Source: a virus. From it: DNA of 61,205 bases. The notes below the pieces were generated by a model. The model was not told where the DNA came from. It searched no databases and saw nothing but the letters and a program-made list of their open reading frames with translations. This document shows positions 1-61,205 of this stretch, one piece after another; the first letter of the stretch is position 1, and each line of letters starts with the position of its first letter. Both the position numbers and the translations under genes were made by a program. The DNA lies in IMG/VR virus record IMGVR_UViG_3300034106_005682, positions 1 to 61,205 of that record; one strand, 5' to 3'.

Positions 1-1
1 G

Positions 2-778
2 GATAAAAAACAAGTTTGGATTCAAGCGTCATATAATCCTGTATTTGGTGTCGATGGTAAAGTTCAACGAGTAATGAAAATTGCAACTGACATAACTGAA
101 AGGATAACACAATCAATAGAAATTGAGAAAAAGAACACTTATTTAGAGCACGCAGCAAAGATTCTAAGACACGATATGCACTCAGGTATTAACACATACA
201 TACCTAGGGGAGTTAGTTCATTAGAACGAAGATTAACTATTGAACAAATAGAAGAGTTAAAAATATCAGCACCATTTAAAATGATTAAAGATGGGTTGAG
301 CCATGCTCAAAAAGTTTATAAAGGTGTTTATGAATTTACAAACTTAGTTAAAAAAGATGTTGTATTAAATAAAACAGAATGTAATTTAAAAGATATTTTA
401 GACAGTTATTTATCTACAACTTCATACAAAAGTCAAGTTCAAATAGACGAGTTAATAACTAAAGATGTGAACGAATCATTGTTTTGTACATCTATTGATA
501 ATCTAATACGAAATGGTTTGAAATATAACGATTCTGATACAAAGTTTGTTAAGATATTTATGGAGGGGGATTTGTTAATAATACAAGATAATGGTAGAGG
601 AATCACCCAACAAGATTTTGACCATTTATCAAAACCATATACAAGAAAAGAAGGACAAAAAGAAAGTGGTACAGGATTAGGGTTAAATATTTGTGTCGCA
701 ATTTTAGAAGAACACGGATTTAAAATTACTTGTGAAAAAAATGAAATTGGTACTAAAATGAAAATAAACATAAAATAA
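2..778 (+). CDS. PAS-domain sensor histidine kinase (5'-truncated)
   Basis: The reading frame is open from base 2, so the gene starts outside the window; an internal ATG at 74 is probably not the start. The first ~35 residues read as the end of a PAS/PAC domain (VWIQASYNPVFG, then MKIATDITER). Next come an H-box-like segment (RHDMHSG), the N-box (DNLIRNGLKYND), the G1 box (DNGRGI) and the G2 box (GTGLGLNIC) of a HATPase_c domain. It is expected to autophosphorylate on the H-box His and pass phosphate to a receiver; the next gene encodes one. No membrane segment is visible in the part present. Such kinases are unusual in phages. Confidence 0.9.
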   Translation, partial: DKKQVWIQASYNPVFGVDGKVQRVMKIATDITERITQSIEIEKKNTYLEHAAKILRHDMHSGINTYIPRGVSSLERRLTIEQIEELKISAPFKMIKDGLSHAQKVYKGVYEFTNLVKKDVVLNKTECNLKDILDSYLSTTSYKSQVQIDELITKDVNESLFCTSIDNLIRNGLKYNDSDTKFVKIFMEGDLLIIQDNGRGITQQDFDHLSKPYTRKEGQKESGTGLGLNICVAILEEHGFKITCEKNEIGTKMKINIK

Positions 779-791
779 AAAAAAACAAAAA

Positions 792-1226
792 ATGATTGAT
801 ACGTTAATGTTGGTAGATGATGAGGACTTGTTCCATTTAGTTTTTGAAGACGCTTGTTCTTTATTAGATATTAGTTTGTCACTAAAATCTTTGAATAGTT
901 CTGATGAAGCCGCTAAACTTTTTCAAAAATGGTTGAATAGTGATTTTTCAGATAGACCTGAGTGTGTATTCGTTGACTTAAATATAATCGGTTCTTCCTT
1001 TGATGGAATAGAATTGATTAGAAAAATTAACTTTGAGTACGGTAATAATGTGGTTATAGGGATTATATCTTCTTCTAATGAACCTGAAGAGCAAGCAAAA
1101 GCTGTTCAAGCTGGAGCACAATTTTGGATTATAAAATCTGATGATATTGAACCTAGGTTAGAAGAATTCAAAAAAGATTATGAAGGGTATAAAAAAAGAA
1201 CTGCCCCATTTAAGGTTTATAAATAA
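792..1226 (+). CDS. stand-alone response-regulator receiver
   Basis: This 144-residue protein is a single receiver domain with no output domain. The acidic pair is in LMLVDDED near the N-terminus, the phospho-acceptor Asp is in CVFVDLN, the conserved Ser/Thr position is in IISSSNEP, and the conserved Lys is in FWIIKSDD. It lies 13 bp after the kinase, and its TAA overlaps the next ATG (TAATG), so the three genes look like one operon. It probably accepts phosphate from the upstream kinase and acts by protein-protein contact. Confidence 0.88.
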   Translation: MIDTLMLVDDEDLFHLVFEDACSLLDISLSLKSLNSSDEAAKLFQKWLNSDFSDRPECVFVDLNIIGSSFDGIELIRKINFEYGNNVVIGIISSSNEPEEQAKAVQAGAQFWIIKSDDIEPRLEEFKKDYEGYKKRTAPFKVYK

Positions 1227-1903
1227 TGAAATTTAACAAGGAAACAAAACAAGAGTTAATTGAGTTACTCGAAAATAAAAATATTGGTTTAGAAGGTAAT
1301 ATTTTGAAGATTATTGACTCTTCAGATGACCCTGATTTTACCAAATATTTAGAGAATTGTAAGGATAAAGATAAAGAAACAAGAAAAAAGAGATTAGAAA
1401 TAACAAAACAAGTTCAGGAAAAGAACAAAGATTTGATTGAAGTTAATGCTGAAAATCAAAGGATAATGGGTGAACTCCAAGAAACTTTGAAAGAGGTAGA
1501 AGAATCAAAAATGATTTTCGAAGTTCAAAATAGGGAGTTACTTGCTTGGCAACAAGACAACCAAAGAATGAGTGTAGAACTTCAACAAGAGATGGCCAAA
1601 TCAGAGTTGGCAAGAATCCAAGCTGAAGAAGCTAAAACTGCTGCGGTTAATGACTTGGATGTTTTACAAAAGAAAAAACAAACCGAGTTAATTGGGAATA
1701 TTGTAAGAATTGCTTTGGGTGTTATTATATCAATTGGTATCATAACCACATTTATGTATATTTTGGCTTTAGTAATAAACAAAGATACACAAATGATTGG
1801 TTCTACTTGGTCAAATATGTTAGGTATATTATTAACTAACGCATTCAGTATAATCGGTACAATAATGGGGGTAAAATACTCAGGAAAAGAGGAAAAAGAG
1901 TAA
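1226..1903 (+). CDS. coiled-coil protein with two C-terminal membrane segments
   Basis: The family is not recognised. Residues ~45-150 are a long charged heptad-type coiled coil (many E, K and Q; LQETLKEVEESK). Two hydrophobic segments follow at ~155-183 and ~195-217, with a short charged tail (GKEEKE). The start overlaps the stop of the receiver gene by one base, which suggests translational coupling. By position it is the likely membrane partner or effector of the two-component pair; that is inference from context only. Confidence 0.7.
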   Translation: MKFNKETKQELIELLENKNIGLEGNILKIIDSSDDPDFTKYLENCKDKDKETRKKRLEITKQVQEKNKDLIEVNAENQRIMGELQETLKEVEESKMIFEVQNRELLAWQQDNQRMSVELQQEMAKSELARIQAEEAKTAAVNDLDVLQKKKQTELIGNIVRIALGVIISIGIITTFMYILALVINKDTQMIGSTWSNMLGILLTNAFSIIGTIMGVKYSGKEEKE

Positions 1904-1907
1904 AAAA

Positions 1908-1929
1908 AAGGGGTCTATTTCGACCCCTT
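1908..1929. terminator. bidirectional intrinsic terminator
   Basis: Perfect 8-bp stem AAGGGGTC / GACCCCTT with a 6-nt loop, A-rich on the left and T-rich on the right. It separates the plus-strand signalling operon from the converging minus-strand gene, whose stop codon lies in the loop. Confidence 0.85.
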
Positions 1930-2100
1930 CTTTAATTTACTAAACTTAGCTTCACCTTTATAAACATTTTCTACTTCATAAGCTTGTTTTCCCATTTTTT
2001 TGTCATATTTCCATATTTGGATTATGTCTCCGTGGTCAATAATAACTTCTGATTTAGTGTTTTCTGTTGTTGAAGGTTCAGGATTTAGTTTTTTTGCCAT
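1915..2100 (-). CDS. small conserved-type hypothetical protein
   Basis: 61 residues, starting MAKKLNPEPSTTEN, basic at both ends, with a central DHGDIIQIWKYDKK segment. No family recognised. It starts 2 bp after the stop of the synthetase-like gene on the same strand, so the two are probably co-transcribed. Its end is encoded inside the bidirectional terminator. No signal peptide or membrane segment is visible. Confidence 0.55.
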   Translation of the reverse strand: MAKKLNPEPSTTENTKSEVIIDHGDIIQIWKYDKKMGKQAYEVENVYKGEAKFSKLKKGSK

Positions 2101-2102
2101 AA

Positions 2103-2936
2103 TTAAATAATTGCTTCAGTAAGTTTTTTTGTAAGATTCAATTCATAAGCTCTTGCCAATCTTGTAAGACCACAACCCCATCCGAATCTTGGGAAGAAAT
2201 CCAAAGATAAGAAATGTTCTAGTTCTTTTTCTACTCTTTCCTTACCAAATAATTCAAAAAGTTTTGCTGAGTAGTTTCCACCTTCGATTGTGTAGAACAT
2301 TTCTTTCATACTTTCTTTATCACAACTTCTTTCAGCAGAACCGATTGTTTCTTGACCGAAAAGGATAACATCAACTTTTTGGAATTTGTCACCTTCACCT
2401 TTTTGCATATTCCAGAAAGGATTTGTTCTCAATGGGAAGTTTTGAAGTGAGATAGAATCTCCGATTTCATTCCACATTTTTGTTTCGTGTTCAGCTTCAA
2501 GAATTTCTGTTCCGTATTTTTCACAAAGTTCATTATAATCTACAACTGTTGGAATATCAAATCCCAAATATTCTAACATTTCCGCTTGAAGTTTAACCAT
2601 ATCTTCTTTTGTTCCTTTTGTTTCAACTTCAAACATAGGGAAGATTAAGTCGTGACGACCAGGAATCGGGTTGGCTTCTTGTCTATATGATGTTGAGATA
2701 CAATATACACCAGGAAATTCAGGATTTAGAAGTAATTCATATTCCAACCACATTTGACCTGTTTGTGGTAAAGGCCAAATTTCACCTGAATATTCAAATT
2801 TTGTGATGCTATGTGGATTTTCACAAGCGGCAAGGATTGAAAGTCTTGATTGTGTTGGAACTTCCAAGAAACCTTTGGCTTGGAAGAAGTTTCTCATCTT
2901 TTGTACTAACTCGTTGTAGATTTGTGTGTTTTTCAT
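2103..2936 (-). CDS. class II aminoacyl-tRNA-synthetase-like catalytic domain (Asp/Asn/Lys subclass)
   Basis: 277 residues, about the size of one class IIb catalytic core, with no N-terminal anticodon-binding OB domain. Motif 2 is visible (ISTSYRQE, then FPMFEVE), and motif 3 is GWGCGLTRLAR with its conserved Arg. An ETIGSAERSCDKE stretch resembles the Asp/Asn/Lys enzymes. Stand-alone cores of this type include asparagine synthetase A, EpmA-type ligases and other amino-acid ligases, so the substrate cannot be read from sequence. A short Asn-rich ORF and a terminator lie upstream on the same strand. The start ATG follows an A-rich leader, as elsewhere in the window. Confidence 0.82.
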   Translation of the reverse strand: MKNTQIYNELVQKMRNFFQAKGFLEVPTQSRLSILAACENPHSITKFEYSGEIWPLPQTGQMWLEYELLLNPEFPGVYCISTSYRQEANPIPGRHDLIFPMFEVETKGTKEDMVKLQAEMLEYLGFDIPTVVDYNELCEKYGTEILEAEHETKMWNEIGDSISLQNFPLRTNPFWNMQKGEGDKFQKVDVILFGQETIGSAERSCDKESMKEMFYTIEGGNYSAKLFELFGKERVEKELEHFLSLDFFPRFGWGCGLTRLARAYELNLTKKLTEAII

Positions 2937-2965
2937 TTTTGTTATTAATTTTGTTTATTGGTTTA

Positions 2966-2996
2966 TAAAAAAAAGCCCCCTAATAATAAGGGGGTT
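2966..2996 (-). terminator. minus-strand terminator upstream of the synthetase-like gene (possible attenuator)
   Basis: Read on the minus strand, CCCCC-TTATTATTA-GGGGG is followed by a run of eight T. It points towards the synthetase-like gene but lies in its leader, so it ends a short leader transcript rather than a full gene. No clear competing antiterminator stem is visible. Confidence 0.65.
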
Positions 2997-3001
2997 ATGA
3001 A

Positions 3002-3037
3002 TTAAAAATTGTATATGTTGTTTAGATTGATGTCCAT
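3002..3037 (-). CDS. putative Asn-rich leader peptide
   Basis: On the minus strand an A-rich leader is followed by ATG and an 11-codon ORF, MDINLNNIYNF, then TAA. Four of its 11 codons are Asn. The stop lies five bases before the terminator hairpin, and the synthetase-like gene follows. The arrangement resembles amino-acid-responsive leader peptides, but the ORF is very short and could be chance in AT-rich DNA. Confidence 0.3.
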   Translation of the reverse strand: MDINLNNIYNF

Positions 3038-3128
3038 TTTTTTTCTTTTAGGAATAAATACGATAAGATTTTAAAAAAATCAATTTTTTTATAAAAATAA
3101 TAAAAAAAATTATGTTTTGTCATCAAAA

Positions 3129-3143
3129 CTGACAATTTGTCAG
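3129..3143. promoter_or_regulatory. inverted repeat upstream of dnaK (candidate operator)
   Basis: Perfect 15-nt palindrome CTGACAATTTGTCAG, about 100 bp before the dnaK start. A near-identical element (TGACA-AAA-TGTCA) lies upstream of the clpC-like gene at 44974-44986. The pairing with the two chaperone/ATPase genes suggests a shared stress-type operator or promoter element; the binding factor is unknown. Confidence 0.5.
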
Positions 3144-3242
3144 GTTAAAAAGGTTTGGATTAATTTTTTATAACAAATGTTTGTGAGTAGAATTGACTAC
3201 ATAAAAAATAAACAATATAATTCAAACAAAAACGAACAAAAT

Positions 3243-5105
3243 ATGAGTAAAATTATTGGAATCGATTTAGGGACTACAAACTCGTGTGTAGCCGTAATGG
3301 AAAATGGAGAACCAATTGTAATAACAAACAATGAAGGTAAAAGAACAACCCCTTCAATCATTGGATTTGTTGACAATGGTGAAAGAAAGATTGGAGACCC
3401 AGCAAAAAGACAAGCTGTAACCAATCCTGACAAAACAATTTATTCAATCAAACGCTTTATGGGCTCAAATTATGACGAAACCAAGTCAGAGGTTAAGAGA
3501 GTTCCTTATAAGGTCGTAAAAGGGAAAAACAACACCCCAAGAGTAGAGATTGATGATAAACAATTCTCACCTCAAGAAATCTCGGCAATGGTGTTACAGA
3601 AAATGAAACAAACTGCTGAAGATTATTTGGGACAAGAAGTAACTGAAGCCGTTATCACAGTACCTGCTTACTTCAATGATGCTCAAAGACAAGCAACAAA
3701 AGAAGCTGGTGAGATTGCAGGTCTGAAAGTCAAGAGAATTATCAATGAACCAACTGCCGCAGCTCTTGCTTATGGTCTTGATAAGAAAAACAAGGACTCT
3801 AAAATCGTTGTTTTTGATTGTGGTGGAGGTACTCACGATGTATCTGTACTAGAATTAGGTGGTGGTGTATTTGAAGTATTATCAACCGATGGTGATACAC
3901 ACTTAGGTGGTGATGACTTTGACAATGCTATTTCTGATTGGTTAAAAAATGAGTTCAAAAACGAAAATGGTGCTTGGAATGATGATTCTATGGCAATCCA
4001 AAGGTTAAGAGAGGCCGCTGAGAAGGCAAAAATTGAATTATCTTCATCTCAAAGTACTGAAATCAACTTACCTTACTTTATGGTAATTGATAATCAACCA
4101 AAACACCTTGTAAAAACACTTACAAGAGCAAAGTTTGAACAAATTATTGATAAATTGGTTGAAAGAACGATTGCGCCTTGTAAATCAGCTCTTAAAAACG
4201 CTGGATTGACAATCAATGACATTGATGAGGTTATTTTGGTTGGTGGTTCTACTAGAATTCCCGCAATCCAAGAAGCTGTTAAGAAATTCTTCGGTAAAGA
4301 ACCATCAAAAGGTGTAAATCCTGATGAAGTTGTCGCTTTAGGTGCCGCAATTCAAGGGGGTGTATTAGCTGGTGATGTAAAAGATGTACTTTTATTGGAT
4401 GTTACCCCACTTTCACTAGGAATTGAAACAATGGGTGGTGTGATGACTAAATTAATCGATGCAAACACTACAATTCCTACCAAAAAGTCACAAATCTTCT
4501 CTACTGCGGTTGATAATCAACCATCAGTTGAAATTCATGTGTTACAAGGTGAAAGACCTATGGCCAAAGACAACAGAACTATTGGTAGATTCCACTTGGA
4601 TGGTATTCCACCATCAATGAGAGGTATTCCTCAAATCGAAGTAACATTTGATATCGATGCAAATGGGATTATAAATGTTTCGGCCTTGGATAAAGGTACA
4701 AACAAACAACAAACCATTAGAATTGAGTCATCTTCAGGTTTATCACAAGAAGAAATTGATAGAATGAAGAGGGAAGCAGAAGAAAATGCTGAAAGTGATA
4801 AATTGGCAAAAGAAAAAGCTGAAAAAATCAATGAAGCCGATAGTACAATCTTCAATATTGAGAAAACTTTGAAGGATTTGGATGAAAAAATATCTGATGA
4901 ACACAAAGAAGAAGTTAGAAAAGGATTGGAGGAGTTGAAAGAGGCTAAAAACACTGGTGAGGTTGAAGTTATTAATCAAGCATTAGATAATGTCAATTTG
5001 AAAATGCAACAGATAACGCAAGAATTATACAACAATGTTAAAACAGAAGATGAACCATCAGATGGGTTTACAGGTTCAGATGTAGAATTTGAAGAAGTGA
5101 AGTAA
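3243..5105 (+). CDS. dnaK: Hsp70 chaperone DnaK
   Basis: 620 residues, full length for bacterial DnaK. The start at 3243 is chosen because [15 protein letters not shown] is the canonical N-terminus; an upstream in-frame ATG at 3177 adds 22 unusual residues. ATPase-domain signatures are present: [38 protein letters not shown] (a variant of DLGGGTFD), and [11 protein letters not shown]. The linker [16 protein letters not shown], the beta-sandwich substrate domain and the helical lid follow, ending in the typical EEVK. It refolds proteins using ATP and normally needs DnaJ and GrpE, neither of which is seen here, so host co-chaperones are presumed. Complete Hsp70 genes are rare in phages; acquisition from a Bacteroidota host is likely. 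Confidence 0.97.
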
Positions 5106-5111
5106 AACAAA

Positions 5112-5138
5112 AAACCCCTGACTATTCGTTGGGGGTTT
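5112..5138. terminator. intrinsic terminator after dnaK
   Basis: AAACCCC and GGGGTTT arms around a short loop, followed by T-rich sequence. It also overlaps the end of the converging minus-strand gene, so it probably works in both directions. Confidence 0.75.
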
Positions 5139-5418
5139 CTTCTTTTTGTTCATCAGTTTTCTTTTCTTTTTGAATTTGGTGGATGATGTAACCAGATATT
5201 GCAAACTCAACACCAGCCCACATAATTAGGTCAGTCATAGTAAGGGTTGAGTGTTTTTCCAATAAGAAAAAAATCATTCCCCATTGAGCGATAATGAATG
5301 CAATACCTGACTCGATTCTTTTTTTGGAAAAAAATGATTCTTTTGACGAATACATATTTGTAACCTCTCTAATTAACCATTTTATATTTTCCCACCCAAA
5401 AAATAGTTTGTTTTTCAT
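5122..5418 (-). CDS. small membrane protein with two transmembrane segments
   Basis: 98 residues with two hydrophobic helices (around IAFIIAQWGMIFFLL and LIMWAGVEFAISGYII) and a charged C-terminal tail. A late-type TATTTATA box lies 13 nt before the start at 5418, supporting the long start over an internal Met (MYSSKESFF). The size and topology would fit a holin or another small phage membrane protein, but nothing specific is recognised. Confidence 0.6.
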   Translation of the reverse strand: MKNKLFFGWENIKWLIREVTNMYSSKESFFSKKRIESGIAFIIAQWGMIFFLLEKHSTLTMTDLIMWAGVEFAISGYIIHQIQKEKKTDEQKEETPNE

Positions 5419-5431
5419 AGTAGATTTTAAT

Positions 5432-5439
5432 TATAAATA
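5432..5439 (-). promoter_or_regulatory. late-type TATTTATA box
   Basis: Reads TATTTATA on the minus strand, 13 nt before the ATG of the 5122-5418 gene. It is one of about 17 such boxes placed close before start codons of late-looking genes. Confidence 0.55.
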
Positions 5440-5452
5440 GGATATAAAAGAA

Positions 5453-5478
5453 AAAGAGGACGTAGCGATGTCCTCTTT
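5453..5478 (-). terminator. intrinsic terminator
   Basis: AAAGAGGAC / GTCCTCTTT perfect 9-bp stem with an 8-nt loop. On the minus strand it is followed by TTCTTTT, so it ends the transcript of the 5530-6057 gene. Confidence 0.75.
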
Positions 5479-5529
5479 CTTTGTTGCCATAACAGCAAAC
5501 GGTCCTAATAGTCCTCCTAAGAGGTTAGA

Positions 5530-6057
5530 TTATTTACCTTTAGCTAATTCAAGAGCTCGTTTCAAATACTCTTTTGTTCTTACTGAAGGTGTTAATTGGT
5601 CGTCTTTTGTTTGAAGGGCTAATACTTTCTCAATATCCTTTACTAACTCAGTTCCGTGTTCATTTTCTTTATATAATTCTATTATTTTATCCATAGCTTT
5701 ATTACACTGACCAGAGGTTTCATCATAATAGTTTTTATTTCTGAATTTATTAAGATTGTGCATCATATCATAAGCTAAGTGAGCGCCACCATCTTTTATA
5801 TCCTTTAGTACTCTTAGATTATTCAAAATACCTAAAGTATCAACAAAAGAATACACTCCCTTTTTTCTTTTGGATACTCCTGGTGCATAATCTACATATT
5901 CGTCAGCTTTACCAACTATTTCGTCCAATGGAATTGTATTCTCAGGTACACATCTAGGTTTGTTTTCCTTTTCTTCTTGAGGAGAACCAGTTTCACTAAC
6001 TATTTGTTCATTAATGAGTCTTTTAAGTTGTGATTCTGTTATAGTATATTTTTTCAT
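5530..6057 (-). CDS. N-terminally tagged late protein (candidate internal virion protein)
   Basis: 175 residues. The N-terminus MKKYTITESQLKRLINE matches a tag shared with other unrelated proteins in this window, and the L-I-N-E at residue 17 resembles a T4-type prohead-protease site. The rest is a soluble helical region with two Cys and no recognisable domain. A TATTTATA box precedes it. After the TAA stop the same frame continues for 32 codons (NLLGGLLGPFAVMATKKE...), which is curious but unexplained. Confidence 0.7.
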   Translation of the reverse strand: MKKYTITESQLKRLINEQIVSETGSPQEEKENKPRCVPENTIPLDEIVGKADEYVDYAPGVSKRKKGVYSFVDTLGILNNLRVLKDIKDGGAHLAYDMMHNLNKFRNKNYYDETSGQCNKAMDKIIELYKENEHGTELVKDIEKVLALQTKDDQLTPSVRTKEYLKRALELAKGK

Positions 6058-6074
6058 TTTAAGTATTTTTTCTT

Positions 6075-6082
6075 TATAAATA
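6075..6082 (-). promoter_or_regulatory. late-type TATTTATA box
   Basis: TATTTATA on the minus strand, 17 nt before the ATG of the tagged gene 5530-6057. Confidence 0.55.
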
Positions 6083-6103
6083 TCTTGATAATAAAATAAA
6101 AAA

Positions 6104-6124
6104 AATCCCTATAATTTAGGGATT
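6104..6124 (-). terminator. intrinsic terminator
   Basis: AATCCCTA / TAGGGATT stem with a 5-nt loop, T-rich on the minus strand; it coincides with the stop of the 6123-6335 gene. Confidence 0.7.
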
Positions 6125-6335
6125 ATTCTTTTTCATCTGTTGTATCTTGATTGATTTCTTTTGATGTAATATTATTGTATAACCACAAATCAAAAACTAA
6201 GAAATATATCCACCAAGTTAATAATGATATTGGATAACTCTCAGGGTATGAACTGGTCATCCAAAACAAAAAAACAAGTTTTGCAAAAATAAAAATTCTT
6301 AGTGTAGTTAAAAAGAATGAATAGAATTGTAACAT
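6123..6335 (-). CDS. small two-helix membrane protein
   Basis: 70 residues; two hydrophobic stretches (FLTTLRIFIFAKLVFLFW and LLTWWIYFLVFDLWLY) and an acidic tail ending TTDEKE. No family recognised. It lies between two tagged late genes on the same strand and has its own terminator. No TATTTATA box is obvious before it. Confidence 0.5.
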   Translation of the reverse strand: MLQFYSFFLTTLRIFIFAKLVFLFWMTSSYPESYPISLLTWWIYFLVFDLWLYNNITSKEINQDTTDEKE

Positions 6336-6383
6336 ATTTTGACTTTTTGATAAAACTAATAATTTTTATTAAAAAAGTCAAAA

Positions 6384-7826
6384 TTAAATTCCCCATTTAC
6401 TTCTTATATAATTGAGAATTTCCCCTTTAGTTATTTCCTTGTCGTTATTTTTATCGAAAGGTTTATTTTGTTTTGCAATTATAGCTCTTTTCCTACTTGT
6501 GTCACCCAAGACATAATTATCAGGTTTACCAACAGCAGCAGGGTAAAAAACTAATAGATATGCTTCTTCTGGTGATGAAATTAAAGGTATTAAATTTCTA
6601 TGTTTGTTGTAAAATTGTTCTACATATTTGAGTTGTTGTATAGCCGACATATTTTTCAAACTATCAACAGATGTACCTAAACTCTTTGCAGTAAATGGCA
6701 TAAACTGAATCAATCCTGTCGCTCTTGACATAGGATTTTGAACCGATGGACTCATTTTACTTTCGAAGTACATTGTGGCCAATATTATTTTATAATCCAA
6801 ACCAACATTTTTACCAACTTCTTTTACTTTTTCCAAAAATTTGTCTCCATGTTTTTCAACTGCGAATTTTTCGAATTTATTACCACTCAAACTCGATGTA
6901 CTTCCTAAAGTACTATCTAAGCTTTCACTTTTTGTTGTAACAACTTTATCTAAATCACTAGAATCTATTCCTCTTTCGGCTAACAAGTTTTTCAGTAAAT
7001 TAATGTCATCAGTTGTAATTTCACCTTTTCTATTTGAACCTTGATCAAACCTAAAATTATTCAAAGAGTAAGTAAACTCAGGACTTTCCGTACTACTAAT
7101 ACCCCACTCTGGTTTTGAGTATCCTAATATTTGTAATGTTTTATGTATCAATGGAATATTCTGAGACGATAGGGTATCAAAAACTTTATCTGGTTTTGTT
7201 GATGGAATTGTTTTTCCGATATAATTCTCAATATGACTTTTCATTATTTGGTGTTTACTAGAACTTGGGTGTAAACCATCTGTAGTCCAAGTTTCATCAC
7301 CAACTACACTCGGAATAATAATTGCTTTAGAAATTGATGAAAGTTGTTTTTGAAAATCGGCCATTCTGTCTCGACCTTTTAACATACAACTTTTATTACA
7401 ATATTTGGTTGGTTTCAATTTTTTGTCTGATGAAACTGAATCAACATCATAACCTTCAAAAACATATGGTGTACCACCTTGAGCAACAACTAAATCAACC
7501 ATTTTTTGAATATTACCTAATGCTTCATTAGGACTTACTAATGAAAACATATCGTTAGTACCACCATAAATGAATACCAAATCGTATTTCTTATTTTTTA
7601 GTTCATTTCTAAGTGAATCTAACATCCAAGAGGTTCTTTTTCCACCTTTTGACAAATGTGTACTATTCCATTCAGGATGGGATTTTGCAAGAAGATAATT
7701 CCAAGTGTAATCCGGACCAGCACTCAAGCTATCACCAACGAAAAGAACATTCAGTCTTCGTGAATCACTTTCAGATAGAAAATTTATGATTTTTGAAAGT
7801 TGATTTTCTTTCAATATTATTCGCAT
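6384..7826 (-). CDS. tagged SGNH hydrolase - lytic transglycosylase fusion
   Basis: 480 residues from the ATG at 7826; a longer frame to 7916 exists, but the start at 7826 follows a TATTTATA box and restores the common tag MRIILKENQLSKIINFLSE. Residues ~25-205 are an SGNH/GDSL hydrolase: FVGDSLSAG (Ser), GGTNDMF (Asn) and DGLHPSSSKH (Asp/His). Residues ~345-480 look like an SLT-type lysozyme fold, with MYFESKMSPSVQNP carrying the catalytic Glu and ATGLIQFMPFTA typical of transglycosylases. The SGNH part may act on acylated wall or surface glycans and the second part cuts peptidoglycan. The tag with L-S-E before S suggests packaging in the head and cleavage there. A secreted SGNH paralogue is encoded at 24629-25225. 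Confidence 0.85.
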   Translation of the reverse strand: MRIILKENQLSKIINFLSESDSRRLNVLFVGDSLSAGPDYTWNYLLAKSHPEWNSTHLSKGGKRTSWMLDSLRNELKNKKYDLVFIYGGTNDMFSLVSPNEALGNIQKMVDLVVAQGGTPYVFEGYDVDSVSSDKKLKPTKYCNKSCMLKGRDRMADFQKQLSSISKAIIIPSVVGDETWTTDGLHPSSSKHQIMKSHIENYIGKTIPSTKPDKVFDTLSSQNIPLIHKTLQILGYSKPEWGISSTESPEFTYSLNNFRFDQGSNRKGEITTDDINLLKNLLAERGIDSSDLDKVVTTKSESLDSTLGSTSSLSGNKFEKFAVEKHGDKFLEKVKEVGKNVGLDYKIILATMYFESKMSPSVQNPMSRATGLIQFMPFTAKSLGTSVDSLKNMSAIQQLKYVEQFYNKHRNLIPLISSPEEAYLLVFYPAAVGKPDNYVLGDTSRKRAIIAKQNKPFDKNNDKEITKGEILNYIRSKWGI

Positions 7827-7841
7827 TAAAATAATTTTCTT

Positions 7842-7849
7842 TATAAATA
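7842..7849 (-). promoter_or_regulatory. late-type TATTTATA box
   Basis: TATTTATA on the minus strand, 15 nt before the ATG at 7826; it decides the start of the hydrolase fusion gene. Confidence 0.55.
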
Positions 7850-7888
7850 TAGAAAAAAAACGATTTAATTTTAATTGTTGGAATATAA

Positions 7889-7896
7889 TATTTATA
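7889..7896 (+). promoter_or_regulatory. late-type TATTTATA box
   Basis: TATTTATA, 10 nt before the ATG at 7907. With the box at 7842-7849 it forms a divergent late promoter region. Confidence 0.55.
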
Positions 7897-7906
7897 ATAA
7901 AAAGAC

Positions 7907-8533
7907 ATGGAAACAAATTTGGATAATCTTATCAAAAAAGTATTGAGAGAATCATTAAACCCTCCTATGAAATTAACTGAACCTTGTATGATTTCTGAGG
8001 ATTTGAAGTACCATTTAGAGAATAGAATTTCATTAAATGAAAATGTCTTTAGAATATATTCTGACAAATATTTTAAGTTAATTAATGAAGTAAGAAACTT
8101 ATATATTGATGGTAAAATAGAATTGAATGAAGAAGACAGTTGGTTGGTTGAGTCTAACTTGGGTAAAAAGGTTTTATTAGAAAATGGTGATGAGGTTTGG
8201 TTAGATGCCCCAATGTATGAGGACGAAGTTGAGGAACTTTTGTTCGAAGCCAAACATCACGGAAAAAATGTAAAATTGAATTCTCCATTCAGAACACCTG
8301 GTGGGCCTAAAAAGTTTGCTGTATATGTTAAAACACCAAAAGGTACAATAAAGAAAGTAACATTTGGTGACCCTAATTTAAGGGTAAGAAATAGAAATCC
8401 GAAAGCGGCAAAATCATTCAGAGCTAGACACAAATGTGAACAGAAAAAAGATAGAACAACTCCAGGTTATTGGAGTTGTAATGTTGGAAGATATGCAAAA
8501 AAATTAGGATTAAAGTCGAGTTCAAGTTGGTAA
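7907..8533 (+). CDS. tagged virion-type protein with Cys-containing C-terminal domain
   Basis: 208 residues. The N-terminus METNLDNLIKKVLRE followed by S fits the tag-plus-cleavage pattern. Residues ~138-200 form a basic module (KKFAVYVKTPKG, VTFGDPNLRVR, RARHKCEQ, YWSCNVGRYAKK) that I recall as recurring at the C-terminus of uncharacterised proteins in aquatic phages; its two Cys and His could bind a metal. A TATTTATA box lies 10 nt upstream. Its stop overlaps the next ATG. Confidence 0.7.
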   Translation: METNLDNLIKKVLRESLNPPMKLTEPCMISEDLKYHLENRISLNENVFRIYSDKYFKLINEVRNLYIDGKIELNEEDSWLVESNLGKKVLLENGDEVWLDAPMYEDEVEELLFEAKHHGKNVKLNSPFRTPGGPKKFAVYVKTPKGTIKKVTFGDPNLRVRNRNPKAAKSFRARHKCEQKKDRTTPGYWSCNVGRYAKKLGLKSSSSW

Positions 8534-8802
8534 TGGAAAAACTTCCCTTTATTCAAGAAGTTATTGGTGATAAAAGATTAAGAATATTTTCCCCAAATGT
8601 TGATGATGAGGAATTGAAATGGCATAGGGATAGAGAAAATAGATTGGTCGAGGTATTGGAGGGGGAAGATTGGTATCTACAAATGGATGACGAATTTCCC
8701 AAAAAATTAGTCGTTGGTGAAAAATATTATATACCTGAAGGTGTTTATCATAGGGTGATAAAAGGTAATCAAGAGTTGAAAGTCCTGATTACCTTTGTCT
8801 GA
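8533..8802 (+). CDS. small cupin-like protein
   Basis: 89 residues from the ATG at 8533, which overlaps the previous stop (TAATG); a TTG two codons upstream is less likely. The pattern HRDRENRLVEVLEG, WYLQMDD, VGEKYYIPEGVYHRVIKG resembles a single-domain cupin, including the late His that often binds metal. The substrate is unknown. It is translationally coupled to the tagged gene before it. Confidence 0.6.
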   Translation: MEKLPFIQEVIGDKRLRIFSPNVDDEELKWHRDRENRLVEVLEGEDWYLQMDDEFPKKLVVGEKYYIPEGVYHRVIKGNQELKVLITFV

Positions 8803-8804
8803 TC

Positions 8805-9830
8805 TTACTTATTATATCTTTTTAACGCATTTTCAGTTATAAACACATATTCGGTTTCTTTGAACTCCTCAAGAGTTCTGGAGTTAGTATAAGACATTGC
8901 TGATTTTAAGTAATCCTCTAAGTTTTCAATCCACTTATCCAAAGTATACTCAACCTTGTTATATTTTGTGATACCTTCGGAAGTTATTAATTTATCCTTT
9001 CCCCATTTTTTTTGAACTTCTTTTGTACTCATACCCCTAAACTTTTTATACATAAACTTTCTAAGAAATTTGAAGTTATCCCAAACATATTTGGAAGTAT
9101 TTTCATTTAAGGGGATGACTTTACCTAAATAAACAGGTGAACAAGATTCTAATGTTTTATTTAACACTCCCCCTAACATAACATAATCAGCACCAAGGGC
9201 TAAGGCTTTGATTATATCATCATAGTTTCTAAATCCACCATCGGCAACAATATTTGTACTATATTTTCTTTTCTTTTTGATGTTACTACACTCTGATATT
9301 AATGAAGCCATTGGATAGTGAACACCTGTATTTGCAGAAGTTAAACATCCTGAACCACCACCAATACCCACTCTAATGAAATCGACACCAAGTTCTGCAA
9401 ATAATTCATAAGTGTTTGGATTTGCGATATTTCCAATCATTAATTGGTGATTGGTTTTCATATTTTCAACAAAATATTTACACAACTCATATAGTTTTTC
9501 CATATGACCATTAGCAATATCTATTAATATTTTTGTTCGAGTTAGTTCGGCACCATAGGTTTTATGTCGATTTATCATCAATTCGAAATCTGATAAGGAT
9601 ATTGACCAAAATGTATTGTCGTAATATGGTTTTTCACCTCTGGGTAAACATACCTCAAGATTTTCATCTAAAAATATTTCATAATTGTTACGATTAACAA
9701 CGGTGTCCATTGGACTAACAATAATAGGAAGTGTTCCTTTATTTGTGAAAATATTAATTTCACTTCTAGATGTTATTGATGAGATTGTTTCAGGAACTAA
9801 TGTAATGTCCTTAAAGTCGAATTTTTGCAT
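8805..9830 (-). CDS. IMP dehydrogenase / GMP reductase family enzyme
   Basis: 341 residues, the length of GMP reductase (no CBS domains). A TIM-barrel IMPDH/GMPR pattern is visible: LVPETISSITSRSE and SPMDTV near the N-terminus, the phosphate and active-site loop RVGIGGGSGCLTS with the catalytic Cys, VADGGFRNYDDIIKALALG, ADYVMLGG and the FRGMS flap. It would act on IMP or GMP in purine nucleotide metabolism, supplying nucleotides for phage DNA synthesis; which direction cannot be settled by eye. Only a weak box variant (CATTTATA) lies upstream. Confidence 0.88.
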   Translation of the reverse strand: MQKFDFKDITLVPETISSITSRSEINIFTNKGTLPIIVSPMDTVVNRNNYEIFLDENLEVCLPRGEKPYYDNTFWSISLSDFELMINRHKTYGAELTRTKILIDIANGHMEKLYELCKYFVENMKTNHQLMIGNIANPNTYELFAELGVDFIRVGIGGGSGCLTSANTGVHYPMASLISECSNIKKKRKYSTNIVADGGFRNYDDIIKALALGADYVMLGGVLNKTLESCSPVYLGKVIPLNENTSKYVWDNFKFLRKFMYKKFRGMSTKEVQKKWGKDKLITSEGITKYNKVEYTLDKWIENLEDYLKSAMSYTNSRTLEEFKETEYVFITENALKRYNK

Positions 9831-9882
9831 AATTTATCCTTTTTGATTTAAGGATAAATTATAAATGTCGAAAATTCAAATA

Positions 9883-10506
9883 TTATGATTTGAATCTTAT
9901 AACTAATTTGGATAATAATTCTTTGAAGATAATACCTGAAAGTGTTAAACCTGTGAAGCTAATAATTCTGATAGCTAATTGTTTCAAATCAACATTTTCA
10001 GTACTTCCATCTTCAACCATTTGATATATCATAGGTAATATAGGAATAATGAAAGTATAACTTAACATATTTGTTATTTTGTGGAAAGTTAACCCCAGAC
10101 TATCAATAAATTCAATAAATGTGTTTCTGAGTGTATCAGTTTTTTTCAATATTCTATCAAAAATTCCACTCAAACCATCCTCATATATTTTTGTATAGAT
10201 TTTTGTTACAATTTTTTTGTTGTCTACAAAATATGTTGCAATTACACCAATTAAAATTAAAACTAACTCACTCTCATCAATCTCAGGATATTTTCCTCTT
10301 ACGAAATCTTCAACAGGACCCATAAAACCACCGATACCAGCACCCCAAGTTAGAAGAAATTGTAAATTCATTCCAATTTGGTTTTGAGCCTCGTTGATAA
10401 TCTCTTTAACTCTTTCGGTATTTTGTTTTATTACATTACCAAGTTCTTCACCAGTACTTTCAGTGATAATTATTCTTTTTTGTTGTTCGGTGATTATAAT
10501 TTTCAT
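9883..10506 (-). CDS. tagged membrane-associated late protein
   Basis: 207 residues. The N-terminus MKIIITEQQKRIIITE followed by S matches the shared tag with an I-T-E cleavage-like site. Hydrophobic segments follow (LQFLLTWGAGIGGFMG, LVLILIGVIATYFV, YTFIIPILPMIYQMV, IISFTGLTLSGIIF), so several membrane passes or one buried helical domain are likely. No family recognised. It shares a palindromic late box with the divergent gene at 10550. A tagged membrane-active protein in a capsid could aid DNA entry; this is speculation. Confidence 0.65.
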   Translation of the reverse strand: MKIIITEQQKRIIITESTGEELGNVIKQNTERVKEIINEAQNQIGMNLQFLLTWGAGIGGFMGPVEDFVRGKYPEIDESELVLILIGVIATYFVDNKKIVTKIYTKIYEDGLSGIFDRILKKTDTLRNTFIEFIDSLGLTFHKITNMLSYTFIIPILPMIYQMVEDGSTENVDLKQLAIRIISFTGLTLSGIIFKELLSKLVIRFKS

Positions 10507-10520
10507 AATAATAAATATTG

Positions 10521-10534
10521 TATAAATATTTATA
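10521..10534. promoter_or_regulatory. palindromic divergent late box
   Basis: Perfect 14-nt palindrome TATAAATATTTATA between divergent genes starting at 10506 (minus) and 10550 (plus). It gives TATTTATA in both directions at about 14-15 nt from each ATG. Confidence 0.6.
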
Positions 10535-10549
10535 TAGAAAACTAAAATT

Positions 10550-10837
10550 ATGATTAACCCTGAATTGCAAATTGGAGACAGAGTAGTTCTTTTGACTATG
10601 GAGGGAGAACCTGATATGAATTATGGTGAAAAAGGTGAGGTAATTGGTATTACAAAAGTTTTCGGAAACAAACAATATAAAATCAAATGGGAAAATGGGA
10701 GGATGTTGGATTTGTTGGAGGACGCTGACAAGTGGATGTATGAAGAGGATTTCGACAAAATGAAAAAGAAGAAAAAAATAAAAGAAAGTTATACCATAAC
10801 AAAAAAGGTTTTAATGAAACAATTGAACCTACAATAA
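10550..10837 (+). CDS. small SH3/KOW-like protein
   Basis: 95 residues. The pattern IGDRVVLLTMEGE, YGEKGEVIGITKV, QYKIKWENGRMLDLLEDADKW resembles small SH3-like beta-barrel proteins common in T4-like phages. The C-terminus is basic and ends with an amphipathic helix (SYTITKKVLMKQLNL) that is reminiscent of the tags in other proteins but sits at the other end. The late box is 15 nt upstream. Confidence 0.6.
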   Translation: MINPELQIGDRVVLLTMEGEPDMNYGEKGEVIGITKVFGNKQYKIKWENGRMLDLLEDADKWMYEEDFDKMKKKKKIKESYTITKKVLMKQLNLQ

Positions 10838-10847
10838 AATAAGATAC

Positions 10848-10855
10848 TATTTATA
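10848..10855 (+). promoter_or_regulatory. late-type TATTTATA box
   Basis: TATTTATA 11 nt before the ATG at 10867; here it overlaps TATAAATA, the T4 late consensus, as part of TATTTATAAATA. Confidence 0.55.
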
Positions 10856-10866
10856 AATAAAAAAAT

Positions 10867-11388
10867 ATGAACGCATACTTTTTCAAGATGAATCAAGCCG
10901 AAAGAAATGATATCTTAGACCAACACAGAAAGGTATATGATGGTTTTGTAACTACATATGGCCAACAAATCAATCAACAACCATTATATACCCAAGATTT
11001 TGCCAATGACAAAGAAGGTTTAACGGTTAGTAATAAAGGTGTGGTTAAAACATACACTAACATAGGGATAAATGAGTCAAATGCAATGACTGGTGCAAAA
11101 TATTTACCTGATGTTTCTTTTGACTTTGGAGGACCTGATGACCAATTTGAGACAGAATATGTTGGTTTCGGAGGTGAGGATAAAATTGCTGATAGTGAAA
11201 CTGATATGGAACACGGAACTTTTGATGATGATTCAACAACATACACTTTGGATTTTGAATTAGAAAATGAACCTCAATTTCAAAACATAGATATTTCTGA
11301 ATTTGATGATGAAATTGATAATATAAAATCACTACAAGAACAATTAGATAAAAGTTTGGATATGTTCAAAAGATTCAAAAAATATTGA
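10867..11388 (+). CDS. acidic late protein, candidate prohead-processed
   Basis: 173 residues, starting MNAYFFKMNQAERNDILDQH and strongly acidic in the second half. Near residue 60 the sequence NIGINE-SNA carries an I-N-E site followed by S, like the putative cleavage site in the capsid protein. The C-terminus is a short coiled coil ending RFKKY, the same four-to-five residues that end the 49577-50665 virion protein. I recall similar N-termini in uncharacterised aquatic phage proteins. Probably a virion or head-core component. Confidence 0.65.
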   Translation: MNAYFFKMNQAERNDILDQHRKVYDGFVTTYGQQINQQPLYTQDFANDKEGLTVSNKGVVKTYTNIGINESNAMTGAKYLPDVSFDFGGPDDQFETEYVGFGGEDKIADSETDMEHGTFDDDSTTYTLDFELENEPQFQNIDISEFDDEIDNIKSLQEQLDKSLDMFKRFKKY

Positions 11389-11389
11389 T

Positions 11390-11698
11390 ATGGAAGTTAT
11401 TGAAATAATTTCTTATCACATAAATCGACTTGAAGAGGTCTTGGAAGTTTCTTTCAGAACAAATAACGATAATGAGGATATATCTCGTGAGAGTAAAATT
11501 CCTTTCTATGATATATCAGATTTTGGTTATTCCTTTCATGAAGAAATTGAAGATGAAATAGTTGAGGATGAATACGAAAACTATTTAAATGATTATGAAG
11601 ATGACGATTTATTCGTTGATGAAAATGATATTTTATCTTTTCTTAATGAATATTATACACTCTTTATTGATAAATTACCTAAACCTGAATTGTTCTAA
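11390..11698 (+). CDS. small acidic hypothetical protein
   Basis: 102 residues, very acidic in the middle (IEDEIVEDEYENY, NDYEDDDLF), no Cys, no membrane segment. It starts one base after the preceding stop and its own stop overlaps the next start (TAATG), so it is part of a tight late operon 10867-11946. Function unknown. Confidence 0.6.
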   Translation: MEVIEIISYHINRLEEVLEVSFRTNNDNEDISRESKIPFYDISDFGYSFHEEIEDEIVEDEYENYLNDYEDDDLFVDENDILSFLNEYYTLFIDKLPKPELF

Positions 11699-11946
11699 TG
11701 GGTAGATTTGAAATAGATACTATTATCGATCTTATGAGGAATTACACAACTCAGAGTAACGATGGTGAATTGGGTGAACAAGACGCAGCACCTGCAGGGT
11801 CAACTGGAGGAGGGTCTAAACCAACATACCCAACAGTAACAAAATGGGAATCTGGTGCGACCAGAGGTTTAGCAAATCCTGTTGGACTTACAAAGTGGCG
11901 AGAGGTTTATAAAATTACAAGGGGTAAAGCAAATACTTTATTGTAA
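11698..11946 (+). CDS. small hypothetical late protein
   Basis: 82 residues: an N-terminal helix (MGRFEIDTIIDLMRNY), a Gly/Ser/Pro-rich linker (DAAPAGSTGGGSKP) and a C-terminal motif TKWESGATRGLANPVG then ITRGKANTLL. Start overlaps the previous stop. No known family, but the compact linker-plus-motif layout suggests a structural or binding peptide. Confidence 0.6.
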   Translation: MGRFEIDTIIDLMRNYTTQSNDGELGEQDAAPAGSTGGGSKPTYPTVTKWESGATRGLANPVGLTKWREVYKITRGKANTLL

Positions 11947-11953
11947 AATAAAC

Positions 11954-11961
11954 TATTTATA
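11954..11961 (+). promoter_or_regulatory. late-type TATTTATA box
   Basis: TATTTATA 10 nt before the ATG at 11972. Confidence 0.55.
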
Positions 11962-11971
11962 CTAAAAATAT

Positions 11972-12724
11972 ATGAGCTTAGAAATTTCTCTAAAACAAAA
12001 ACTCGGAGATATCAAAAACAAAAAAAATCAAGTTATTTCAGAGGGTAAGTATACTATTAATAGATTTTCAAAAATATTTGAAGATGTAAATTTGGATAAT
12101 AATGATGACTTATTAATCCTACGAGCAAACCTGATTAAAGAATTCAAAACTTTATATAAAAATCATTTATTGAATGAAAATGTCGATATGAGTTCTATTG
12201 GAAGTAGCATAGGGTATTTGGCAAAAAAATTGTCAAAAAGTGTGTGGGATAGAATGTTTATTGGCTTATATAAAGAAATGGCAAAATCTTTGGGGTTCAA
12301 TCCTGAAAGTGTTATGTTCACTGTGGTAGTTGAAGGATTCCAAATGATGGAATGGGGAGACATTATTAAAGTTTTAGGGGGTGATTGTGATTTATTAACA
12401 AGAAAACTTACCTCAGCCATACTAAGTGGGTTGACAAAAAAAATAAGTGACAAAATGCAATTAGCTGGGGCTGGTTATGACATCATAAGAATTGCACTAG
12501 TTCAAGGTTTGACTGATGATCCTGATTCACCTGTTGGAAAAATGGTACAACAAAATCTTTCACCTGTGGTCTGTAAAAAAATGGAGGAATGGTTAGGCAA
12601 GGTTGAGAAAAAAGGTGAACAAATACAAAAGGATAAAGAATCCTCAAAAAAAGAACCAAGTACACCCACAACAAAATCAACACCTGATGTTTTTGCACAA
12701 GCTAAAAAAGCAACTGGTTTGTAA
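11972..12724 (+). CDS. late helical protein, possibly tagged
   Basis: 250 residues. Near residue 24 NKKNQVISE precedes G, fitting the hydrophobic-x-Glu cleavage pattern, so the first ~24 residues may be a removable targeting peptide. The central region is helical (YLAKKLSKSVWDRMFIGLYK, MMEWGDIIKVLGGDCDLLTR) and the C-terminus is a charged low-complexity tail (SSKKEPSTPTTKSTPD). No family recognised. A TATTTATA box precedes it. Confidence 0.65.
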   Translation: MSLEISLKQKLGDIKNKKNQVISEGKYTINRFSKIFEDVNLDNNDDLLILRANLIKEFKTLYKNHLLNENVDMSSIGSSIGYLAKKLSKSVWDRMFIGLYKEMAKSLGFNPESVMFTVVVEGFQMMEWGDIIKVLGGDCDLLTRKLTSAILSGLTKKISDKMQLAGAGYDIIRIALVQGLTDDPDSPVGKMVQQNLSPVVCKKMEEWLGKVEKKGEQIQKDKESSKKEPSTPTTKSTPDVFAQAKKATGL

Positions 12725-12728
12725 TTAA

Positions 12729-12787
12729 AGATACCTGCAAGGTAGGGCTTGCATGGGATAAACTCGACTAAAAGAAAGGGAGGTATC
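12729..12787 (+). ncRNA. candidate small structured RNA
   Basis: A 7-bp closing stem GATACCT / AGGTATC encloses a GCAAG-GTAGGG-CTTGC hairpin and an unpaired A-rich stretch (TAAACTCGACTAAAAGAAA). It sits directly between the 11972 gene and a strong terminator, so it would be the 3' end of that transcript or a separate small RNA. It does not match a riboswitch or ribozyme I can name. Confidence 0.45.
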
Positions 12788-12798
12788 CAACATCTACC

Positions 12799-12822
12799 AA
12801 AAGGACACATATGTGTCCTTTT
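12799..12822. terminator. bidirectional intrinsic terminator
   Basis: Perfect 24-nt palindrome, AAAAGGACACAT / ATGTGTCCTTTT, between converging genes. Confidence 0.85.
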
Positions 12823-12826
12823 GTGT

Positions 12827-13318
12827 TTAATAAAATGTATTTTTAAAGTTTTCCCAAATATCTTCTACAGATGAATTTATTATTTCAGAAAATATTGTTG
12901 GTTCATAAGGTTTAATATTTAATCTCATACCTGCTTCTTCAGGTGTCTTGTCTCCCTTAAGTCTATTACATGATGAACAAGAGGTAACTAAATTCATCCA
13001 AGTATTTCCACCACCTTTGGATTTAGGTATAATATGGTCGATTGTTAAATTTCTTTTACTACCACAATAAGTACATTGATGACCATCCCTCTTGTATAAA
13101 CGATGTCGATTTATTTTTAATTTACTAACTCTGAATTTCACAAAATTAAGTAAACGAATTATTAATGGACGAATAAATTCACCCATACCTGAGACTAAAG
13201 GTTTTTCACTAGCCTTCAATATTTCAGCCTTACCCTTACTAACTAAGGTAAACCCCTTATAAACTGAGGTTACATTTATGGGAGTGAAATCAGCATTTAA
13301 CACTAAAACTTTATCCAT
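12827..13318 (-). CDS. HNH endonuclease
   Basis: 163 residues. N-terminal MDKVLVLNADFTPINVTSVYK is typical of a widespread bacterial and phage HNH family. The nuclease core has two CxxC zinc sites (CTYCGSKRN, CSSCNRLKG) around the HNH residues (NLTIDHIIPKSKGG, NLVTSC). It would nick or cut DNA, either in genome maturation or as a mobile homing enzyme. On its strand the upstream box reads TATAAATA, the T4 late consensus, 13 nt before the ATG. Confidence 0.88.
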   Translation of the reverse strand: MDKVLVLNADFTPINVTSVYKGFTLVSKGKAEILKASEKPLVSGMGEFIRPLIIRLLNFVKFRVSKLKINRHRLYKRDGHQCTYCGSKRNLTIDHIIPKSKGGGNTWMNLVTSCSSCNRLKGDKTPEEAGMRLNIKPYEPTIFSEIINSSVEDIWENFKNTFY

Positions 13319-13331
13319 ATTTCTTGGTCAC

Positions 13332-13339
13332 TATTTATA
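13332..13339 (-). promoter_or_regulatory. T4-consensus TATAAATA box
   Basis: Reads TATAAATA on the minus strand, 13 nt before the HNH gene start. It is the opposite orientation to the other boxes and could instead belong to the plus strand. Confidence 0.4.
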
Positions 13340-13462
13340 CATTTTTTATAAGTATACAATTTCAAATGATAAAAATATAATAAAAAAAAAGATTCAATCA
13401 AATTCGAAATAATTTTGTTTGTTTCATTCTTTTGTTTTATCTTCACAGAATAAATCAATCAT

Positions 13463-14074
13463 ATGAAGAGTCTTGTACAAATATTAGTAATTTTGGGGTT
13501 CGTTTATATTACTTTCGGACATAAAAAAAATCAGAATAATTTTATATCTGATGTTTCAACCACAAAAGAAAGTAACCCATATGCTAAATTAAAAAAGGTA
13601 GTTTACAAAGTTAAAGGTTTGGGTGATGTAAGTAATTATACACTTAACCAAACTGCGAGTACCATAGAGAGTTTTTATGGTTTCACTACCATAGTTGAAC
13701 ATAATGTTGAAATTAATCCGAAAATGTTTATCAAGAACACTGATGATATCTTAAATGCTTCAGTTTGTTTAGAAAATCTGAATTCATACACAGAAAAAAC
13801 AATTTATGTAACCAACAAAGAGTTATGGGCTTTAGGTAGATATGTCAATGGTTTAGCTTATCATGAAGGTAATTCAGTAATTGTAAGTACAAGAGCAACT
13901 GATATTACTGAAACAATAAAACACGAGATTGGACATACTTTGGGTTTAAATCATTGTGATGATAAAACTTGTGTTATGGCATCAGAAAATGACAATTACG
14001 AAACAGGTAAATTTTGTAATAAATGTAAAAACCATTTAATCGTTAGATTCAATATTAAAAAAAATAAACTATGA
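13463..14074 (+). CDS. archaemetzincin-type zinc metalloprotease, membrane-anchored or secreted
   Basis: 203 residues. The N-terminus (SLVQILVILGFVYITFG) is a membrane anchor or uncleaved signal. The zinc site HEIGHTLGLNHC continues into DDKTCVM and then CNKC, which fits the archaemetzincin signature HExxHxxGxxHCx4CxM...CxxC exactly. The active-site Glu is in HEIGH and the Met-turn follows. The enzyme would cut peptides outside the cytoplasm. The family is known from archaea, some bacteria and vertebrates; I do not know of it in phages. The stop overlaps the next ATG. Confidence 0.85.
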   Translation: MKSLVQILVILGFVYITFGHKKNQNNFISDVSTTKESNPYAKLKKVVYKVKGLGDVSNYTLNQTASTIESFYGFTTIVEHNVEINPKMFIKNTDDILNASVCLENLNSYTEKTIYVTNKELWALGRYVNGLAYHEGNSVIVSTRATDITETIKHEIGHTLGLNHCDDKTCVMASENDNYETGKFCNKCKNHLIVRFNIKKNKL

Positions 14075-14448
14075 ATAACCCCAAAGAAAAATTAAGACAA
14101 TTTTATATTACAAATGGTATAGTTGAGACATCCAAAGTGACAAGGTTATCCTATCAACGAATTATAGATGAACTAAATTTACCATACAAAAAATTTGAAG
14201 ACATACAATTTACACCCCATCCTGTAAGTGGTGTAAGAAGTGTAACTATGTTTGAAAATGGTTATGGTGCCTCTGTAGTATCACATCCAATGTCATATGG
14301 TGGAAAAATGGGTTTATATGAATTGGCGGTACTTGACAAAAATGGTGAATTAACTTATGATACACCAATAACTGATGATGTGATAGGTTATCTCACACCT
14401 GAACAAGTAACAGAAAAATTAATTGAAATACAAGATTTAAAAAATTAA
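14071..14448 (+). CDS. hypothetical protein
   Basis: 125 residues, soluble; its ATGA overlap with the metalloprotease stop indicates coupling. Features: QFYITNGIVETSKVTRLSYQ at the start, a central HPVSGVRSVTMFENGYGASVV segment and a helical C-terminus. I do not recognise a domain with a known function. Confidence 0.6.
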   Translation: MNNPKEKLRQFYITNGIVETSKVTRLSYQRIIDELNLPYKKFEDIQFTPHPVSGVRSVTMFENGYGASVVSHPMSYGGKMGLYELAVLDKNGELTYDTPITDDVIGYLTPEQVTEKLIEIQDLKN

Positions 14449-14452
14449 AATT

Positions 14453-14725
14453 ATGCCAACCTTTTATCAAGATGTAGAAGCTGAAGTAGATATTGATGTT
14501 GAAGAATTTGTTGACTCATGTTCAGCAAGAGAAATCGAAAAACTAATTCGTTATTTGGTTGAGGAGGGAAATTTACCAAAAACCTTAACCACTTATACCC
14601 AAACACAAAATCTATCACTAAATGATACTATGTGGTACGAAACAACTGAAAAAATTAGAGGTAATCGACTTAGTTTGACCACTGAGGAAATAGAAATAAT
14701 CGAAAATATTGCAAAACGATTTTAA
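14453..14725 (+). CDS. small acidic hypothetical protein
   Basis: 90 residues: an acidic N-terminus (QDVEAEVDIDVEEFVDSC) followed by helices including REIEKLIRYLVEEG. It starts 4 bp after the preceding stop in the same short-gene operon. No family recognised. Confidence 0.6.
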   Translation: MPTFYQDVEAEVDIDVEEFVDSCSAREIEKLIRYLVEEGNLPKTLTTYTQTQNLSLNDTMWYETTEKIRGNRLSLTTEEIEIIENIAKRF

Positions 14726-14727
14726 TT

Positions 14728-14904
14728 ATGTATATTATTGTAAAACACATCAAAACAGACCATAACACAACTCTACCAGTTGTACTAGTCGACACGCAAT
14801 GTGAAGTGTTAGAGTTTGAAGCTATTGAAGAAGCTGAAAAAATGAAAAATCTTTTTGAAACTAATTCTGACTCAGGTTACAAATATGAAGTAAAAAAGAT
14901 TTGA
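14728..14904 (+). CDS. small hypothetical protein
   Basis: 58 residues from the ATG at 14728, two bases after the previous stop. It begins MYIIVKHIKTDHNTTLPVVL, continues with an acidic helix (EFEAIEEAEKMKNLFE) and ends YKYEVKKI. The layout resembles small single-domain beta-alpha-beta phage proteins. It fits the operon by spacing and codon use. Confidence 0.55.
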   Translation: MYIIVKHIKTDHNTTLPVVLVDTQCEVLEFEAIEEAEKMKNLFETNSDSGYKYEVKKI

Positions 14905-14964
14905 TTCTTCTTGACAATCCAAAAACAATCACTTAAGTTTTAAAACACAATTAAACGAAACGAT

Positions 14965-16362
14965 ATGAACTTCATTGATGCCTTACAATCAGAGGACACC
15001 TACACAGAAAACGGAATGGTAACTAATTCTTCATCTTTGAATGAATGTGTGAATCTATTCTTCACAATTGGTGCTATGAGAAAACAAGATAAGGAACGAC
15101 TTATCTCGACATTCTCGAAAGCATTCAATGAGAATCCGTTATCAGCATTGAAAATCTTATTTTGGGTTAGAGATGTAAGAGGTGGAGCAGGTGAAAGACA
15201 AATCTTCCGTGATATCATCAAATATCTTGCGGAGAACCATCCAAGTGTTGTTCAAAAGAACATCCAAGCAATACCACACTTTGGTAGATGGGATGACCTT
15301 TCAGTTCTTTTTGGTACCAAGTTGGAAGCTGAGGCAACCAGAATGTTTGTAAGTGGTCTTATTGTAGAAAATGGACTATGTGCAAAATGGATACCAAGAA
15401 AAGGTGTTATATTCAATGTAATTAGAAAGGCTTTGAATACTACTCCTAAAGACCTTCGTAAGTTATTAGTGAATATTTCCAACACTGTTGAGCAAAAAAT
15501 GTGTTCAAACCAATGGACTAATATTGAGTATGCAAAAACTCCATCATTAGCTATGGGTAGATACACAAAAGCTTTTGCAAAACACGATAACACTGGATTT
15601 ACTGAGTATTTAGAAAAACTAAAGAAAGGAGAAACTAAGGTTAATGCTGGTGCTGTTTATCCTTACAATATTGTTCAAACAATGGAACAAGGTAGTTGGG
15701 AATTAGCAAACGAGCAATGGAAATCTTTACCAAACTTTATGGAAGGTACAACTGAAAGAATTTTACCTGTGGTTGATGTGTCAGGGTCAATGAGTTCAAA
15801 AGTTTCTGGTAGTATTAGTTGTTTAGATGTTGCAGTTTCTTTAGGGTTGTATATCTCAGAAAGAAATGAAGGTGAATTCAAGGATTCTTTTATTACTTTC
15901 TCGGAGTCACCAAAACTAGAAAAAGTTTCAGGAACACTTAAAGAACGCTACTACGAAATGATAGCTACTGATTGGGGTATGAGTACTAATTTAGAAAAAG
16001 TATTTCAGCTTATTCTTAATCAAGCCATCAAACACAGTGTATCACCTGAAGATATGCCTTCTAAGATATTGATTATGTCTGATATGGAATTTAACCAAGC
16101 TTCAAACCACTCTGAAAGTGCGATTCAGATGATAAGAAGAATGTATGAAGAAAGTGGATATTCATTACCACAAGTCATATTTTGGAATATTCAATCAAGG
16201 AATAAAAACTTTCCTGTTAGATGTAATGAATCGGGGACTGCATTAATCTCGGGTCTTTCACCAAGTATTGTAAAGTCAGTATTAGGTGGAAAAGAGATGA
16301 CACCGATATCTATTATGAATGAAACAATCAATTCAGAAAGATATTCAATCATCGAAATATAA
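14965..16362 (+). CDS. Ro60/TROVE-like RNA-binding protein with vWA domain (DUF2828-like)
   Basis: 465 residues. The N-terminal two-thirds is helical and includes motifs typical of this group (LKILFWVRDVRGGAGERQ, IPHFGRWDDL). The C-terminal third is a von Willebrand A domain with the MIDAS motif VVDVSGSMS, and Thr/Asp positions further on (TFSES, DWGMSTN, MSDMEF). Ro60-type proteins are rings that bind misfolded RNAs and Y RNAs; bacterial versions act in rRNA maturation and RNA decay. The downstream 16363-16521 element, closed by a long end-to-end stem, could be its RNA partner. Whether this is a true TROVE protein or the related DUF2828 type is not certain. Confidence 0.78.
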   Translation: MNFIDALQSEDTYTENGMVTNSSSLNECVNLFFTIGAMRKQDKERLISTFSKAFNENPLSALKILFWVRDVRGGAGERQIFRDIIKYLAENHPSVVQKNIQAIPHFGRWDDLSVLFGTKLEAEATRMFVSGLIVENGLCAKWIPRKGVIFNVIRKALNTTPKDLRKLLVNISNTVEQKMCSNQWTNIEYAKTPSLAMGRYTKAFAKHDNTGFTEYLEKLKKGETKVNAGAVYPYNIVQTMEQGSWELANEQWKSLPNFMEGTTERILPVVDVSGSMSSKVSGSISCLDVAVSLGLYISERNEGEFKDSFITFSESPKLEKVSGTLKERYYEMIATDWGMSTNLEKVFQLILNQAIKHSVSPEDMPSKILIMSDMEFNQASNHSESAIQMIRRMYEESGYSLPQVIFWNIQSRNKNFPVRCNESGTALISGLSPSIVKSVLGGKEMTPISIMNETINSERYSIIEI

Positions 16363-16521
16363 GAAAAAGGAAAAATTGGTTCATAAAGTATGATTACTGC
16401 AAACTAAAATACAAACATTGAATCATTTTAATTTCAGATTGAGTTGTTGACTCACTTTTCCAATCGCACGGAAATAAACCTCAACAAAAACCCCATACTG
16501 AAACCAATTTTTCCAATTTTC
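16363..16521 (+). ncRNA. candidate Y-like RNA downstream of the Ro60-like gene
   Basis: Starts right after the stop codon of the Ro60-like gene. Ends pair as GGAAAAATTGGTT (16369-16381) with AACCAATTTTTCC (16502-16514), a perfect 13-bp stem extended outward by GAAAA/TTTTC across a small internal loop, and inward by AGTATG/CATACT. Between lies a ~110-nt mainly single-stranded region. Long paired ends with a big internal loop next to a Ro gene is the layout of Y RNAs. No protein-coding frame is seen. Confidence 0.5.
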
Positions 16522-16557
16522 TTTTAAAATTGATTTAATAACTAATTATAGTACAAA

Positions 16558-16613
16558 GGATAGATTCAGCAATCTTTAAAAATCAAATTTGTAAATTGAC
16601 CAAAAAACTATCC
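16558..16613 (+). other. stem-closed RNA element 1 with TTCAGCAA
   Basis: GGATAG (16558-16563) pairs with CTATCC (16608-16613) around a 44-nt AT-rich loop. TTCAGCAA follows the left arm. A second element with the same layout lies at 16632-16684. No gene is seen between 16363 and 16785. Confidence 0.35.
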
Positions 16614-16631
16614 TGACAATTTAGGTTATAA

Positions 16632-16684
16632 AGAATGAGTTCAGCAAAATATATAAGAACGCAAACCTTAAAAAAAATCATTCT
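16632..16684 (+). other. stem-closed RNA element 2 with TTCAGCAA
   Basis: AGAATG (16632-16637) pairs with CATTCT (16679-16684); TTCAGCAA again follows the left arm. It differs in stem sequence from element 1, so the pairing looks kept while the sequence has changed. Confidence 0.35.
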
Positions 16685-16731
16685 GAGACCATTTTTTTTC
16701 ATTTATATTCTGGAATTAAAAAATAAAATCT

Positions 16732-16739
16732 TATCTTTG
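16732..16739 (+). promoter_or_regulatory. Bacteroidota-type promoter -7 box
   Basis: TATCTTTG matches TAnnTTTG, the Bacteroidota housekeeping -7 element; a weak -33 (TCTG) lies ~20 nt before. It is 46 bp before the DUF4294 gene. Confidence 0.55.
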
Positions 16740-16785
16740 ATACATAATCAAAAGGAAATTATTTAACAAACAAAAAAAATAGAAA

Positions 16786-17400
16786 ATGAAAAGAACAATC
16801 TTAATCAGTTTAGGTCTAATTTTGACTTCTTTGGTTGCGAAAGAGGTTTCAGCTCAATCAACACCAAAAACAAATGAAATAGTAGTAAGAGTTACAACTT
16901 ATAATGGTGAAAGTTTACCAACTATTGTCACACCTGAGGTAAAGGTAATCAGTACTAGATATTTCAAAAATCCTGAGGACAACAAAAAATTTAGAGCATT
17001 CAAATATAATGCTTCAGTTGTAAGACCATATGCTATCGAAGCGATATCTCTTTATCGTGAAATCACTAAGGACTTTGGTGATATGAAGAAAAAAGACAAA
17101 AAGAAATACACAAGGAAACTACAAAAAGAATATACATCAAAATATAAAGATAAACTTGTAGACTTATCCAAGGAACAAGGTTTTGTTCTTATAAAAATGA
17201 TTGAAAGAGAGTTGGACACACCATTTAATGATGTAATAACTGAAATCAGAGGTGGGTGGGAAGCCGCAAAATGGTCTGTAACAGGTGCTTTCTTTGGATA
17301 TAATTTAAAGAAAGGTTACAATCCAAAAGATGATAAATTATTAGAAATAGTGTTAAAATCTTTTGATATTACTTACACCAAGAATACAATTAATCTTTAA
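16786..17400 (+). CDS. DUF4294-family protein with signal peptide
   Basis: 204 residues. The N-terminus (ILISLGLILTSLVAKEVSAQ) is a Sec signal peptide with an A-Q cleavage site typical of flavobacteria. The mature region shows the DUF4294 pattern: KVISTRYFKNPEDNKKFR, YNASVVRPYA, KKKDKKKYTRKLQKEY, QGFVLIKMIEREL, GGWEAAKWSV and FGYNLKKGYNP. DUF4294 is a Bacteroidota protein family of unknown function, so this is probably a host-derived gene. It has its own host-type promoter. Confidence 0.82.
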   Translation: MKRTILISLGLILTSLVAKEVSAQSTPKTNEIVVRVTTYNGESLPTIVTPEVKVISTRYFKNPEDNKKFRAFKYNASVVRPYAIEAISLYREITKDFGDMKKKDKKKYTRKLQKEYTSKYKDKLVDLSKEQGFVLIKMIERELDTPFNDVITEIRGGWEAAKWSVTGAFFGYNLKKGYNPKDDKLLEIVLKSFDITYTKNTINL

Positions 17401-17433
17401 CTTTTTTTGAAAAACTTTATATTTATAATAAAA

Positions 17434-17541
17434 ATGAAAAATTTCATCAAACATATTAACATTTCAGTTCAGCCGCAATTTAGTAATTGTTGGTCGAAGC
17501 CGAATATTGGCTATGGTTTGGGAAATTCGAAAGATTTGTAA
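17434..17541 (+). CDS. possible 35-residue protein
   Basis: ATG follows a TATATTTATA box by 5 nt (ATAAAA spacer region) and opens a 35-codon ORF, MKNFIKHINISVQPQFSN..., ending GLGNSKDL, before a strong terminator. The box and terminator suggest a genuine small transcript; whether the peptide is made is unclear. Confidence 0.35.
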   Translation: MKNFIKHINISVQPQFSNCWSKPNIGYGLGNSKDL

Positions 17542-17568
17542 TTGTTTAATAATTTTTTGATAGTAGAG

Positions 17569-17599
17569 CCCTGAACCAACAAAGTTCAGGGTTTTTTTT
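17569..17599 (+). terminator. intrinsic terminator before the tRNA array
   Basis: CCCTGAAC / GTTCAGGG perfect 8-bp stem followed by eight T. Confidence 0.88.
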
Positions 17600-17627
17600 G
17601 TTCATTGACATCGTGGTAAAATAATCC

Positions 17628-17700
17628 TCCCTCTTGGTATAATGGTTGATTACATCAGATTTTGATTCTGAGGATGGTGGTTCGATTCCATCAGGGGGAA
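17628..17700 (+). tRNA. tRNA-Gln (TTG)
   Basis: Acceptor TCCCTCT/AGGGGGA, anticodon arm TCAGA-TTTTGAT-TCTGA with TTG at 34-36, T arm with TTCGATT. CCA is not encoded. It lies upstream of the main array promoter. Confidence 0.92.
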
Positions 17701-17748
17701 CATTCTAAGGTGGTGGGATTTGACCACTTTAAAAAAATTACAAAGATA

Positions 17749-17778
17749 TTTGGAAATTAAAAAAAAATGGTAACTTTG
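17749..17778 (+). promoter_or_regulatory. Bacteroidota-type promoter for the tRNA array
   Basis: TTTG (17749-17752), 18-nt spacer, TAACTTTG (17771-17778). Predicted start is near 17783, exactly where the first structured RNA begins. Confidence 0.7.
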
Positions 17779-17782
17779 TAGA

Positions 17783-17848
17783 AGAGTAAGGAAAGGTCGT
17801 AGGTAGCACTGTCCACAACCAGCCTTGAACGCGGTGGATACTTACTCT
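17783..17848 (+). ncRNA. structured small RNA, first element of the array transcript
   Basis: Closing 8-bp stem AGAGTAAG / CTTACTCT. Inside, AAGG can pair with CCTT while TCCAC pairs with GTGGA, which would form a pseudoknot. It lacks a tRNA anticodon arm and TTCGA loop. The block CAGCCTTGAACGCGGTGGA at its 3' side nearly repeats in the tRNA-like element at 18612. Confidence 0.5.
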
Positions 17849-17857
17849 AAACTTTAT

Positions 17858-17933
17858 GGTGTTGAAGCTAACTTAGTAGAAGCGCAGGTCTGAAAAACCT
17901 GATGAGTTGGAGCGTAACCAACCAATACCACCA
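17858..17933 (+). tRNA. tRNA-Phe (GAA)
   Basis: Acceptor GGTGTTG/CAATACC, discriminator A and encoded CCA; anticodon arm CAGGT-CTGAAAA-ACCTG. The T loop is AGCGTAA rather than TTCGAxx. Confidence 0.9.
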
Positions 17934-17941
17934 AACTATAT

Positions 17942-18016
17942 GTGGTATGTACCCCAATTGGTAGAGGGGCATTATTGTGGATGATGTATGTGTGGGTTCG
18001 AGTCCCATCATACCAC
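17942..18016 (+). tRNA. tRNA-His (GTG)
   Basis: Acceptor TGGTATG/CATACCA with the extra G-1 opposite C73, the His identity pair; anticodon arm CATTA-TTGTGGA-TGATG. Confidence 0.92.
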
Positions 18017-18026
18017 CAAACAATTA

Positions 18027-18109
18027 GGAAGGAGACCGGATGGACGAGGGGATTGTCTTGAAAACAATTGGGCGTAACTGCTTTGTGGGTTCGATTCCCA
18101 CTTCTTCCT
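18027..18109 (+). tRNA. tRNA-Ser (TGA)
   Basis: Acceptor GGAAGGA/TTCTTCC, anticodon arm ATTGT-CTTGAAA-ACAAT, long variable arm as in class II tRNAs, T loop TTCGATT. Confidence 0.9.
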
Positions 18110-18119
18110 CACTTTAAAT

Positions 18120-18191
18120 GTCTCTATGGTGAAAAGGCAATCACACTTGACTGTTAATCAAGTATTCCTGGTTCGAGTCCAGGTGGGGACG
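18120..18191 (+). tRNA. tRNA-Asn (GTT)
   Basis: Acceptor GTCTCTA/TGGGGAC, anticodon arm CTTGA-CTGTTAA-TCAAG, discriminator G. Confidence 0.92.
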
Positions 18192-18196
18192 CAAAT

Positions 18197-18270
18197 TGTC
18201 TCTTAGCTCAATGGATTAGAGTACCTAAATACGGATTAGGTGGTTGAGGGTTCAAGTCCTTCAGAGACAA
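18197..18270 (+). tRNA. tRNA-Arg (ACG)
   Basis: Acceptor TGTCTCT/AGAGACA, anticodon arm CCTAA-ATACGGA-TTAGG. A34 would need editing to inosine by a tRNA adenosine deaminase. Confidence 0.92.
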
Positions 18271-18274
18271 CTAT

Positions 18275-18359
18275 GGAGAATAATATGACGAGGAGTCATC
18301 ACTGCCTGCTAAGCATGTGGCACCAATTATGGTGTGGGGTTCGAGACCTCTGTTCTCCG
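18275..18359 (+). tRNA. tRNA-Ser (GCT)
   Basis: Acceptor GGAGAAT/GTTCTCC, anticodon loop CTGCTAA, long variable arm with CACCA-ATTA-TGGTG. The anticodon stem is imperfect (TGC/GCA core). Confidence 0.85.
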
Positions 18360-18374
18360 CTAAAAAATTAAAAT

Positions 18375-18524
18375 ATGTTATTATTAATTGGTCTTTTGTT
18401 TTTGATAATTGGAATAATATTCTTAGTTTTGTCTTACTTCAAACGAAACTCAGATTTCTTCATCATAGGATTTATTTTTCTAATTGTTCTTTTGTTTGGA
18501 TTTATTTATGGTTTGATAGTTTAA
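18375..18524 (+). CDS. 49-residue two-helix membrane protein
   Basis: ATG at 18375 after an A-rich leader opens MLLLIGLLFLIIGIIFLVLS, a charged turn (YFKRNSD) and a second hydrophobic helix (IIGFIFLIVLLFGFIYG). It lies between two tRNAs with only 15 and 3 bp to spare. No family recognised. Confidence 0.6.
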   Translation: MLLLIGLLFLIIGIIFLVLSYFKRNSDFFIIGFIFLIVLLFGFIYGLIV

Positions 18525-18527
18525 TAT

Positions 18528-18601
18528 ATGGGTGTAGCTCAATTCGGTAGAGTGCTAACTTTGGGAGTTAGTGGTTATCGGTTCAAATCCGGTCACCCAT
18601 A
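18528..18601 (+). tRNA. tRNA-Pro (TGG)
   Basis: Acceptor ATGGGTG/CACCCAT, anticodon arm CTAAC-TTTGGGA-GTTAG, standard D and T arms. Confidence 0.93.
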
Positions 18602-18611
18602 CAAGTTAAAA

Positions 18612-18689
18612 TAGGAAAGTATCCCCTCAGCCTTATACGCCGTGGAAAGGGTAATTGGTTACATATGGGTTCGAACCCCATCTTTCCTA
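18612..18689 (+). tRNA. tRNA-like element of unassigned identity
   Basis: Acceptor (T)AGGAAAG/CTTTCCT(A) and T arm ATGGG-TTCGAAC-CCCAT are perfect, but the middle does not fold into normal D and anticodon arms. Instead it holds CAGCCTTATACGCCGTGGA, nearly the same as a block in the 17783 RNA. It could be a degenerate tRNA or a tRNA mimic. Confidence 0.5.
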
Positions 18690-18699
18690 CTAACAACAA

Positions 18700-18774
18700 T
18701 GTTCCGTAACTCAGTTGGTTTAGAGTACTATGCTGATACCGTAGAAGTCGTGAGTTCGAGTCTCACCGGAACAA
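18700..18774 (+). tRNA. tRNA-Ile (GAT)
   Basis: Acceptor TGTTCCG/CGGAACA, anticodon arm CTATG-CTGATAC-CGTAG, T arm GTGAG-TTCGAGT-CTCAC. Confidence 0.93.
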
Positions 18775-18788
18775 CTAAATTATTTATT

Positions 18789-19019
18789 ATGGAAGGTATT
18801 TTAAGAGAGGGTGATTATGTTTATGACATTGAGGATAATACAGAGTGGTTACTGATGGAAAATCCTGGTAAACACGGTTCGGCCAATAGTGTTTGTACAT
18901 ACGCACCTGAAGGTTGTGTTTATAAAATAGGAACACCCTTCAAACGATGCTATTTTGATGAGTTTGGTAGGTTAAGAACTTACTTAAAAATGGGAAAGAA
19001 TCCTAACAAGGAACTTTAA
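18789..19019 (+). CDS. small hypothetical protein, paralogue of 19275-19577
   Basis: 76 residues from the ATG at 18789; a longer frame runs back through tRNA-Ile and is rejected. The pattern LREGDYVYDIEDNTEWLL, APEGCVYKIGTPF, MGKNPNKEL recurs in the protein at 19275 with the same order of motifs, so the two are tandem duplicates. Two Cys and a small beta-rich fold are likely. Function unknown. Confidence 0.65.
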   Translation: MEGILREGDYVYDIEDNTEWLLMENPGKHGSANSVCTYAPEGCVYKIGTPFKRCYFDEFGRLRTYLKMGKNPNKEL

Positions 19020-19038
19020 TTAAAAAATAATATTTATT

Positions 19039-19251
19039 ATGGAAAAGGTAAAAATTGGTGAGTTTAAAGTTGGTGACAACTTAATTATTGATTTTGGTGA
19101 TGACAATCCCAACAATAAGGAGGTTCAGGTTAGAGGTATTGTTGATATGGAGGTTGTAATTTTATTGGATAAAAATCAAAATTATTTGATGGAAACGGTA
19201 AAATATATGAATATTTTGTGTAGATTTGGAAATGTAATTAGAAAGGATTAG
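19039..19251 (+). CDS. small hypothetical beta-rich protein
   Basis: 70 residues: MEKVKIGEFKVGDNLIIDFGD, then alternating beta-type segments (VQVRGIVDMEVVILLDK). It lies between the two paralogues and resembles small SH3-like barrels by pattern only. Confidence 0.5.
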   Translation: MEKVKIGEFKVGDNLIIDFGDDNPNNKEVQVRGIVDMEVVILLDKNQNYLMETVKYMNILCRFGNVIRKD

Positions 19252-19274
19252 TTCACTCTAAAAATGACCGAATT

Positions 19275-19577
19275 ATGTTGAAAGTTTTAATTTTAATGAA
19301 CACTATGTCAGCGAAGTTTTATGAATCTATGAGAAACAAATACAACCAACTTTATGTATTGAGAGATGGTGATTATGTTTATGATGTGGAGACTGGAATT
19401 GAGTGGAGGTTATTGGAAGATGTAAACTTGGATGGTCGTGCAAGAAGTTTATGTAGTTTCGCACCAGATGGTTGTGGTATAAAATTGGGCACACCAATGG
19501 TCAATACTTTCTTTGATGATAAAGATAGATTGTGTGTGAACTATAAGAGGGGAATGAATCCTAATAGAAAGTTTTAA
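19275..19577 (+). CDS. small hypothetical protein, paralogue of 18789-19019
   Basis: 100 residues by the first ATG; internal Met codons (positions 8 and 11) are possible starts. From residue ~28 the sequence LRDGDYVYDVETGIEWRLL, APDGCGIKLGTP, MNPNRKF matches the 18789 protein, showing a local duplication with divergence. It adds an N-terminal extension of ~25 residues. Confidence 0.6.
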   Translation: MLKVLILMNTMSAKFYESMRNKYNQLYVLRDGDYVYDVETGIEWRLLEDVNLDGRARSLCSFAPDGCGIKLGTPMVNTFFDDKDRLCVNYKRGMNPNRKF

Positions 19578-19582
19578 ATAAT

Positions 19583-19657
19583 GACCCTGTAGCTTAGTTG
19601 GCTTAAAGCATTAATCTTTTAAATTAGGGAGCGTGGGTTCGAGTCCCACCAGGGTCA
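19583..19657 (+). tRNA. tRNA-Lys (TTT)
   Basis: Acceptor GACCCTG/CAGGGTC, anticodon arm TTAAT-CTTTTAA-ATTAG, discriminator A. Confidence 0.93.
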
Positions 19658-19664
19658 CAACAAT

Positions 19665-19739
19665 ACTTCCTTAGCTCAGTTGGTTTAGAGCAACATCCTT
19701 ACAAGGTGAAGGTCATTGGTTCGAATCCAATAGGAAGTA
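19665..19739 (+). tRNA. tRNA-Val (TAC)
   Basis: Acceptor ACTTCCT/AGGAAGT, anticodon loop CTTACAA, T arm ATTGG-TTCGAAT-CCAAT. The outermost anticodon-stem pair is A-A. Confidence 0.9.
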
Positions 19740-19758
19740 CAAAAAAAAATAAAATAAA

Positions 19759-20436
19759 ATGAATCAAATTGATGTTAACAAAATCGTAGAGAATGTAATT
19801 AATTCTTATTCTTATAGTTCTGGTAATTCGGAAATAGACAAAATAAAGGACTTAATTAAAAGAACTAATCCATATAGATTATCCGAATATGACAACGATG
19901 TTGAATTTATCGATGATATGATTAAAACATATTTAGATAAATCTTGGACTACTATCCATGGAAAATTGATGGAACAAGTTCAAATCGAGGTTTCAGGTGG
20001 TAAAAAAACAAATGAAACTGGTGTTGATATCGAATTTATTGATAAAAATATCTTTGTAGGTTCTAAATCAAGTCCTTATTGGTCTAATTCTGACCAACGA
20101 AAATCTATGTTAAATAATTCAAAAAATTTGAAGGAATCTAAAAATTGTGAAGTATTTGTTGTATGTTCGTATGGTAAAACGACTCATAAATATGAACACT
20201 ATACACAACTTGCGGGACAAAAAGGGTGGGAGTTTCTTACTGGTGATAGTAAAATGTACATTAAAATAATGAATGGATTTGAAGTGAATCATACTCATCT
20301 CAAAAACTTGAAGAAAAGAGTATTTGGTGGAAAAAGAAAATGTGCATTAGATTTTTGGATTACAAACTTTTACGTAGATAATAAATTTGATAAACAAATA
20401 TATTTGGATTTCGTTTCTAAATCGAATGAAAAATAA
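19759..20436 (+). CDS. PD-(D/E)XK-like endonuclease resembling PmeII-type restriction enzymes
   Basis: 225 residues. The core TGVDIEFIDKNIFVGSKSSP then YWSNSDQRKSM resembles type II restriction enzymes of the PmeII group, with a D...(x)K catalytic pattern (GVDIEF, VGSKSS). No methyltransferase is nearby, so it is unlikely to be a working restriction-modification pair; a free-standing mobile or host-DNA-cutting nuclease is more likely. It sits between tRNA genes, a common site for mobile endonucleases. Confidence 0.6.
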   Translation: MNQIDVNKIVENVINSYSYSSGNSEIDKIKDLIKRTNPYRLSEYDNDVEFIDDMIKTYLDKSWTTIHGKLMEQVQIEVSGGKKTNETGVDIEFIDKNIFVGSKSSPYWSNSDQRKSMLNNSKNLKESKNCEVFVVCSYGKTTHKYEHYTQLAGQKGWEFLTGDSKMYIKIMNGFEVNHTHLKNLKKRVFGGKRKCALDFWITNFYVDNKFDKQIYLDFVSKSNEK

Positions 20437-20443
20437 AATAAAT

Positions 20444-20576
20444 GTACCACGAAGCATCCCATAAGAACTGCTCACTTGCTGTGGTCTTGTTGTCCATAAA
20501 CGAATAGCCCAAGGTATAAGTTAGAGGACTTAACTCAACCTATCCCCCACTGACGAGTGGGGTGAAGTTGGGGGAT
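20444..20576 (+). ncRNA. structured non-coding region with GC-rich hairpin
   Basis: About 130 nt without a convincing ORF. ACCAC pairs with GTGGT around an AGCA/TGCT arm; AGTTA-GAGGACT-TAACT forms a hairpin; near the end CCCCACT-GACG-AGTGGGG is a perfect 7-bp hairpin that competes with an outer ATCCCCC/GGGGGAT pairing. It is far more GC-rich than its surroundings. The form recalls ends of IS200/IS605 elements or their guide RNAs, but no transposase is present. Confidence 0.4.
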
Positions 20577-20592
20577 TAAAAAGAAAAATTAA

Positions 20593-20666
20593 GGTCGGGT
20601 GGCCGAGTGGTTTAGGCAATGACCTGCAAAATCATTTTTAGGGGGGTTCGATTCCCTCCCCGACCT
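20593..20666 (+). tRNA. tRNA-Cys (GCA)
   Basis: Acceptor GGTCGGG/CCCGACC with T73, the Cys discriminator; anticodon loop CTGCAAA. The innermost anticodon-stem pair is C-A. Confidence 0.9.
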
Positions 20667-20718
20667 CAAAAAAAAGTTCGATTCTTTACTTTTCCTCATT
20701 TCTTAGATATTTATATAT

Positions 20719-21453
20719 ATGAAATGGAATGATGAAAATATAAAACAATTAGTTTCACTTGTCGAGAAGGGTTATAGACCTGGTGATATTGCTGAAATTA
20801 TGGGAACGACTTACAAATCTATCAATTGTAAAATGGGTAGATTGAATTTAAAAGTTATATACAAGGAAAATCAAGTTTGTAAAAATTGTAAAAAGGAATT
20901 TGAAAAATATTTTAGTAAACCTAATACCTTTTGTTCATCTTCTTGTGCTATACAGTATAATAATAGAAATAGAAAACTGACTGAAGAAACTAAAAAAAAG
21001 ATTTCAGAGACCTTAAAAAACAAGCCCAGAAAGGAAAAGATTAAAACTAAAAAGATTTGTAAGATTTGTTCAATTAATGAGGTAACTGAAAAGTTGAAAA
21101 TAATATGTAATGATTGTAAATTAACATATTACGAGTATTATAGACCATCTTGTTTTTTTAAGTTTGACATCCAAGATTTTAAAGATGAATTTGATTTATC
21201 TTTAGTTGAACAATATGGATGGTATTCACCAACAAACAAACGGAATAATTTGAAAGGGGTAAGTAAAGACCATATGTATTCTGTGATGGATGGTTTTCGA
21301 AATAAGATTAACCCAAAGATTATATCCCATCCTGCGAATTGTAATCTATTATTATTCTCAGATAATTCAATAAAAAAGGATAATTCGTCAATAACAATGG
21401 AAGAACTTTTAAAAAGGATTGAAAATTGGGATAAAAAATATAAAAAGTTTTAA
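20719..21453 (+). CDS. HNH-type homing endonuclease with HTH and zinc finger
   Basis: 244 residues. N-terminal helix-turn-helix (GYRPGDIAEIMGTTYKSINC), a zinc finger (CKNCKKEF, CSSSC), a NUMOD3-like helix (LTEETKKKISETLKNK), a second CxxC cluster (CKICS, CNDCK), and a C-terminal core YGWYSP, GVSKDHMYSVMDGFRNKI, ISHPANCNLLLFSDN. This layout is typical of free-standing homing endonucleases that bind DNA through the extra modules. TATTTATA lies only 3 nt before the ATG. Confidence 0.75.
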   Translation: MKWNDENIKQLVSLVEKGYRPGDIAEIMGTTYKSINCKMGRLNLKVIYKENQVCKNCKKEFEKYFSKPNTFCSSSCAIQYNNRNRKLTEETKKKISETLKNKPRKEKIKTKKICKICSINEVTEKLKIICNDCKLTYYEYYRPSCFFKFDIQDFKDEFDLSLVEQYGWYSPTNKRNNLKGVSKDHMYSVMDGFRNKINPKIISHPANCNLLLFSDNSIKKDNSSITMEELLKRIENWDKKYKKF

Positions 21454-21471
21454 TTTTTTCTTATCTTTGTA

Positions 21472-21479
21472 ATAGTAAG
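21472..21479 (+). promoter_or_regulatory. Bacteroidota-type -7 box
   Basis: TATCTTTG just upstream of tRNA-Trp; an AGTTTT stretch ~20 nt before may be the -33. Confidence 0.5.
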
Positions 21480-21488
21480 CAAATATAT

Positions 21489-21561
21489 GGGTCTCTAGTG
21501 TAATGGCTTAGCATTGATAGCTCCAACCTATCCGGTCAGGGTTCGAATCCTTGGGGACCTG
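21489..21561 (+). tRNA. tRNA-Trp (CCA)
   Basis: Acceptor GGGTCTC/GGGACCT with G73, anticodon arm GATAG-CTCCAAC-CTATC. Confidence 0.9.
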
Positions 21562-21590
21562 CAAATTATTTAACCACAAAATAAAATGAG

Positions 21591-21779
21591 ATGAAAACAT
21601 TTGTAACTGTGTTCTTTTCTTTTTTAGTTTTCTTTTTGATTATGATACCCCAGGTATTGATTAGCAAATATGTTTTGGGTATCTATTTCAACGAGGGATT
21701 AGTTTATGGTGTGATGTTTATTTCATTTTACATCAGTAGTATGATAATAATTCCAAAATATTTCAAACAACTTAAATAA
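21591..21779 (+). CDS. small two-helix membrane protein
   Basis: 62 residues with two hydrophobic helices (TVFFSFLVFFLIMIPQVLI and LVYGVMFISFYISSMIII) and a basic end (PKYFKQLK). No family recognised. First gene of a five-gene run 21591-23590. Confidence 0.55.
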   Translation: MKTFVTVFFSFLVFFLIMIPQVLISKYVLGIYFNEGLVYGVMFISFYISSMIIIPKYFKQLK

Positions 21780-21787
21780 TACTTATA

Positions 21788-22108
21788 ATGGTACGAGAAT
21801 ACATAATCGAAACTTTGTTAAAAATAAAAGAATACGATGAAAAGATACATAGGCTCTATGGTTTGGGAGTTGATTTACTTGAGTTTAACAACACCACTCC
21901 GCAACTTGAAAAAAGTATTCCGACACTCCTCAGAAAAAAACAAGACGAACAATTCGGATGGATTCAGGATTTAGTTGGTTGGTGGTTATATGATGATGTT
22001 GATAAAAAAATATGGCATGAAAAGGTTGAGTTCAATGTTGAAAGTGTCGAAAACTTTACCGATTATTTAATCAGAGAGTATGGCTCAAATGACATACCAA
22101 CAAATTAA
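21788..22108 (+). CDS. small hypothetical protein
   Basis: 106 residues, helical and charged; a conserved-looking FGWIQDLVGWWLYDDVDKKIW stretch is shown here only in part (GWWLYDDVDKKIW). No membrane segment or known domain. It ends 2 bp before the next start. Confidence 0.6.
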   Translation: MVREYIIETLLKIKEYDEKIHRLYGLGVDLLEFNNTTPQLEKSIPTLLRKKQDEQFGWIQDLVGWWLYDDVDKKIWHEKVEFNVESVENFTDYLIREYGSNDIPTN

Positions 22109-22110
22109 TT

Positions 22111-22752
22111 ATGGCTTATATAGAACACAATTTTTTTCCACTCAAGGTATTTGTCAGAAATGAATACTTTTATCAAAATAAAAAAGGACATGGTGAATTC
22201 ACCGAAGGTGTAATTGTATCAGTAAGATGTATGCCTGGACAAGCAGCATTGTTTCAAGTTTTATTGGAAAATGGGGTGATGAGGGATAAACTACCCTCAC
22301 ACGCATTATTAACTGAGGCAAAAACCCCAAATCCTGACCTACCTTTTCACTACTTACAAATTTGGAATTGTTTTTCTTATAATTTTTCGGTTTTACATCT
22401 TAGTTACATTTATGATACTAGGGTATCTGTATTTATGAAAGATAAGAAATGGTATGATGGGAGTTATTATGCAACAATAAATTGGGGTTCAAATGATATG
22501 AATACTGATTTAAGTTTGGCTGAAGACCCAATGGAACACAAGTCACACCACATCATATTATTAGATAATGGACAAATTGCTTTACAACCTAATAATAGAA
22601 TAAAATGGAGTGAGCCATCCTTTGTAACAAAACCATTTCCTGAAAAACCTGATTATTTGGTAAATAAAGATTATTATAATTGTGAAGGTTTCGACAAATG
22701 GGCAACTGAGGATTCTCAATATATGTTTTATGATACAGACATAAAGGAATAA
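22111..22752 (+). CDS. conserved phage-type protein, function unknown
   Basis: 213 residues. The opening IEHNFFPLKVFVRNEY, the central YLQIWNCFSYNFSV and the LDNGQIALQPNNRIKW motif match a protein type I recall from Bacteroidota-infecting phages, with no known function. Mostly beta structure by pattern, no signal peptide. Tightly packed between neighbours. Confidence 0.65.
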   Translation: MAYIEHNFFPLKVFVRNEYFYQNKKGHGEFTEGVIVSVRCMPGQAALFQVLLENGVMRDKLPSHALLTEAKTPNPDLPFHYLQIWNCFSYNFSVLHLSYIYDTRVSVFMKDKKWYDGSYYATINWGSNDMNTDLSLAEDPMEHKSHHIILLDNGQIALQPNNRIKWSEPSFVTKPFPEKPDYLVNKDYYNCEGFDKWATEDSQYMFYDTDIKE

Positions 22753-22772
22753 TATTAATTAACAATTTAAGA

Positions 22773-23282
22773 ATGAATCAAATGGTAGTTGTAAACTTTT
22801 ATAAAATACATCAAACAAATTGGGATGAATTACAGATGTTGGCCTTGGATACAATTGCCAAATATGAAGAAGAGGTTGATGATGTTGAGATTGGTAGTTT
22901 AACTATTGAACAACAATATGAGGACTATAGGGTAGCTTGTATGCAGGGTTTAAAGACATTTATTCTTCAAGTTGTTAATGAGTGGGCCCAGGAACATATT
23001 TTAATGTACAACGATAATTTTTATAAAAGATTTGAAGTATTCGAAATGGATGGTATTTTGAAAACTTACCAATACCCCAATCTTTACAGAAATACAAAGG
23101 AACTTTTCAAATTATTTAAAGATGAACAGGTTCAAATATCTCCAGATGACTTTGATTATATACACGAAACATTCACTAAAGATGTAGTTTGTAATGTATC
23201 AAGTTTTGAGTTCGAGATAAGAGAAATAGATGAAGATAACGATTTTTTAAGTAACAACGGATTTGACGATTTTATAGGATGA
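22773..23282 (+). CDS. hypothetical protein
   Basis: 169 residues, acidic and helical, ending DFLSNNGFDDFIG. A second Met at position 4 is an alternative start. Its stop overlaps the next ATG by four bases (ATGA), indicating coupling to the membrane protein that follows. No family recognised. Confidence 0.6.
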   Translation: MNQMVVVNFYKIHQTNWDELQMLALDTIAKYEEEVDDVEIGSLTIEQQYEDYRVACMQGLKTFILQVVNEWAQEHILMYNDNFYKRFEVFEMDGILKTYQYPNLYRNTKELFKLFKDEQVQISPDDFDYIHETFTKDVVCNVSSFEFEIREIDEDNDFLSNNGFDDFIG

Positions 23283-23590
23283 AAAATAATTTATTTACAA
23301 GGGAAATTAAGGTTGCTGATGCCAATACATCAGTTTGGGAATTAATCAGGGAGACATTAATAAACTTTAGTTGGGGGTTCTTTGGAAACTCCATTGTTGT
23401 CTTTATGGCTAAGGAAATTGATATTGCTGTATTGATTAACTTTTTTCTGTATTATATCTTAATTTCATATATTGTTAACAGATCTAAGTATGAAAGTTTA
23501 TTTGGTAAGTTCTTTGTTTTACCAGGTTCTGCGGCATTGGGAGCCTTCACAGGATATAAAGTAGCACAAATTATTTCATCTTTTTTGTAA
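23279..23590 (+). CDS. small membrane protein
   Basis: 103 residues with hydrophobic segments around FSWGFFGNSIVVFMA, VLINFFLYYILISYIV and LPGSAALGAFTGYKVAQII, a layout common among small phage membrane proteins. No specific family recognised. Confidence 0.55.
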   Translation: MKNNLFTREIKVADANTSVWELIRETLINFSWGFFGNSIVVFMAKEIDIAVLINFFLYYILISYIVNRSKYESLFGKFFVLPGSAALGAFTGYKVAQIISSFL

Positions 23591-23649
23591 CATACTTGAC
23601 ACTTTTCCGTTATATCATTATATTTAATAAAAAAATAGTAAGAAATTCA

Positions 23650-23785
23650 ATGAAACGCAATCTCTATATGGACTTAACGACTGGAGCTGAGGGTAGAAAT
23701 CCTCGGATGGAGATGGTATGAACTTAAGTTTTGAGTGTTAATAATGTCAAATCCATCTTCGTAAAAAAAGATGGATTTTTTTTTT
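23650..23785 (+). ncRNA. small structured RNA with own terminator (possible 23-residue ORF)
   Basis: ATCTCTAT (23660-23667) pairs with ATGGAGAT (23707-23714), enclosing a CTGAGG/CCTCGG hairpin. A strong terminator follows (AAATCCATCTT / AAGATGGATTT, then T run, 23749-23785). A short ORF from 23650, MKRNLYMDLTTG..., 23 codons, overlaps it. The region 23591-23829 has no other gene. Confidence 0.5.
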
Positions 23786-23794
23786 ATCACAAAG

Positions 23795-23825
23795 TTTGGA
23801 AATTAAAAATGGTTTTGTAACTTTG
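23795..23825 (+). promoter_or_regulatory. Bacteroidota-type promoter giving a (near) leaderless mRNA
   Basis: TTTG (23795-23798), 19-nt spacer, TAACTTTG (23818-23825). The ATG of the next gene is only 4 nt after the -7 box, so transcription should start at or next to it. Confidence 0.65.
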
Positions 23826-23829
23826 TAAT

Positions 23830-24309
23830 ATGAAAACGAAAACACCATACATATCATCATCAGTCGCCATCAAAGGGATTGCAGAATCGAAGTTAGCTCA
23901 AAGTGAGAAAGACGATTGTGTTGTTAGAGCCTTTGCTTCAGCGTTTGGAGTTACTTACGACTATGCTCACAAAAAAGTGGCAGAGGTTTTTGGTAGAAAA
24001 AATAGACAAGGGACTGCACTCTTTGGTTTAACTATGAATGCACTTGCGTCAAAACAGATAAAGTTCAATCGTAAAGGTGTTACACCAATTAGAGAAGATA
24101 TTCAAATGGCATATTGGGTTGAGGTGAAAGGAAGAAATGTTTTGAGAAATATGACAACAGCTAAGTTCTTGGAAAAGTATTCAAAAGGAACTTACATTGT
24201 CACAATCAAGGGTCATGCTTTCACAATCAAAGATGGAGTTGTAATCGGTAATACAACAGATGCACTACAAAGAAAAAAAGTTATCTATGGTGCTTGGAAA
24301 ATTGGATAA
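23830..24309 (+). CDS. predicted papain-like cysteine-fold protein
   Basis: 159 residues. A Cys in KDDCVVRAFASAFGVTYD heads a helix, a His lies in YIVTIKGHAFTIKDG, and an Asn follows in VVIGNTTDA, giving the Cys-His-Asn order of papain-like enzymes. Proteins with this pattern are common in phages and usually uncharacterised. Expressed from its own host-type promoter, probably early. Confidence 0.65.
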   Translation: MKTKTPYISSSVAIKGIAESKLAQSEKDDCVVRAFASAFGVTYDYAHKKVAEVFGRKNRQGTALFGLTMNALASKQIKFNRKGVTPIREDIQMAYWVEVKGRNVLRNMTTAKFLEKYSKGTYIVTIKGHAFTIKDGVVIGNTTDALQRKKVIYGAWKIG

Positions 24310-24324
24310 GATGTGTTACCTTTG
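24293..24324 (+). promoter_or_regulatory. Bacteroidota-type promoter
   Basis: CTTG (24293-24296), 20-nt spacer, TACCTTTG (24317-24324), upstream of tRNA-Asp, -Glu and -Met. Confidence 0.55.
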
Positions 24325-24361
24325 TAAAGTTCATTGAAATAGAGATGTAGAAAGTATAAAA

Positions 24362-24435
24362 GAGCTATTGGTGTAGGGGTTTAACATTTCAGCTTGTCAC
24401 GCTGAAGATCAGGGGTTCGAATCCCCTATAGCTCG
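24362..24435 (+). tRNA. tRNA-Asp (GTC)
   Basis: Acceptor GAGCTAT/ATAGCTC, G73, anticodon arm TCAGC-TTGTCAC-GCTGA. Confidence 0.93.
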
Positions 24436-24446
24436 CAAATAAATAT

Positions 24447-24519
24447 GGCCCGTTAGTGAAGCGGTTTAACACGCAAGATTTTCATTCTTGAGGCAGGGTT
24501 TCGATTACCCTACGGGCTA
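24447..24519 (+). tRNA. tRNA-Glu (TTC)
   Basis: Acceptor GGCCCGT/ACGGGCT, anticodon arm CAAGA-TTTTCAT-TCTTG, T arm AGGGT-TTCGATT-ACCCT. Confidence 0.92.
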
Positions 24520-24529
24520 CAAAATACAT

Positions 24530-24610
24530 TGCAGGATGTGAGAAGTTGGTATCTCAGTGGGCTCATAACCCACCGCGTAAGCCTCAAGGGTTCGAATCCC
24601 TTTCCTGCAT
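24530..24610 (+). tRNA. tRNA-Met (CAT)
   Basis: Acceptor TGCAGGA/TCCTGCA, anticodon arm GTGGG-CTCATAA-CCCAC. The variable region is about 12 nt, longer than usual, and position 73 is T. Initiator, elongator or Ile2 type not decided. Confidence 0.82.
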
Positions 24611-24628
24611 CAAATTAAAAATTGTTTT

Positions 24629-25225
24629 ATGAGAAAAATTGTTTTACTATTATTATCTGTTGTTTTATTAACTTCCTTTTCAACCCCACCTTTGAGGGTA
24701 TTATTCATCGGTGATAGTTTGACTTGTTATACTGGTGGTTGGCAGGATATGGTAGCTAAGAAATTCGGTTATCAGAGTTTAAATAAATCAAGTGGTGGAA
24801 AGAGAACGGATTGGATGAGATTAACACTCAACGACCATTTGAGGAGGGATTCAATGTTTACCAGTGTGTTTATTTATGGTGGTTGTAATGATGCTTTTTC
24901 TTATGTGAACTTACAGGGTGCCGTTAATAATATACAGATGATGGTTGATTCTTGTAATAGGAGGGGGATTAAACCGATTGTTATTGTTGGATATGACCCC
25001 ATCAAAGTTATGGTTAGAACAGTTTATGGTACGGAGACGACAAATAGGTGTAGAGCAAGGTATGTTGAGTTTCAAAAACTGATGGTTGACCCTGAGAAAG
25101 GATTAAAAAATTGTGTTATAATTCCAAAGGACACAACTGTTACATTCAAGGATGCTGGTGATGGTGTTCATGTGAGTTTATCAGGACAAAGAAAGTTTGC
25201 GGATTGGGTAATTAAACATTTATGA
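24629..25225 (+). CDS. secreted SGNH/GDSL hydrolase
   Basis: 198 residues with a signal peptide (IVLLLLSVVLLTSFS). Catalytic blocks: FIGDSLTCY (Ser), GGCNDAFSYV (Asn) and DGVHVSLSGQR (Asp, His). The order and spacing match the SGNH part of the tagged fusion at 6384-7826, including GGKRTDWM and IVGYD, so the two are paralogues with different delivery: this one exported from the infected cell, the other apparently packaged. Probable esterase on acylated glycans. Confidence 0.82.
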   Translation: MRKIVLLLLSVVLLTSFSTPPLRVLFIGDSLTCYTGGWQDMVAKKFGYQSLNKSSGGKRTDWMRLTLNDHLRRDSMFTSVFIYGGCNDAFSYVNLQGAVNNIQMMVDSCNRRGIKPIVIVGYDPIKVMVRTVYGTETTNRCRARYVEFQKLMVDPEKGLKNCVIIPKDTTVTFKDAGDGVHVSLSGQRKFADWVIKHL

Positions 25226-25470
25226 AAAAATATATTATAATTGGTATTGCATCTTTTGTCATTGAATTGGCCGCAACTATGTATATTGCAACTGTTGCTG
25301 ATAGAGATTTTATGATGATTTTTTGGGCTTGTATCGGGCCATTTTTGGGATTACCATTTGTTGGTTATATGGTTGAATCAAAGAATTGGAATGAAAGAAT
25401 CAAGATGGCCTTGGCATCCAGTATTGGTTATACTTTGGGTTCATTATTAATTTATTTGTTAAAAGTTTAA
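25222..25470 (+). CDS. small membrane protein
   Basis: 82 residues, three hydrophobic helices (IIIGIASFVIELAATMYI, IFWACIGPFLGLPFVGYM, ASSIGYTLGSLLIYLL). Start overlaps the hydrolase stop by four bases (ATGA). Function unknown; coupling to a secreted enzyme suggests envelope location. Confidence 0.6.
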   Translation: MKKYIIIGIASFVIELAATMYIATVADRDFMMIFWACIGPFLGLPFVGYMVESKNWNERIKMALASSIGYTLGSLLIYLLKV

Positions 25471-25472
25471 AG

Positions 25473-25745
25473 ATGAAATATTTAATTCCTTGTTTGTTTT
25501 TATTTTTTGTTTCATTTGTTTTATTAGCTTCAATTCTAAATAGAACAAACTATAATGAAATTGAAGATGGGGATATTGTTAAAAAATGTGTAATAGATAC
25601 ATTTTATGTTACAGAATCACCATCCACCATTGAATATGGGAAAAGATATCATTATTCAACTGATTGTGACGAGTTTGTTATAACCAAGAGAAATGATGTT
25701 TATAAGATTGGTGATACAATAACTTATGTTTATAAAAGAAGATAA
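25473..25745 (+). CDS. small protein with signal anchor
   Basis: 90 residues: a hydrophobic N-terminal segment (YLIPCLFLFFVSFVLLASIL) then a beta-rich extracytoplasmic part with two Cys (KKCVIDTF, STDCDEFVI) ending YKRR. Begins 2 bp after the preceding gene. No family recognised. Confidence 0.6.
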   Translation: MKYLIPCLFLFFVSFVLLASILNRTNYNEIEDGDIVKKCVIDTFYVTESPSTIEYGKRYHYSTDCDEFVITKRNDVYKIGDTITYVYKRR

Positions 25746-25752
25746 TATAAAT

Positions 25753-25827
25753 GCCGGTAAAGCATAAGTGGTGATGTGCTTGACTTGTAATCAAGATAAT
25801 GGGGTTCGATTCCTCATACCGGCTCCA
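25753..25827 (+). tRNA. tRNA-Thr (TGT)
   Basis: Acceptor GCCGGTA/TACCGGC, T73 and encoded CCA; anticodon arm CTTGA-CTTGTAA-TCAAG. Confidence 0.92.
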
Positions 25828-25844
25828 CTTTTTATTCAAATACT

Positions 25845-26075
25845 ATGGAATCACTTATGGAACAAATAAGATTGTCTCAGTTTAAGAACCTCAAAAATGG
25901 GGATAAAATCCATATCAAATCTCGTAATGGTATTTATACCTTTCTCAAAAAGGATAAATGGACAGGAGAAATCTATATAACTTGTAATAGGTGGAAATAT
26001 GAAGAAAATCCTATAAGAGTTACAAGTTACAATGACTTCAAGTGTTTTGCTGGTGGTATTTGGAATCTCAGGTAA
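25845..26075 (+). CDS. small hypothetical protein
   Basis: 76 residues between tRNA-Thr and tRNA-Gly: LKNGDKIHIKSRNGIYTFLKKDKW and NRWKYEENPIRV suggest a small SH3-like beta barrel. A second Met at position 5 is an alternative start. No known family. Confidence 0.55.
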   Translation: MESLMEQIRLSQFKNLKNGDKIHIKSRNGIYTFLKKDKWTGEIYITCNRWKYEENPIRVTSYNDFKCFAGGIWNLR

Positions 26076-26079
26076 ATTA

Positions 26080-26150
26080 GCGGGCATAGCATAAAAGTAA
26101 TGTTCTAGTCTTCCAAACTAGATAAGTTGGGGCAGTACCAACTATCCGCT
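26080..26150 (+). tRNA. tRNA-Gly (TCC)
   Basis: Anticodon arm CTAGT-CTTCCAA-ACTAG; acceptor GCGGGCA/TATCCGC with one C-A mismatch, T73; T arm GTTGG-GGCAGTA-CCAAC, an atypical T loop lacking TTCGA. Confidence 0.82.
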
Positions 26151-26181
26151 CAAATATTTTTCTCAAAATTATTCATCAAAG

Positions 26182-26213
26182 GTTGTGTAATTAAAAATCT
26201 ATTTCTATATTTG
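26182..26213 (+). promoter_or_regulatory. Bacteroidota-type promoter
   Basis: GTTG (26182-26185), 20-nt spacer, TATATTTG (26206-26213), 22 bp before the ATG at 26236. Confidence 0.65.
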
Positions 26214-26235
26214 TGAACACTTAAACAATAACACA

Positions 26236-26466
26236 ATGGCTAAAGAGAAAAAAACAATCCAAGTTGAGATGATTAAAAACTTCGCTAACGAACAATTAGC
26301 CCATCCAAACATTATGATGGAAGAAAAACTTGGAATCATCACAATGATTGAAAAGATTCTATTAGAAGCCAACGCTTACAAAGGATTTATGTTTCTTCAT
26401 TTAGATGAAAATAACAACGCACCAAGTTTAGGAACTGATGAATATCTTACAAGAAAATATTTCTAA
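26236..26466 (+). CDS. small hypothetical phage protein
   Basis: 76 residues, helical: IQVEMIKNFANEQLAHPNI, then EKLGIITMIEKILLEANAY and a C-terminal TDEYLTRKYF. It has its own host-type promoter, so it is probably expressed early. No known function. Confidence 0.6.
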   Translation: MAKEKKTIQVEMIKNFANEQLAHPNIMMEEKLGIITMIEKILLEANAYKGFMFLHLDENNNAPSLGTDEYLTRKYF

Positions 26467-26528
26467 TGGTTGTGACACCTAATAATTCACAAGTAGTGGC
26501 TGACACTTAGATTGTTGCCTGACGTTAA

Positions 26529-26547
26529 GGTTTTGAATAGGAAAACC
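26529..26547 (+). repeat. GGTTTT-TGAATAG-type hairpin, copy 1
   Basis: GGTTTT-GAATAGG-AAAACC followed by GAAA. A longer version (GGTTTTT-TGAATAGCAT-AAAAACC, then GAAA) lies at 27569-27596. Each copy is linked to one of the two related tRNA-like elements. The rest of 26467-26566 holds nothing else I can name. Confidence 0.4.
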
Positions 26548-26566
26548 GAAAAGTTTAAACAAACAA

Positions 26567-26647
26567 AGTCAGGTGGCAGAATTGGAGCTGCCAAGATGAG
26601 GTACACATCTGCGTTTATCGTCACAAGTTCGAATCCTGTCCTGACTA
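26567..26647 (+). tRNA. tRNA-like element A (possible Tyr GTA)
   Basis: Acceptor AGTCAGG/CCTGACT and D stem GCAG/CTGC are good. Anticodon-arm-like AGATG-AGGTACA-CATCT puts GTA at 34-36 but with G, not T, at position 33. The T stem ACAAG/CCTGT has a mismatch. Its acceptor and T arm are nearly identical to element B at 27317, so one derives from the other. Confidence 0.5.
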
Positions 26648-26679
26648 CTAACTTATTTAAAAAAATAAAAATTATAAAT

Positions 26680-27060
26680 ATGGAAAATATAATTTTAGAA
26701 GTAGGTAAAACTTACAAGAGTAGAGATGGTAGATTAGTAAAAATTATCAAGGGTAATCCACCAATAGAAGGGAAAAGAGATGGATGGGATGGAATTTATT
26801 TTGGTAAAAGCATTGACAATAAAAAACCAAAAATAGACCATGAAAGATATGTTTTTGATGGAAAGTGGTGGTCTTATATTTCTGACTTTTCAATGTTTGG
26901 TTATCAAGAATTATCTGACCCAGAAATGGATTTGGTGGAAGTCGTAAAAACAAAAGAAAAAAAAATAAAAGAAAAAAAAGGAAAAGAAAAAAATAAAAAA
27001 AAAAGAAAAAAAAAATTGACAAAAATTAATATAAATAAAAGTTTACAACAATGGCACTAA
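26680..27060 (+). CDS. hypothetical protein with very Lys-rich tail
   Basis: 126 residues from the ATG at 26680; an upstream frame runs through the tRNA-like element and is rejected. A small beta domain (LEVGKTYKSRDGRLVKIIKG, GWDGIYFGK) is followed by a tail of almost only Lys, Glu and Asn (KEKKIKEKKGKEKNKKKRKK). The tail is encoded by an A-run region prone to slippage. Confidence 0.55.
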   Translation: MENIILEVGKTYKSRDGRLVKIIKGNPPIEGKRDGWDGIYFGKSIDNKKPKIDHERYVFDGKWWSYISDFSMFGYQELSDPEMDLVEVVKTKEKKIKEKKGKEKNKKKRKKKLTKININKSLQQWH

Positions 27061-27311
27061 TATATCTTATAGTAGATAGGGAAGATAAAATCCCAGTACT
27101 AACTGCAACGACAGTTGAAAAGGTCAAACAACTCTTGGATGAGTATATGGGATTACCACCCTACTTTGAAGATAAGGATGTTGAATACTTGGGTTATTTT
27201 CCTTATGATAGTAGTTATCCCGACATTTATGAGGGAACTTACAAGTATAGATATGGTGATGAAATACAAGAGTTCGGTTTGTATTGTATGGAAATAGATG
27301 CACTGAATTAA
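27051..27311 (+). CDS. small hypothetical protein
   Basis: 86 residues; start overlaps the previous gene by 10 bp. Begins ALIYLIVDREDKIPVLTATT, then a helix (EKVKQLLDEYMG) and a Tyr-rich acidic C-terminus. Resembles small phage proteins of unknown function. Confidence 0.55.
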   Translation: MALIYLIVDREDKIPVLTATTVEKVKQLLDEYMGLPPYFEDKDVEYLGYFPYDSSYPDIYEGTYKYRYGDEIQEFGLYCMEIDALN

Positions 27312-27316
27312 AATTT

Positions 27317-27423
27317 AGTCAGGTGGCGGAATGGTAGACGCTATATGTTTTGGAAGGAGATAGGAATAGAACCTACCCTAAACCAGATAAAAGATTTTAC
27401 AGGTTCGAATCCTGTCCTGACTA
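27317..27423 (+). tRNA. tRNA-like element B with extended central hairpin (Leu-like ends)
   Basis: Acceptor AGTCAGG/CCTGACT, D arm GGCGGAATGGTAGACGC as in tRNA-Leu, and T arm ACAGG-TTCGAAT-CCTGT are intact. Between them lie ~57 nt instead of an anticodon plus variable arm: TATATGTTTTGG pairs imperfectly with CCTAAACCAGATA, capped by TAGG-AATAGAA-CCTA. A TAG could serve as anticodon, but position 33 is A. Pseudo-tRNA, intron-bearing tRNA or tRNA mimic. Confidence 0.5.
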
Positions 27424-27643
27424 CAATGAGTAAGAGATACTCAGCAGTCTTTGGTTCAAGACTCATTTAACAATGAACTCGTTCAAATCGGACAACGGAA
27501 TGCCGATTCTTAGGGTTAAAGGCGGCAGCACACCCCCTCCTTCGTATGTGTGACTTTTTTCAGTGGGGATGCCCAACAGGTTTTTTGAATAGCATAAAAA
27601 CCGAAATAACTACTCACCAGTAATCTCAAGGTGGGGAAATTAT
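27424..27643 (+). ncRNA. 220-nt structured non-coding region
   Basis: Series of hairpins: GAGTA-AGAGA-TACTC, AGTCTT-TGGTTC-AAGACT, AATCGG/CCGATT, CACAC/GTGTG, and GGTTTTT/AAAAACC followed by GAAA. More GC-rich than its surroundings and without a convincing ORF. Probably one RNA or the decayed end of a mobile element. Confidence 0.45.
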
Positions 27644-27717
27644 GCACCCATAGCTCAGCTGGATAGAGCAACTGCCTTCTAAGCAGTAGGTCTTTGGTTC
27701 GAATCCAAATGGGTGTA
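27644..27717 (+). tRNA. tRNA-Arg (TCT)
   Basis: Acceptor GCACCCA/TGGGTGT, anticodon arm ACTGC-CTTCTAA-GCAGT, T arm TTTGG-TTCGAAT-CCAAA. Confidence 0.92.
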
Positions 27718-27731
27718 CTAAAACAAAAATT

Positions 27732-28136
27732 ATGAAAAAAACGATTTTATTTCTATTATTATTTTTACCATTTTTAACATTTGCACAACTGGGTTTATCT
27801 TCCCAACAAATTGAAAAAAATCTAGGTACAAATCACAAAACAGAATTCATTGATGGGTTAAAGATTTTTACTTATTATTATGATATTGTGTATATGGACG
27901 AGAAACAATTGGAAAGTTATGGGTTCATTTTTGTTGAAAGTAATGGGGTAGAATATTGTGCAAATTGGAGTGTTTACAGACCAATCAAGATGTTAAACAA
28001 ATCTTATAAAGATTTGGAGCCATATGTGAAAGTTGGTGAAAATGTTTGGGTTGATTATGTTACTGGTTCAAGGATGGAATTGAAAATAAATAGGAGTGAG
28101 GGTTTTCATTCAATACATGTTAATTATTTAAAATAG
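27732..28136 (+). CDS. secreted hypothetical protein
   Basis: 134 residues with a clear signal peptide (TILFLLLFLPFLTFAQ, cleavage before Q, as in flavobacteria). The mature part is beta-rich and has a Cys (VEYCANWSVYRP). Function unknown; likely periplasmic in the infected host. Confidence 0.65.
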   Translation: MKKTILFLLLFLPFLTFAQLGLSSQQIEKNLGTNHKTEFIDGLKIFTYYYDIVYMDEKQLESYGFIFVESNGVEYCANWSVYRPIKMLNKSYKDLEPYVKVGENVWVDYVTGSRMELKINRSEGFHSIHVNYLK

Positions 28137-28142
28137 AAAAAA

Positions 28143-28319
28143 ATGAAGTTCAAAGTAGGAGACAAGGTTTACAAACCAAAAGGGTATAAGTTCCCTGGTA
28201 TCGTAGTAGCGGTATTTCAAACAACATCAGGTGACACAAGAATTGTTGCTGAATTAATCGACAATGGAATGTTGCACATATTTAGTGAGAGTCAGTTGGA
28301 ACTTGACATTAACAATTAA
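28143..28319 (+). CDS. 58-residue hypothetical protein
   Basis: ATG at 28143, seven bases after the previous stop: KFKVGDKVYKPKGYKFPGIV, then VAVFQTTSGDTRIVAEL and a C-terminal QLELDINN. The pattern VGDKVYKPKG...GIVVAVF is typical of small KOW/SH3-like phage proteins. Confidence 0.6.
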   Translation: MKFKVGDKVYKPKGYKFPGIVVAVFQTTSGDTRIVAELIDNGMLHIFSESQLELDINN

Positions 28320-28335
28320 AAAAATTAAAGTTGTG

Positions 28336-28578
28336 ATGAAAAACACCCCCATTCAAAATGTTATAGCAAAGTTAGAAAAACTTGTCAGAGAGTCCGAGGT
28401 TGGTACTGAGGAAAAACGGAAATTAAACTTGGCGATATCTTATCTTTGGGATGAGTTAGATAATGAAAGAAAAACGATGGTTGAAATTTTCGACCTAAGT
28501 AAACGAGAACATCCAACTCAAGTAACAGGTAAAATGTGGGTAAATAAACATTTTATGGATTATCAAAAATTTTTATGA
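28336..28578 (+). CDS. small helical hypothetical protein
   Basis: 80 residues from the ATG at 28336 (MKNTPIQNVIAKLEKLVRES); an earlier in-frame ATG lies inside the previous gene in another frame and is rejected. Helical throughout. Its stop overlaps the next start codons (ATGATG). Confidence 0.6.
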   Translation: MKNTPIQNVIAKLEKLVRESEVGTEEKRKLNLAISYLWDELDNERKTMVEIFDLSKREHPTQVTGKMWVNKHFMDYQKFL

Positions 28579-28706
28579 TGGAGAACAAGAATCAAGGAAA
28601 AAGTGAAGACCAAATTAAATTTTCTTCACAAATGTTTGCAGGTACAATGTTAGCTTTAGTTGTGCTCGGTTTAGTATATTTAATTAAGTTGGGATTTGGT
28701 TTGTAA
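28575..28706 (+). CDS. 43-residue single-pass membrane protein
   Basis: Starts at ATGATG overlapping the previous stop. A charged N-terminus (ENKNQGKSEDQIKFS) precedes one hydrophobic helix (GTMLALVVLGLVYLIKLGFG). It ends 4 bp before tRNA-Leu. Function unknown. Confidence 0.55.
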   Translation: MMENKNQGKSEDQIKFSSQMFAGTMLALVVLGLVYLIKLGFGL

Positions 28707-28710
28707 TGTT

Positions 28711-28794
28711 GGTTGGATGGTGTAATGGTAGCCACGCAAGACTTAAAATTTTGTGTTCAGTATGAACGTGCGGGTTCGAGTCCCGCTCCGACTA
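28711..28794 (+). tRNA. tRNA-Leu (TAA)
   Basis: Acceptor GGTTGGA/TCCGACT, anticodon arm CAAGA-CTTAAAA-TTTTG, long variable arm, T arm GCGGG-TTCGAGT-CCCGC. Confidence 0.92.
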
Positions 28795-28800
28795 CAAAAT

Positions 28801-28877
28801 ACCCCCTTGGCGGAATAGGTAGACGCACATCATTTAGGATGATGTTTTGATTGAGAGTTCGATTCTCTCAGGGGGTA
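28801..28877 (+). tRNA. tRNA-Leu (TAG)
   Basis: Acceptor ACCCCCT/AGGGGGT, anticodon arm CATCA-TTTAGGA-TGATG, T arm GAGAG-TTCGATT-CTCTC. The variable arm is short for Leu. Confidence 0.92.
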
Positions 28878-28890
28878 CAAAAATTATTTT

Positions 28891-28959
28891 ATGCTTTATG
28901 TAATCTTGATTGTATTGTTAATATTTTATATGTTGGGGTTTTTAGATACTGACATTTAG
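28891..28959 (+). CDS. possible 22-residue membrane peptide
   Basis: ATG at 28891 opens MLYVILIVLLIFYMLGFL and DTDI before TAG, a single hydrophobic helix. It fills the space between tRNA-Leu and a lipoprotein gene. Real translation is uncertain at this length. Confidence 0.35.
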   Translation: MLYVILIVLLIFYMLGFLDTDI

Positions 28960-28972
28960 GATATTTATGATA

Positions 28973-29152
28973 ATGAAAAAGATATTAATATTATTTTTAT
29001 TTTTTACACTTTCATCTTGTGTTGTATTTCAAAGACCCTCTTGTCATTCTTATCCACAAACGAGCTTAAGACACAAAATGAAAAGTCCAAATCTCAAAAA
29101 GAGGGGAGGTACACATAGAATGTTACCAATCCATATGAGAAACAGAGATTGA
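28973..29152 (+). CDS. small lipoprotein
   Basis: 59 residues from the ATG at 28973. Signal ILILFLFFTLSSC has a lipobox (LSSC), so the mature protein should begin with a lipid-modified Cys. The mature part is short, basic and His/Pro-rich (HRMLPIHMRNRD). Likely envelope-located; role unknown. Confidence 0.6.
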   Translation: MKKILILFLFFTLSSCVVFQRPSCHSYPQTSLRHKMKSPNLKKRGGTHRMLPIHMRNRD

Positions 29153-29178
29153 TTTATTTACCACAATAATTTTTTCAA

Positions 29179-29394
29179 ATGAATATCCGTGTTTTACTTG
29201 TTTTACACCTAATGTTTTATATGTTGGGTGCTTATCATTTTGGTACTTTTAATATTTTCGAGTTTGAGGAGGTTAAAAGTATAATTATGAATTACTCATA
29301 TGCTGACACTTCATTTTGTTTCTTGTTGACCTGTGAGGTTATAATTCTTATATTTACATATCTAATATCAAAACACTTCTTCAATGAAAAATGA
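29179..29394 (+). CDS. small two-helix membrane protein
   Basis: 71 residues: VLLVLHLMFYMLGAYHFG and FCFLLTCEVIILIFTYLI helices with a short loop; overlaps the next gene by 11 bp. No family recognised. Confidence 0.55.
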   Translation: MNIRVLLVLHLMFYMLGAYHFGTFNIFEFEEVKSIIMNYSYADTSFCFLLTCEVIILIFTYLISKHFFNEK

Positions 29395-29698
29395 CAAACT
29401 TGTAGTTAAAAAGAAACCAAATATAACCACAATATATCCCCACGGAATATCTGAGCCATATGTAGTTTATATATTTCGTTCAGGATGGGAACAAAGATAC
29501 CATATCATAAGTGAATGGGGTGAAACTGATGAAACAACTCACAAACTTATGAAAGTTATTGAACTACTCGATTTCTATGGTATTGATGCAATTGACTTAC
29601 CTTCTAAAGATTTACATTGTGTGAATAGGGAAGAAATCTTGAGTCATCCAAATGATGCAGATTTGGGAGAGTTTGTTCGAAAAAAGTTGTACGAATAA
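29384..29698 (+). CDS. hypothetical protein
   Basis: 104 residues, soluble: KKKPNITTIYPHGISEPYVV, HIISEWGETDETTHKLMKV, ending EFVRKKLYE. No domain recognised. Start overlaps the previous membrane-protein gene. Confidence 0.55.
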   Translation: MKNDKLVVKKKPNITTIYPHGISEPYVVYIFRSGWEQRYHIISEWGETDETTHKLMKVIELLDFYGIDAIDLPSKDLHCVNREEILSHPNDADLGEFVRKKLYE

Positions 29699-29717
29699 AA
29701 AATTGTTTTTATATTTG
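29686..29717 (+). promoter_or_regulatory. Bacteroidota-type promoter
   Basis: GTTG (29686-29689), 20-nt spacer, TATATTTG (29710-29717), 20 bp before the ATG at 29738. Confidence 0.6.
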
Positions 29718-29737
29718 TTGGACAAACAAAGAACACT

Positions 29738-29902
29738 ATGAAAACGAAGAATAAAATCAATATAACCCTGAATGCCATTGGTAATGGTGCTCGATTGGTA
29801 TATTTAGAGAAGAACCCCCACGGTTTTTCAGCTGTGACTAAAGTTCATAAGAGTTCAAAACAATATTCTCGTAAAAACAAAAAACTGGTCTATGAAATAT
29901 AA
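29738..29902 (+). CDS. 54-residue basic hypothetical protein
   Basis: ATG at 29738 downstream of a host-type promoter: MKTKNKINITLNAIGNGARL, ending KNKKLVYEI. Basic, no Cys. Its end overlaps the start of the next gene by 11 bp. No family recognised. Confidence 0.55.
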   Translation: MKTKNKINITLNAIGNGARLVYLEKNPHGFSAVTKVHKSSKQYSRKNKKLVYEI

Positions 29903-30314
29903 AATCTATTTGGATGATGAGAGAACCCCTAATGACAAGGATTGGATTGTTGTTAGAAACTATGGGGCTTTCATCAAAAAAATCAACGAACTTGGTTTGG
30001 ACAATGTTGATGTTATTTCATTTGACCACGATTTGGGTGATACTGCGGTTGAGGAATATTTTAGAAATGTAATTAAAAAAGGAATATTGGATTATGATAA
30101 CATCGAAGAAAAAACTGGATATGATGCAGCAAAATGGTTGGTTGGTCACTATATGGACAACTTTACAAGTCCTTTCCCTCAAATATATGTTCACTCCGCC
30201 AATCCTGTTGGAGCTGCTAATATTGTTAATTATATTAATGGTTTCTTAAAACATTTGGATAAGGAACAAACCGCAAAATTGAAAGTTCATCCGTTCACCA
30301 TTCAAGAAAAATAA
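29892..30314 (+). CDS. cyclic-phosphate-processing receiver-type domain protein
   Basis: 140 residues. The pattern IYLDDERTPND, VISFDHDLGD, TGYDAAKWLVGHY and IYVHSANPVGAANIVNYI matches the small receiver-like family described as cyclic-phosphate processing (cREC) and found mainly in phages and conflict systems. Conserved Asp and His residues are all present. It may act on cyclic-phosphate RNA ends or nucleotides; the activity is predicted, not proven. Confidence 0.72.
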   Translation: MKYKIYLDDERTPNDKDWIVVRNYGAFIKKINELGLDNVDVISFDHDLGDTAVEEYFRNVIKKGILDYDNIEEKTGYDAAKWLVGHYMDNFTSPFPQIYVHSANPVGAANIVNYINGFLKHLDKEQTAKLKVHPFTIQEK

Positions 30315-30316
30315 TA

Positions 30317-30808
30317 ATGAATATCTTCTTTTTGGATTATGATGTTGTCAAATGTGCAAAATACCATTGTGACAAACATTGTGTTAAAATGATATTGGAA
30401 ACCGCACAACTATTATGTGGAGCTCATCATATAACCAATTCAAAATTGGATATTCCTTATAAATTATCACACAAAAACCACCCCTGTTCAATATGGGTTA
30501 GAGAGTCATTATCTAACTATTATTACCTATGTGAATTGGGGTTAGAATTGTGTAAAGAATACACTTATCGTTATGGTAAAAGACATAAATCTCAAGATGT
30601 TATTGAGTGGTGTGTTATGAATCCTATTAATGTAAAAGATAAGGATTTCACTGAACCACCCAAAGCAATGCCTGATGAATATAAGGTTAAGGATGTAATT
30701 CAATCATATAGAAACTATTATATTGGTGCAAAAAAAGATTTTGTTTCTTGGAAAAATCGTGATGTTCCCTCTTGGTTTTGTGAAGAAAATAACTTACAAT
30801 TAGTATAA
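30317..30808 (+). CDS. conserved phage protein of unknown function
   Basis: 163 residues. NIFFLDYDVVKCAKYHCDKHCVKM (quoted here in part: HCDKHCVKMILETAQLL), HKNHPCSIWVRESLSNYYY and PPKAMPDEYK are hallmarks of a protein widespread in tailed phages. Several His and Cys could bind metal. I recall no proven function. It starts 2 bp after the receiver gene. Confidence 0.7.
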   Translation: MNIFFLDYDVVKCAKYHCDKHCVKMILETAQLLCGAHHITNSKLDIPYKLSHKNHPCSIWVRESLSNYYYLCELGLELCKEYTYRYGKRHKSQDVIEWCVMNPINVKDKDFTEPPKAMPDEYKVKDVIQSYRNYYIGAKKDFVSWKNRDVPSWFCEENNLQLV

Positions 30809-30814
30809 AATATT

Positions 30815-31075
30815 ATGACAGAAGAAAAATACAATGAGATAAAAAAACTCAAAGAAACAATAGTTAATTTGGAGTTCAAGTTATCAACAATCAATAACTT
30901 AATTGAGTCAAAAAAATTGGAAATGGAGATAAAAGGAACATCAACTTGTAACTTTAAAATCAATCGTTTTATCAAGTTAGGTGGTGATGATTTTATCAAA
31001 TCAATCTTAGATAGTGAAAGAAAAACAACGGAATATCAACTCTCAAAAATGAGAGAAGATTTCGATAAATTATAA
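30815..31075 (+). CDS. small coiled-coil protein
   Basis: 86 residues: two charged helical segments (NEIKKLKETIVNLEFKLSTI and SERKTTEYQLSKMREDF) around a short region with one Cys (STCNFKINRF). Resembles many short phage proteins; function unknown. Confidence 0.55.
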   Translation: MTEEKYNEIKKLKETIVNLEFKLSTINNLIESKKLEMEIKGTSTCNFKINRFIKLGGDDFIKSILDSERKTTEYQLSKMREDFDKL

Positions 31076-31080
31076 TATTT

Positions 31081-31170
31081 ATGGATACCTACAACATTAT
31101 TATGGCAAGCATTCTTACATCCCTTTTTATAATTTTAGCTTTACGAATTAGAAATAACAGAAAAGCATGA
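31081..31170 (+). CDS. 29-residue single-pass membrane peptide
   Basis: ATG at 31081: MDTYNIIMASILTSLFIILA, then basic LRIRNNRKA. Its TGA overlaps the ATG of the next gene (ATGA), which supports real translation. Confidence 0.5.
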   Translation: MDTYNIIMASILTSLFIILALRIRNNRKA

Positions 31171-31436
31171 TACACAACTTAACAAAGTTTCAGCTCGAAG
31201 TTTGGAATAAAATTAAACCACACCTCAAAGAGGAATATGGTACTCAAATCAATTTCGATGATGAACTACAAATAAACTTCAGTTTTGGGAACGGAAAGAT
31301 TGTCTTAGATGTTTTTCCACAAGATGAAGTATTGTTATTTATACATTTCGAAAATGAGGGGTTTGAAAAACATTTTTTTAATAGCAGTAATTTAGATAGT
31401 TTAATAGAAATTTTAAAGAAAAATGAATATCAATGA
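31167..31436 (+). CDS. small hypothetical protein
   Basis: 89 residues: LTKFQLEVWNKIKPHLKEEY then a beta-rich half (QINFSFGNGKIVLDVF). Coupled to genes on both sides by overlaps. No family recognised. Confidence 0.55.
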   Translation: MIHNLTKFQLEVWNKIKPHLKEEYGTQINFDDELQINFSFGNGKIVLDVFPQDEVLLFIHFENEGFEKHFFNSSNLDSLIEILKKNEYQ

Positions 31437-31728
31437 AGCATATGACTTTCTAATGAAGAAAGTTGATGAACTAAAAGAACAAGGAATAGAAGTATTAATC
31501 AAAGATTCTATAGTAACACCTGACACAAAAGAAAAATATAACAGACCAGATAGATTACCCTCAACAGAATGGAAAACTATTTGTTTAGGTCTTCAGTGTG
31601 AAGGTGACTTAGGTAAAGTTCGTGAAATTGAACATTTATGTAGTATGGTTGGTATCTATTTCGACACAGGTTATGGTGGTGGTCAAAGAGAGTGGGAAAT
31701 AGATTGGTCTTTCAGAGTTTCCCAATAA
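31423..31728 (+). CDS. small hypothetical protein
   Basis: 101 residues: helical start (AYDFLMKKVDELKEQGIEVL), a central TICLGLQCEGDLGKVREIEH and an aromatic end (EWEIDWSFRV). Overlaps the preceding gene by 14 bp; last gene before a terminator. Confidence 0.55.
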   Translation: MNINEAYDFLMKKVDELKEQGIEVLIKDSIVTPDTKEKYNRPDRLPSTEWKTICLGLQCEGDLGKVREIEHLCSMVGIYFDTGYGGGQREWEIDWSFRVSQ

Positions 31729-31740
31729 AATTTTTAAAAA

Positions 31741-31778
31741 AAACCCATTTTGATTTTGAAATTAGAATGGGTTTTTTT
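31741..31778 (+). terminator. intrinsic terminator
   Basis: AAACCCATT / AATGGGTTT stem followed by a T run; the T run merges with the next promoter. Confidence 0.8.
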
Positions 31779-31785
31779 ATTTTTG
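31755..31785 (+). promoter_or_regulatory. Bacteroidota-type promoter overlapping the terminator
   Basis: TTTG (31755-31758), 19-nt spacer, TATTTTTG (31778-31785), 23 bp before the ATG at 31809. Promoter and preceding terminator share the same bases. Confidence 0.6.
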
Positions 31786-31808
31786 TAAGACAATAAAACA
31801 ATATCACA

Positions 31809-32288
31809 ATGGGAACAAATTACTACAGAATACCAAGTGTCCGAGAAATGGGTGAAAAGAAATCTAAACTTATTGAGGATATTAAAAATATAGATATATC
31901 TTCATCCTCAATTATATATAAATTTAAAATAATTGATGATAAATCTGAACAAATTTCTTATTGGGATAAGTTTGTTGAAGACACATCAATTCACTTGGGT
32001 AAAAGAAGTAGTGGATGGAAATTCTTATGGAATTTTAATGATAACAAATATTATTCAAACAAAGAGGAATTATTTAACTTCATACGAACTGGTAGAATAG
32101 TTGATGAATATGGTGAAGAAATGGATGTTGAGGAGTTCATCAAAATGGCCTTAGAATGGGGACAACCTGATGGATTGGATGGGGAAACATATCGTAGACA
32201 ACATCCTCGTCAATACTCCCACGATTTTGAAAAAAAAGAACAATATATTGATGGTTTAAGAGTTGCACCTTATACTGATTTTTCATAA
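31809..32288 (+). CDS. conserved phage-type protein (MGTNYY family)
   Basis: 159 residues. The start MGTNYYRIPS and the later HLGKRSSGWKFLWNF match a protein type common in diverse phages and some bacteria, with unknown function. This member lacks the Cys pairs that I recall in some relatives. Own host-type promoter. Confidence 0.62.
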   Translation: MGTNYYRIPSVREMGEKKSKLIEDIKNIDISSSSIIYKFKIIDDKSEQISYWDKFVEDTSIHLGKRSSGWKFLWNFNDNKYYSNKEELFNFIRTGRIVDEYGEEMDVEEFIKMALEWGQPDGLDGETYRRQHPRQYSHDFEKKEQYIDGLRVAPYTDFS

Positions 32289-32308
32289 CAATTAAAATAA
32301 TTATTACT

Positions 32309-32608
32309 ATGGCTAAGAGATTATCATACGAACAAAAAAAAGAACAATTACTAATAGACATCATCAACAAGATGTTTGAATTTGCTGGTCATAATGTTAC
32401 ATTCGAAGATATCAAAGATAGAAAAGATGATTGGTATGCTCAATGGACAATAACTGAAGACCAATATGACCAATGGCAAAAGTGGGGTGTCAAAGAAATC
32501 AAAAAAAAGATGAAAATGACCGAGGATTTTGCCAAAAGACAAATGGCAATGATTGGACTGAATTATGGTTTGAAATTCGCAGACCATAATATTTATCAAG
32601 AAAAATAA
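32309..32608 (+). CDS. small hypothetical protein
   Basis: 99 residues, helical and charged: KEQLLIDIINKMFEFAGHNV, WYAQWTITEDQYDQWQKWG, and a C-terminal RQMAMIGLNYGLKFADHN. Aromatic-rich middle. No known domain recognised. Confidence 0.58.
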   Translation: MAKRLSYEQKKEQLLIDIINKMFEFAGHNVTFEDIKDRKDDWYAQWTITEDQYDQWQKWGVKEIKKKMKMTEDFAKRQMAMIGLNYGLKFADHNIYQEK

Positions 32609-32610
32609 TT

Positions 32611-32685
32611 ATGAAAAAATTTATCTGTAATTTCATCTCCAAAATAACATTCGGTAAAGTTTGTTTTGGTTGGTGTAAAATCTAA
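32611..32685 (+). CDS. 24-residue Cys-containing peptide
   Basis: ATG at 32611, two bases after the previous stop: MKKFICNFISKITFGKVCFG, then WCKI. Three Cys in 24 residues; it fits the gap to the next gene. Small peptides of this kind occur in T4-like phages. Confidence 0.45.
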   Translation: MKKFICNFISKITFGKVCFGWCKI

Positions 32686-32690
32686 TACCA

Positions 32691-33104
32691 ATGGGTCAGG
32701 ATATCATTAGTTATAAAAGTATTTTTTTGGATGATGTTAACATTTCAGTAATTTTCAAAGAAAATGAGAATTACGATATGATGACAAGATTATTTGACAA
32801 ATATGGTTTTGGTTTTTATTACCCAAAGACAAAAACTATTATGATTGATGGTGAACTTTTTGTTGATACCGATTTGACTTTTGATGATTTACGATTCGTT
32901 GAGGCACACGAAGTTTCCCACTTAATCTTAGGTCACACTGGTGGTAACAGATATGATGAGGATGAAATTGATGCCGACTTAATGGCTTATCTTCTACTAA
33001 AGAAACAAGGATTGTCAACTGATAGATTAACAAGTACATTCAAAGAACGACACGGAATTGAATTCACTAAGGATTTATTAAATGATTTCCAATCAAAATT
33101 ATAA
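32691..33104 (+). CDS. HExxH zinc metallopeptidase-like protein (ImmA/IrrE-type)
   Basis: 137 residues. The zinc motif FVEAHEVSHLILGH is followed after ~10 residues by DEDEIDADLMAYLLL, giving the third ligand Asp/Glu pattern seen in M78 (ImmA/IrrE) peptidases. In bacteria these cut repressors or stress regulators; here it could cleave a host regulator. No DNA-binding domain is attached. Confidence 0.72.
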   Translation: MGQDIISYKSIFLDDVNISVIFKENENYDMMTRLFDKYGFGFYYPKTKTIMIDGELFVDTDLTFDDLRFVEAHEVSHLILGHTGGNRYDEDEIDADLMAYLLLKKQGLSTDRLTSTFKERHGIEFTKDLLNDFQSKL

Positions 33105-33133
33105 AAGTACAACTCGGTGTTGTACTTTTTTTG
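33104..33133 (+). terminator. intrinsic terminator
   Basis: Perfect AAAAGTACAAC / GTTGTACTTTT stem with a 5-nt loop, then T run. Confidence 0.88.
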
Positions 33134-33151
33134 TTTAAGGTCAATATTTAT

Positions 33152-33159
33152 TATTTATA
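33152..33159 (+). promoter_or_regulatory. late-type TATTTATA box
   Basis: TATTTATA 22 nt before the ATG at 33182; first box after the accessory region. Confidence 0.5.
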
Positions 33160-33181
33160 TTAACTAAAAATATTTAACCTT

Positions 33182-33787
33182 ATGTCATCAGATATTATTG
33201 TAGCGTTTATAACAGGGGTGATGGGACCTGTGACATTGTTATATGTTAAAAATCTATTAGATAAGAAAAAGAAAAAACCCGATATGTTACACGATGCCCT
33301 GAAAGTTGGGGAGTTGGTAATGTCAAAAATCGAACACATCAGGGAAGAAATCAATTGTGATAGAGTTTGGGTTACTCAGTTTCATAATGGTGGTAATTTT
33401 TATCCTACGGGCAAATCTATGGCCAAATTCAGTATGATTTATGAAGCCGTTGGTCCTAATGCAACCTCTAAACAAAATACATTTAAAAACCTACCTGTTA
33501 ACCTTTTCACTAAATCAATCAATCAGTTGTTCGAAAACGATGTTATTGAAATTGCTGATTTTAAGGATGAAACAATTGCAACTTATGGGTTGAAATATAT
33601 AGCAGAGGAAACTGCTTGTAAATCTCAATATATTTTCGCAATCAAAACAATTGACAACAAATTCATAGGTACATTGGGAATTGATTTTACCAAAAGAAAA
33701 ACAAAATTGGATATGGAAACCATAAATCACCTCGCAGTACATGCAAGTTCTTTAGGTGGGGTTTTAATGAATCACTTAAAACAATAA
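33182..33787 (+). CDS. membrane-anchored GAF-like protein
   Basis: 201 residues. One N-terminal hydrophobic segment (IIVAFITGVMGPVTLLYV) and a basic turn (KKKKK), then a GAF-like domain: REEINCDRVWVTQFHNGG, FSMIYEAVGPNA, IFAIKTIDNKFIGTLGIDF and a closing helix. GAF domains bind small ligands; the ligand is unknown. Late box upstream suggests expression with virion genes. Confidence 0.65.
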   Translation: MSSDIIVAFITGVMGPVTLLYVKNLLDKKKKKPDMLHDALKVGELVMSKIEHIREEINCDRVWVTQFHNGGNFYPTGKSMAKFSMIYEAVGPNATSKQNTFKNLPVNLFTKSINQLFENDVIEIADFKDETIATYGLKYIAEETACKSQYIFAIKTIDNKFIGTLGIDFTKRKTKLDMETINHLAVHASSLGGVLMNHLKQ

Positions 33788-33791
33788 TATA

Positions 33792-34295
33792 ATGAGTAAC
33801 AAAACGAATTTCAAAAGTAAAATGGAAATGTTAGGTCATGCGGCATCAAAAAACTTACTTGATTTTATTGACAACGAAACAGCCAAAACATCTTCATTTT
33901 ACCAAAAACTAATAACATTATTTGAATCAACCATCAAATCAAAGTTACCAAATTGTAAATTTGAATTTTTCAATTCATACGCTGATGCACCCACAAGTAC
34001 ATTTTATTTGTACTTGAAAAGTAAGGACAATAAATGTTTAGATGACCTTAAAAATTTATTACCTCCTGAAATTACTGGTGGTTATAACCAAAAAAAAGAA
34101 TTTTACTTAGCTATGAAAGGAAGTGTACAAGCAGACTCTCCTGAACAAGCAGAAACCTTAGACCAAAAATTAGCAAGAGTTTATGGTGATATTACACCAT
34201 CATCTATATCATCCAATAAACTAACTGCTGCAGACTTCCAAAAGGAAAGTATTTTAGATGATATCAACAGGATTAAAAAACTAATTAATGGATAA
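33792..34295 (+). CDS. late protein with C-terminal tag
   Basis: 167 residues. The C-terminus, KESILDDINRIKKLING, matches the end of the next protein and of 40678-41196 (pattern I-x3-hydrophobic-x-R/N-I-K-x-L-M/I), although the rest of the proteins differ. The body is soluble with one short Ser/Thr-rich stretch. It overlaps the following gene by 8 bp. Candidate virion cargo. Confidence 0.6.
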   Translation: MSNKTNFKSKMEMLGHAASKNLLDFIDNETAKTSSFYQKLITLFESTIKSKLPNCKFEFFNSYADAPTSTFYLYLKSKDNKCLDDLKNLLPPEITGGYNQKKEFYLAMKGSVQADSPEQAETLDQKLARVYGDITPSSISSNKLTAADFQKESILDDINRIKKLING

Positions 34296-35004
34296 TTTTA
34301 TAAACCCGTTAAGTAACACAATAAAAAAGTACCAAGGACAATCAGATGGTGAATATTTTGTTGAGTTTATAAATTCCTCAGGTTTACCTGTACTAAGTCC
34401 TTATGATGGTATTGTTACGAACACTAGAGAAACCAATAGTGGTTACAAAATTAAGATTTTACATAGTGTAAATAACGAAAGTATTGAAACTACATTCGAA
34501 AATTTATCAAGTATAAATGTCTCGTCAGGTCAAAGAATTTCTAAAGGGGATAGAGTAGGTATGACAGGAAACAAACGAGTGAAATTATACATCTTTAATA
34601 AAAATACTAATAGAACTGAAAAACCAAAAAAATGGTTACCTGAACCTTTTGTTACCCAAACTGACACAACAAGTAGTGAAGAAGAGGAAATCTTATCACC
34701 CAAAACAACTAAAAAGTTGAGTACGACATACAAGGATTCCAAAGAGTTACCAGCAGGTATAGAAACTATATTGGCTTTACCCTTCACAGCAATGAAAAAA
34801 GGAATTCAAAATATGTTTTCTGATAGTGAAAAAGCAAACAGAGAGAGAGAGGAAAGAAAACAACAAAAAGAATTAGAAAAGGAACTGAAAAAAAAGGAGG
34901 AGGAAAAAAGACAAAAAGATATTTCACCAGACATTAGATTCGAAAGTTACAAAACTAATATAGTCAAAGAAGAAATTGATAGAATAAAAGAACTTATGAA
35001 ATAA
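34288..35004 (+). CDS. degenerate M23-like beta domain with coiled coil and C-terminal tag
   Basis: 238 residues. Residues ~35-95 follow the M23/lysostaphin fold pattern (LPVLSPYDGIVTNTRETNSG, GYKIKILHSV, ISKGDRVGMTGN), but the zinc ligands are missing: no HxxxD, and NKRVKLYIF stands where HxH should be, so it is probably inactive and used for binding. A charged coiled coil (REREERKQQKELEKELKK) follows, and the end IVKEEIDRIKELMK matches the C-terminal tag of its neighbours. Confidence 0.62.
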   Translation: MDNFINPLSNTIKKYQGQSDGEYFVEFINSSGLPVLSPYDGIVTNTRETNSGYKIKILHSVNNESIETTFENLSSINVSSGQRISKGDRVGMTGNKRVKLYIFNKNTNRTEKPKKWLPEPFVTQTDTTSSEEEEILSPKTTKKLSTTYKDSKELPAGIETILALPFTAMKKGIQNMFSDSEKANREREERKQQKELEKELKKKEEEKRQKDISPDIRFESYKTNIVKEEIDRIKELMK

Positions 35005-35006
35005 AA

Positions 35007-35034
35007 AAATCCCCATCTTAGAAAGTGGGGATTT
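35007..35034. terminator. bidirectional intrinsic terminator
   Basis: AAATCCCCA / TGGGGATTT stem, A-rich left and T-rich right, between converging genes. Confidence 0.82.
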
Positions 35035-35055
35035 AATTTTTTTAAGAAACACTAA

Positions 35056-35220
35056 CTATTTTTCAACTTTAGCTGTATCAACAGATGGAGTTGTAATTGT
35101 AGTAGTTTCAACTGCTGTAGAATCTTCAGTTGTAGTTTTTTCTTCTGTAGCTGTAGTAGTTCCACATGAAGTAAGGATTGTGCTTAGAACAACGATTGTT
35201 CCGAAAAGTGCTTTTCTCAT
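35056..35220 (-). CDS. small Thr-rich lipoprotein
   Basis: 54 residues on the minus strand. Signal ALFGTIVVLSTILTSC has a lipobox (LTSC); the mature part is nearly all Thr, Glu, Ser, Ala and Val (GTTTATEEKTTTEDSTAVET). Small Thr-rich lipoproteins of this kind are frequent in flavobacteria, so it may be host-derived and alter the infected cell surface. Confidence 0.68.
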   Translation of the reverse strand: MRKALFGTIVVLSTILTSCGTTTATEEKTTTEDSTAVETTTITTPSVDTAKVEK

Positions 35221-35352
35221 TTTGTTAACGAATTTTTAAGATTTTTAAATTGATTTAGTTATTAAACACTTAATAAATACGCATTAAACTTTAATAAGTC
35301 AAATGGTGTTGAAATTTTTTTTGTTAAAATTATAATTATTGAAAAACTAAAT

Positions 35353-35709
35353 ATGAATTGGAAACACACCTTAATTATTGTAGTGTCTATTTTGTTTATT
35401 GGAATGGGTTTGGGTTATTTGATAAGTTATAACGCAAAGGAAACTAGAAATCTCCACCAACAACTAATAGATGCTGAAAGAAAAGCTATTGATTCTTTAT
35501 ATAAAGAATTGGAAGTTATGAAAACTGAAAGGGAAACTATGGAATCCCAACTAAATGCACTTACTACTGGTATTAGAATTAGTGAGTCAAACTTATCAAC
35601 AAAAATAAACCAACTAAAAATTCAAAACAATGTTAAGATTGAAGCTATTACTAATAGTACTAATGATGAGCTGCTCGATGGTTTACGCACAAGATTTGGC
35701 AAAAAGTAA
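35353..35709 (+). CDS. i-spanin-like membrane coiled-coil protein
   Basis: 118 residues: one N-terminal transmembrane helix (LIIVVSILFIGMGLGYLI) then an uninterrupted periplasmic-type coiled coil (LHQQLIDAERKAIDSLYKEL). This is the topology of Rz-type inner-membrane spanins. Its 3' end overlaps the next gene by 80 bp in another frame, as spanin genes often do. Confidence 0.55.
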   Translation: MNWKHTLIIVVSILFIGMGLGYLISYNAKETRNLHQQLIDAERKAIDSLYKELEVMKTERETMESQLNALTTGIRISESNLSTKINQLKIQNNVKIEAITNSTNDELLDGLRTRFGKK

Positions 35710-36124
35710 CAAAGATTCCGTAAGTCCTAAAATAGATTTAGTTGTTATAGATGGAGATACACTTTTTACAATCAATAGAAAGGTTGCGATACAAATAGCA
35801 ATTGAACACGATTCCTTGGAAATTGTAACAAGTAAATTGAAAGAATGTAATGGTGTATTAGATTATTGTCTTGAGGTTAAAAATCAGTACAAAACAGCAT
35901 TAGACCAATCCCAAGGTGTAAGTGATATGTTGAGAAAAGAAATTGAAAAGAAGGACAAAATTATTGGTAGTTACAAAAAGATTGATGAATCTCAACAAGC
36001 TATGTACAAAGAACTGAATACTGAATTTAAGAAAGCTAAAAACAGAAACAAGTGGTTGACAGGATTAAGTATTGGTGGAGTGACAGTAGGATTCACTTCA
36101 ATTATCCTTTTACTTCTTAAGTAA
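35630..36124 (+). CDS. u-spanin-like protein: signal sequence, coiled coil, C-terminal membrane helix
   Basis: 164 residues. N-terminal LRLKLLLIVLMMSCSMVYAQ can be read as a lipobox ending at Cys or as a signal cleaved at A-Q. A periplasmic coiled coil follows (LRKEIEKKDKIIGSYKK), and the end is a transmembrane helix (LSIGGVTVGFTSIILLLL). An outer-membrane lipid anchor plus a C-terminal inner-membrane helix is the layout of unimolecular spanins such as T1 gp11. Overlap with the preceding gene supports a lysis cassette, though no endolysin is adjacent. Confidence 0.5.
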   Translation: MLRLKLLLIVLMMSCSMVYAQDLAKSNKDSVSPKIDLVVIDGDTLFTINRKVAIQIAIEHDSLEIVTSKLKECNGVLDYCLEVKNQYKTALDQSQGVSDMLRKEIEKKDKIIGSYKKIDESQQAMYKELNTEFKKAKNRNKWLTGLSIGGVTVGFTSIILLLLK

Positions 36125-36176
36125 TTATATTATATTTTTTATGTCTTAGGACATAAAGATTAAATAATTTATTATT

Positions 36177-36611
36177 ATGGAAATTACTTATTTTGCTTTG
36201 GGTATGCTCTCGATGGTGGCTCTGATTTTTGTTGGAATTATTGTTTGGGGTTTGTTCAGGGTCAGTAAAATTGAGCGACAGATTGGTGTCATAAAACAAA
36301 ACGACAGATTTGAGTTTGATAATGTTCAACGACAATTTGAAAATGTTTATCGAGCTATTGATAGTCAAAGGGATGATTACCGACATGAATTTGAATCCGT
36401 ATTTCGTAGGTTTGAAACAATCGAGGAAAATTCAAGGTTGAATACCAATGAACTTGTTAGAACAATGGATGAAAGGTTCAATAAAATGGAACAACACCAA
36501 TTCGGAAAATTCCATGAATTACATGGGATGATAATGGAGAGGCATACTGCTTCAACTAGTTACACAGACAAAAGAGTTGATAAGTTATTAAATCAAAAAG
36601 AAGTACTATAA
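36177..36611 (+). CDS. single-pass membrane protein with coiled coil
   Basis: 144 residues: N-terminal helix (YFALGMLSMVALIFVGIIVW) and a long coiled coil with repeated FE/FRRFE-type heptads (FDNVQRQFENVYRAIDSQ, FESVFRRFETIEENS). A TATGTC-TTAG-GACATA hairpin precedes the gene. Similar in topology to the spanin-like gene before it. Function unknown. Confidence 0.55.
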   Translation: MEITYFALGMLSMVALIFVGIIVWGLFRVSKIERQIGVIKQNDRFEFDNVQRQFENVYRAIDSQRDDYRHEFESVFRRFETIEENSRLNTNELVRTMDERFNKMEQHQFGKFHELHGMIMERHTASTSYTDKRVDKLLNQKEVL

Positions 36612-36615
36612 CAAT

Positions 36616-36641
36616 AAACCCCTCCGATAAAGAGCGGTTTT
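36616..36641 (+). terminator. intrinsic terminator, copy 1
   Basis: Imperfect AAACCCCTC-CGATAAA-GAGCGGTTT hairpin with T-rich tail. The block CCCCTCCGATAAAGAG is repeated exactly in the terminator at 37231. Confidence 0.65.
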
Positions 36642-36677
36642 GTATTTTTATAATATTTATTATAAAAAATTAAAATT

Positions 36678-37211
36678 ATGAAAAGAATTATAAGATTAAC
36701 TGAATCGGATTTAGTTAAATTGGTAAAAAGGGTTATTAGTGAACAAAACGAAAATACTAGTACACCAACAGCAACTTTATTAAGAACAAATGTTCTTGAG
36801 TATACTGGTAATTTAATTAATAATGTGTATGATGGATTTTATTCTCTCCCACAGACAAGTGGAATTTTGATTGGTAAAAATATAAGCGAATTGCAAAATT
36901 ATTATGGTTCTGGAACAAGTACTAAAACCCAACAAACAGATGAAATGAATTCAATCACCTTCCAATTAAATAAAATAATACAAGGAAAAAATGTTGGTCA
37001 AAAAATTGATTTGAGGTTAAATGGTAAATCAATTTTAAGTTTACCTATCGAAAAATCTGATGGAATAGACACTAAACAATATTATGTAATGAATCAAGTC
37101 AAAATCTCCAATTTACAACCTGGTGAAAATTTAATTACTTGTGTCGTAAATAACAAACAATTAGATGCTATTAATTTTAACAAGTTTTACTTGAAGTTTA
37201 ATGTCAAATAG
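36678..37211 (+). CDS. N-terminally tagged late protein
   Basis: 177 residues. MKRIIRLTESDLVKLVKRVISE is the clearest version of the shared N-terminal tag (quoted in two parts: MKRIIRLTESDLVKL and VKRVISE), ending I-S-E before Q. After a Thr/Asn-rich linker the body is beta-rich (IDLRLNGKSILSLPIEK, LQPGENLITCVVNN) and looks like a small beta-sandwich. A box variant TATTTATT lies upstream. Candidate packaged protein. Confidence 0.68.
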   Translation: MKRIIRLTESDLVKLVKRVISEQNENTSTPTATLLRTNVLEYTGNLINNVYDGFYSLPQTSGILIGKNISELQNYYGSGTSTKTQQTDEMNSITFQLNKIIQGKNVGQKIDLRLNGKSILSLPIEKSDGIDTKQYYVMNQVKISNLQPGENLITCVVNNKQLDAINFNKFYLKFNVK

Positions 37212-37230
37212 AAAATAAATAATGTAACAA

Positions 37231-37256
37231 AAAACCCCTCCGATAAAGAGGGGTTA
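37231..37256. terminator. intrinsic terminator, copy 2
   Basis: AACCCCTC-CGATAAA-GAGGGGTT perfect hairpin with flanking A and T runs; serves the converging genes. Confidence 0.82.
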
Positions 37257-37258
37257 TT

Positions 37259-37930
37259 TTATTTATTGATAATTCTGCCTTTTACCCACCCTTCGTTCAA
37301 AAAAGTAGATAAATCGTCTTTTTTAATTTTTTTATTTTGATTATCTTTTGTAATCCAAATTGTACCAAATTGTGAATTTGTTTCGCCTAAGCCTACATTT
37401 TTTTTTATCATAGACATTTTCTTTTTTGTCTCCTCTGAGTGTTTTCTACCTGTCCAATCAAAAGTAAAATTTGTTAATTTTCCTTCTTGGTGTCTTTTCT
37501 TTCCTGATTTAGACATAATTTCGGAATATTTTTTACGAAATTCTTCATCATTTTTTAATTTTTCTATAAAAATATGTTTTCCAATAACAGAACCTTTACT
37601 TTGAAAATTTGAAAAATGTTGGGCATTAATAAACCCACCTGATTCGCCACCAACTACTAAGTTCATACACAAACTATCGGATAATAATTCTCTATTGACA
37701 ACTTCTTTTTCTTTTTCCAAAAGTATTTTTCTACTTGAGAAGAACTCTAAAATTTCTTTAGTGTGGTTTTCTTTTCCGTGAAAATTTATGGAATTCCATA
37801 ATCTTTTACCACTACCAAAATAACCATCGTTTAAATTATCGGTAGAATGTATCCCAATATAAAATCTTTGTGTTTTAATACAAGTTATTTTATAAAGATA
37901 GTGGTATTTTCTATTTTCTGCTCTTATCAT
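37259..37930 (-). CDS. GIY-YIG homing endonuclease
   Basis: 223 residues. N-terminal GIY-YIG domain (HYLYKITCIKTQRFYIGIHS, GYFGSGKRLWNSI, NHTKEILEFF, with an EKEKEVV helix) and a C-terminal NUMOD3 DNA-binding motif (GRKHSEETKKKMS). This is the free-standing, Seg-like kind found in T4-type phages that spread by cutting related genomes. It lies next to the tmRNA gene, a possible target region. TATTTATA precedes it. Confidence 0.9.
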   Translation of the reverse strand: MIRAENRKYHYLYKITCIKTQRFYIGIHSTDNLNDGYFGSGKRLWNSINFHGKENHTKEILEFFSSRKILLEKEKEVVNRELLSDSLCMNLVVGGESGGFINAQHFSNFQSKGSVIGKHIFIEKLKNDEEFRKKYSEIMSKSGKKRHQEGKLTNFTFDWTGRKHSEETKKKMSMIKKNVGLGETNSQFGTIWITKDNQNKKIKKDDLSTFLNEGWVKGRIINK

Positions 37931-37943
37931 ATATTTTTTTTTA

Positions 37944-37951
37944 TATAAATA
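37944..37951 (-). promoter_or_regulatory. late-type TATTTATA box
   Basis: TATTTATA on the minus strand, 13 nt before the GIY-YIG start. Confidence 0.5.
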
Positions 37952-37977
37952 TATGATAAGAACAAAAACTTCCGATG

Positions 37978-38355
37978 TGGAGGTATAGGGAGTCGAACCC
38001 TTTCCTGTCCATCTTAACTATTAAGGACTACATGTTTAGGACAACATTATTCGCAGTGTTCCGAGCTATTTGATTTTTATACTCCCAAAACCAACAAAAT
38101 CGGCCAATTCATTTTTAGGGATGAGAATCGGTTAGACAACCCTATAGTGCTCCTGTTCCTGAGTTAATGCACCCCGACTCGAAAGTGGTAACCTATTGAC
38201 TAGGCTACTACTGCTTCTTCAGCACGGATTAAACCTACTGCAGAAAGTTTGTTGATAACGTTGCCGTGTATCGTTTCAAACCAGTTTAACGGACTTAGTT
38301 CAGGTCCGACATGCCCCGAATAACTAACAACGTCAGTCGATACCAGATTACCCCC
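37978..38355 (-). ncRNA. ssrA: transfer-messenger RNA (tmRNA)
   Basis: 378 nt on the minus strand. The 5' end GGGGGTA pairs with TACCTCC at the 3' end, followed by A and CA; the T arm is GGG-TTCGACT-CCC with ATCTGGTATCGACTG near the 5' end, as in tmRNAs. The tag frame on the minus strand (38265 down to 38200) reads 21 codons starting GNVINKLS and ending RAEEAVVA, then TAG. Pseudoknot-like GC-rich segments follow. The product rescues stalled ribosomes and marks the peptide for proteolysis. The exact resume codon is not certain. Confidence 0.88.
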
Positions 38356-38409
38356 ATATTTTCAATTAACTTTATACAAGGATAAATATAAATAATGAAT
38401 AAACCAAGG

Positions 38410-38417
38410 TATTTATA
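38410..38417 (+). promoter_or_regulatory. late-type TATTTATA box
   Basis: TATTTATA 16 nt before the ATG at 38434. Confidence 0.55.
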
Positions 38418-38433
38418 AAGAAAAATATTTTTT

Positions 38434-39828
38434 ATGACACCGAAGGAATTAGCTGATGAAGAATCAGAGATTAAATTTGAGGATGATAAGGTTTTATTTA
38501 TCAAAGTGAAAGGGTATGACGCTATGGACTACTACGCTTCTGAAAAATTGAAGAGAGAATATAATAAGTTCAATAGATATGGTGATGTCTATTTAATCGT
38601 TGATAAAGATGGTGAGAATAGTTATGTATTGAATCAAGTAAGAAATGGCTATACTGATGTGTTGGATTTTGATGGGATGGTAAATAACTTTATGGATGTA
38701 ATTGAGGATTATCCACAATTAGAATCGAAACTTGTTGAGTTCATTAAACCTGAGAACCCTTATGAAATGTTGTTATTAATTAAGGCGGGTAAAAAATATG
38801 ATAAATGGGATATGAGAAGCATTGATGAATCTTTAAATGGGATGACACTTAACGAAAAGAATCCTGGTAAGAGTATGATTCAACTTATGTTTGATGCTGA
38901 TGAATATATATCTTTTTTTGACTATAAAGAAGGTGAATGGGATGCAAGGATATTGGGGTCTATATTTGGAAATAGTTATTATGGTAGTTCTTTTGATTTG
39001 ATACCTAGTGATATGACTTGGGACGATTGGAAAGAAGGTTATATGTTTGGTTCATTTGATGATAAAAACAAAAAAAAGTTGGATGATATTGTTTCATTTC
39101 TAATTCCTGGTGTAAAAGATTTAAAAGACAAAGATGAGGACAAATATAATAAGAGTGTTGCTCAGTTCTTAGATACCAATTTTCCGGTGGTTGGTGAAAG
39201 GATTGCTGATGAGTACAATTCATTAAGAAACGAATCCGCAGTAGAAAAAATCAAAGAAATTGGTATAAAAGATATTGCGGATGTATTCCAACAATATGGG
39301 GTTTTCAGAAAATCAGGTGTTTTTACAAATTATGTGACAACCGTAAATATCCTATTAAGTTTATATAAAAAAACTCAAAGTAAACAAGCAACAATTGTTG
39401 AACTATTTAAGGAATTGGGTGAAGAAATGGACTTAGATATTGGTTATTATAATGAAGTGGCTATGGATAGTTGGGATTTTGATTTTGAACAATTTAATGA
39501 TGTTGTTGGTGACCAATTGGATACAATATTAGAAGAAATAGAAGATGAACCTGAAAAGTTTGAGGCCTTCAAAAACTATGCCGATGTATTGAAAAAACTT
39601 AATGATATGGGTTACCAAATTGGTGGTCAATATAAATTACCAAACACGGAAAATTCATTCAGAATTGACGAAATTAGAAAAGACGACTCAAAAGTAGTAA
39701 TAGTTCATTGGAATAAATCATCAGGAAGGGGAGAAAGAAGAAGTTACACAATAGAAGAGTTTGTTAATTATTTACATTCACCAGAACTTTTTGAAAGTTT
39801 AGTAAAAAGATTGAAAAGAATTATGTAA
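38434..39828 (+). CDS. large late protein of unknown function
   Basis: 464 residues, acidic, no signal peptide. Notable segments: IKVKGYDAMDYYASEKLK and VYLIVDKDGENSYVLNQV near the N-terminus, and a C-terminal small domain (GYQIGGQYKLPNTENSF, VHWNKSSGRGERRSYT). The end SLVKRLKRIM weakly resembles the C-terminal tag of other late proteins. The late box and size suggest a virion or virion-assembly protein; no family recognised. Confidence 0.62.
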   Translation: MTPKELADEESEIKFEDDKVLFIKVKGYDAMDYYASEKLKREYNKFNRYGDVYLIVDKDGENSYVLNQVRNGYTDVLDFDGMVNNFMDVIEDYPQLESKLVEFIKPENPYEMLLLIKAGKKYDKWDMRSIDESLNGMTLNEKNPGKSMIQLMFDADEYISFFDYKEGEWDARILGSIFGNSYYGSSFDLIPSDMTWDDWKEGYMFGSFDDKNKKKLDDIVSFLIPGVKDLKDKDEDKYNKSVAQFLDTNFPVVGERIADEYNSLRNESAVEKIKEIGIKDIADVFQQYGVFRKSGVFTNYVTTVNILLSLYKKTQSKQATIVELFKELGEEMDLDIGYYNEVAMDSWDFDFEQFNDVVGDQLDTILEEIEDEPEKFEAFKNYADVLKKLNDMGYQIGGQYKLPNTENSFRIDEIRKDDSKVVIVHWNKSSGRGERRSYTIEEFVNYLHSPELFESLVKRLKRIM

Positions 39829-39837
39829 TATTGTTCT

Positions 39838-40638
39838 ATGGAACAAAATATCAATTTTTTAAAAAGGGTTTTATCTGTCCCCACAAAAACATATAAAGAG
39901 GATTTAATGATTCAATTTTTAACCGAATGGTTGGTTGAAAATAATATTCCTTATTTTGTTGATAAGATGGGAAATGTTTATGCAACCAAACAAACTGATG
40001 AGGTTGAATATTTTCCTTGTGTCGTTGCCCACACAGATACCGTTCACGAGCTCGATACAATCAATATTCGTGAGATGATGTTACCCAATGACCAAAACGA
40101 ATTAAAGATGGCCTTAAAGGCTTTTAATGACCAAGGATTACCCACTGGAATTGGGGGTGATGACAAATGTGGTGTTTATGTTTGTTTGGAGTTATTAAAA
40201 CAATTACCAAATGTCAAAGCAGCTTTCTTTGTATCGGAAGAAACAGGATGTCATGGGTCAAAAAAAGCCGATAAAGATTTCTTCTCAAATGTTGGTTATG
40301 TTATGCAATTTGATGCTCCTGGTAATTGGATGGTCAGTGAGTATTGTATGGGTGTGAAACTATTTGATAAGGGTAGTGATTTCTTCGATAAATGTGATAA
40401 AGTATTAACGGAGGGTTTTAACAAAAGAAACAAATACCAATCTCACCCTTATACTGATGTTTACGCACTTAAACAACTATTTGATTTTTCTTGTATAAAC
40501 TTTGCTGTTGGTTATTACAACTATCACACAGAACACGAATATGTAATTGTCGATGATGTTTATAATACTTTGGATATTGCTAAGAAAATGATTTCTGAGT
40601 TGGGAACAAAAAAATACACAAAGGAATACAAAAAATAA
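39838..40638 (+). CDS. M20-family metallopeptidase-like protein
   Basis: 266 residues, shorter than typical M20 enzymes (~400) and lacking the usual dimerisation domain insert. Zinc and catalytic motifs are present: VVAHTDTVH, GIGGDDKCGVYV, FVSEETGCHGS and, near the end, HPYTDVYAL and YNYHTEHEYV. It would hydrolyse small peptides or related amides. Presence in a phage genome is uncommon; it sits 9 bp after a late gene. Confidence 0.82.
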   Translation: MEQNINFLKRVLSVPTKTYKEDLMIQFLTEWLVENNIPYFVDKMGNVYATKQTDEVEYFPCVVAHTDTVHELDTINIREMMLPNDQNELKMALKAFNDQGLPTGIGGDDKCGVYVCLELLKQLPNVKAAFFVSEETGCHGSKKADKDFFSNVGYVMQFDAPGNWMVSEYCMGVKLFDKGSDFFDKCDKVLTEGFNKRNKYQSHPYTDVYALKQLFDFSCINFAVGYYNYHTEHEYVIVDDVYNTLDIAKKMISELGTKKYTKEYKK

Positions 40639-40656
40639 AAATCAGTATTTCAGATA

Positions 40657-40664
40657 TATTTATA
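40657..40664 (+). promoter_or_regulatory. late-type TATTTATA box
   Basis: TATTTATA 13 nt before the ATG at 40678. Confidence 0.55.
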
Positions 40665-40677
40665 GATAAAACAAAGT

Positions 40678-41196
40678 ATGGAAAATAAAAATATTGAGGA
40701 GGGTATTTTCGATTGGTTCACAGATAGATATCAAGGTTTAAAGGGAGCCTTTACAGGAAAGGGTTATGGTTATTTTAAATTTTTGAGTTCACTAAGAAAC
40801 TTGGTTAGAAAACTAAAAAAATTGGATGAACCAAATGAGAGTGTTATAAACGACCTACAAAAATTGAGAACTGATATTGAACAAGCTAGTGGTTGGGAAA
40901 GTTTGGAAGATACTAAGAGAAAAAATTTAACTTTCGCAATAGACAAAGCAATCGAAAGTTTTAGGGAATATTCTAGATATGTGAATACAATAGAGGTGCT
41001 ATCAACGAAAGTATTACAAGGTAAACCAACAAATACAACCCAAACTACACCAATACCACCTACTCAACCAACGCCTATTCAGACAACACCTACTCAGACA
41101 ACAACAAGTCCGAATACTGGTGTTATTCCAGAAGGATACCGAAATGGGAAAAGGATTTTACAAGATGTAGAAAATATTAAAAACTTGATGAGATAA
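40678..41196 (+). CDS. late protein with Thr/Pro linker and C-terminal tag
   Basis: 172 residues: helical body (LRNLVRKLKKLDEPN, RTDIEQASGWESLED), then a Thr/Pro/Gln-rich linker (TTPIPPTQPTPIQTTPT), then IPEGYRNGKRILQDVENIKN and LMR. The end matches the C-terminal tag of 33792 and 34288 products, and I-P-E before G could be a prohead-protease site that frees it. Confidence 0.65.
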   Translation: MENKNIEEGIFDWFTDRYQGLKGAFTGKGYGYFKFLSSLRNLVRKLKKLDEPNESVINDLQKLRTDIEQASGWESLEDTKRKNLTFAIDKAIESFREYSRYVNTIEVLSTKVLQGKPTNTTQTTPIPPTQPTPIQTTPTQTTTSPNTGVIPEGYRNGKRILQDVENIKNLMR

Positions 41197-41198
41197 AA

Positions 41199-41222
41199 AA
41201 AAGGGACTATTCTGTCCCTTTT
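41199..41222. terminator. bidirectional intrinsic terminator
   Basis: AAAAGGGAC / GTCCCTTTT stem between converging genes. Confidence 0.82.
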
Positions 41223-43432
41223 TTCTTTTTTGTCTTTTTGACTTCTTTATTTTTAAAAATAATTTTTTCTTCCTCGACAGTTAAAACATATTCTTCATTT
41301 TCTACAATAACTCCATTAAGAACTTCTTCGGAAACAAAATCCTCAATCTTATCTTGGATTGCGCGTTTAATGGGTCTTGCACCATATGTTTCATCAAATC
41401 CAACTTTAGATATAAGTTCCAACACCTTTTCATCACAACTGACATTATAATTTAACCCTTTCAATCTAGTTGTTAATTTATCTATTTCAAGTTTGACAAT
41501 TTGTTTTACTTCATCTTCTTTCAAAGTGTTGAAAACTATAATCTCATCAATACGATTTAAAAATTCAGGGGCAAAGAATTTTTGTAATTCTTTTTTTAAC
41601 ATATCTCTTTTTTGTTCCTCTTCGATATAAGAATTACTCGAAGTTTTGAAACCAACACCAGTACCGAAATCTTGAAATTTCTTAACCCCAAGATTAGATG
41701 TCATAATGATAACACAATTCTTAAAATTTATTTTTCTACCCAAACCATCTGTTAAATGACCATCATCTAATACTTGTAATAAAGTTGAGAATACATCCTT
41801 GTTTGCTTTTTCTATTTCATCAAATAAGATTACAGAATAAGGTTTATTTTTAACTTGTTCGGTTAATTGTCCCCCTTCATCATAACCAACATAACCTGGA
41901 GGTGACCCAATTAATCTTGATATTGAATGTTTTTCTTGGAATTCTGACATGTCAACACGGATTAGGTTTTCTTCACTGCCAAATATTTCTTTGGCTAATT
42001 GTTTGGCTAAATATGTTTTACCTACACCTGTTGAACCCAAGAAGATAAATGAACCGATTGGTTTATTGGGGTCTTTGATTCCCAATCTATTTCTTCTAAT
42101 ACTCTTAGCTATTTTGGAAACAGCTTCAGATTGTCCAATAACCTTTGAAGATAGGTTTGAATCCAAAGAAGTAAGTTTATTAGTTTCGTCTGAGTTCATT
42201 TTGGACACAGGTATTTTGGTCATATTTGATACCACTTCATAAACTAATTCAACACTTACTTCTTTTTTCTTAACCAATAAATCCTTTTCGAACTTTTTCT
42301 TTTCTTCTTCCAATTTGTCCAATATCTTTGTTTCCTTATCTCTAAGGTCAGCGGCTAATTCGTAGTTTTGGGTTTTAACAACCTCTATTTTCTGTTGTTT
42401 TATATCTTGTGCTTTTTGTTTTAGTTCATCAATAATCTGAGGCATCTTAATTTCTACCTGACTTCTTGCTCCAACTTCATCAATAATATCAAATGCTTTA
42501 TCTGGAAATTCTCTATCTGTAATATATCTTTCTGCCAAATCAACACACAACTTCAATACCTCGTCAGTATAACTTACCTTGTGGTAATTTTCATATTTGT
42601 CTTTAACATTAATGAGGATTTGTAATGTTTCTTCTTTTGTTGAGGGGTCAACGATGACTTTTTGGAAACGTCTTTCTAAGGCGCCATCTTTTTCAAAATT
42701 CTTTCTATATTCATCCAAAGTTGTTGCACCAATACATTGGATTTCCCCTCTTGCTAAGGCTGGTTTGAATATATTTGAGGCATCCAATGAACCTGATGAA
42801 TTACCCGCACCAACAATTTGATGAATTTCATCGATAAACAAAATGATATTTGGGGCAGCTTGTAGTTCTTCTATAATCACCTTCATTCTTTCCTCAAATT
42901 GACCACGATATTTTGTTCCTGCGACAATTGAGGTCATATCTAAAGACATTATTCTTTTGTCCATCAAATTTCTTGGACAATCTCCATTCAATATTTTCAA
43001 GGCTAAACCTTCTACTATAGCGGTTTTTCCACAATTGTGTGATACAATTCCATTTGAGATATACTTATTTTCATTATCTAATACTTCTAAATCAAAAGTA
43101 TTATGTATTCCAATTTCTTCATATAGAATAACTTCACTTAATTCATTGTTTTCACACCACACTAATTCTCCCTCTGTAATATTACCAAGATTTAACCAAT
43201 AAGAACCATTGTCAAATTTGGTGAAAGGGTTCAAACTACTATTGTCGACTTCAACTAAATGGTCAATTGAACCTTCTAAAACCAACCCATTAGATAATGT
43301 AATTCTCACACATTCTTTATCGGCCTTTTTAAATAATTTACCTATTGGTTTAAATCCTAATGGTGTTTTAATGTTATATGTCCCGCCATTATTTTCAACC
43401 ATCTTGAAAAACTCTTCTATTTTAATTTTCAT
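41207..43432 (-). CDS. clpC: C-intein + ClpC-type AAA+ ATPase (C-terminal fragment)
   Basis: 741 residues. Residues 1-133 are a C-intein: a block-B-like SIDHLV, block F/G (NTFDLEVLDNENKYISNG) and the end IVSHN, followed by extein Cys134. The extein (608 residues) resumes in the D1 Walker A (CGKTAIVEG) and holds Walker B (ILFIDEIHQ), a UVR-type motif in the middle region (YELAADLRDKE), the D2 Walker A (GSTGVGKTYLAK), Walker B (VILFDEIEKA) and a C-terminal D2 domain. UVR motif and length point to ClpC. After splicing to the 44642 product it would be an unfoldase working with host ClpP. The Clp N-domain is absent. Confidence 0.9.
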   Translation of the reverse strand: MKIKIEEFFKMVENNGGTYNIKTPLGFKPIGKLFKKADKECVRITLSNGLVLEGSIDHLVEVDNSSLNPFTKFDNGSYWLNLGNITEGELVWCENNELSEVILYEEIGIHNTFDLEVLDNENKYISNGIVSHNCGKTAIVEGLALKILNGDCPRNLMDKRIMSLDMTSIVAGTKYRGQFEERMKVIIEELQAAPNIILFIDEIHQIVGAGNSSGSLDASNIFKPALARGEIQCIGATTLDEYRKNFEKDGALERRFQKVIVDPSTKEETLQILINVKDKYENYHKVSYTDEVLKLCVDLAERYITDREFPDKAFDIIDEVGARSQVEIKMPQIIDELKQKAQDIKQQKIEVVKTQNYELAADLRDKETKILDKLEEEKKKFEKDLLVKKKEVSVELVYEVVSNMTKIPVSKMNSDETNKLTSLDSNLSSKVIGQSEAVSKIAKSIRRNRLGIKDPNKPIGSFIFLGSTGVGKTYLAKQLAKEIFGSEENLIRVDMSEFQEKHSISRLIGSPPGYVGYDEGGQLTEQVKNKPYSVILFDEIEKANKDVFSTLLQVLDDGHLTDGLGRKINFKNCVIIMTSNLGVKKFQDFGTGVGFKTSSNSYIEEEQKRDMLKKELQKFFAPEFLNRIDEIIVFNTLKEDEVKQIVKLEIDKLTTRLKGLNYNVSCDEKVLELISKVGFDETYGARPIKRAIQDKIEDFVSEEVLNGVIVENEEYVLTVEEEKIIFKNKEVKKTKKKKGTE
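43034..43432 (-). other. C-terminal part of split intein (133 residues)
   Basis: Covers the intein blocks B, F and G; ends SHN before Cys. Typical splits fall between B and F, so this is an unusually large C-part. Confidence 0.85.
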
Positions 43433-44603
43433 ATGTAGTTAATTTTATTTTTTCTATGAGTTTATCTAAATTCACATCATATATTAAGTTAATTTTATTA
43501 ATAAAACAATGTTGAATTTTATCTTCCATCTTTTTTTTATAAAAATCAAAAATACTTCCCTCTTTGATAATTGATTTATTATCTAACATACCAAAATATT
43601 CGATGTATATATTATATTTGGGTAAATAAAAATCAGATTTTCGTAATGTGTTGGGATATGTTACTTCATAATGATAGTTTATGCTATTAAGTTCTAAAAA
43701 AAGAGCGAGTTTATATTCTTTTAATGATTTAAATCTAATTTGATTATGGTAAATAGCTGTTCCATATTTTGATTCAAAAGGGTTAAATGGTAATTTATCA
43801 ATAAATTTCTCCTTAAGAATTTCTTTTTTAATATTAAACTTTTGATGTATAATTTTACTATTAATATAAGGTATCAATTCAGAGTATTTTTTTAAATCTA
43901 AATTATTTAACACATATTCCACGAAACACTCCACATTTTCACATTTCAAACCATTAAGAATCATTTCTTTAGTTTTTTCCAAAAAACTACTCCTTAATAC
44001 TAATTCATCAAATTCTTTATTAACATAGTCATATGAATTTTTGGAGTTTTGAATCAAATTGTAATCATTTCTTTGTGAAAGAGTTCTAATCCATTTTTTC
44101 TGTCGTTCAGTAAATTTAATTAACCCTAACTCTTCTCCATATTTTTCAATACAAGTTTTTTTACTAAAAGTTGATTGTCTTTCACTTATTTTTTTCCTTG
44201 CAGTTTCTTCGTCAAAACCTTTTTTCAACCAATACCCTATTTTTGTATTCGTGGAAGCTGAATATTTTTCAGGGTTATTTTTTTTGTTGATTGACATTCT
44301 TACAGAATTATCTCGTTGTTTTTTAGAAATAAAACTATTTATTTCATTTTCCTCCCACCCCATACACTTGAGAAAAAGTGGATTATACAAACTTTCAGGA
44401 TAATCTAAAATATTCCTCAACCAAGGTTTTATTTGTTTATAATTTAGACTTTCGGTTTTATTTATTTCACTATCTACAATAGAATAATAATCAATATGTA
44501 TTTTCTTAAAATAAGAATAAATGTTATTATTGATAAGGAAATTTTCTAAATCATCTATTGTGTTTATAGTATAAACTATCTTTTTTTTATATAATATTTT
44601 CAT
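43422..44603 (-). CDS. free-standing endonuclease between the split-intein halves (Vsr-like)
   Basis: 393 residues. The C-terminal part has a Vsr/PD-(D/E)XK-like core: GTAIYHNQIRFKSLKEYKLA, then SDFYLPKYNIYIEYFG with the acidic pair, then DKIQHC. The N-terminal ~250 residues are helical and DNA-binding-like (IKPWLRNILDYPESLY, WEENEINSFIS). It starts 38 bp after the N-part and overlaps the C-part start by 11 bp. Split inteins interrupted by a Vsr-like homing endonuclease gene have been described in metagenomic phage DNA (fractured genes); this fits that layout with a new host gene. Confidence 0.72.
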   Translation of the reverse strand: MKILYKKKIVYTINTIDDLENFLINNNIYSYFKKIHIDYYSIVDSEINKTESLNYKQIKPWLRNILDYPESLYNPLFLKCMGWEENEINSFISKKQRDNSVRMSINKKNNPEKYSASTNTKIGYWLKKGFDEETARKKISERQSTFSKKTCIEKYGEELGLIKFTERQKKWIRTLSQRNDYNLIQNSKNSYDYVNKEFDELVLRSSFLEKTKEMILNGLKCENVECFVEYVLNNLDLKKYSELIPYINSKIIHQKFNIKKEILKEKFIDKLPFNPFESKYGTAIYHNQIRFKSLKEYKLALFLELNSINYHYEVTYPNTLRKSDFYLPKYNIYIEYFGMLDNKSIIKEGSIFDFYKKKMEDKIQHCFINKINLIYDVNLDKLIEKIKLTTYEN

Positions 44604-44641
44604 AGTAAAGGAGGGTTAGGTAAATACCCTAACCATAAATA

Positions 44642-44920
44642 TCACATATTTACAATTTCGTGAGATGTGTCATCTGATATTTTTTCAATTTCAATAAAAG
44701 TATCCTCCAAAACACAACCAGGTTCACCAATTATAATTGGATTATTTTTCTTTCTTCTTGATAATATTTGTGCTATCCTTGTAATTTCTCTATCCCTACC
44801 TACTACAGGATCCAACTTACCTTCTTCAGCAAGTTTAACCAAATCTTTTGCAAAGTTGTTTAATACTGGTGTGTCACCCTTACCTTTACTTGAGTAATCT
44901 CCATCTTTAGATTCTATCAT
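44642..44920 (-). CDS. clpC: ClpC-type ATPase N-terminal fragment + short N-intein
   Basis: 92 residues from the ATG at 44920 ([13 protein letters not shown]); a TTG start at 44965 would add 15. Residues 13-68 match the start of ClpC D1 ([44 protein letters not shown]). At the middle of Walker A the extein stops and a 24-residue N-intein begins at Cys ([20 protein letters not shown]). Trans-splicing with the 41207-43432 product rebuilds GEPG-CGKT. An inverted repeat lies 54-66 bp upstream of the ATG. Confidence 0.88.
44645..44716 (-). other. N-terminal part of split intein (24 residues)
   Basis: Starts with Cys1 ([11 protein letters not shown], block A) and ends with the gene. Very short compared with usual N-inteins of ~100 residues; comparable to the rare N-terminally split class. 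Confidence 0.82.
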
Positions 44921-44973
44921 AACTTTTTTATTTAATAATAATGTTTTATTTGGTATTTTCAACAATCTTGTAA

Positions 44974-45009
44974 TGACAAAATGTCAGTATTTTTAATTAC
45001 AAAGTGACA
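44974..45009. promoter_or_regulatory. inverted repeat upstream of clpC (candidate operator)
   Basis: TGACA-AAA-TGTCA (44974-44986) with a further TGACA at 45005-45009. The core matches the palindrome upstream of dnaK (3129-3143). It lies between the divergent clpC N-fragment and UVR-protein genes, so it could control both. Confidence 0.5.
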
Positions 45010-45086
45010 TTATTGATTATCTTAATTAATTGGTATATAATTCGTACAATACTAAGTAAAATAAACTTAACAACAAACAATTTATT

Positions 45087-45524
45087 ATGGATAACGATTT
45101 TTATAAAAAATTTGAGAAAATTTTGGATGAGATTTTCGGTGGAAAACATAAACCAACAATTCCACTAGAAAGTTTCTTGGATAACTTAAAGTATGATGAA
45201 CTAAATACTGATTTCAGTAAATTGAGAAATTCAGTTAGAAAGACCAAGGATGGTATTATCACTTCAATTCATTTTGTGATTAATCCTAACACAAAATGGT
45301 CAGCATCTAATTCAAATACAAGGAGAGATTTGGAAACTAAATTAAATGAATGTATCCAAAACCAAGATTTTGAACAGGCAGCCAAAATCAGAGACGAAAT
45401 AAAGGAACTTCAGAAAAACAAAGGGAAAATTGAAACTCTCAAAAAAGAAATGGAAATAGCTATTGAAAAACAAGATTTCGAAAGGGCTATAGAAATTAGA
45501 GATGAATTAAAAAAAATTAATTAA
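45087..45524 (+). CDS. UVR-domain protein, possible ClpC adaptor
   Basis: 145 residues. Two UVR-type motifs in the C-terminal half, QDFEQAAKIRDEIKEL and QDFERAIEIRDELKK, each in a helical hairpin. UVR motifs occur in UvrB, UvrC, ClpC and the ClpC adaptor McsA. The N-terminal half (FYKKFEKILDEIFGG) is not recognised and the zinc fingers of McsA are absent. Divergent from clpC with a shared intergenic repeat, it may recruit substrates to the phage ClpC. Confidence 0.65.
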   Translation: MDNDFYKKFEKILDEIFGGKHKPTIPLESFLDNLKYDELNTDFSKLRNSVRKTKDGIITSIHFVINPNTKWSASNSNTRRDLETKLNECIQNQDFEQAAKIRDEIKELQKNKGKIETLKKEMEIAIEKQDFERAIEIRDELKKIN

Positions 45525-45528
45525 CTTT

Positions 45529-45556
45529 AACCCCCAATATAAATGGGGGTTTTTTA
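45529..45556 (+). terminator. intrinsic terminator
   Basis: AACCCCCA-ATATAAA-TGGGGGTT then T run. Confidence 0.82.
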
Positions 45557-45567
45557 AATTTAAAAAA

Positions 45568-45810
45568 ATGGCAATATTAAAAGAAGAAATCAGGGGAACA
45601 AAGATTATCAATGAGATTCAATCAAGTAACATTAGAAGAACTGAGTTTGATACTGAATCAAAAGAATTAGTCGTGGAATTTAACAACGGACTAAGATATA
45701 TGTATGAAGCTGTCCCACATCAAGTGTATACGCAGTTCAGAACATCGGAGTCACAAGGGAAATTTTTTAATTCAAAAATAGCGAAGACTTATAAATACAA
45801 AAAGATATAA
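45568..45810 (+). CDS. KTSC-domain protein
   Basis: 80 residues. The pattern SSNIRRTEFDTESKELVVEF, NGLRYMYEAVPHQVYTQF, SQGKFFNSKIAKTY is the KTSC domain, a small fold found in phages and bacteria, sometimes fused to lysyl-tRNA synthetase-like or other proteins. Function unknown. Confidence 0.82.
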   Translation: MAILKEEIRGTKIINEIQSSNIRRTEFDTESKELVVEFNNGLRYMYEAVPHQVYTQFRTSESQGKFFNSKIAKTYKYKKI

Positions 45811-45830
45811 AAATTATTGAAATGTGATAA

Positions 45831-45838
45831 TATTTATC
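45831..45838 (+). promoter_or_regulatory. late box variant TATTTATC
   Basis: TATTTATC 4 nt before the ATG at 45843; one mismatch to the common box. Confidence 0.4.
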
Positions 45839-45842
45839 TACT

Positions 45843-47873
45843 ATGGAAAGTCTCAATAAAGTAGTATCTAGTTTCAATATACAAGACAACTTACACCCAA
45901 AGATTTGGTATTTACCAAATGAAAAACATATGGGTGACCCTGAAGGTCAGAAATACAAATTAAATCCAAAGGTTAGAAAAAATCTTTTGGAAATTGCTTA
46001 TCAATTTATTGATTCATTTGGTTTGGATGTTGTTATAGATGATATCATTATCACAGGTTCAATCGCTAATTATAATTGGTCAAAATACTCGGACATTGAT
46101 GTTCACATTTTAGTTGATTACAATCAATTTAATCCAAAATTAAAGGATACCTATGTTGAATATTTTGATATGAAAAAAATAATATTCAACGAAAAAAGGA
46201 ATGTAAAATTATTTGATTTTGATGTTGAGTTGTTTGTTGAGGACGCTGACGCTAAGGGTATTAGTGATGGTGTTTATTCACTTATGAATGATGAATGGTT
46301 AAAAGAACCAAGTAAAAAAAAGACCACAATCAATAAGTCTGAAATAATTAAAAATTCAAAAAAATGGATGCGTATCATAGATACACTTCTTAAACATTTG
46401 GAAGGGGAAAGTCCTGAAACAATAATCAACAATGTTAAAAAAATTAAAACTAAGTTAAAGAAATATCGAATTGATGGTCTTAAAGGTAGTGGAGAATTAG
46501 GATTGGAAAATTTGGTATTTAAAGTTTTAAGAAGAAACGGATACATTCAAAAGTTATATTCTGAACCGATTAAATTAATTGATAACAAACTTTCTTTAAA
46601 AGAGGCAGAGTTATCATCACCATTGGAAACGACAATAGTAGGTTCTAAGTTTGGTGCTGTAAGACCTGGTTTAGATACTAAAAAACCCCACTCAGGAGTT
46701 GATTTGAAAGCGTCAACAGGGACACCCATCTATTCACCTGATAATGGACTTGTTGTAAAATCTGATATGGTTGGAAACAATGGTGGATGTGGTGGTTCAT
46801 TATTTATTAAACACAAAGATGGTTTTGAAAGTAGATTTTGTCATTGTAGTGATATACTAGTAAAGGTTGGGGATTCAGTAAAAAAGGGTCAAAAGGTTGC
46901 ACTTAGTGGTGGGGGTAAAAATGATAGAGGTAGAGGTTTTTCAACCGGAGCACATTTACATTACACTTTAGTAAAAGATGGTGTTTTGGTTGACCCAATG
47001 AATTTCATAGGTAGTTTTACCCCAATGAAAGCCTTAACGAAAATGACAACATCTGTAGATGGAACTATCAAAAAAATAATGACAATACTTAAGAAACCTG
47101 AATATAAAGATGTTGAATTAGAAAAGTTAAAAGAAAAGAAAAAAGATATAAAAATTTTAGAAGACCTAACAAAGATTATAAATGAAAAGAAAGAACTGAA
47201 ATTTTCAAGAAATAATAGTTTTGATGAAAGTGTTTTAATAATTCAAAAAATACTCAAGGTTTTAGGGTATGCTGATGATGACTTTAAAATAAATGGTATT
47301 TACGATTTGAATACTCAACAAGTTGTAAAGGAGTTTCAAACAGATAACGACTTAAGTTCAACAGGAACACTCAATACTGAAGACCTTAAAGTTATATATT
47401 TTTTGGTTTTAGCAAATGAGTTGCAACAAGCTGAATTTGACAAAATTGAATTAGATAAAGTAGATGAATTCTCCAATCCCGATTTATTAATCTATCAAGA
47501 AATTCTTACTAATTTAGGAGCACCAATATCTAAAGAAAATCTCAGATTTTTATATGCTTTGAGAAATAGTTTTACAGATACCAAAGCAAAAAACAATCCT
47601 TTTAATGTCAAATTCAATTTGATTGAAGACCCAAAGATGACTGATTACAATAAAACTGAGACAAAAAATTATTCATCACCCGAATTCGGTATAAAAGCAA
47701 CTATAAAAACCTTGAAACAACCAAGGTACAAATGTATTGTTGACTCCTTGAAAATACAAGAAACTGCTGATGGAATCGCTCGTTGTGAAATTTTACAGAA
47801 TATAGGAATCCAAGACGAAATTTTAGAATTGCTCAAAAATGAAAATTTGATACCTATAAAAATTTCAAATTAG
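45843..47873 (+). CDS. nucleotidyltransferase - M23 peptidase - peptidoglycan-binding fusion
   Basis: 676 residues. Residues ~50-130 are a nucleotidyltransferase core (GSIANYNWSKYSDIDVHIL, with the GS and DxD motifs; then LFDFDVELF for the third Asp). Residues ~260-400 are a complete M23 endopeptidase: HSGVDLKASTGTPIYS (H, D), then GAHLHYTLV (HxH). Residues ~455-520 look like PG_binding_1 (IIQKILKVLGYADDDF, TQQVVKEFQTDNDL). The C-terminus is not recognised. SLKE before A (residue ~258) between the first two parts resembles a prohead cleavage site, so the fusion may be cut. A virion-carried wall enzyme is likely; the transferase target is unknown. Confidence 0.85.
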   Translation: MESLNKVVSSFNIQDNLHPKIWYLPNEKHMGDPEGQKYKLNPKVRKNLLEIAYQFIDSFGLDVVIDDIIITGSIANYNWSKYSDIDVHILVDYNQFNPKLKDTYVEYFDMKKIIFNEKRNVKLFDFDVELFVEDADAKGISDGVYSLMNDEWLKEPSKKKTTINKSEIIKNSKKWMRIIDTLLKHLEGESPETIINNVKKIKTKLKKYRIDGLKGSGELGLENLVFKVLRRNGYIQKLYSEPIKLIDNKLSLKEAELSSPLETTIVGSKFGAVRPGLDTKKPHSGVDLKASTGTPIYSPDNGLVVKSDMVGNNGGCGGSLFIKHKDGFESRFCHCSDILVKVGDSVKKGQKVALSGGGKNDRGRGFSTGAHLHYTLVKDGVLVDPMNFIGSFTPMKALTKMTTSVDGTIKKIMTILKKPEYKDVELEKLKEKKKDIKILEDLTKIINEKKELKFSRNNSFDESVLIIQKILKVLGYADDDFKINGIYDLNTQQVVKEFQTDNDLSSTGTLNTEDLKVIYFLVLANELQQAEFDKIELDKVDEFSNPDLLIYQEILTNLGAPISKENLRFLYALRNSFTDTKAKNNPFNVKFNLIEDPKMTDYNKTETKNYSSPEFGIKATIKTLKQPRYKCIVDSLKIQETADGIARCEILQNIGIQDEILELLKNENLIPIKISN

Positions 47874-47905
47874 GAGTGTGAACAGAATAAATAATTTTAA
47901 TTGTA

Positions 47906-47913
47906 TATTTATA
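47906..47913 (+). promoter_or_regulatory. late-type TATTTATA box
   Basis: TATTTATA 28 nt before the ATG at 47942. Confidence 0.5.
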
Positions 47914-47941
47914 TTAAAATAATTAACAAAAAAAAATAATT

Positions 47942-49180
47942 ATGGGAAAATTGAGACCTATTGGTAGTGAAAAACTACAAGGAGATGATAAAATTAGAAG
48001 AATGATTGAAATAAGTAACTATAACTTAAATGTACCTAAATCAATCAACGAAAATTCTTCTATGGAATATAAAAAAACTTTAGTTGATGGTAATACATAT
48101 CATATCATCAAAGAGAAAAGTGGATATGTTTTGAAAAAGGGGTTGAATGAAAGTGTTGCGGAATATATTGAACCTATAGCAAATAGAAAATATTATTCTT
48201 CATACTCGCAAGCCTTCAAAAGATTGAACTTGATAGTTAAAGAGGTAAATGATAATTTTGGTCACAAGGGTAACATTTCACTTTTCAATGAATCAGATGA
48301 TGAAACAAAATATTATTTGAACTTAGATGAACAAGGAGAAACTCCTCCAGCTCCTGCACCCGCACCTGCACCACAACCTCAAACACCACCCGCTCCAGCC
48401 CCTGAACCAAGTGCTGAAACTCCTATGACTCCAGAACCTGAGGTAGATATGTCCGATGAAATGGATGTAGAGACTATGGATGATGAAGAACAAGATGAGG
48501 AAGTTGTAACTTATAAATCTATACAAAAAACAGTTGGTAAGTTGGCTCAAAAAACTAGAGAGTTTTTGTCGGATGAAGAAAATCAATTAGATACTAAACA
48601 AATCAAATATATTATAAATTCAATATTGTCTGCTTTACCTTTAGAAGATTTGGATGAAGATGATAAAGAGGAAATTATGACTAAATTTGAAGGCGGTGAA
48701 GAGGAAGGTTATGAAGAAACTGAGACTGAAATAGATACTGAAGAAACACCAATTGAACCTCCTACCGAAGAAATGGGAATGGAAACTCCACCGGCACCTC
48801 CTACGCCTGAGGGTGAAATGGAAGAATCAGAACATATGTATAGACATGGTGGTCCTAGAACTATGAAAAATAGAATGGATACTGAAAATATGTTTGAGAA
48901 TATGTTTAATGAATCAGTTGTGGATAAAGTATTGAGGAAATATTTTAAATCTGAACCAACTAAAAAAGTTATTTCAGAATCTAAAATTTCCAAAAATGTT
49001 AAAAGAAATTTAGATGGAATTGAAAGATTATCTGAATCATTTGCTCAAGAAAAATCATCAGTTAAATTGGTAAACAAATATCCTCACGCTAAACTTTTAG
49101 GTAGAAACAAGAAACAACAACTAGTATTTGAAATTAATAGTGAAAGAATATTCGTAACACAGAAAGGTAGTATCTTATGA
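47942..49180 (+). CDS. acidic virion or head-core protein
   Basis: 412 residues. Central Pro/Ala then Glu-rich low-complexity region (PPAPAPAPAPQPQTPPAPAP; DVETMDDEEQDEEVV), flanked by ordered ends. Several hydrophobic-x-Glu sites before S, N or A occur (SINE-N, GLNE-S, MFNE-S), which suggests processing by the prohead protease. Composition resembles T4-type head-core or scaffold-related proteins. Overlaps the next gene by 4 bp. Confidence 0.6.
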   Translation: MGKLRPIGSEKLQGDDKIRRMIEISNYNLNVPKSINENSSMEYKKTLVDGNTYHIIKEKSGYVLKKGLNESVAEYIEPIANRKYYSSYSQAFKRLNLIVKEVNDNFGHKGNISLFNESDDETKYYLNLDEQGETPPAPAPAPAPQPQTPPAPAPEPSAETPMTPEPEVDMSDEMDVETMDDEEQDEEVVTYKSIQKTVGKLAQKTREFLSDEENQLDTKQIKYIINSILSALPLEDLDEDDKEEIMTKFEGGEEEGYEETETEIDTEETPIEPPTEEMGMETPPAPPTPEGEMEESEHMYRHGGPRTMKNRMDTENMFENMFNESVVDKVLRKYFKSEPTKKVISESKISKNVKRNLDGIERLSESFAQEKSSVKLVNKYPHAKLLGRNKKQQLVFEINSERIFVTQKGSIL

Positions 49181-49590
49181 TGAATTTAATTTTTGTTAAT
49201 GAATTAGGACCTAATTACAAAGGTGATAACATTTACGAATTTATTTTTTCAGATAAAATAGATGATGTTTGGGGTGAAATGTGGGATTCAAAACCATCAA
49301 ATGGTTATCCAAATCCTCCCGACATTCAACACATAAAGAAAGTCGGAGTTTTGAAAAACGATAAGATATCATTATCAGTAATTCAAAAGTCCGATTATTT
49401 TTCAATGATAGATGCAATCGATGATGTTGTTGCTTTAGCTTGGGAGAACGAAAACGATGGGGTTAATTTTGATTTAGTTAAAAGATTAGTCTTCAGATAT
49501 GGTGATAGTGAGGAAATAATTAAAAATAAATTATACGAAAGAGACATTGTTCTCGAATATGAAAAAAAATTAAGTTATGAACTTGAATAA
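49177..49590 (+). CDS. hypothetical structural-region protein
   Basis: 137 residues: LIFVNELGPNYKGDNIYEFI, a Pro-rich SNGYPNPPDIQHIKK, and a helical C-terminus (VKRLVFRYGDSEEIIKNKL). Start and end overlap neighbouring genes, so it belongs to the structural operon. It resembles uncharacterised proteins upstream of terminase in T4-like phages; role unknown. Confidence 0.6.
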   Translation: MMNLIFVNELGPNYKGDNIYEFIFSDKIDDVWGEMWDSKPSNGYPNPPDIQHIKKVGVLKNDKISLSVIQKSDYFSMIDAIDDVVALAWENENDGVNFDLVKRLVFRYGDSEEIIKNKLYERDIVLEYEKKLSYELE

Positions 49591-50665
49591 AAAAATTGGA
49601 TTTTTGTTAGACACAGGGTTCACTCCAAAGTTTGTTTCATCTTTAAATGAAAGTAAAATTAGTTTATTGTATGAAAAAATGACTAAAAAAGAAGAGAGTA
49701 AAGAAGCGCAAGAAATAACAACAAAAATAAAACGATTTTCCGCTTCAGAGGTTGCTGATGCTAAAACTAAAGGAGAGTCTTTGCCAGGGGGAAAAGCAGT
49801 TAAAATGAATCCTGATGGTAGTGTTGATGTTACAATGGAGGGAGTGGAAATTGGTGAAGATGATACAATTAATGTTGTTAATGATCCAGATGCAACAGCT
49901 GATGGAATGGGGATGTTCGAAACGGATATTAATGAAAAGTTCGAATCAAAAGCACAACAAGGATTATTTTGGGCTCGTTGTAATAAATGTAAGACTGATG
50001 ATTGTAAGTGGTGTAAAATGGCGAAAGAGTTTTCCAAGAGTACATCAAAAAAACAATATAAAGATATGCCTGAAAAAAAACATCCTGAAAAGACTGTAAA
50101 ATACAAGAAAAAAGAAACCAAGGAAAATTTTACTTTCAAAGATTATTTAGGTAAATTAGGTTCAACCTATACAAGTGAAATGGCAAAAAAAGTTAAAGGA
50201 ACAACACCTACTTTTAGTGAATCAATCTTTGAAAAAAATTTAGAAAATATAATTCAAGAAAATTTAAAACCAACTATGAAAAAAAGAGATTTACTTAAAC
50301 TAATTGAATCTGAAATCCAAAGAAAAAAAGGATTAAATGAAGATTTTTATTTTGATGAAAAGGAACCTGAATTAGATGAGGATTTTATGATGGATGGTGG
50401 TGATACAACAACAATTACCCCAGTAAAACCAAAAACAAAACCATCCATTGACCCTGATAAGGAGGAGGAATATGATGAACCTATGAATCCTGACGAAGGT
50501 GAAGAACCCCATCCCCAAGCACCATTAAAAGGTAAACCTATAGTAGCAAAGTCAAAAATGGATGACGAAAATGAAATTTTAGGTAAATTCAAAAAAAGAT
50601 TCGATATGGATATGGATAGATTAGATAATGTAACACACAAACCACATAGATTCAAAAAATATTAA
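49577..50665 (+). CDS. virion-region protein with small zinc-finger-like motif
   Basis: 362 residues. The start NLNKKIGFLLDTGFTPKFV then SSLNE before S fits the tag-and-cleavage pattern at residue 25. A CNKCKTDDCKWCKM cluster could bind zinc. The C-terminal third is acidic and Pro-rich, ending RFKKY, shared with the 10867-11388 protein. Probably a head-core or internal protein; no family recognised. Confidence 0.6.
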   Translation: MNLNKKIGFLLDTGFTPKFVSSLNESKISLLYEKMTKKEESKEAQEITTKIKRFSASEVADAKTKGESLPGGKAVKMNPDGSVDVTMEGVEIGEDDTINVVNDPDATADGMGMFETDINEKFESKAQQGLFWARCNKCKTDDCKWCKMAKEFSKSTSKKQYKDMPEKKHPEKTVKYKKKETKENFTFKDYLGKLGSTYTSEMAKKVKGTTPTFSESIFEKNLENIIQENLKPTMKKRDLLKLIESEIQRKKGLNEDFYFDEKEPELDEDFMMDGGDTTTITPVKPKTKPSIDPDKEEEYDEPMNPDEGEEPHPQAPLKGKPIVAKSKMDDENEILGKFKKRFDMDMDRLDNVTHKPHRFKKY

Positions 50666-50669
50666 AAAA

Positions 50670-51818
50670 ATGAAAAAATTATTATATGAGGCACCAATTG
50701 ATGACTTTTTGAGTTCTGATGCTAAAGAAAAAATTATAAAAGCACAGAATAGAAAATATCAATCAGCAAAAGAAGGTGGTGGAAGTAGTAATAATATGGG
50801 TTACTTGATGAGTTATTTACCTAGTCTTGAATTGGAACACAAAACAAAATTATTGAATTTAGCAAAAGCAATATTTTTGTCCAAGTTTCCCAAAATCAAA
50901 GAAAGGGTTGATAAAGGTGTCTTAACTTTAGATGTTGATTTTTCAAGTAATCCAAGTATTAGGACTAAAACTCAAACTATTTCAACTGACCAAGTAAATA
51001 AAGCTAAAGAAATTGACCCAGATTTTGAAGAAAGAATAAAGGCAAGAAATTTTATTAATGCGACAACTCAGGGAACTGCTTGGGCTGATGGTTTTAATGC
51101 TTACAAAGAAGTCGAAAGTCAGTTGGAAAATCTTGACCCTGAACTTTTAAAAAAATATAAGGAGTTTGAAAATTCGGCTACAGTTTTCTATAATGATAAC
51201 ACACAAATGTTGGAAAGGATGGCTCAACAATCTGTTGGGAGGGTAGCATTCGCTGATGTTAGACCTGATGAAAGCAAACCAGGTAATTGGATAATAGAAG
51301 TAAGAGCCCCACACTTTCCTTTGTTAGTACACGAATTATTTAAGGCTGGTAGATATTATAATTCTATTCTTTTTATGCCTAAAGATAAAAATGTCAGTAA
51401 TACTTTGAAGGATACTACAGATACTCATAAACATGAGATTAAGAATATGATTACTGGTAGAGAAATTAGTTCAAAGTTAAAGTATCTATGGGGTGAATTG
51501 ATTGATGGTTATGAACCTTGGATGGATGGGATGATTCAAACTCAATTCAATAGAATTGCTAACGATGATGTGAAATTACACAATTACATTATGTATAATG
51601 GGGTATTAGATGGAGACCAAAAAGCTATGGATTTGTTTGAAAAATATTCTCAAAAGATTGTCAATTCAATTTTAAAAAATCCACCAAAAATAGAAAAACC
51701 CGATTACAACAAAATTATAAAAACAGAAAAAAAACCTGAGACAATTGAACCTGAAGAGGATGACGATTTCAATCCTGACGATTGGGATACTTTTGACTTT
51801 GATGATGATAACGATTAA
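50670..51818 (+). CDS. structural-region protein of unknown function
   Basis: 382 residues, starting MKKLLYEAPIDDFLSSDAKE. The central part includes RMAQQSVGRVAFADVRPDES and VRAPHFPLLVHELFKAGRYY, and the end is acidic (DDDFNPDDWDTFDFDDDND). No known domain recognised. By position directly before the terminase it is likely a virion or packaging-related protein. A strong terminator follows. Confidence 0.6.
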   Translation: MKKLLYEAPIDDFLSSDAKEKIIKAQNRKYQSAKEGGGSSNNMGYLMSYLPSLELEHKTKLLNLAKAIFLSKFPKIKERVDKGVLTLDVDFSSNPSIRTKTQTISTDQVNKAKEIDPDFEERIKARNFINATTQGTAWADGFNAYKEVESQLENLDPELLKKYKEFENSATVFYNDNTQMLERMAQQSVGRVAFADVRPDESKPGNWIIEVRAPHFPLLVHELFKAGRYYNSILFMPKDKNVSNTLKDTTDTHKHEIKNMITGREISSKLKYLWGELIDGYEPWMDGMIQTQFNRIANDDVKLHNYIMYNGVLDGDQKAMDLFEKYSQKIVNSILKNPPKIEKPDYNKIIKTEKKPETIEPEEDDDFNPDDWDTFDFDDDND

Positions 51819-51823
51819 CTTAC

Positions 51824-51855
51824 AAACCCCCATTTATAATTAAGTGGGGGTTTTT
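51824..51855 (+). terminator. intrinsic terminator
   Basis: AAACCCCCA / TGGGGGTTT stem with T run; the next late box begins at once. Confidence 0.85.
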
Positions 51856-51856
51856 A

Positions 51857-51864
51857 TATTTATA
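51857..51864 (+). promoter_or_regulatory. late-type TATTTATA box
   Basis: TATTTATA 13 nt before the terminase ATG at 51878. Confidence 0.6.
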
Positions 51865-51877
51865 TAAAATATAATTT

Positions 51878-53647
51878 ATGAGTTTAACAAAAGAACAAGT
51901 TATGATTGAGTATGTAAAGTGTATGAAAGATACACCTTATGCACTCAGAACATATTTGGAAACATATGATAATACGGTATCAAAATATGTTCCATTGGAA
52001 TTATTTCCTGACCAAATATCACTATTAAATGACTATGAGGAATACAATGAAAATATTGCATTAAAATACAGACAAGCTGGTGTGTCCACGGTGACAGCTG
52101 CTTGGATATCAAAGAAAATAGCTTTTGCTAAAAAGGTAAAACCTGAGAAAATTTTGATTATTGCCAATAAATTAGATACATCTATGGAGATGGCAAACAA
52201 GATAAGAATGTTTATTAGTCAATGGCCATCTTGGGTGGGTATTGATTTTGCAGCGGAAAAAAATTCACAAAAACATTACAAAACAAATAACGGATGTGAA
52301 GTAAAAGCGGTAGCAACATCAAAGGATGCTCTTCGTGGTTTTACACCAACAATTCTTGTATTTGACGAGGCTGCGTTTATTGATGCGGACTCTGACTTCT
52401 GGGCTGCTTGTATGGCCTCACTTTCAACTGGAGGTAAAGTTATTGTGGTATCAACACCAAATGGTTATGATGCAATTTACTATGAAATATATAATCAAGC
52501 AAGTAGGGGAATGAATGATTTCAAAATCTCTGAGATGTTTTGGTTTAGAGACCCAAGATACACAAAAGATTTGTACTTAGTTAAAACTCAAGATACAATC
52601 CATTACCTTCTCAATAAAGAAGAATACCCCAAAGATGAAATTATTAGTTGGGAAAATATTCAATTTGAGGACAGAAACTTCGAGGAACTTAAACTGATGA
52701 TGGATTCAGGTTACAAACCCTGCTCTTCTTGGTTTGAAGGTATGGTTAAAAAATTGAAATATGATAAAAGAAAAGTATCTCAAGAGTTAGAGTGTAACTT
52801 CCTTGGTTCTGGTGATAATGTCTTTGATTCTTTATTGATGCAAAGGGTAAAAGAGAATATGATTAGAGAACCCCAAAATAAAATGATTGGTAACTCTTTA
52901 TGGATTTGGAAAGAACCTGTGATGGGTCACAAATATGTAATGGGTGTGGATGTGAGTAGAGGGGATAGTGAGGATTTTAGTTCATTCCAAATTATTGATT
53001 TTGATGAAAGAGAACAAGTTGCGGAATATGTGGGAAAACTTCCACCTGATACAATGGCAGAAATATGTTACAAATGGGCTAATATGTATAATGCTTTTAT
53101 TGTAATAGATATTACTGGAGGTATGGGTGTATCAACATCTAGAAAACTCCAAGAAATGGGTTATAAAAATCTGTATGTTGATGGGGTTGATTTGGCAAAC
53201 AAATGGAAGTATGACCCAAAAGCTTTGGATAAAATACCTGGTCTCAATTTTAACAACAAACGAGTTCAAATAATCGCATCATTTGAAGAAGCGATGAGAC
53301 ATCAGTTCAAGATATATAGTTTACGATTATTCAATGAAATGAATACTTTCGTTTATATTAATGGAAGACCTGACCACCAAAAAGGACAACATGACGATTT
53401 AATTATGTCTATCGCTATGGCAACATATGTAGCAGAATCATCATTCACCAGTTTGGAAAAAGTAACCGAACAAACTAAGGCTATGTTGGAATCTTGGTCA
53501 GTTGCAAATAATGAAAACGCTTCTAAACAATTGGATTTTAATCCTGTGATACCTTATGGTCACGAAAGAATAAATCAACGAAATGTTAATGCAACAAGAG
53601 AGGATTATCAAAAATATGGTTGGTTATTTGGAAACAACGGACGATAA
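51878..53647 (+). CDS. terL: terminase large subunit (T4 gp17-like)
   Basis: 589 residues. ATPase domain: Walker-A-like ALKYRQAGVSTVTA, Walker B TILVFDEAAFID, motif III VVSTPNGYD. Nuclease domain: MGVDVSRGDSEDFSSF (first Asp), FIVIDITGGMG, and HDDLIMSIAMA (last Asp pair). This motor cuts concatemeric DNA and drives it into the prohead through the portal. No intein or intron is seen here. Confidence 0.97.
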   Translation: MSLTKEQVMIEYVKCMKDTPYALRTYLETYDNTVSKYVPLELFPDQISLLNDYEEYNENIALKYRQAGVSTVTAAWISKKIAFAKKVKPEKILIIANKLDTSMEMANKIRMFISQWPSWVGIDFAAEKNSQKHYKTNNGCEVKAVATSKDALRGFTPTILVFDEAAFIDADSDFWAACMASLSTGGKVIVVSTPNGYDAIYYEIYNQASRGMNDFKISEMFWFRDPRYTKDLYLVKTQDTIHYLLNKEEYPKDEIISWENIQFEDRNFEELKLMMDSGYKPCSSWFEGMVKKLKYDKRKVSQELECNFLGSGDNVFDSLLMQRVKENMIREPQNKMIGNSLWIWKEPVMGHKYVMGVDVSRGDSEDFSSFQIIDFDEREQVAEYVGKLPPDTMAEICYKWANMYNAFIVIDITGGMGVSTSRKLQEMGYKNLYVDGVDLANKWKYDPKALDKIPGLNFNNKRVQIIASFEEAMRHQFKIYSLRLFNEMNTFVYINGRPDHQKGQHDDLIMSIAMATYVAESSFTSLEKVTEQTKAMLESWSVANNENASKQLDFNPVIPYGHERINQRNVNATREDYQKYGWLFGNNGR

Positions 53648-53655
53648 TATTTATA
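53648..53655 (+). promoter_or_regulatory. late-type TATTTATA box
   Basis: TATTTATA 11 nt before the ATG at 53667; it overlaps the terminase stop region and decides the start of the small gene. Confidence 0.55.
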
Positions 53656-53666
53656 AAATAAAACAT

Positions 53667-53819
53667 ATGGGACTAGTAAACAGAAAAAAATCAGGAAAGA
53701 AATTGAATGGGACAAAAATGATTGTTGAAGGTCAAGGTGTTAGTACAGTCGCTAAACCAACTCCATTTTCAGGAGAAAAATTAAAATTAACTCCAGTTAA
53801 TAACCAACAAACAAATTAA
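53667..53819 (+). CDS. 50-residue basic protein between terminase and portal
   Basis: Starts at ATG 53667 after a late box; the longer frame running back into terminase is rejected. MGLVNRKKSGKKLNGTKMIV, then SGEKLKLTPVNNQQTN. Basic, Thr/Lys-rich, no membrane segment. It could be a small head or neck protein. Confidence 0.6.
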   Translation: MGLVNRKKSGKKLNGTKMIVEGQGVSTVAKPTPFSGEKLKLTPVNNQQTN

Positions 53820-53857
53820 ACACTTGAGTTAGTTCTTATTTATGATAAATTAATTAT

Positions 53858-55663
53858 ATGGAACAAAAGAATAATTTAACGGTTTGGCAGAGACTTTCAC
53901 ACGCCTTCGGACCGAACGCTTTATTGAATCAGGATTATCCAACTTATAAGTTTGATAAAAAGGAGTTGTTGAGAACTCCATCCAAACAAGAATACGATAA
54001 GGAGTTACTTCAAGCACAACAAACATATTATTTGGCCAACCAATGGACAAAAATTGAGAGTAATTTATATACACAAGCAGTGTACTATGAACCAACTAGG
54101 TTGGCATCATTTTACGATTATGAATCAATGGAATATACCCCCGAAATATCTGCAGCATTAGACATTTATGGTGAAGAATCAACAACTGTAGACCAAAATG
54201 GTAATATGTTACAAATTTATTCCGAATCAAAAAGAATAAAATCAATATTAGCTGATTTATTCAATAATGTATTAGATATCAATACCAACTTACCAATGTG
54301 GACGAGAAATACTTGTAAGTATGGTGATAATTTTGTTTACCTTAAACTTGACCCAGATAAAGGGGTTGTTGGTTGTATGCAATTACCTAACATTGAGATT
54401 GAAAGATTGGAAAGGGGTATGCCTGCTCAAGCAAGTAGACAAAATGTTGAAGAACCTGCGGAAAACAAAGGTCTTAGATTTAAGTGGAAAGCCAAGGATA
54501 TGGAATTCAACTCTTGGGAAATTGCTCACTTCAGATTATTGGGAGACGATAGAAAATTACCTTATGGTACTTCTATGTTAGAAAAAGCTAGAAGAATTTG
54601 GAAACAATTATTACTATCAGAAGATGCTATGTTGATATATAGAACATCAAGAGCTCCTGAGAGAAGGGTATTCAAGGTTTTTGTTGGGAATATGGATGAT
54701 AAGGATGTTGAACCATATGTACAAAGGGTTGCTAATAAATTTAAACGAAGTCAAGTTGTTGATTCACAGACAGGTAATGTTGATATGAGATTTAATCAGA
54801 TGGCTGTTGACCAAGATTACTTTATTCCTGTTCGTGACCCTGCTGCAACAAATCCAATTGAAACTTTGGCTGGTGGACAAAATTTGGGTGAGATTGCGGA
54901 CATTGAATATATTCAAAAGAAACTACTTACTGCCTTGCGTGTACCCAAAGCATTTTTAGGTTTCGAAGAACCAGTTGGTGATGGTAAGAATTTATCCCTT
55001 ATTGATATTCGTTTCGCAAGAACAATTAATAGAATTCAAAAATCAATGGTTGCTGAAATGAATAAAATAGCAATCATACATTTGTTTTTACTTGGTTTCG
55101 AGGATGAATTATCAAACTTCACACTTTCTTTAACTAACCCATCAAGTCAAGCTGATTTACTCAAGATTGATATATGGACAAGTAAAGTTGATTTATACAC
55201 AAAATGTGTTACAGCTGTTGAGGGTATTGCCCCAACTTCAGTATCTTGGGCTAAAAAACATATTTTGGGATTTTCAGACGAGGAAATCAAATTAGACTTA
55301 CAGCAACAAAGAATTGAAAAAGCTATTGGTGCAGAATTAACTAATACTGCTACAATTATAACTCATACAGGTATATTTGATAACATAGATAAATTGTATG
55401 GTAATGTATCTGGTGGTACAGCCTCTGAACAAGCCCCTGGTGATATGGGTAGTGAACCACCATCAGGGGGTGCAGAAATACCACCACCTCCCCCACCTTC
55501 AGGCGGACCTGAATTAGCACCTGAATCTACTAAACGAGACAATCTGAATATATTATTAGAAAGTGATAATTTAGTCGATGTTGATTCATTTATTGACTTG
55601 TCTAAGGCAAGAAACTATTTGGGTGAAATGGAAAATGAGTTAAATAAACTTTTAAATGATTGA
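53858..55663 (+). CDS. 20: portal protein (T4 gp20-like)
   Basis: 601 residues, slightly longer than T4 gp20 (524). Typical features: NQWTKIESNLYTQAVYYEP, MEYTPEISAALDIYGEES, WTRNTCKYGDNFVYLKLD, then LLLSEDAMLIYRTSRAPERR and VYPA-type barrel replaced by LLTALRVPKAFLGFEEPVG. A Pro-rich C-terminal stretch (IPPPPPPSGGPELAP) precedes a short acidic tail. It forms the 12-mer ring at the packaging vertex and starts head assembly. A TATTTATG variant precedes it. Confidence 0.95.
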   Translation: MEQKNNLTVWQRLSHAFGPNALLNQDYPTYKFDKKELLRTPSKQEYDKELLQAQQTYYLANQWTKIESNLYTQAVYYEPTRLASFYDYESMEYTPEISAALDIYGEESTTVDQNGNMLQIYSESKRIKSILADLFNNVLDINTNLPMWTRNTCKYGDNFVYLKLDPDKGVVGCMQLPNIEIERLERGMPAQASRQNVEEPAENKGLRFKWKAKDMEFNSWEIAHFRLLGDDRKLPYGTSMLEKARRIWKQLLLSEDAMLIYRTSRAPERRVFKVFVGNMDDKDVEPYVQRVANKFKRSQVVDSQTGNVDMRFNQMAVDQDYFIPVRDPAATNPIETLAGGQNLGEIADIEYIQKKLLTALRVPKAFLGFEEPVGDGKNLSLIDIRFARTINRIQKSMVAEMNKIAIIHLFLLGFEDELSNFTLSLTNPSSQADLLKIDIWTSKVDLYTKCVTAVEGIAPTSVSWAKKHILGFSDEEIKLDLQQQRIEKAIGAELTNTATIITHTGIFDNIDKLYGNVSGGTASEQAPGDMGSEPPSGGAEIPPPPPPSGGPELAPESTKRDNLNILLESDNLVDVDSFIDLSKARNYLGEMENELNKLLND

Positions 55664-55671
55664 TATTTATA
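55664..55671 (+). promoter_or_regulatory. late-type TATTTATA box
   Basis: TATTTATA 12 nt before the ATG at 55684, overlapping the portal stop. Confidence 0.55.
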
Positions 55672-55683
55672 AATAAAAAGATT

Positions 55684-56400
55684 ATGAAAGTCGGAATATT
55701 AAAATCCAAAATAGAAAAGAAACTCGTTGATAGTTACAAAACAAACAAACTAAATGAAAATTTGAAGGTCTTCAAGAAACTAGTTTTAGAAAACAAAAGA
55801 ATAAGTAATTTATTTTTTATTTATGATGAAATGTCGTCAAAAAAAGGATTTGGTAACAAAGAAAAAGCGAATGACTATATCAATGAATGTGTAAAAATAT
55901 ATGAAAATAATTATAACAAAGTATCACTTAAGGAATGGAAAAAACTAATGAGTTGGGTTGGTGAAACTAATGTAGAAAATCAATACGACCAACTAGATAC
56001 TTTTTTTAATTCGGATATTCTTCAAATAGAAAATAAGGTTGAAAGTAAAAACATTATAGTTGAGAACCTAATCCAATCTGAAAACAAAAAAGCTCCTCAA
56101 GTTAATTTACCAATCAAAACAATGGTGAATGTTGTAAATACAACAATTAACAAACACATAGAAAAATTGGACGAGGAAACAAAAAAAGAGTTAAAGTCTC
56201 TTTTTGAGGGTGATGTAAAGGAACTAGAAAAAAAATACTTAACGATTAAAGAAGAAGTGGTTACCAAATTAGAGTCACTAAAAAACACATCAGACACTGA
56301 TACAAATAATAGAATAGACCAATCTATCAAAAAAATTCAAACTGAAAAATTTGATAAATTAAATTTCTACAAATTGAAGACACTTAATGAAAGTATTTAA
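55684..56400 (+). CDS. helical late protein in head region
   Basis: 238 residues from the ATG at 55684, chosen by the late box; eight upstream codons are possible. Starts VGILKSKIEKKLVDSYKTNK and is helical and charged throughout (KLDEETKKELKSLFEG). Ends LNESI, a cleavage-like motif. By position between portal and protease it may be a head-core component; no family recognised. Confidence 0.6.
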   Translation: MKVGILKSKIEKKLVDSYKTNKLNENLKVFKKLVLENKRISNLFFIYDEMSSKKGFGNKEKANDYINECVKIYENNYNKVSLKEWKKLMSWVGETNVENQYDQLDTFFNSDILQIENKVESKNIIVENLIQSENKKAPQVNLPIKTMVNVVNTTINKHIEKLDEETKKELKSLFEGDVKELEKKYLTIKEEVVTKLESLKNTSDTDTNNRIDQSIKKIQTEKFDKLNFYKLKTLNESI

Positions 56401-56588
56401 TTATACTTTTCTTTGTTCTTCTCAACATACTTTGCTTTATTGACTTGATTTCTTCTGATAATCGATGGTTTAGTGAATTCCTTTCGATTTCTTAATTCTG
56501 ACATCAACTTAGTCTTGATTACTTTACTTTTGAAGAGTTTTAAAGCCTTCTCAATTGGGGTGTTATTATCTACTTTGATTATAAGCAT
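56397..56588 (-). CDS. rpsU: ribosomal protein bS21
   Basis: 63 residues matching bacterial S21: MLIIKVDNNTPIEKALKLFK, then KVIKTKLMSELRNRKEFTKP, SIIRRNQVNKAKYVEKNK. S21 binds the 30S subunit near the anti-Shine-Dalgarno end of 16S rRNA. Phage versions have been reported in metagenomic phages and are thought to steer host ribosomes towards phage mRNA. It is the only minus-strand gene within the head cassette. Confidence 0.94.
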   Translation of the reverse strand: MLIIKVDNNTPIEKALKLFKSKVIKTKLMSELRNRKEFTKPSIIRRNQVNKAKYVEKNKEKYN

Positions 56589-56678
56589 TTCATATTTTTT
56601 ATGGTTTATTTATTTTTTGACTTTCAGTTTAAATTTAATTACTTTTTTGTTAAATAAACGGAAATTAAATTATTTTTA

Positions 56679-57128
56679 ATGAAAAAGGGTAAAACCTCAA
56701 AACTACAAGGATTCAAATCAACAAAAGTAACTTACGGCACAGTAGACTCATTTGAACTCAAATCATTATATCTCAATATCCAAACTTGGGTAGAACCTAA
56801 AAGAGAATCAGAAAATTGGACAAGAGTTGTTCTTAATCTCTCAAGAGCCATCAAACACACAATTCTTAATCACTTAGACAAAAAATTATTCAAAGACCAA
56901 TATATTGTTGATTTAGACCTAAGACCAAGTGGAATACATTTAGGAAAAAAGTCTTTTTCTAATTTGGAAATCAATTTATTTTTAAATGAAACTAATGTCG
57001 ACTTCAAAGATAGTAAACTCAAAGAAAGTTTAAAAGACATCGTAAAAAATATTTTAAACCAAAATTTCTACAAAAATGAATACTTTGATTTCTACCTTTC
57101 TAAAAAGAACAAATCCCCAGAAGTATAA
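56679..57128 (+). CDS. hypothetical protein in head region
   Basis: 149 residues: MKKGKTSKLQGFKSTKVTYG, LKSLYLNIQTWVEPK, NLSRAIKHTILNHLDKKLF, DLDLRPSGIHLGKKSFSNLE. The alternating beta-alpha pattern suggests a compact fold. No family recognised. Located between portal and protease on the plus strand, without an exact late box. Confidence 0.6.
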   Translation: MKKGKTSKLQGFKSTKVTYGTVDSFELKSLYLNIQTWVEPKRESENWTRVVLNLSRAIKHTILNHLDKKLFKDQYIVDLDLRPSGIHLGKKSFSNLEINLFLNETNVDFKDSKLKESLKDIVKNILNQNFYKNEYFDFYLSKKNKSPEV

Positions 57129-57164
57129 ATATCAATTCTAAGATATTTATTTTTAAAAAACACT

Positions 57165-57887
57165 ATGGAATTGAAGTTATTGAAAGCAGGACAATCAGGT
57201 AAAGGAATTCTTATTGAAGAGGATGCTGGTTTCGTTTCACCTACCCACGAGGAAAATGCGAAGTTAATTAAAGAATCTAAAAACTTTCTTGACCACTCCA
57301 AACCATTCGAATTTTATGCTGTATTACAAAAATATAATACTCCAAATAGAAATGGAAGGGTATATCCCGAAAAGATTTTAAAAAGAGAAGCTGAAAACTA
57401 TAAAAAGATGATTCAGAAAGGTACATCATTATCTGAACTAAATCACCCTGAATCATCTCTCATCGACCTTGATAGAGTATCTCATATCATTACAGAAATA
57501 TGGTGGGAAGGTCCTATTCTAATGGGTAAACTAAAACTTTTAACAAGTCCTGGATTTCACGAAAGGGGAATTGTGTCAACCAAAGGGGATATGGCAGCAA
57601 ATTACCTCAGACAAGGAGTTACTTTAGGTATTTCATCAAGAGGTGTTGGTTCTCTAAAAAAGGTGGGTGAACAAAATGAAGTTCAAGATGATTTCGAATT
57701 AATTTGTTTTGATTTAGTTTCTTCACCATCAACACCAGGTGCATATCTTTTCTTAAATAAAGAAGATAGGGATATGTACGCTGAAAATCTTGAAGAAGAT
57801 AAAAAAATGGCACTTGAGAGAAATGTTGGAGAAAAAGGTAACGCAAGTCTTGACTTAATGAATAAATTGGCTAAACTTGGGTATTAG
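57165..57887 (+). CDS. 21: prohead protease (T4 gp21-like, family S80)
   Basis: 240 residues. The fold is recognised from FYAVLQKYNTPNRNGRVYP, the catalytic His in SELNHPESSLIDLD, and the catalytic Ser in TLGISSRGVGS, then FELICFDLVSSPSTPGAYL. It digests scaffold and trims capsid proteins in the prohead, usually after hydrophobic-x-Glu. This specificity is central to the tag hypothesis. A TATTTATT variant lies upstream. Confidence 0.95.
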   Translation: MELKLLKAGQSGKGILIEEDAGFVSPTHEENAKLIKESKNFLDHSKPFEFYAVLQKYNTPNRNGRVYPEKILKREAENYKKMIQKGTSLSELNHPESSLIDLDRVSHIITEIWWEGPILMGKLKLLTSPGFHERGIVSTKGDMAANYLRQGVTLGISSRGVGSLKKVGEQNEVQDDFELICFDLVSSPSTPGAYLFLNKEDRDMYAENLEEDKKMALERNVGEKGNASLDLMNKLAKLGY

Positions 57888-57906
57888 TAAATTTAAAATT
57901 TTTAGT

Positions 57907-58122
57907 ATGGAAGACGGTCAAAAATATTTTGTTGCAAAGATTGCCGAGGATTTAGTCGATGACGAATCAGGTAAAGTGAAAAAAATTAAAGTGGAAAAAT
58001 TAGTTATGGGTTATAATCCAACTGATGTTGAAGCCAAGGTTACAAAAATCTATGAACACTACACACAAGATTGGAGAATAACGGCAATCGTTGAAAGTAA
58101 AATAGACGAAGTAATCGAATAG
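57907..58122 (+). CDS. DUF4494-like small protein
   Basis: 71 residues from the ATG at 57907; an upstream TTG would add ten. MEDGQKYFVAKIAEDLVDDE, KIKVEKLVMGYNPTDVEAKV, WRITAIVESKIDEVIE resembles the DUF4494 family of Bacteroidota and their phages. Function unknown; sits between protease and scaffold. Confidence 0.6.
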   Translation: MEDGQKYFVAKIAEDLVDDESGKVKKIKVEKLVMGYNPTDVEAKVTKIYEHYTQDWRITAIVESKIDEVIE

Positions 58123-58151
58123 TTTTTTACAAAAGAAATTATTTAAAAATT

Positions 58152-58178
58152 AAGGGAGTTTTTGACTCCCTTTTTTTT
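58152..58178 (+). terminator. intrinsic terminator
   Basis: AAGGGAGT-TTTTG-ACTCCCTT then T run. Confidence 0.88.
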
Positions 58179-58216
58179 GTTTTATACAAAAATGAATTTT
58201 TTTCACATTATCGACA

Positions 58217-58224
58217 TATTTATA
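58217..58224 (+). promoter_or_regulatory. late-type TATTTATA box
   Basis: TATTTATA (in TATTTATAAATA) 15 nt before the scaffold ATG at 58240. Confidence 0.6.
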
Positions 58225-58239
58225 AATAAAAAATTGAAA

Positions 58240-59781
58240 ATGACAGAAAAAAATTCACTTGTTGAGGAAGCAATAATTTCAATGAAAAATTTGGAAGAAT
58301 TAGTTGCTGAAAATGCAAAAGGAATACTTGCCTCTACTATGAGACAAGAAATCAAAGATTTAGTAAAAGAATCTCTTAACGAAGCTGATGATGAATCAGA
58401 CGAAGAGATTGAGGACGAAACTGAGTTTGATTCAGACGACACCGAAGACGATTTCGAAGATGATTTCGAAGGTATGGATGATGAAGACGAAGGAGAGTTC
58501 GAAGATGAAGAAGAAACGATTGACCTTACGAATGAGCCAATGAGTACGGTTATGAAAGTCTTCAAAAAAATGGGTCCTGAAGACCAAATTGAAGTCCAAA
58601 AAGACGCCTCAGGTAATATTCATTTAACAGACAATGAAACTGATAATGAATATATGATTATGTCTGAAAGCGAAATGGAGGAATATTTTGGTGATATGGA
58701 AGAAGAAGATGAAAGCTTCGAAGATGAACCTTATTCAGAAAAAGGTCTTTCACCAGAAGAGGAAGAAGATTTGTTAGGTGATTTATTACCTGAAGAAGAA
58801 CAAATGTACGAAATCGAAATGGAGGAAGATATGGATATCGATTATGACTTAGGTGTGGATGATACCACTGACGAAACTATTTATGAAATCGAAATGGACG
58901 AAGATTATATGATGGACGAAGAAATGGACGAAATGTATGATTCTATGGATGAGGAAATGTACGAAGATGACATGACTATGATGGAATCAAAAAAATCTAT
59001 GAAACCAAAAGGTGTAGGAATCGGACACGGACCTAAATTCGATTATGGAAAAATTGTTGATTTTCCAACAAAGAAAATGAAAAAGGGTGATGAAGCACCA
59101 TATATGGGAAAAGGACCTAGATATGAATTCGATAAAAAATCTCCAAGTTTGAGAGGTGAATTCAAAGAAGGTAAATATGGGATGAATAAAGGCGACAAAT
59201 CAAAAACTCACAAAGGAGAAGAAGATTATACTGGAAAAAAAGGTATGGAGTCTAAAACTCACAAAGGTAAAGATTTTGAAAAAATGGAAACCAAAGAAGC
59301 TTCTCGTACTTACGGAATGGGTTCAAAATCAGGTCGTGGATTAAGAAAAGGAATTACTCCTAACAGAAATTTAACTTTCGAATCTGTTGACCACAAAGAA
59401 TTAGAAATCCTAAGAGAAAAAAATGAAGAGTATAGAAAAGCTTTAAATGTTTTCAGAAACAAATTGAACGAAGTAGCTGTATTCAATTCAAATCTTGCTT
59501 ACGCAACAAGATTATTTACTGAACACTCAACTTCAAAACAAGAAAAAATCAATATCCTACAAAGATTTGATGGTGTTGAAACTATTAAAGAATCTAAAAA
59601 TCTTTACAAAACAATCAAAGACGAATTGTCTACTTCTAAAGGACAACAAGTTAATGAATCAATCGAAAGAACAATTCAAAAGACACCTACAACAGGTTCA
59701 GCAATTAATCTTATTGAATCAAAAACTTATGAGAACCCTCAGTTCTTGAGAATGAAAGACTTAATGTCAAAACTAAAATAA
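58240..59781 (+). CDS. prohead scaffold / core protein (T4 gp22-like position)
   Basis: 513 residues from the ATG at 58240, set by the late box. Very acidic centre (DEEIEDETEFDSDDTEDDFE and many Met/Asp/Glu repeats), then a basic Gly/Lys-rich stretch (KGVGIGHGPKFDYGK; KTHKGEEDYTGKKGMES) and a helical C-terminus (LEILREKNEEYRKALNVFRN). LNE before A at residue 48 matches the prohead-protease pattern. Position directly before the major capsid gene and composition fit the gp22 scaffold. Confidence 0.82.
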   Translation: MTEKNSLVEEAIISMKNLEELVAENAKGILASTMRQEIKDLVKESLNEADDESDEEIEDETEFDSDDTEDDFEDDFEGMDDEDEGEFEDEEETIDLTNEPMSTVMKVFKKMGPEDQIEVQKDASGNIHLTDNETDNEYMIMSESEMEEYFGDMEEEDESFEDEPYSEKGLSPEEEEDLLGDLLPEEEQMYEIEMEEDMDIDYDLGVDDTTDETIYEIEMDEDYMMDEEMDEMYDSMDEEMYEDDMTMMESKKSMKPKGVGIGHGPKFDYGKIVDFPTKKMKKGDEAPYMGKGPRYEFDKKSPSLRGEFKEGKYGMNKGDKSKTHKGEEDYTGKKGMESKTHKGKDFEKMETKEASRTYGMGSKSGRGLRKGITPNRNLTFESVDHKELEILREKNEEYRKALNVFRNKLNEVAVFNSNLAYATRLFTEHSTSKQEKINILQRFDGVETIKESKNLYKTIKDELSTSKGQQVNESIERTIQKTPTTGSAINLIESKTYENPQFLRMKDLMSKLK

Positions 59782-59812
59782 AAAATAAACAAAACCTAAA
59801 AACAAATACAAA

Positions 59813-61205
59813 ATGGGAGCATTATTAGAATCGGGTCTTGTTGGTAACATTGGTTTGAAACACCTTAAAGTTATCAAAGAAGATACTATTAACAAATGGG
59901 ATAAATTAGGATTCCTTGAAGGTCTTAGAGGCCACCTAAAAGAAAATGTAGCTCAGTTATATGAAAACCAAGCTTCATTCTTAATCAACGAAGCAACTTC
60001 TGATGGATCTTCTGGATCTTTCGAAACTGTTGTTTTCCCTATCGTAAGAAGAGTATTCTCTAAATTGTTAGCGAATGACATCGTATCTGTACAAGCTATG
60101 AACTTACCTATCGGTAAATTGTTCTACTTCGTACCTAAAATCCAAGGTTATAGTGGTGGTACTTTCACAGGTGCTTATCCTACTAACTCTGGTGACCACT
60201 ACGCACCTGTAGGTTCTCCTGGTAACTATCCTGGTAATCCTAATAGTGGTTATGGTGCAGCTACTGACACTGGATCATACAATCCACAATACCAAAAGAA
60301 TCTTTATGATTTATTCTATGAAGGTAATGAAGCTGGTTTAGACCCTGCTGGTTTATTCGACTATTCAAAAGGTCGTTGGTCTGCTGTTACAGCTAACACA
60401 GTTGTTCAAACTTGGTCTAATGGTTCATTAACTAATTATGTACCTGAAGCGGGTAACTACAGAAAAGTAATTATGAAACTTTGTGGATGGTCTACATTCC
60501 CAGGTTATGGTAAATTAATCGGTCCTGATGGAAACGAGGTTGATTCTGAAACTTTCTTAGCTGACCTTAAAATCTTTGCAACTTCAGCACTTTCAGCTTC
60601 AACTACACCTTGTAGTGTATTGAAAAACTCTGCAGGTACTTTCGTTCCTTTATTGTTCAGAGTTGTTACTCAACAATATGGTAAAGGTATCGTAAATCCT
60701 ACTTATTCTAATTATCAAACGACTTGGCCTACAAATGGTAATGGTGGTCAGTTTGATAATGTTTGTGATGCAAATGGTTGTATTTACTTAGAAGTTGACT
60801 TATCTTGTCCTGTATGTGCTGATTGTAACGCAACATCTTTAGATGGTTACACAGGTACAACAATTTCTTCAGGTACTTCTGGTACATCATTCGTTGCTGT
60901 ATGGAGAAGATACGAAGAATTAGAATTCGAAGACAAAATTGGTGAAGTTTCTTTCGACCTTGAATCAGTAACTGTTTCTGTAAGTGAAAGAAAACTTAGA
61001 GCTCAATGGTCTCCTGAATTAGCACAAGATGTTGCTGCATTCCACAACATTGATGCTGAAGCTGAATTAACTGCACTTCTTTCTGAACAAGTTGCTGCTG
61101 AAATCGATAGAGAAATCCTTCGTGACCTTAGAAAAGGTGCTGCTTGGAACTTGAGATGGGATTACAACGGATGGAGAAGAATCTCTACTGGTGGTGCTAT
61201 CGCTT
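59813..61205 (+). CDS. 23: major capsid protein (T4 gp23-like; 3' end beyond window)
   Basis: 464 codons are present and the frame stays open at the window edge. The N-terminal ~60 residues (MGALLESGLVGNIGLKHLK...) end in FLINE before ATSDG, the expected prohead-protease cleavage like the E65 site of T4 gp23. The HK97-fold region follows: FPIVRRVFSKLLANDIVSVQ, PIGKLFYFVP, and near the edge EVSFDLESVTVSVSERKLRA and REILRDLRKGAAW. No box lies directly upstream; it may be read from the scaffold promoter. Confidence 0.95.
   Translation, partial: MGALLESGLVGNIGLKHLKVIKEDTINKWDKLGFLEGLRGHLKENVAQLYENQASFLINEATSDGSSGSFETVVFPIVRRVFSKLLANDIVSVQAMNLPIGKLFYFVPKIQGYSGGTFTGAYPTNSGDHYAPVGSPGNYPGNPNSGYGAATDTGSYNPQYQKNLYDLFYEGNEAGLDPAGLFDYSKGRWSAVTANTVVQTWSNGSLTNYVPEAGNYRKVIMKLCGWSTFPGYGKLIGPDGNEVDSETFLADLKIFATSALSASTTPCSVLKNSAGTFVPLLFRVVTQQYGKGIVNPTYSNYQTTWPTNGNGGQFDNVCDANGCIYLEVDLSCPVCADCNATSLDGYTGTTISSGTSGTSFVAVWRRYEELEFEDKIGEVSFDLESVTVSVSERKLRAQWSPELAQDVAAFHNIDAEAELTALLSEQVAAEIDREILRDLRKGAAWNLRWDYNGWRRISTGGAIA

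What the first reader, a model, noticed from the sequence alone, without database searches (positions are those of the whole stretch)
14965..16521. Ro60-like protein followed by a Y-like RNA
A TROVE/vWA-type protein is followed at once by a ~150-nt element whose two ends form a ~19-bp interrupted stem around a large loop, the layout of Y RNAs, which in bacteria are often encoded beside the Ro gene. A phage Ro-Y RNA particle could steer host RNA degradation or tRNA and rRNA quality control. The neighbouring tRNA array and its tRNA-like elements (18612, 26567, 27317) are further possible ligands, since some bacterial Y RNAs mimic tRNA.
Basis: partly seen in the sequence, partly recalled or inferred. 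Interest (0 to 1): 0.72.

Follow-up and report, generated by a model that had tools for sequence, protein, structure and literature searches.

The report
Phage Ro60-like protein with Y-like RNAs
A phage gene makes a protein folded like Ro60, a ring that handles faulty RNA in animals and some bacteria, and beside it lie three small structured RNAs of a recurring type, absent from the RNA-family library, found next to this gene in most of the phages, bacteria and archaea sampled, which look like its dedicated RNA partners.

Summary
The finding holds and is larger than described. ORF 14965-16362 is a DUF2828/DUF7788 protein (PHROG 850). It does not match the Pfam Ro60 family (TROVE), but its confident AlphaFold2 model (pLDDT 91) matches Ro60 full-length: the seven best PDB hits are all Ro60 (E about 1e-8), including Ro-RNA complexes. 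The 150-nt element folds far better than chance (z -5) and covaries in relatives. It is the first of three tandem copies: E1 16369-16514, E2 16557-16614, E3 16632-16684. They share one rule: a 6-7 bp helix, (A/U)GCAA starting exactly 11 nt inward from its outer base, and an unpaired G after the 3' strand. Near this gene the rule gives 225 sense hits at 11 nt, against 2-13 at any other spacing and 5 antisense. One- or two-helix forms occur at 161 of 194 sampled loci, in phages, bacteria and archaea, up to eight per locus. Some copies elsewhere enclose a permuted tRNA or a cloverleaf whose acceptor stem is replaced by the helix. No Rfam family covers them, except partial sub-threshold YrlA matches. 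Best reading: a second Ro/Y-type RNP family with its own RNA signature. Binding and function are inferred.

The parts
14965..16362 (+). Ro60-like ring protein, DUF2828 (HEAT-type) + DUF7788 (vWA with complete MIDAS D271xS273xS275, T341, D373)
   Evidence: Pfam/PHROG; invariant MIDAS in alignments; AF2 pLDDT 91.4, pTM 0.91; Foldseek PDB top 7 all Ro60
16363..16521 (+).
   Evidence: z -5.0; covariation; rule-based scan
16369..16381 (+). E1 outer stem, 5' arm GGAAAAATTGGTT
16502..16514 (+). E1 outer stem, 3' arm AACCAATTTTTCC
16387..16392 (+). E1 inner helix, 5' strand AGTATG
   Evidence: U-A to A-U change on both sides
16398..16402 (+). E1 motif TGCAA, 11 nt from the outer base of the inner helix
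16444..16487 (+). E1 internal two-stem hairpin domain (TTTCC AATCGCAC GGAAA at its tip); in relatives L035, L036, L038, L040 preceded by a tRNA T-arm and an acceptor-like hairpin
16494..16501 (+). E1 inner helix 3' strand CATACT plus internal-loop GA
16557..16563 (+). Element E2 helix, 5' strand AGGATAG
16568..16572 (+). E2 motif AGCAA (context ATTCAGCAAT)
16608..16615 (+). E2 helix 3' strand CTATCCT plus conserved unpaired G
16632..16638 (+). Element E3 helix, 5' strand AGAATGA
16643..16647 (+). E3 motif AGCAA (context GTTCAGCAAA)
16678..16685 (+). E3 helix 3' strand TCATTCT plus conserved unpaired G

Best explanation
The locus encodes a Ro60-type RNP of a family separate from the classical TROVE/Y RNA one. 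The DUF2828/DUF7788 protein folds as a helical-repeat domain joined to a vWA domain, as in Ro60 (shown by model and fold search). Three tandem noncoding RNAs (E1-E3) are its dedicated partners (inferred from strict genetic linkage). Each is presumably gripped at one end by the short helix, the (A/U)GCAA placed 11 nt inward and the unpaired 3' G; this fixed geometry looks like one protein-binding site (inferred). The variable part beyond the grip is the effector domain: plain loops in E2 and E3, a branched stem domain in E1, and in other members a permuted tRNA or a tRNA cloverleaf. By analogy with Rsr/YrlA, the RNA covers or gates the ring and tethers it to other machines, steering decay or repair of structured RNA, above all tRNA, during infection (inferred, not tested).
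For: Fold: AF2 pLDDT 91.4/pTM 0.91; Foldseek PDB hits 1-7 all Ro60 (1yvp, 2i91, 9nep, 9nfa, 9nf8), E 1.5e-8 to 1e-7, TM 0.55-0.65, next hits lone vWA domains at E 4e-3. RNA rule: (A/U)GCAA exactly 11 nt from the helix base and G after it, 225 sense near-gene hits at 11 nt versus 2-13 at other spacings and 5 antisense. Position: strict elements cluster within 750 bp upstream or 500 bp downstream of the gene, none inside it; in a complete 150-kb Enterococcus phage the scan finds only three, all beside the gene. Covariation: the 7th pair, not required by the search, pairs in 98.9% of 263 distinct elements versus 60.6% after shuffling. Two-helix form: 65 sense versus 1 antisense. Separate transcription unit suggested in Enterococcus phage: promoter-like site 11/12, terminator-like site, then a separate promoter-like site for the gene. 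tRNA-like content: 45 of 307 elements hold a T-loop, 6.2 expected; ten enclose Rfam tRNA hits. Phages and hosts sampled carry no TROVE gene, one marginal archaeal case apart.
Against: No binding, transcription or function data. Protein resemblance to Ro60 is structural only (11-13% identity); profile-profile comparison with three TROVE proteins is weak (11% probability) and Pfam TROVE does not match. The RNAs lack the Ro-binding sequence described for classical Y RNAs (recalled, not read here). 33 of 194 loci showed neither form (some are truncated contigs; KVP40 and Aeromonas Ahp1 among annotated phages). In the window no promoter-like site near E1-E3 exceeds chance. The window's own elements have no tRNA-like domain.
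Confidence: 0.78

Rival explanations
1. The elements are cis-acting leaders or trailers of the gene: the protein binds its own mRNA to control its synthesis or stability, and there is no free Y-like RNA.
For: They lie next to the gene on the same strand; upstream in 181 of 186 cases in host genomes; E1 starts directly after the stop codon.
Against: They lie downstream in most viral copies (82 of 121) and upstream in hosts; up to eight tandem copies at a locus; in Enterococcus phage UTI-EfS3 the array has its own promoter-like and terminator-like sites before the gene's promoter-like site; tRNA-like domains inside suit a stable separate RNA.
Confidence: 0.12
2. The elements are structured RNA unrelated to the protein in function, e.g. 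terminators, processing sites or decayed tRNA genes in a tRNA-rich region.
For: Many of these phages have tRNA arrays next door; some copies look like tRNA remnants.
Against: Fixed 11-nt spacing and G are unexplained; no terminator-like site by them in the window; the scan finds only the gene-linked three in a whole 150-kb phage genome that has tRNAs elsewhere; helices covary with loops free to change.
Confidence: 0.05
3. They are DNA elements (recombination or protein-binding sites of the attC kind), not RNA.
For: Tandem arrays of imperfect inverted repeats in one orientation.
Against: Only the orientation that reads on the gene's strand occurs (225 versus 5; 65 versus 1); G-U pairs are tolerated; tRNA cloverleaves are enclosed.
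Confidence: 0.03

Closest known systems
Bacterial Rsr (Ro60 orthologue, TROVE) with YrlA/Y RNA, often beside rtcBA (RYPER with PNPase in Deinococcus radiodurans)
   Same: Ro60 fold with vWA domain; RNA genes beside the protein gene; 5' and 3' ends pair; some RNAs carry a permuted tRNA (T arm, joined acceptor, D arm) as in YrlA; in Listeria phage A511 an RtcB-type ligase lies close by.
   Different: Protein is DUF2828/DUF7788, no Pfam TROVE match; the RNA signature is the 11-nt helix-(A/U)GCAA-G rule, which the TROVE loci and two TROVE-linked YrlA loci examined lack; many tandem copies; a second tRNA-like form keeps D, anticodon and T arms in normal order with the helix in place of the acceptor stem.
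Animal Ro60 and Y RNAs
   Same: Full-length fold match to Ro60 solved with RNAs, including misfolded RNA.
   Different: 11-13% sequence identity; different RNA sequences.
'Ro-like RNA binding protein' of actinobacteriophages (e.g. LeBron gp53; Snenia gp54)
   Same: Snenia gp54 is in the same protein family as the window protein; LeBron gp53 carries the same name (family not tested here), inhibits growth when overexpressed (PMC13148394), and a Ro-like gene is missing from the shorter L2 phage Underpass, so it is dispensable there (PMC12714340).
   Different: In the passages read, no RNA partner is described for them; here Snenia has such elements beside gp54 in L031.
Rfam RF02553 YrlA
   Same: Sub-threshold matches overlap elements of Enterococcus (47.8 bits) and Mycobacterium (39.3 bits) phages.
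   Different: No match for the window elements; the model also rings in 133 of 199 Bacillota genomes, so weak hits mean little.

Membership tests
Ro60/Rsr (TROVE) protein family | Match to Pfam TROVE (PF05731) | tested here: not met
   No match in the window record or in 12 phages; a true bacterial TROVE protein rings as positive control
Ro60/Rsr (TROVE) protein family | HEAT-type ring closed by a vWA domain | tested here: met
   AF2 model and full-length Foldseek matches to Ro60 only; ring closure itself not measured from coordinates
Ro60/Rsr (TROVE) protein family | vWA MIDAS residues | tested here: met
   DxSxS, T and D invariant in 74 sequences
Ro60/Rsr (TROVE) protein family | Detectable sequence-profile homology to TROVE proteins | tested here: inconclusive
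   hhalign probability 11%, collinear over the vWA part
Ro60/Rsr (TROVE) protein family | Binds Y RNA on the ring and misfolded RNA ends in the cavity | not testable with these tools
   needs binding assay or structure
Bacterial Y RNAs (YrlA class) | Encoded beside the Ro-like gene | tested here: met
Bacterial Y RNAs (YrlA class) | 5' and 3' ends pair in a conserved stem | tested here: met
Bacterial Y RNAs (YrlA class) | Same Ro-binding sequence as TROVE-linked Y RNAs | tested here: not met
   Elements share the (A/U)GCAA 11-nt rule, which finds nothing in TROVE loci L217-L220 and YrlA loci L200, L202; the classical motif itself was recalled, not read
Bacterial Y RNAs (YrlA class) | tRNA-like domain in at least one RNA of the set | tested here: inconclusive
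   Not in the window; T-arm in E1 of close relatives L035, L036, L038, L040; present in part of the family
Rfam YrlA RF02553 | Score above gathering threshold (69 bits) | tested here: not met
Intrinsic terminators | G+C-rich stem followed by U-run | tested here: not met
   none found at 16300-16790

The most novel reading that the evidence does not exclude
DUF2828/DUF7788 proteins with their (A/U)GCAA RNAs are a separate, cross-domain family of Ro-like RNPs, spread by phages, in which a common grip presents interchangeable effector RNAs, including tRNA cloverleaves whose acceptor stem has been replaced by the grip; in phages these act as tRNA look-alikes that steer tRNA decay and repair or soak up tRNA-cleaving host defences.
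Probability: 0.35. Interest if true: 0.88.

Novelty: new variant of a known kind. Interest (0 to 1): 0.78.

Why it matters
DUF2828/DUF7788 relatives of this protein occur in 681 of 50,697 phage records and in many bacterial genomes, with no established function that I could find. A Ro60 fold plus dedicated RNAs gives them a testable one, shows that Ro/Y-type particles extend beyond TROVE proteins, and supplies a simple sequence rule to find more. RNAs that carry a tRNA cloverleaf in place of a Y RNA loop offer a direct way to ask what the ring and its RNA do to tRNA, in lab phages such as mycobacteriophages on M. smegmatis. Why phages carry Ro-like proteins is open.

Tried and rejected
PDB sequence search found no useful relative, with phmmer or profile. 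Rfam at relaxed cut-off gave only chance hits for 16300-16700. First-pass motif scans mixed real and stray hits; the 11-nt/G rule removed most. Rfam YrlA sub-threshold hits looked like proof of tRNA mimicry until a control showed the model rings in 133 of 199 Bacillota genomes, probably because neighbouring tRNAs imitate a permuted tRNA; I rely on nesting inside an element instead. Blastn of the element against phages gave only weak partial matches. Megablast of 14000-18400 found no relative in named phages. The idea that the tRNA-like elements at 18612, 26567 and 27317 are Y-like ligands was dropped: none has the signature. The papers most likely to describe phage Y RNAs (Chen 2014 RNA; Sim and Wolin reviews) are not held, so prior description of some of these RNAs cannot be excluded; the held library has four papers with DUF2828, judged from titles and abstract openings as plant work unrelated to this.

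Full report
THE OBSERVATION. ORF 14965-16362 is followed, without a gap, by a sequence that folds at -35.7 kcal/mol, 5 standard deviations below dinucleotide shuffles. The 13-bp stem 16369-16381/16502-16514 is perfect and lies within the described ~19-bp interrupted stem. Two viral contigs (L001, L007) carry the same protein and the same downstream sequence, and L002, L003, L004 and L005 carry close variants. In ten relatives the E1 structure is kept: 95% of cells paired, nine pairs with changes on both sides, 23 such cells against 7.0 in shuffles and at most 5 in slid controls. The 13-bp outer stem hardly varies in this group and is therefore no covariation evidence by itself there.

THE PROTEIN. 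Pfam gives DUF2828 and DUF7788, PHROG 850 'RNA-binding protein'; Pfam TROVE does not match. The MIDAS residues D271, S273, S275, T341 and D373 are invariant in 74 sequences. AlphaFold2 gives pLDDT 91.4, pTM 0.91. Foldseek against the PDB puts seven Ro60 chains first (1yvp with RNA, 2i91 with misfolded RNA, 9nep, 9nfa, 9nf8; E 1.5e-8 to 1e-7; TM 0.55-0.65; 11-13% identity); the next hit is a lone vWA domain at 4e-3. Sequence-profile comparison with three TROVE proteins is weak. The fold is therefore Ro60-like; common descent is likely but not shown by sequence.

THE RNA FAMILY. Comparing flanks of relatives showed one pattern. With 194 loci (viral contigs, annotated phages, bacterial and archaeal genomes) the rule is: helix of 6-7 bp; (A/U)GCAA starting exactly 11 nt inward from the helix's outer base; unpaired G after the 3' strand. 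Near the gene, with at least 7 pairs, there are 225 sense hits at 11 nt, 2-13 at each other distance from 7 to 15, and 5 antisense. A stricter version clusters within 750 bp upstream or 500 bp downstream of the gene and never inside it. The search demands six pairs, so those cannot prove pairing; the seventh pair is not demanded and is formed in 98.9% of 263 distinct elements, against 60.6% when partners are shuffled (maximum 66.9%), while the eighth falls to 57.8% against 39.5%. Loci are not all independent of each other; the 263 are distinct sequences. Consensus of 288 distinct copies: A-[AAGRYRC]-NNAC-AGCAAW ... [GYRYCUU]-G. In the complete 150-kb genome of Enterococcus phage UTI-EfS3 the rule finds three sites, all beside the gene; in 240 kb sampled from Oscillibacter, two beside the gene and one stray. 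In the window it finds three beside the gene and one weak stray.

TWO FORMS. E2 and E3 have one helix. E1 has the same grip on top of an outer stem, separated by an internal loop (A-rich on the 5' side in many, GA/GU/GAU on the 3' side). This two-helix form was searched for separately: 65 sense hits in 56 loci, one antisense; outer stems have quite different, complementary sequences in different lineages. Together, 161 of 194 loci have an element (140 one-helix, plus 21 more). Some of the others are truncated contigs; KVP40 and Aeromonas phage Ahp1 have none by these rules.

tRNA-LIKE CONTENT. 45 of 307 elements contain a T-loop consensus, 6.2 expected. By a simple D-arm pattern seven have the T arm before the D arm (permuted, YrlA-like: L031, L032 twice, L112, L125, L155 twice) and six have D before T. 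In Clostridia genomes ten elements enclose an Rfam tRNA match of 38-53 bits (L139, L141 twice, L148, L154, L177 twice, L186, L188, L190), and ARAGORN calls a tRNA in most of them (not in L186 and in only one of the two of L141). Several match only model positions 4-67 or 7-64, i.e. without acceptor stem, and the element's helix stands in its place. Close relatives of the window phage (L035, L036, L038, L040) have a T arm and an acceptor-like hairpin in E1; the window's E1 and L037 lack it. A control matters: the Rfam YrlA model rings in 133 of 199 Bacillota genomes at up to 41 bits, so weak YrlA hits are not evidence on their own.

TRANSCRIPTION. In Enterococcus phage UTI-EfS3 the array of three lies between a promoter-like site (TTGACA-17-TATTAT, 11 of 12) and a terminator-like hairpin, and the gene has its own promoter-like site after it. 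This favours separate noncoding RNAs over a leader, though consensus matches are not proof. In the window nothing exceeds chance for sigma-70-type sites, and Bacteroidota-type promoters are not covered by that scan.

MECHANISM. Shown: fold, linkage, geometry, covariation, tRNA-like inserts. Inferred: the helix plus (A/U)GCAA plus G is the protein-binding grip; the rest is an effector domain; the particle sorts structured RNA, likely tRNA, for decay or repair, as Rsr/Y RNA with PNPase does in Deinococcus (PMC7790460, PMC8394870 describe the known system). Supporting context: RtcB-type ligase near the gene in Listeria phage A511 and an RNA ligase gene near it in Erwinia phage pEa_SNUABM_47; tRNA arrays beside it in many phages. 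Overexpressed 'Ro-like' gp53 of LeBron inhibits mycobacterial growth (PMC13148394); L2 phage Underpass lacks such a gene (PMC12714340).

NOVELTY. The kind (Ro/Y RNP, tRNA mimicry) is known, also in phages (Chen et al. 2014 reported Y RNAs near Ro60 in bacteria and phages; recalled from its abstract, paper not held). What I did not find described: that DUF2828/DUF7788 proteins carry their own class of tandem RNAs with this 11-nt signature, and the cloverleaf-in-helix form. TROVE loci tested do not share the signature, and in 20 host genomes and 12 phages with DUF2828 only one marginal TROVE match occurs. Verdict: new variant of a known kind.

Noticed in passing
window 37975-38355 (-) and 41207-43432 (-): The phage encodes a tmRNA (Rfam 93 bits) and, 3 kb away, a ClpA/ClpB-type AAA+ unfoldase (AAA_2, AAA_lid_9, ClpB_D2-small), the kind of enzyme that degrades tmRNA-tagged proteins.
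   Followed up: no
window 27317-27423 (+): A 107-nt tRNA-like sequence (Rfam tRNA 39 bits, not called by ARAGORN) with an unusually long middle; shares acceptor and T-arm sequence with the tRNA-Tyr at 26567.
   Followed up: partly
window 17781-17850 (+): An 8-bp stem AGAGTAAG/CTTACTCT around about 50 nt in the tRNA array, called by neither ARAGORN nor Rfam; possibly a degenerate tRNA or another small RNA.
   Followed up: no
L024 4356-4598: Cronobacter phage S13: two adjacent 'tRNAs' of 113-121 nt with long inserts in the anticodon region that share ACGCAAACTGA(C/T)AAGTTTGTATTCAGC; possible further Y-like variants inside ordinary tRNAs.
   Followed up: partly
L027 1900-2450: Vibrio phage PhiImVa-1: several ACAGCAA elements in a row, and what looks like a permuted tRNA split by a further 115-nt tRNA-like gene annotated as a suppressor tRNA.
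   Followed up: partly
L141 156-730: A ROOL RNA (310 bits) and a tRNA array directly upstream of the tandem elements and the DUF2828 gene.
   Followed up: no
L133, L134: Lokiarchaeota and Woesearchaeota contigs carry the same gene with elements beside it, in L133 with a T-loop inside.
   Followed up: partly
window 16786-17400 (+): DUF4294 protein directly after the RNA elements; no PHROG match.
   Followed up: no
window 13463-14074 (+): Small protein with archaemetzincin/matrixin-type zinc peptidase motif shortly before the Ro-like gene.
   Followed up: no
Rfam RF02553 (search): The YrlA model gives many sub-threshold hits in bacterial genomes, probably because two adjacent tRNAs look like a permuted tRNA.
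   Followed up: partly
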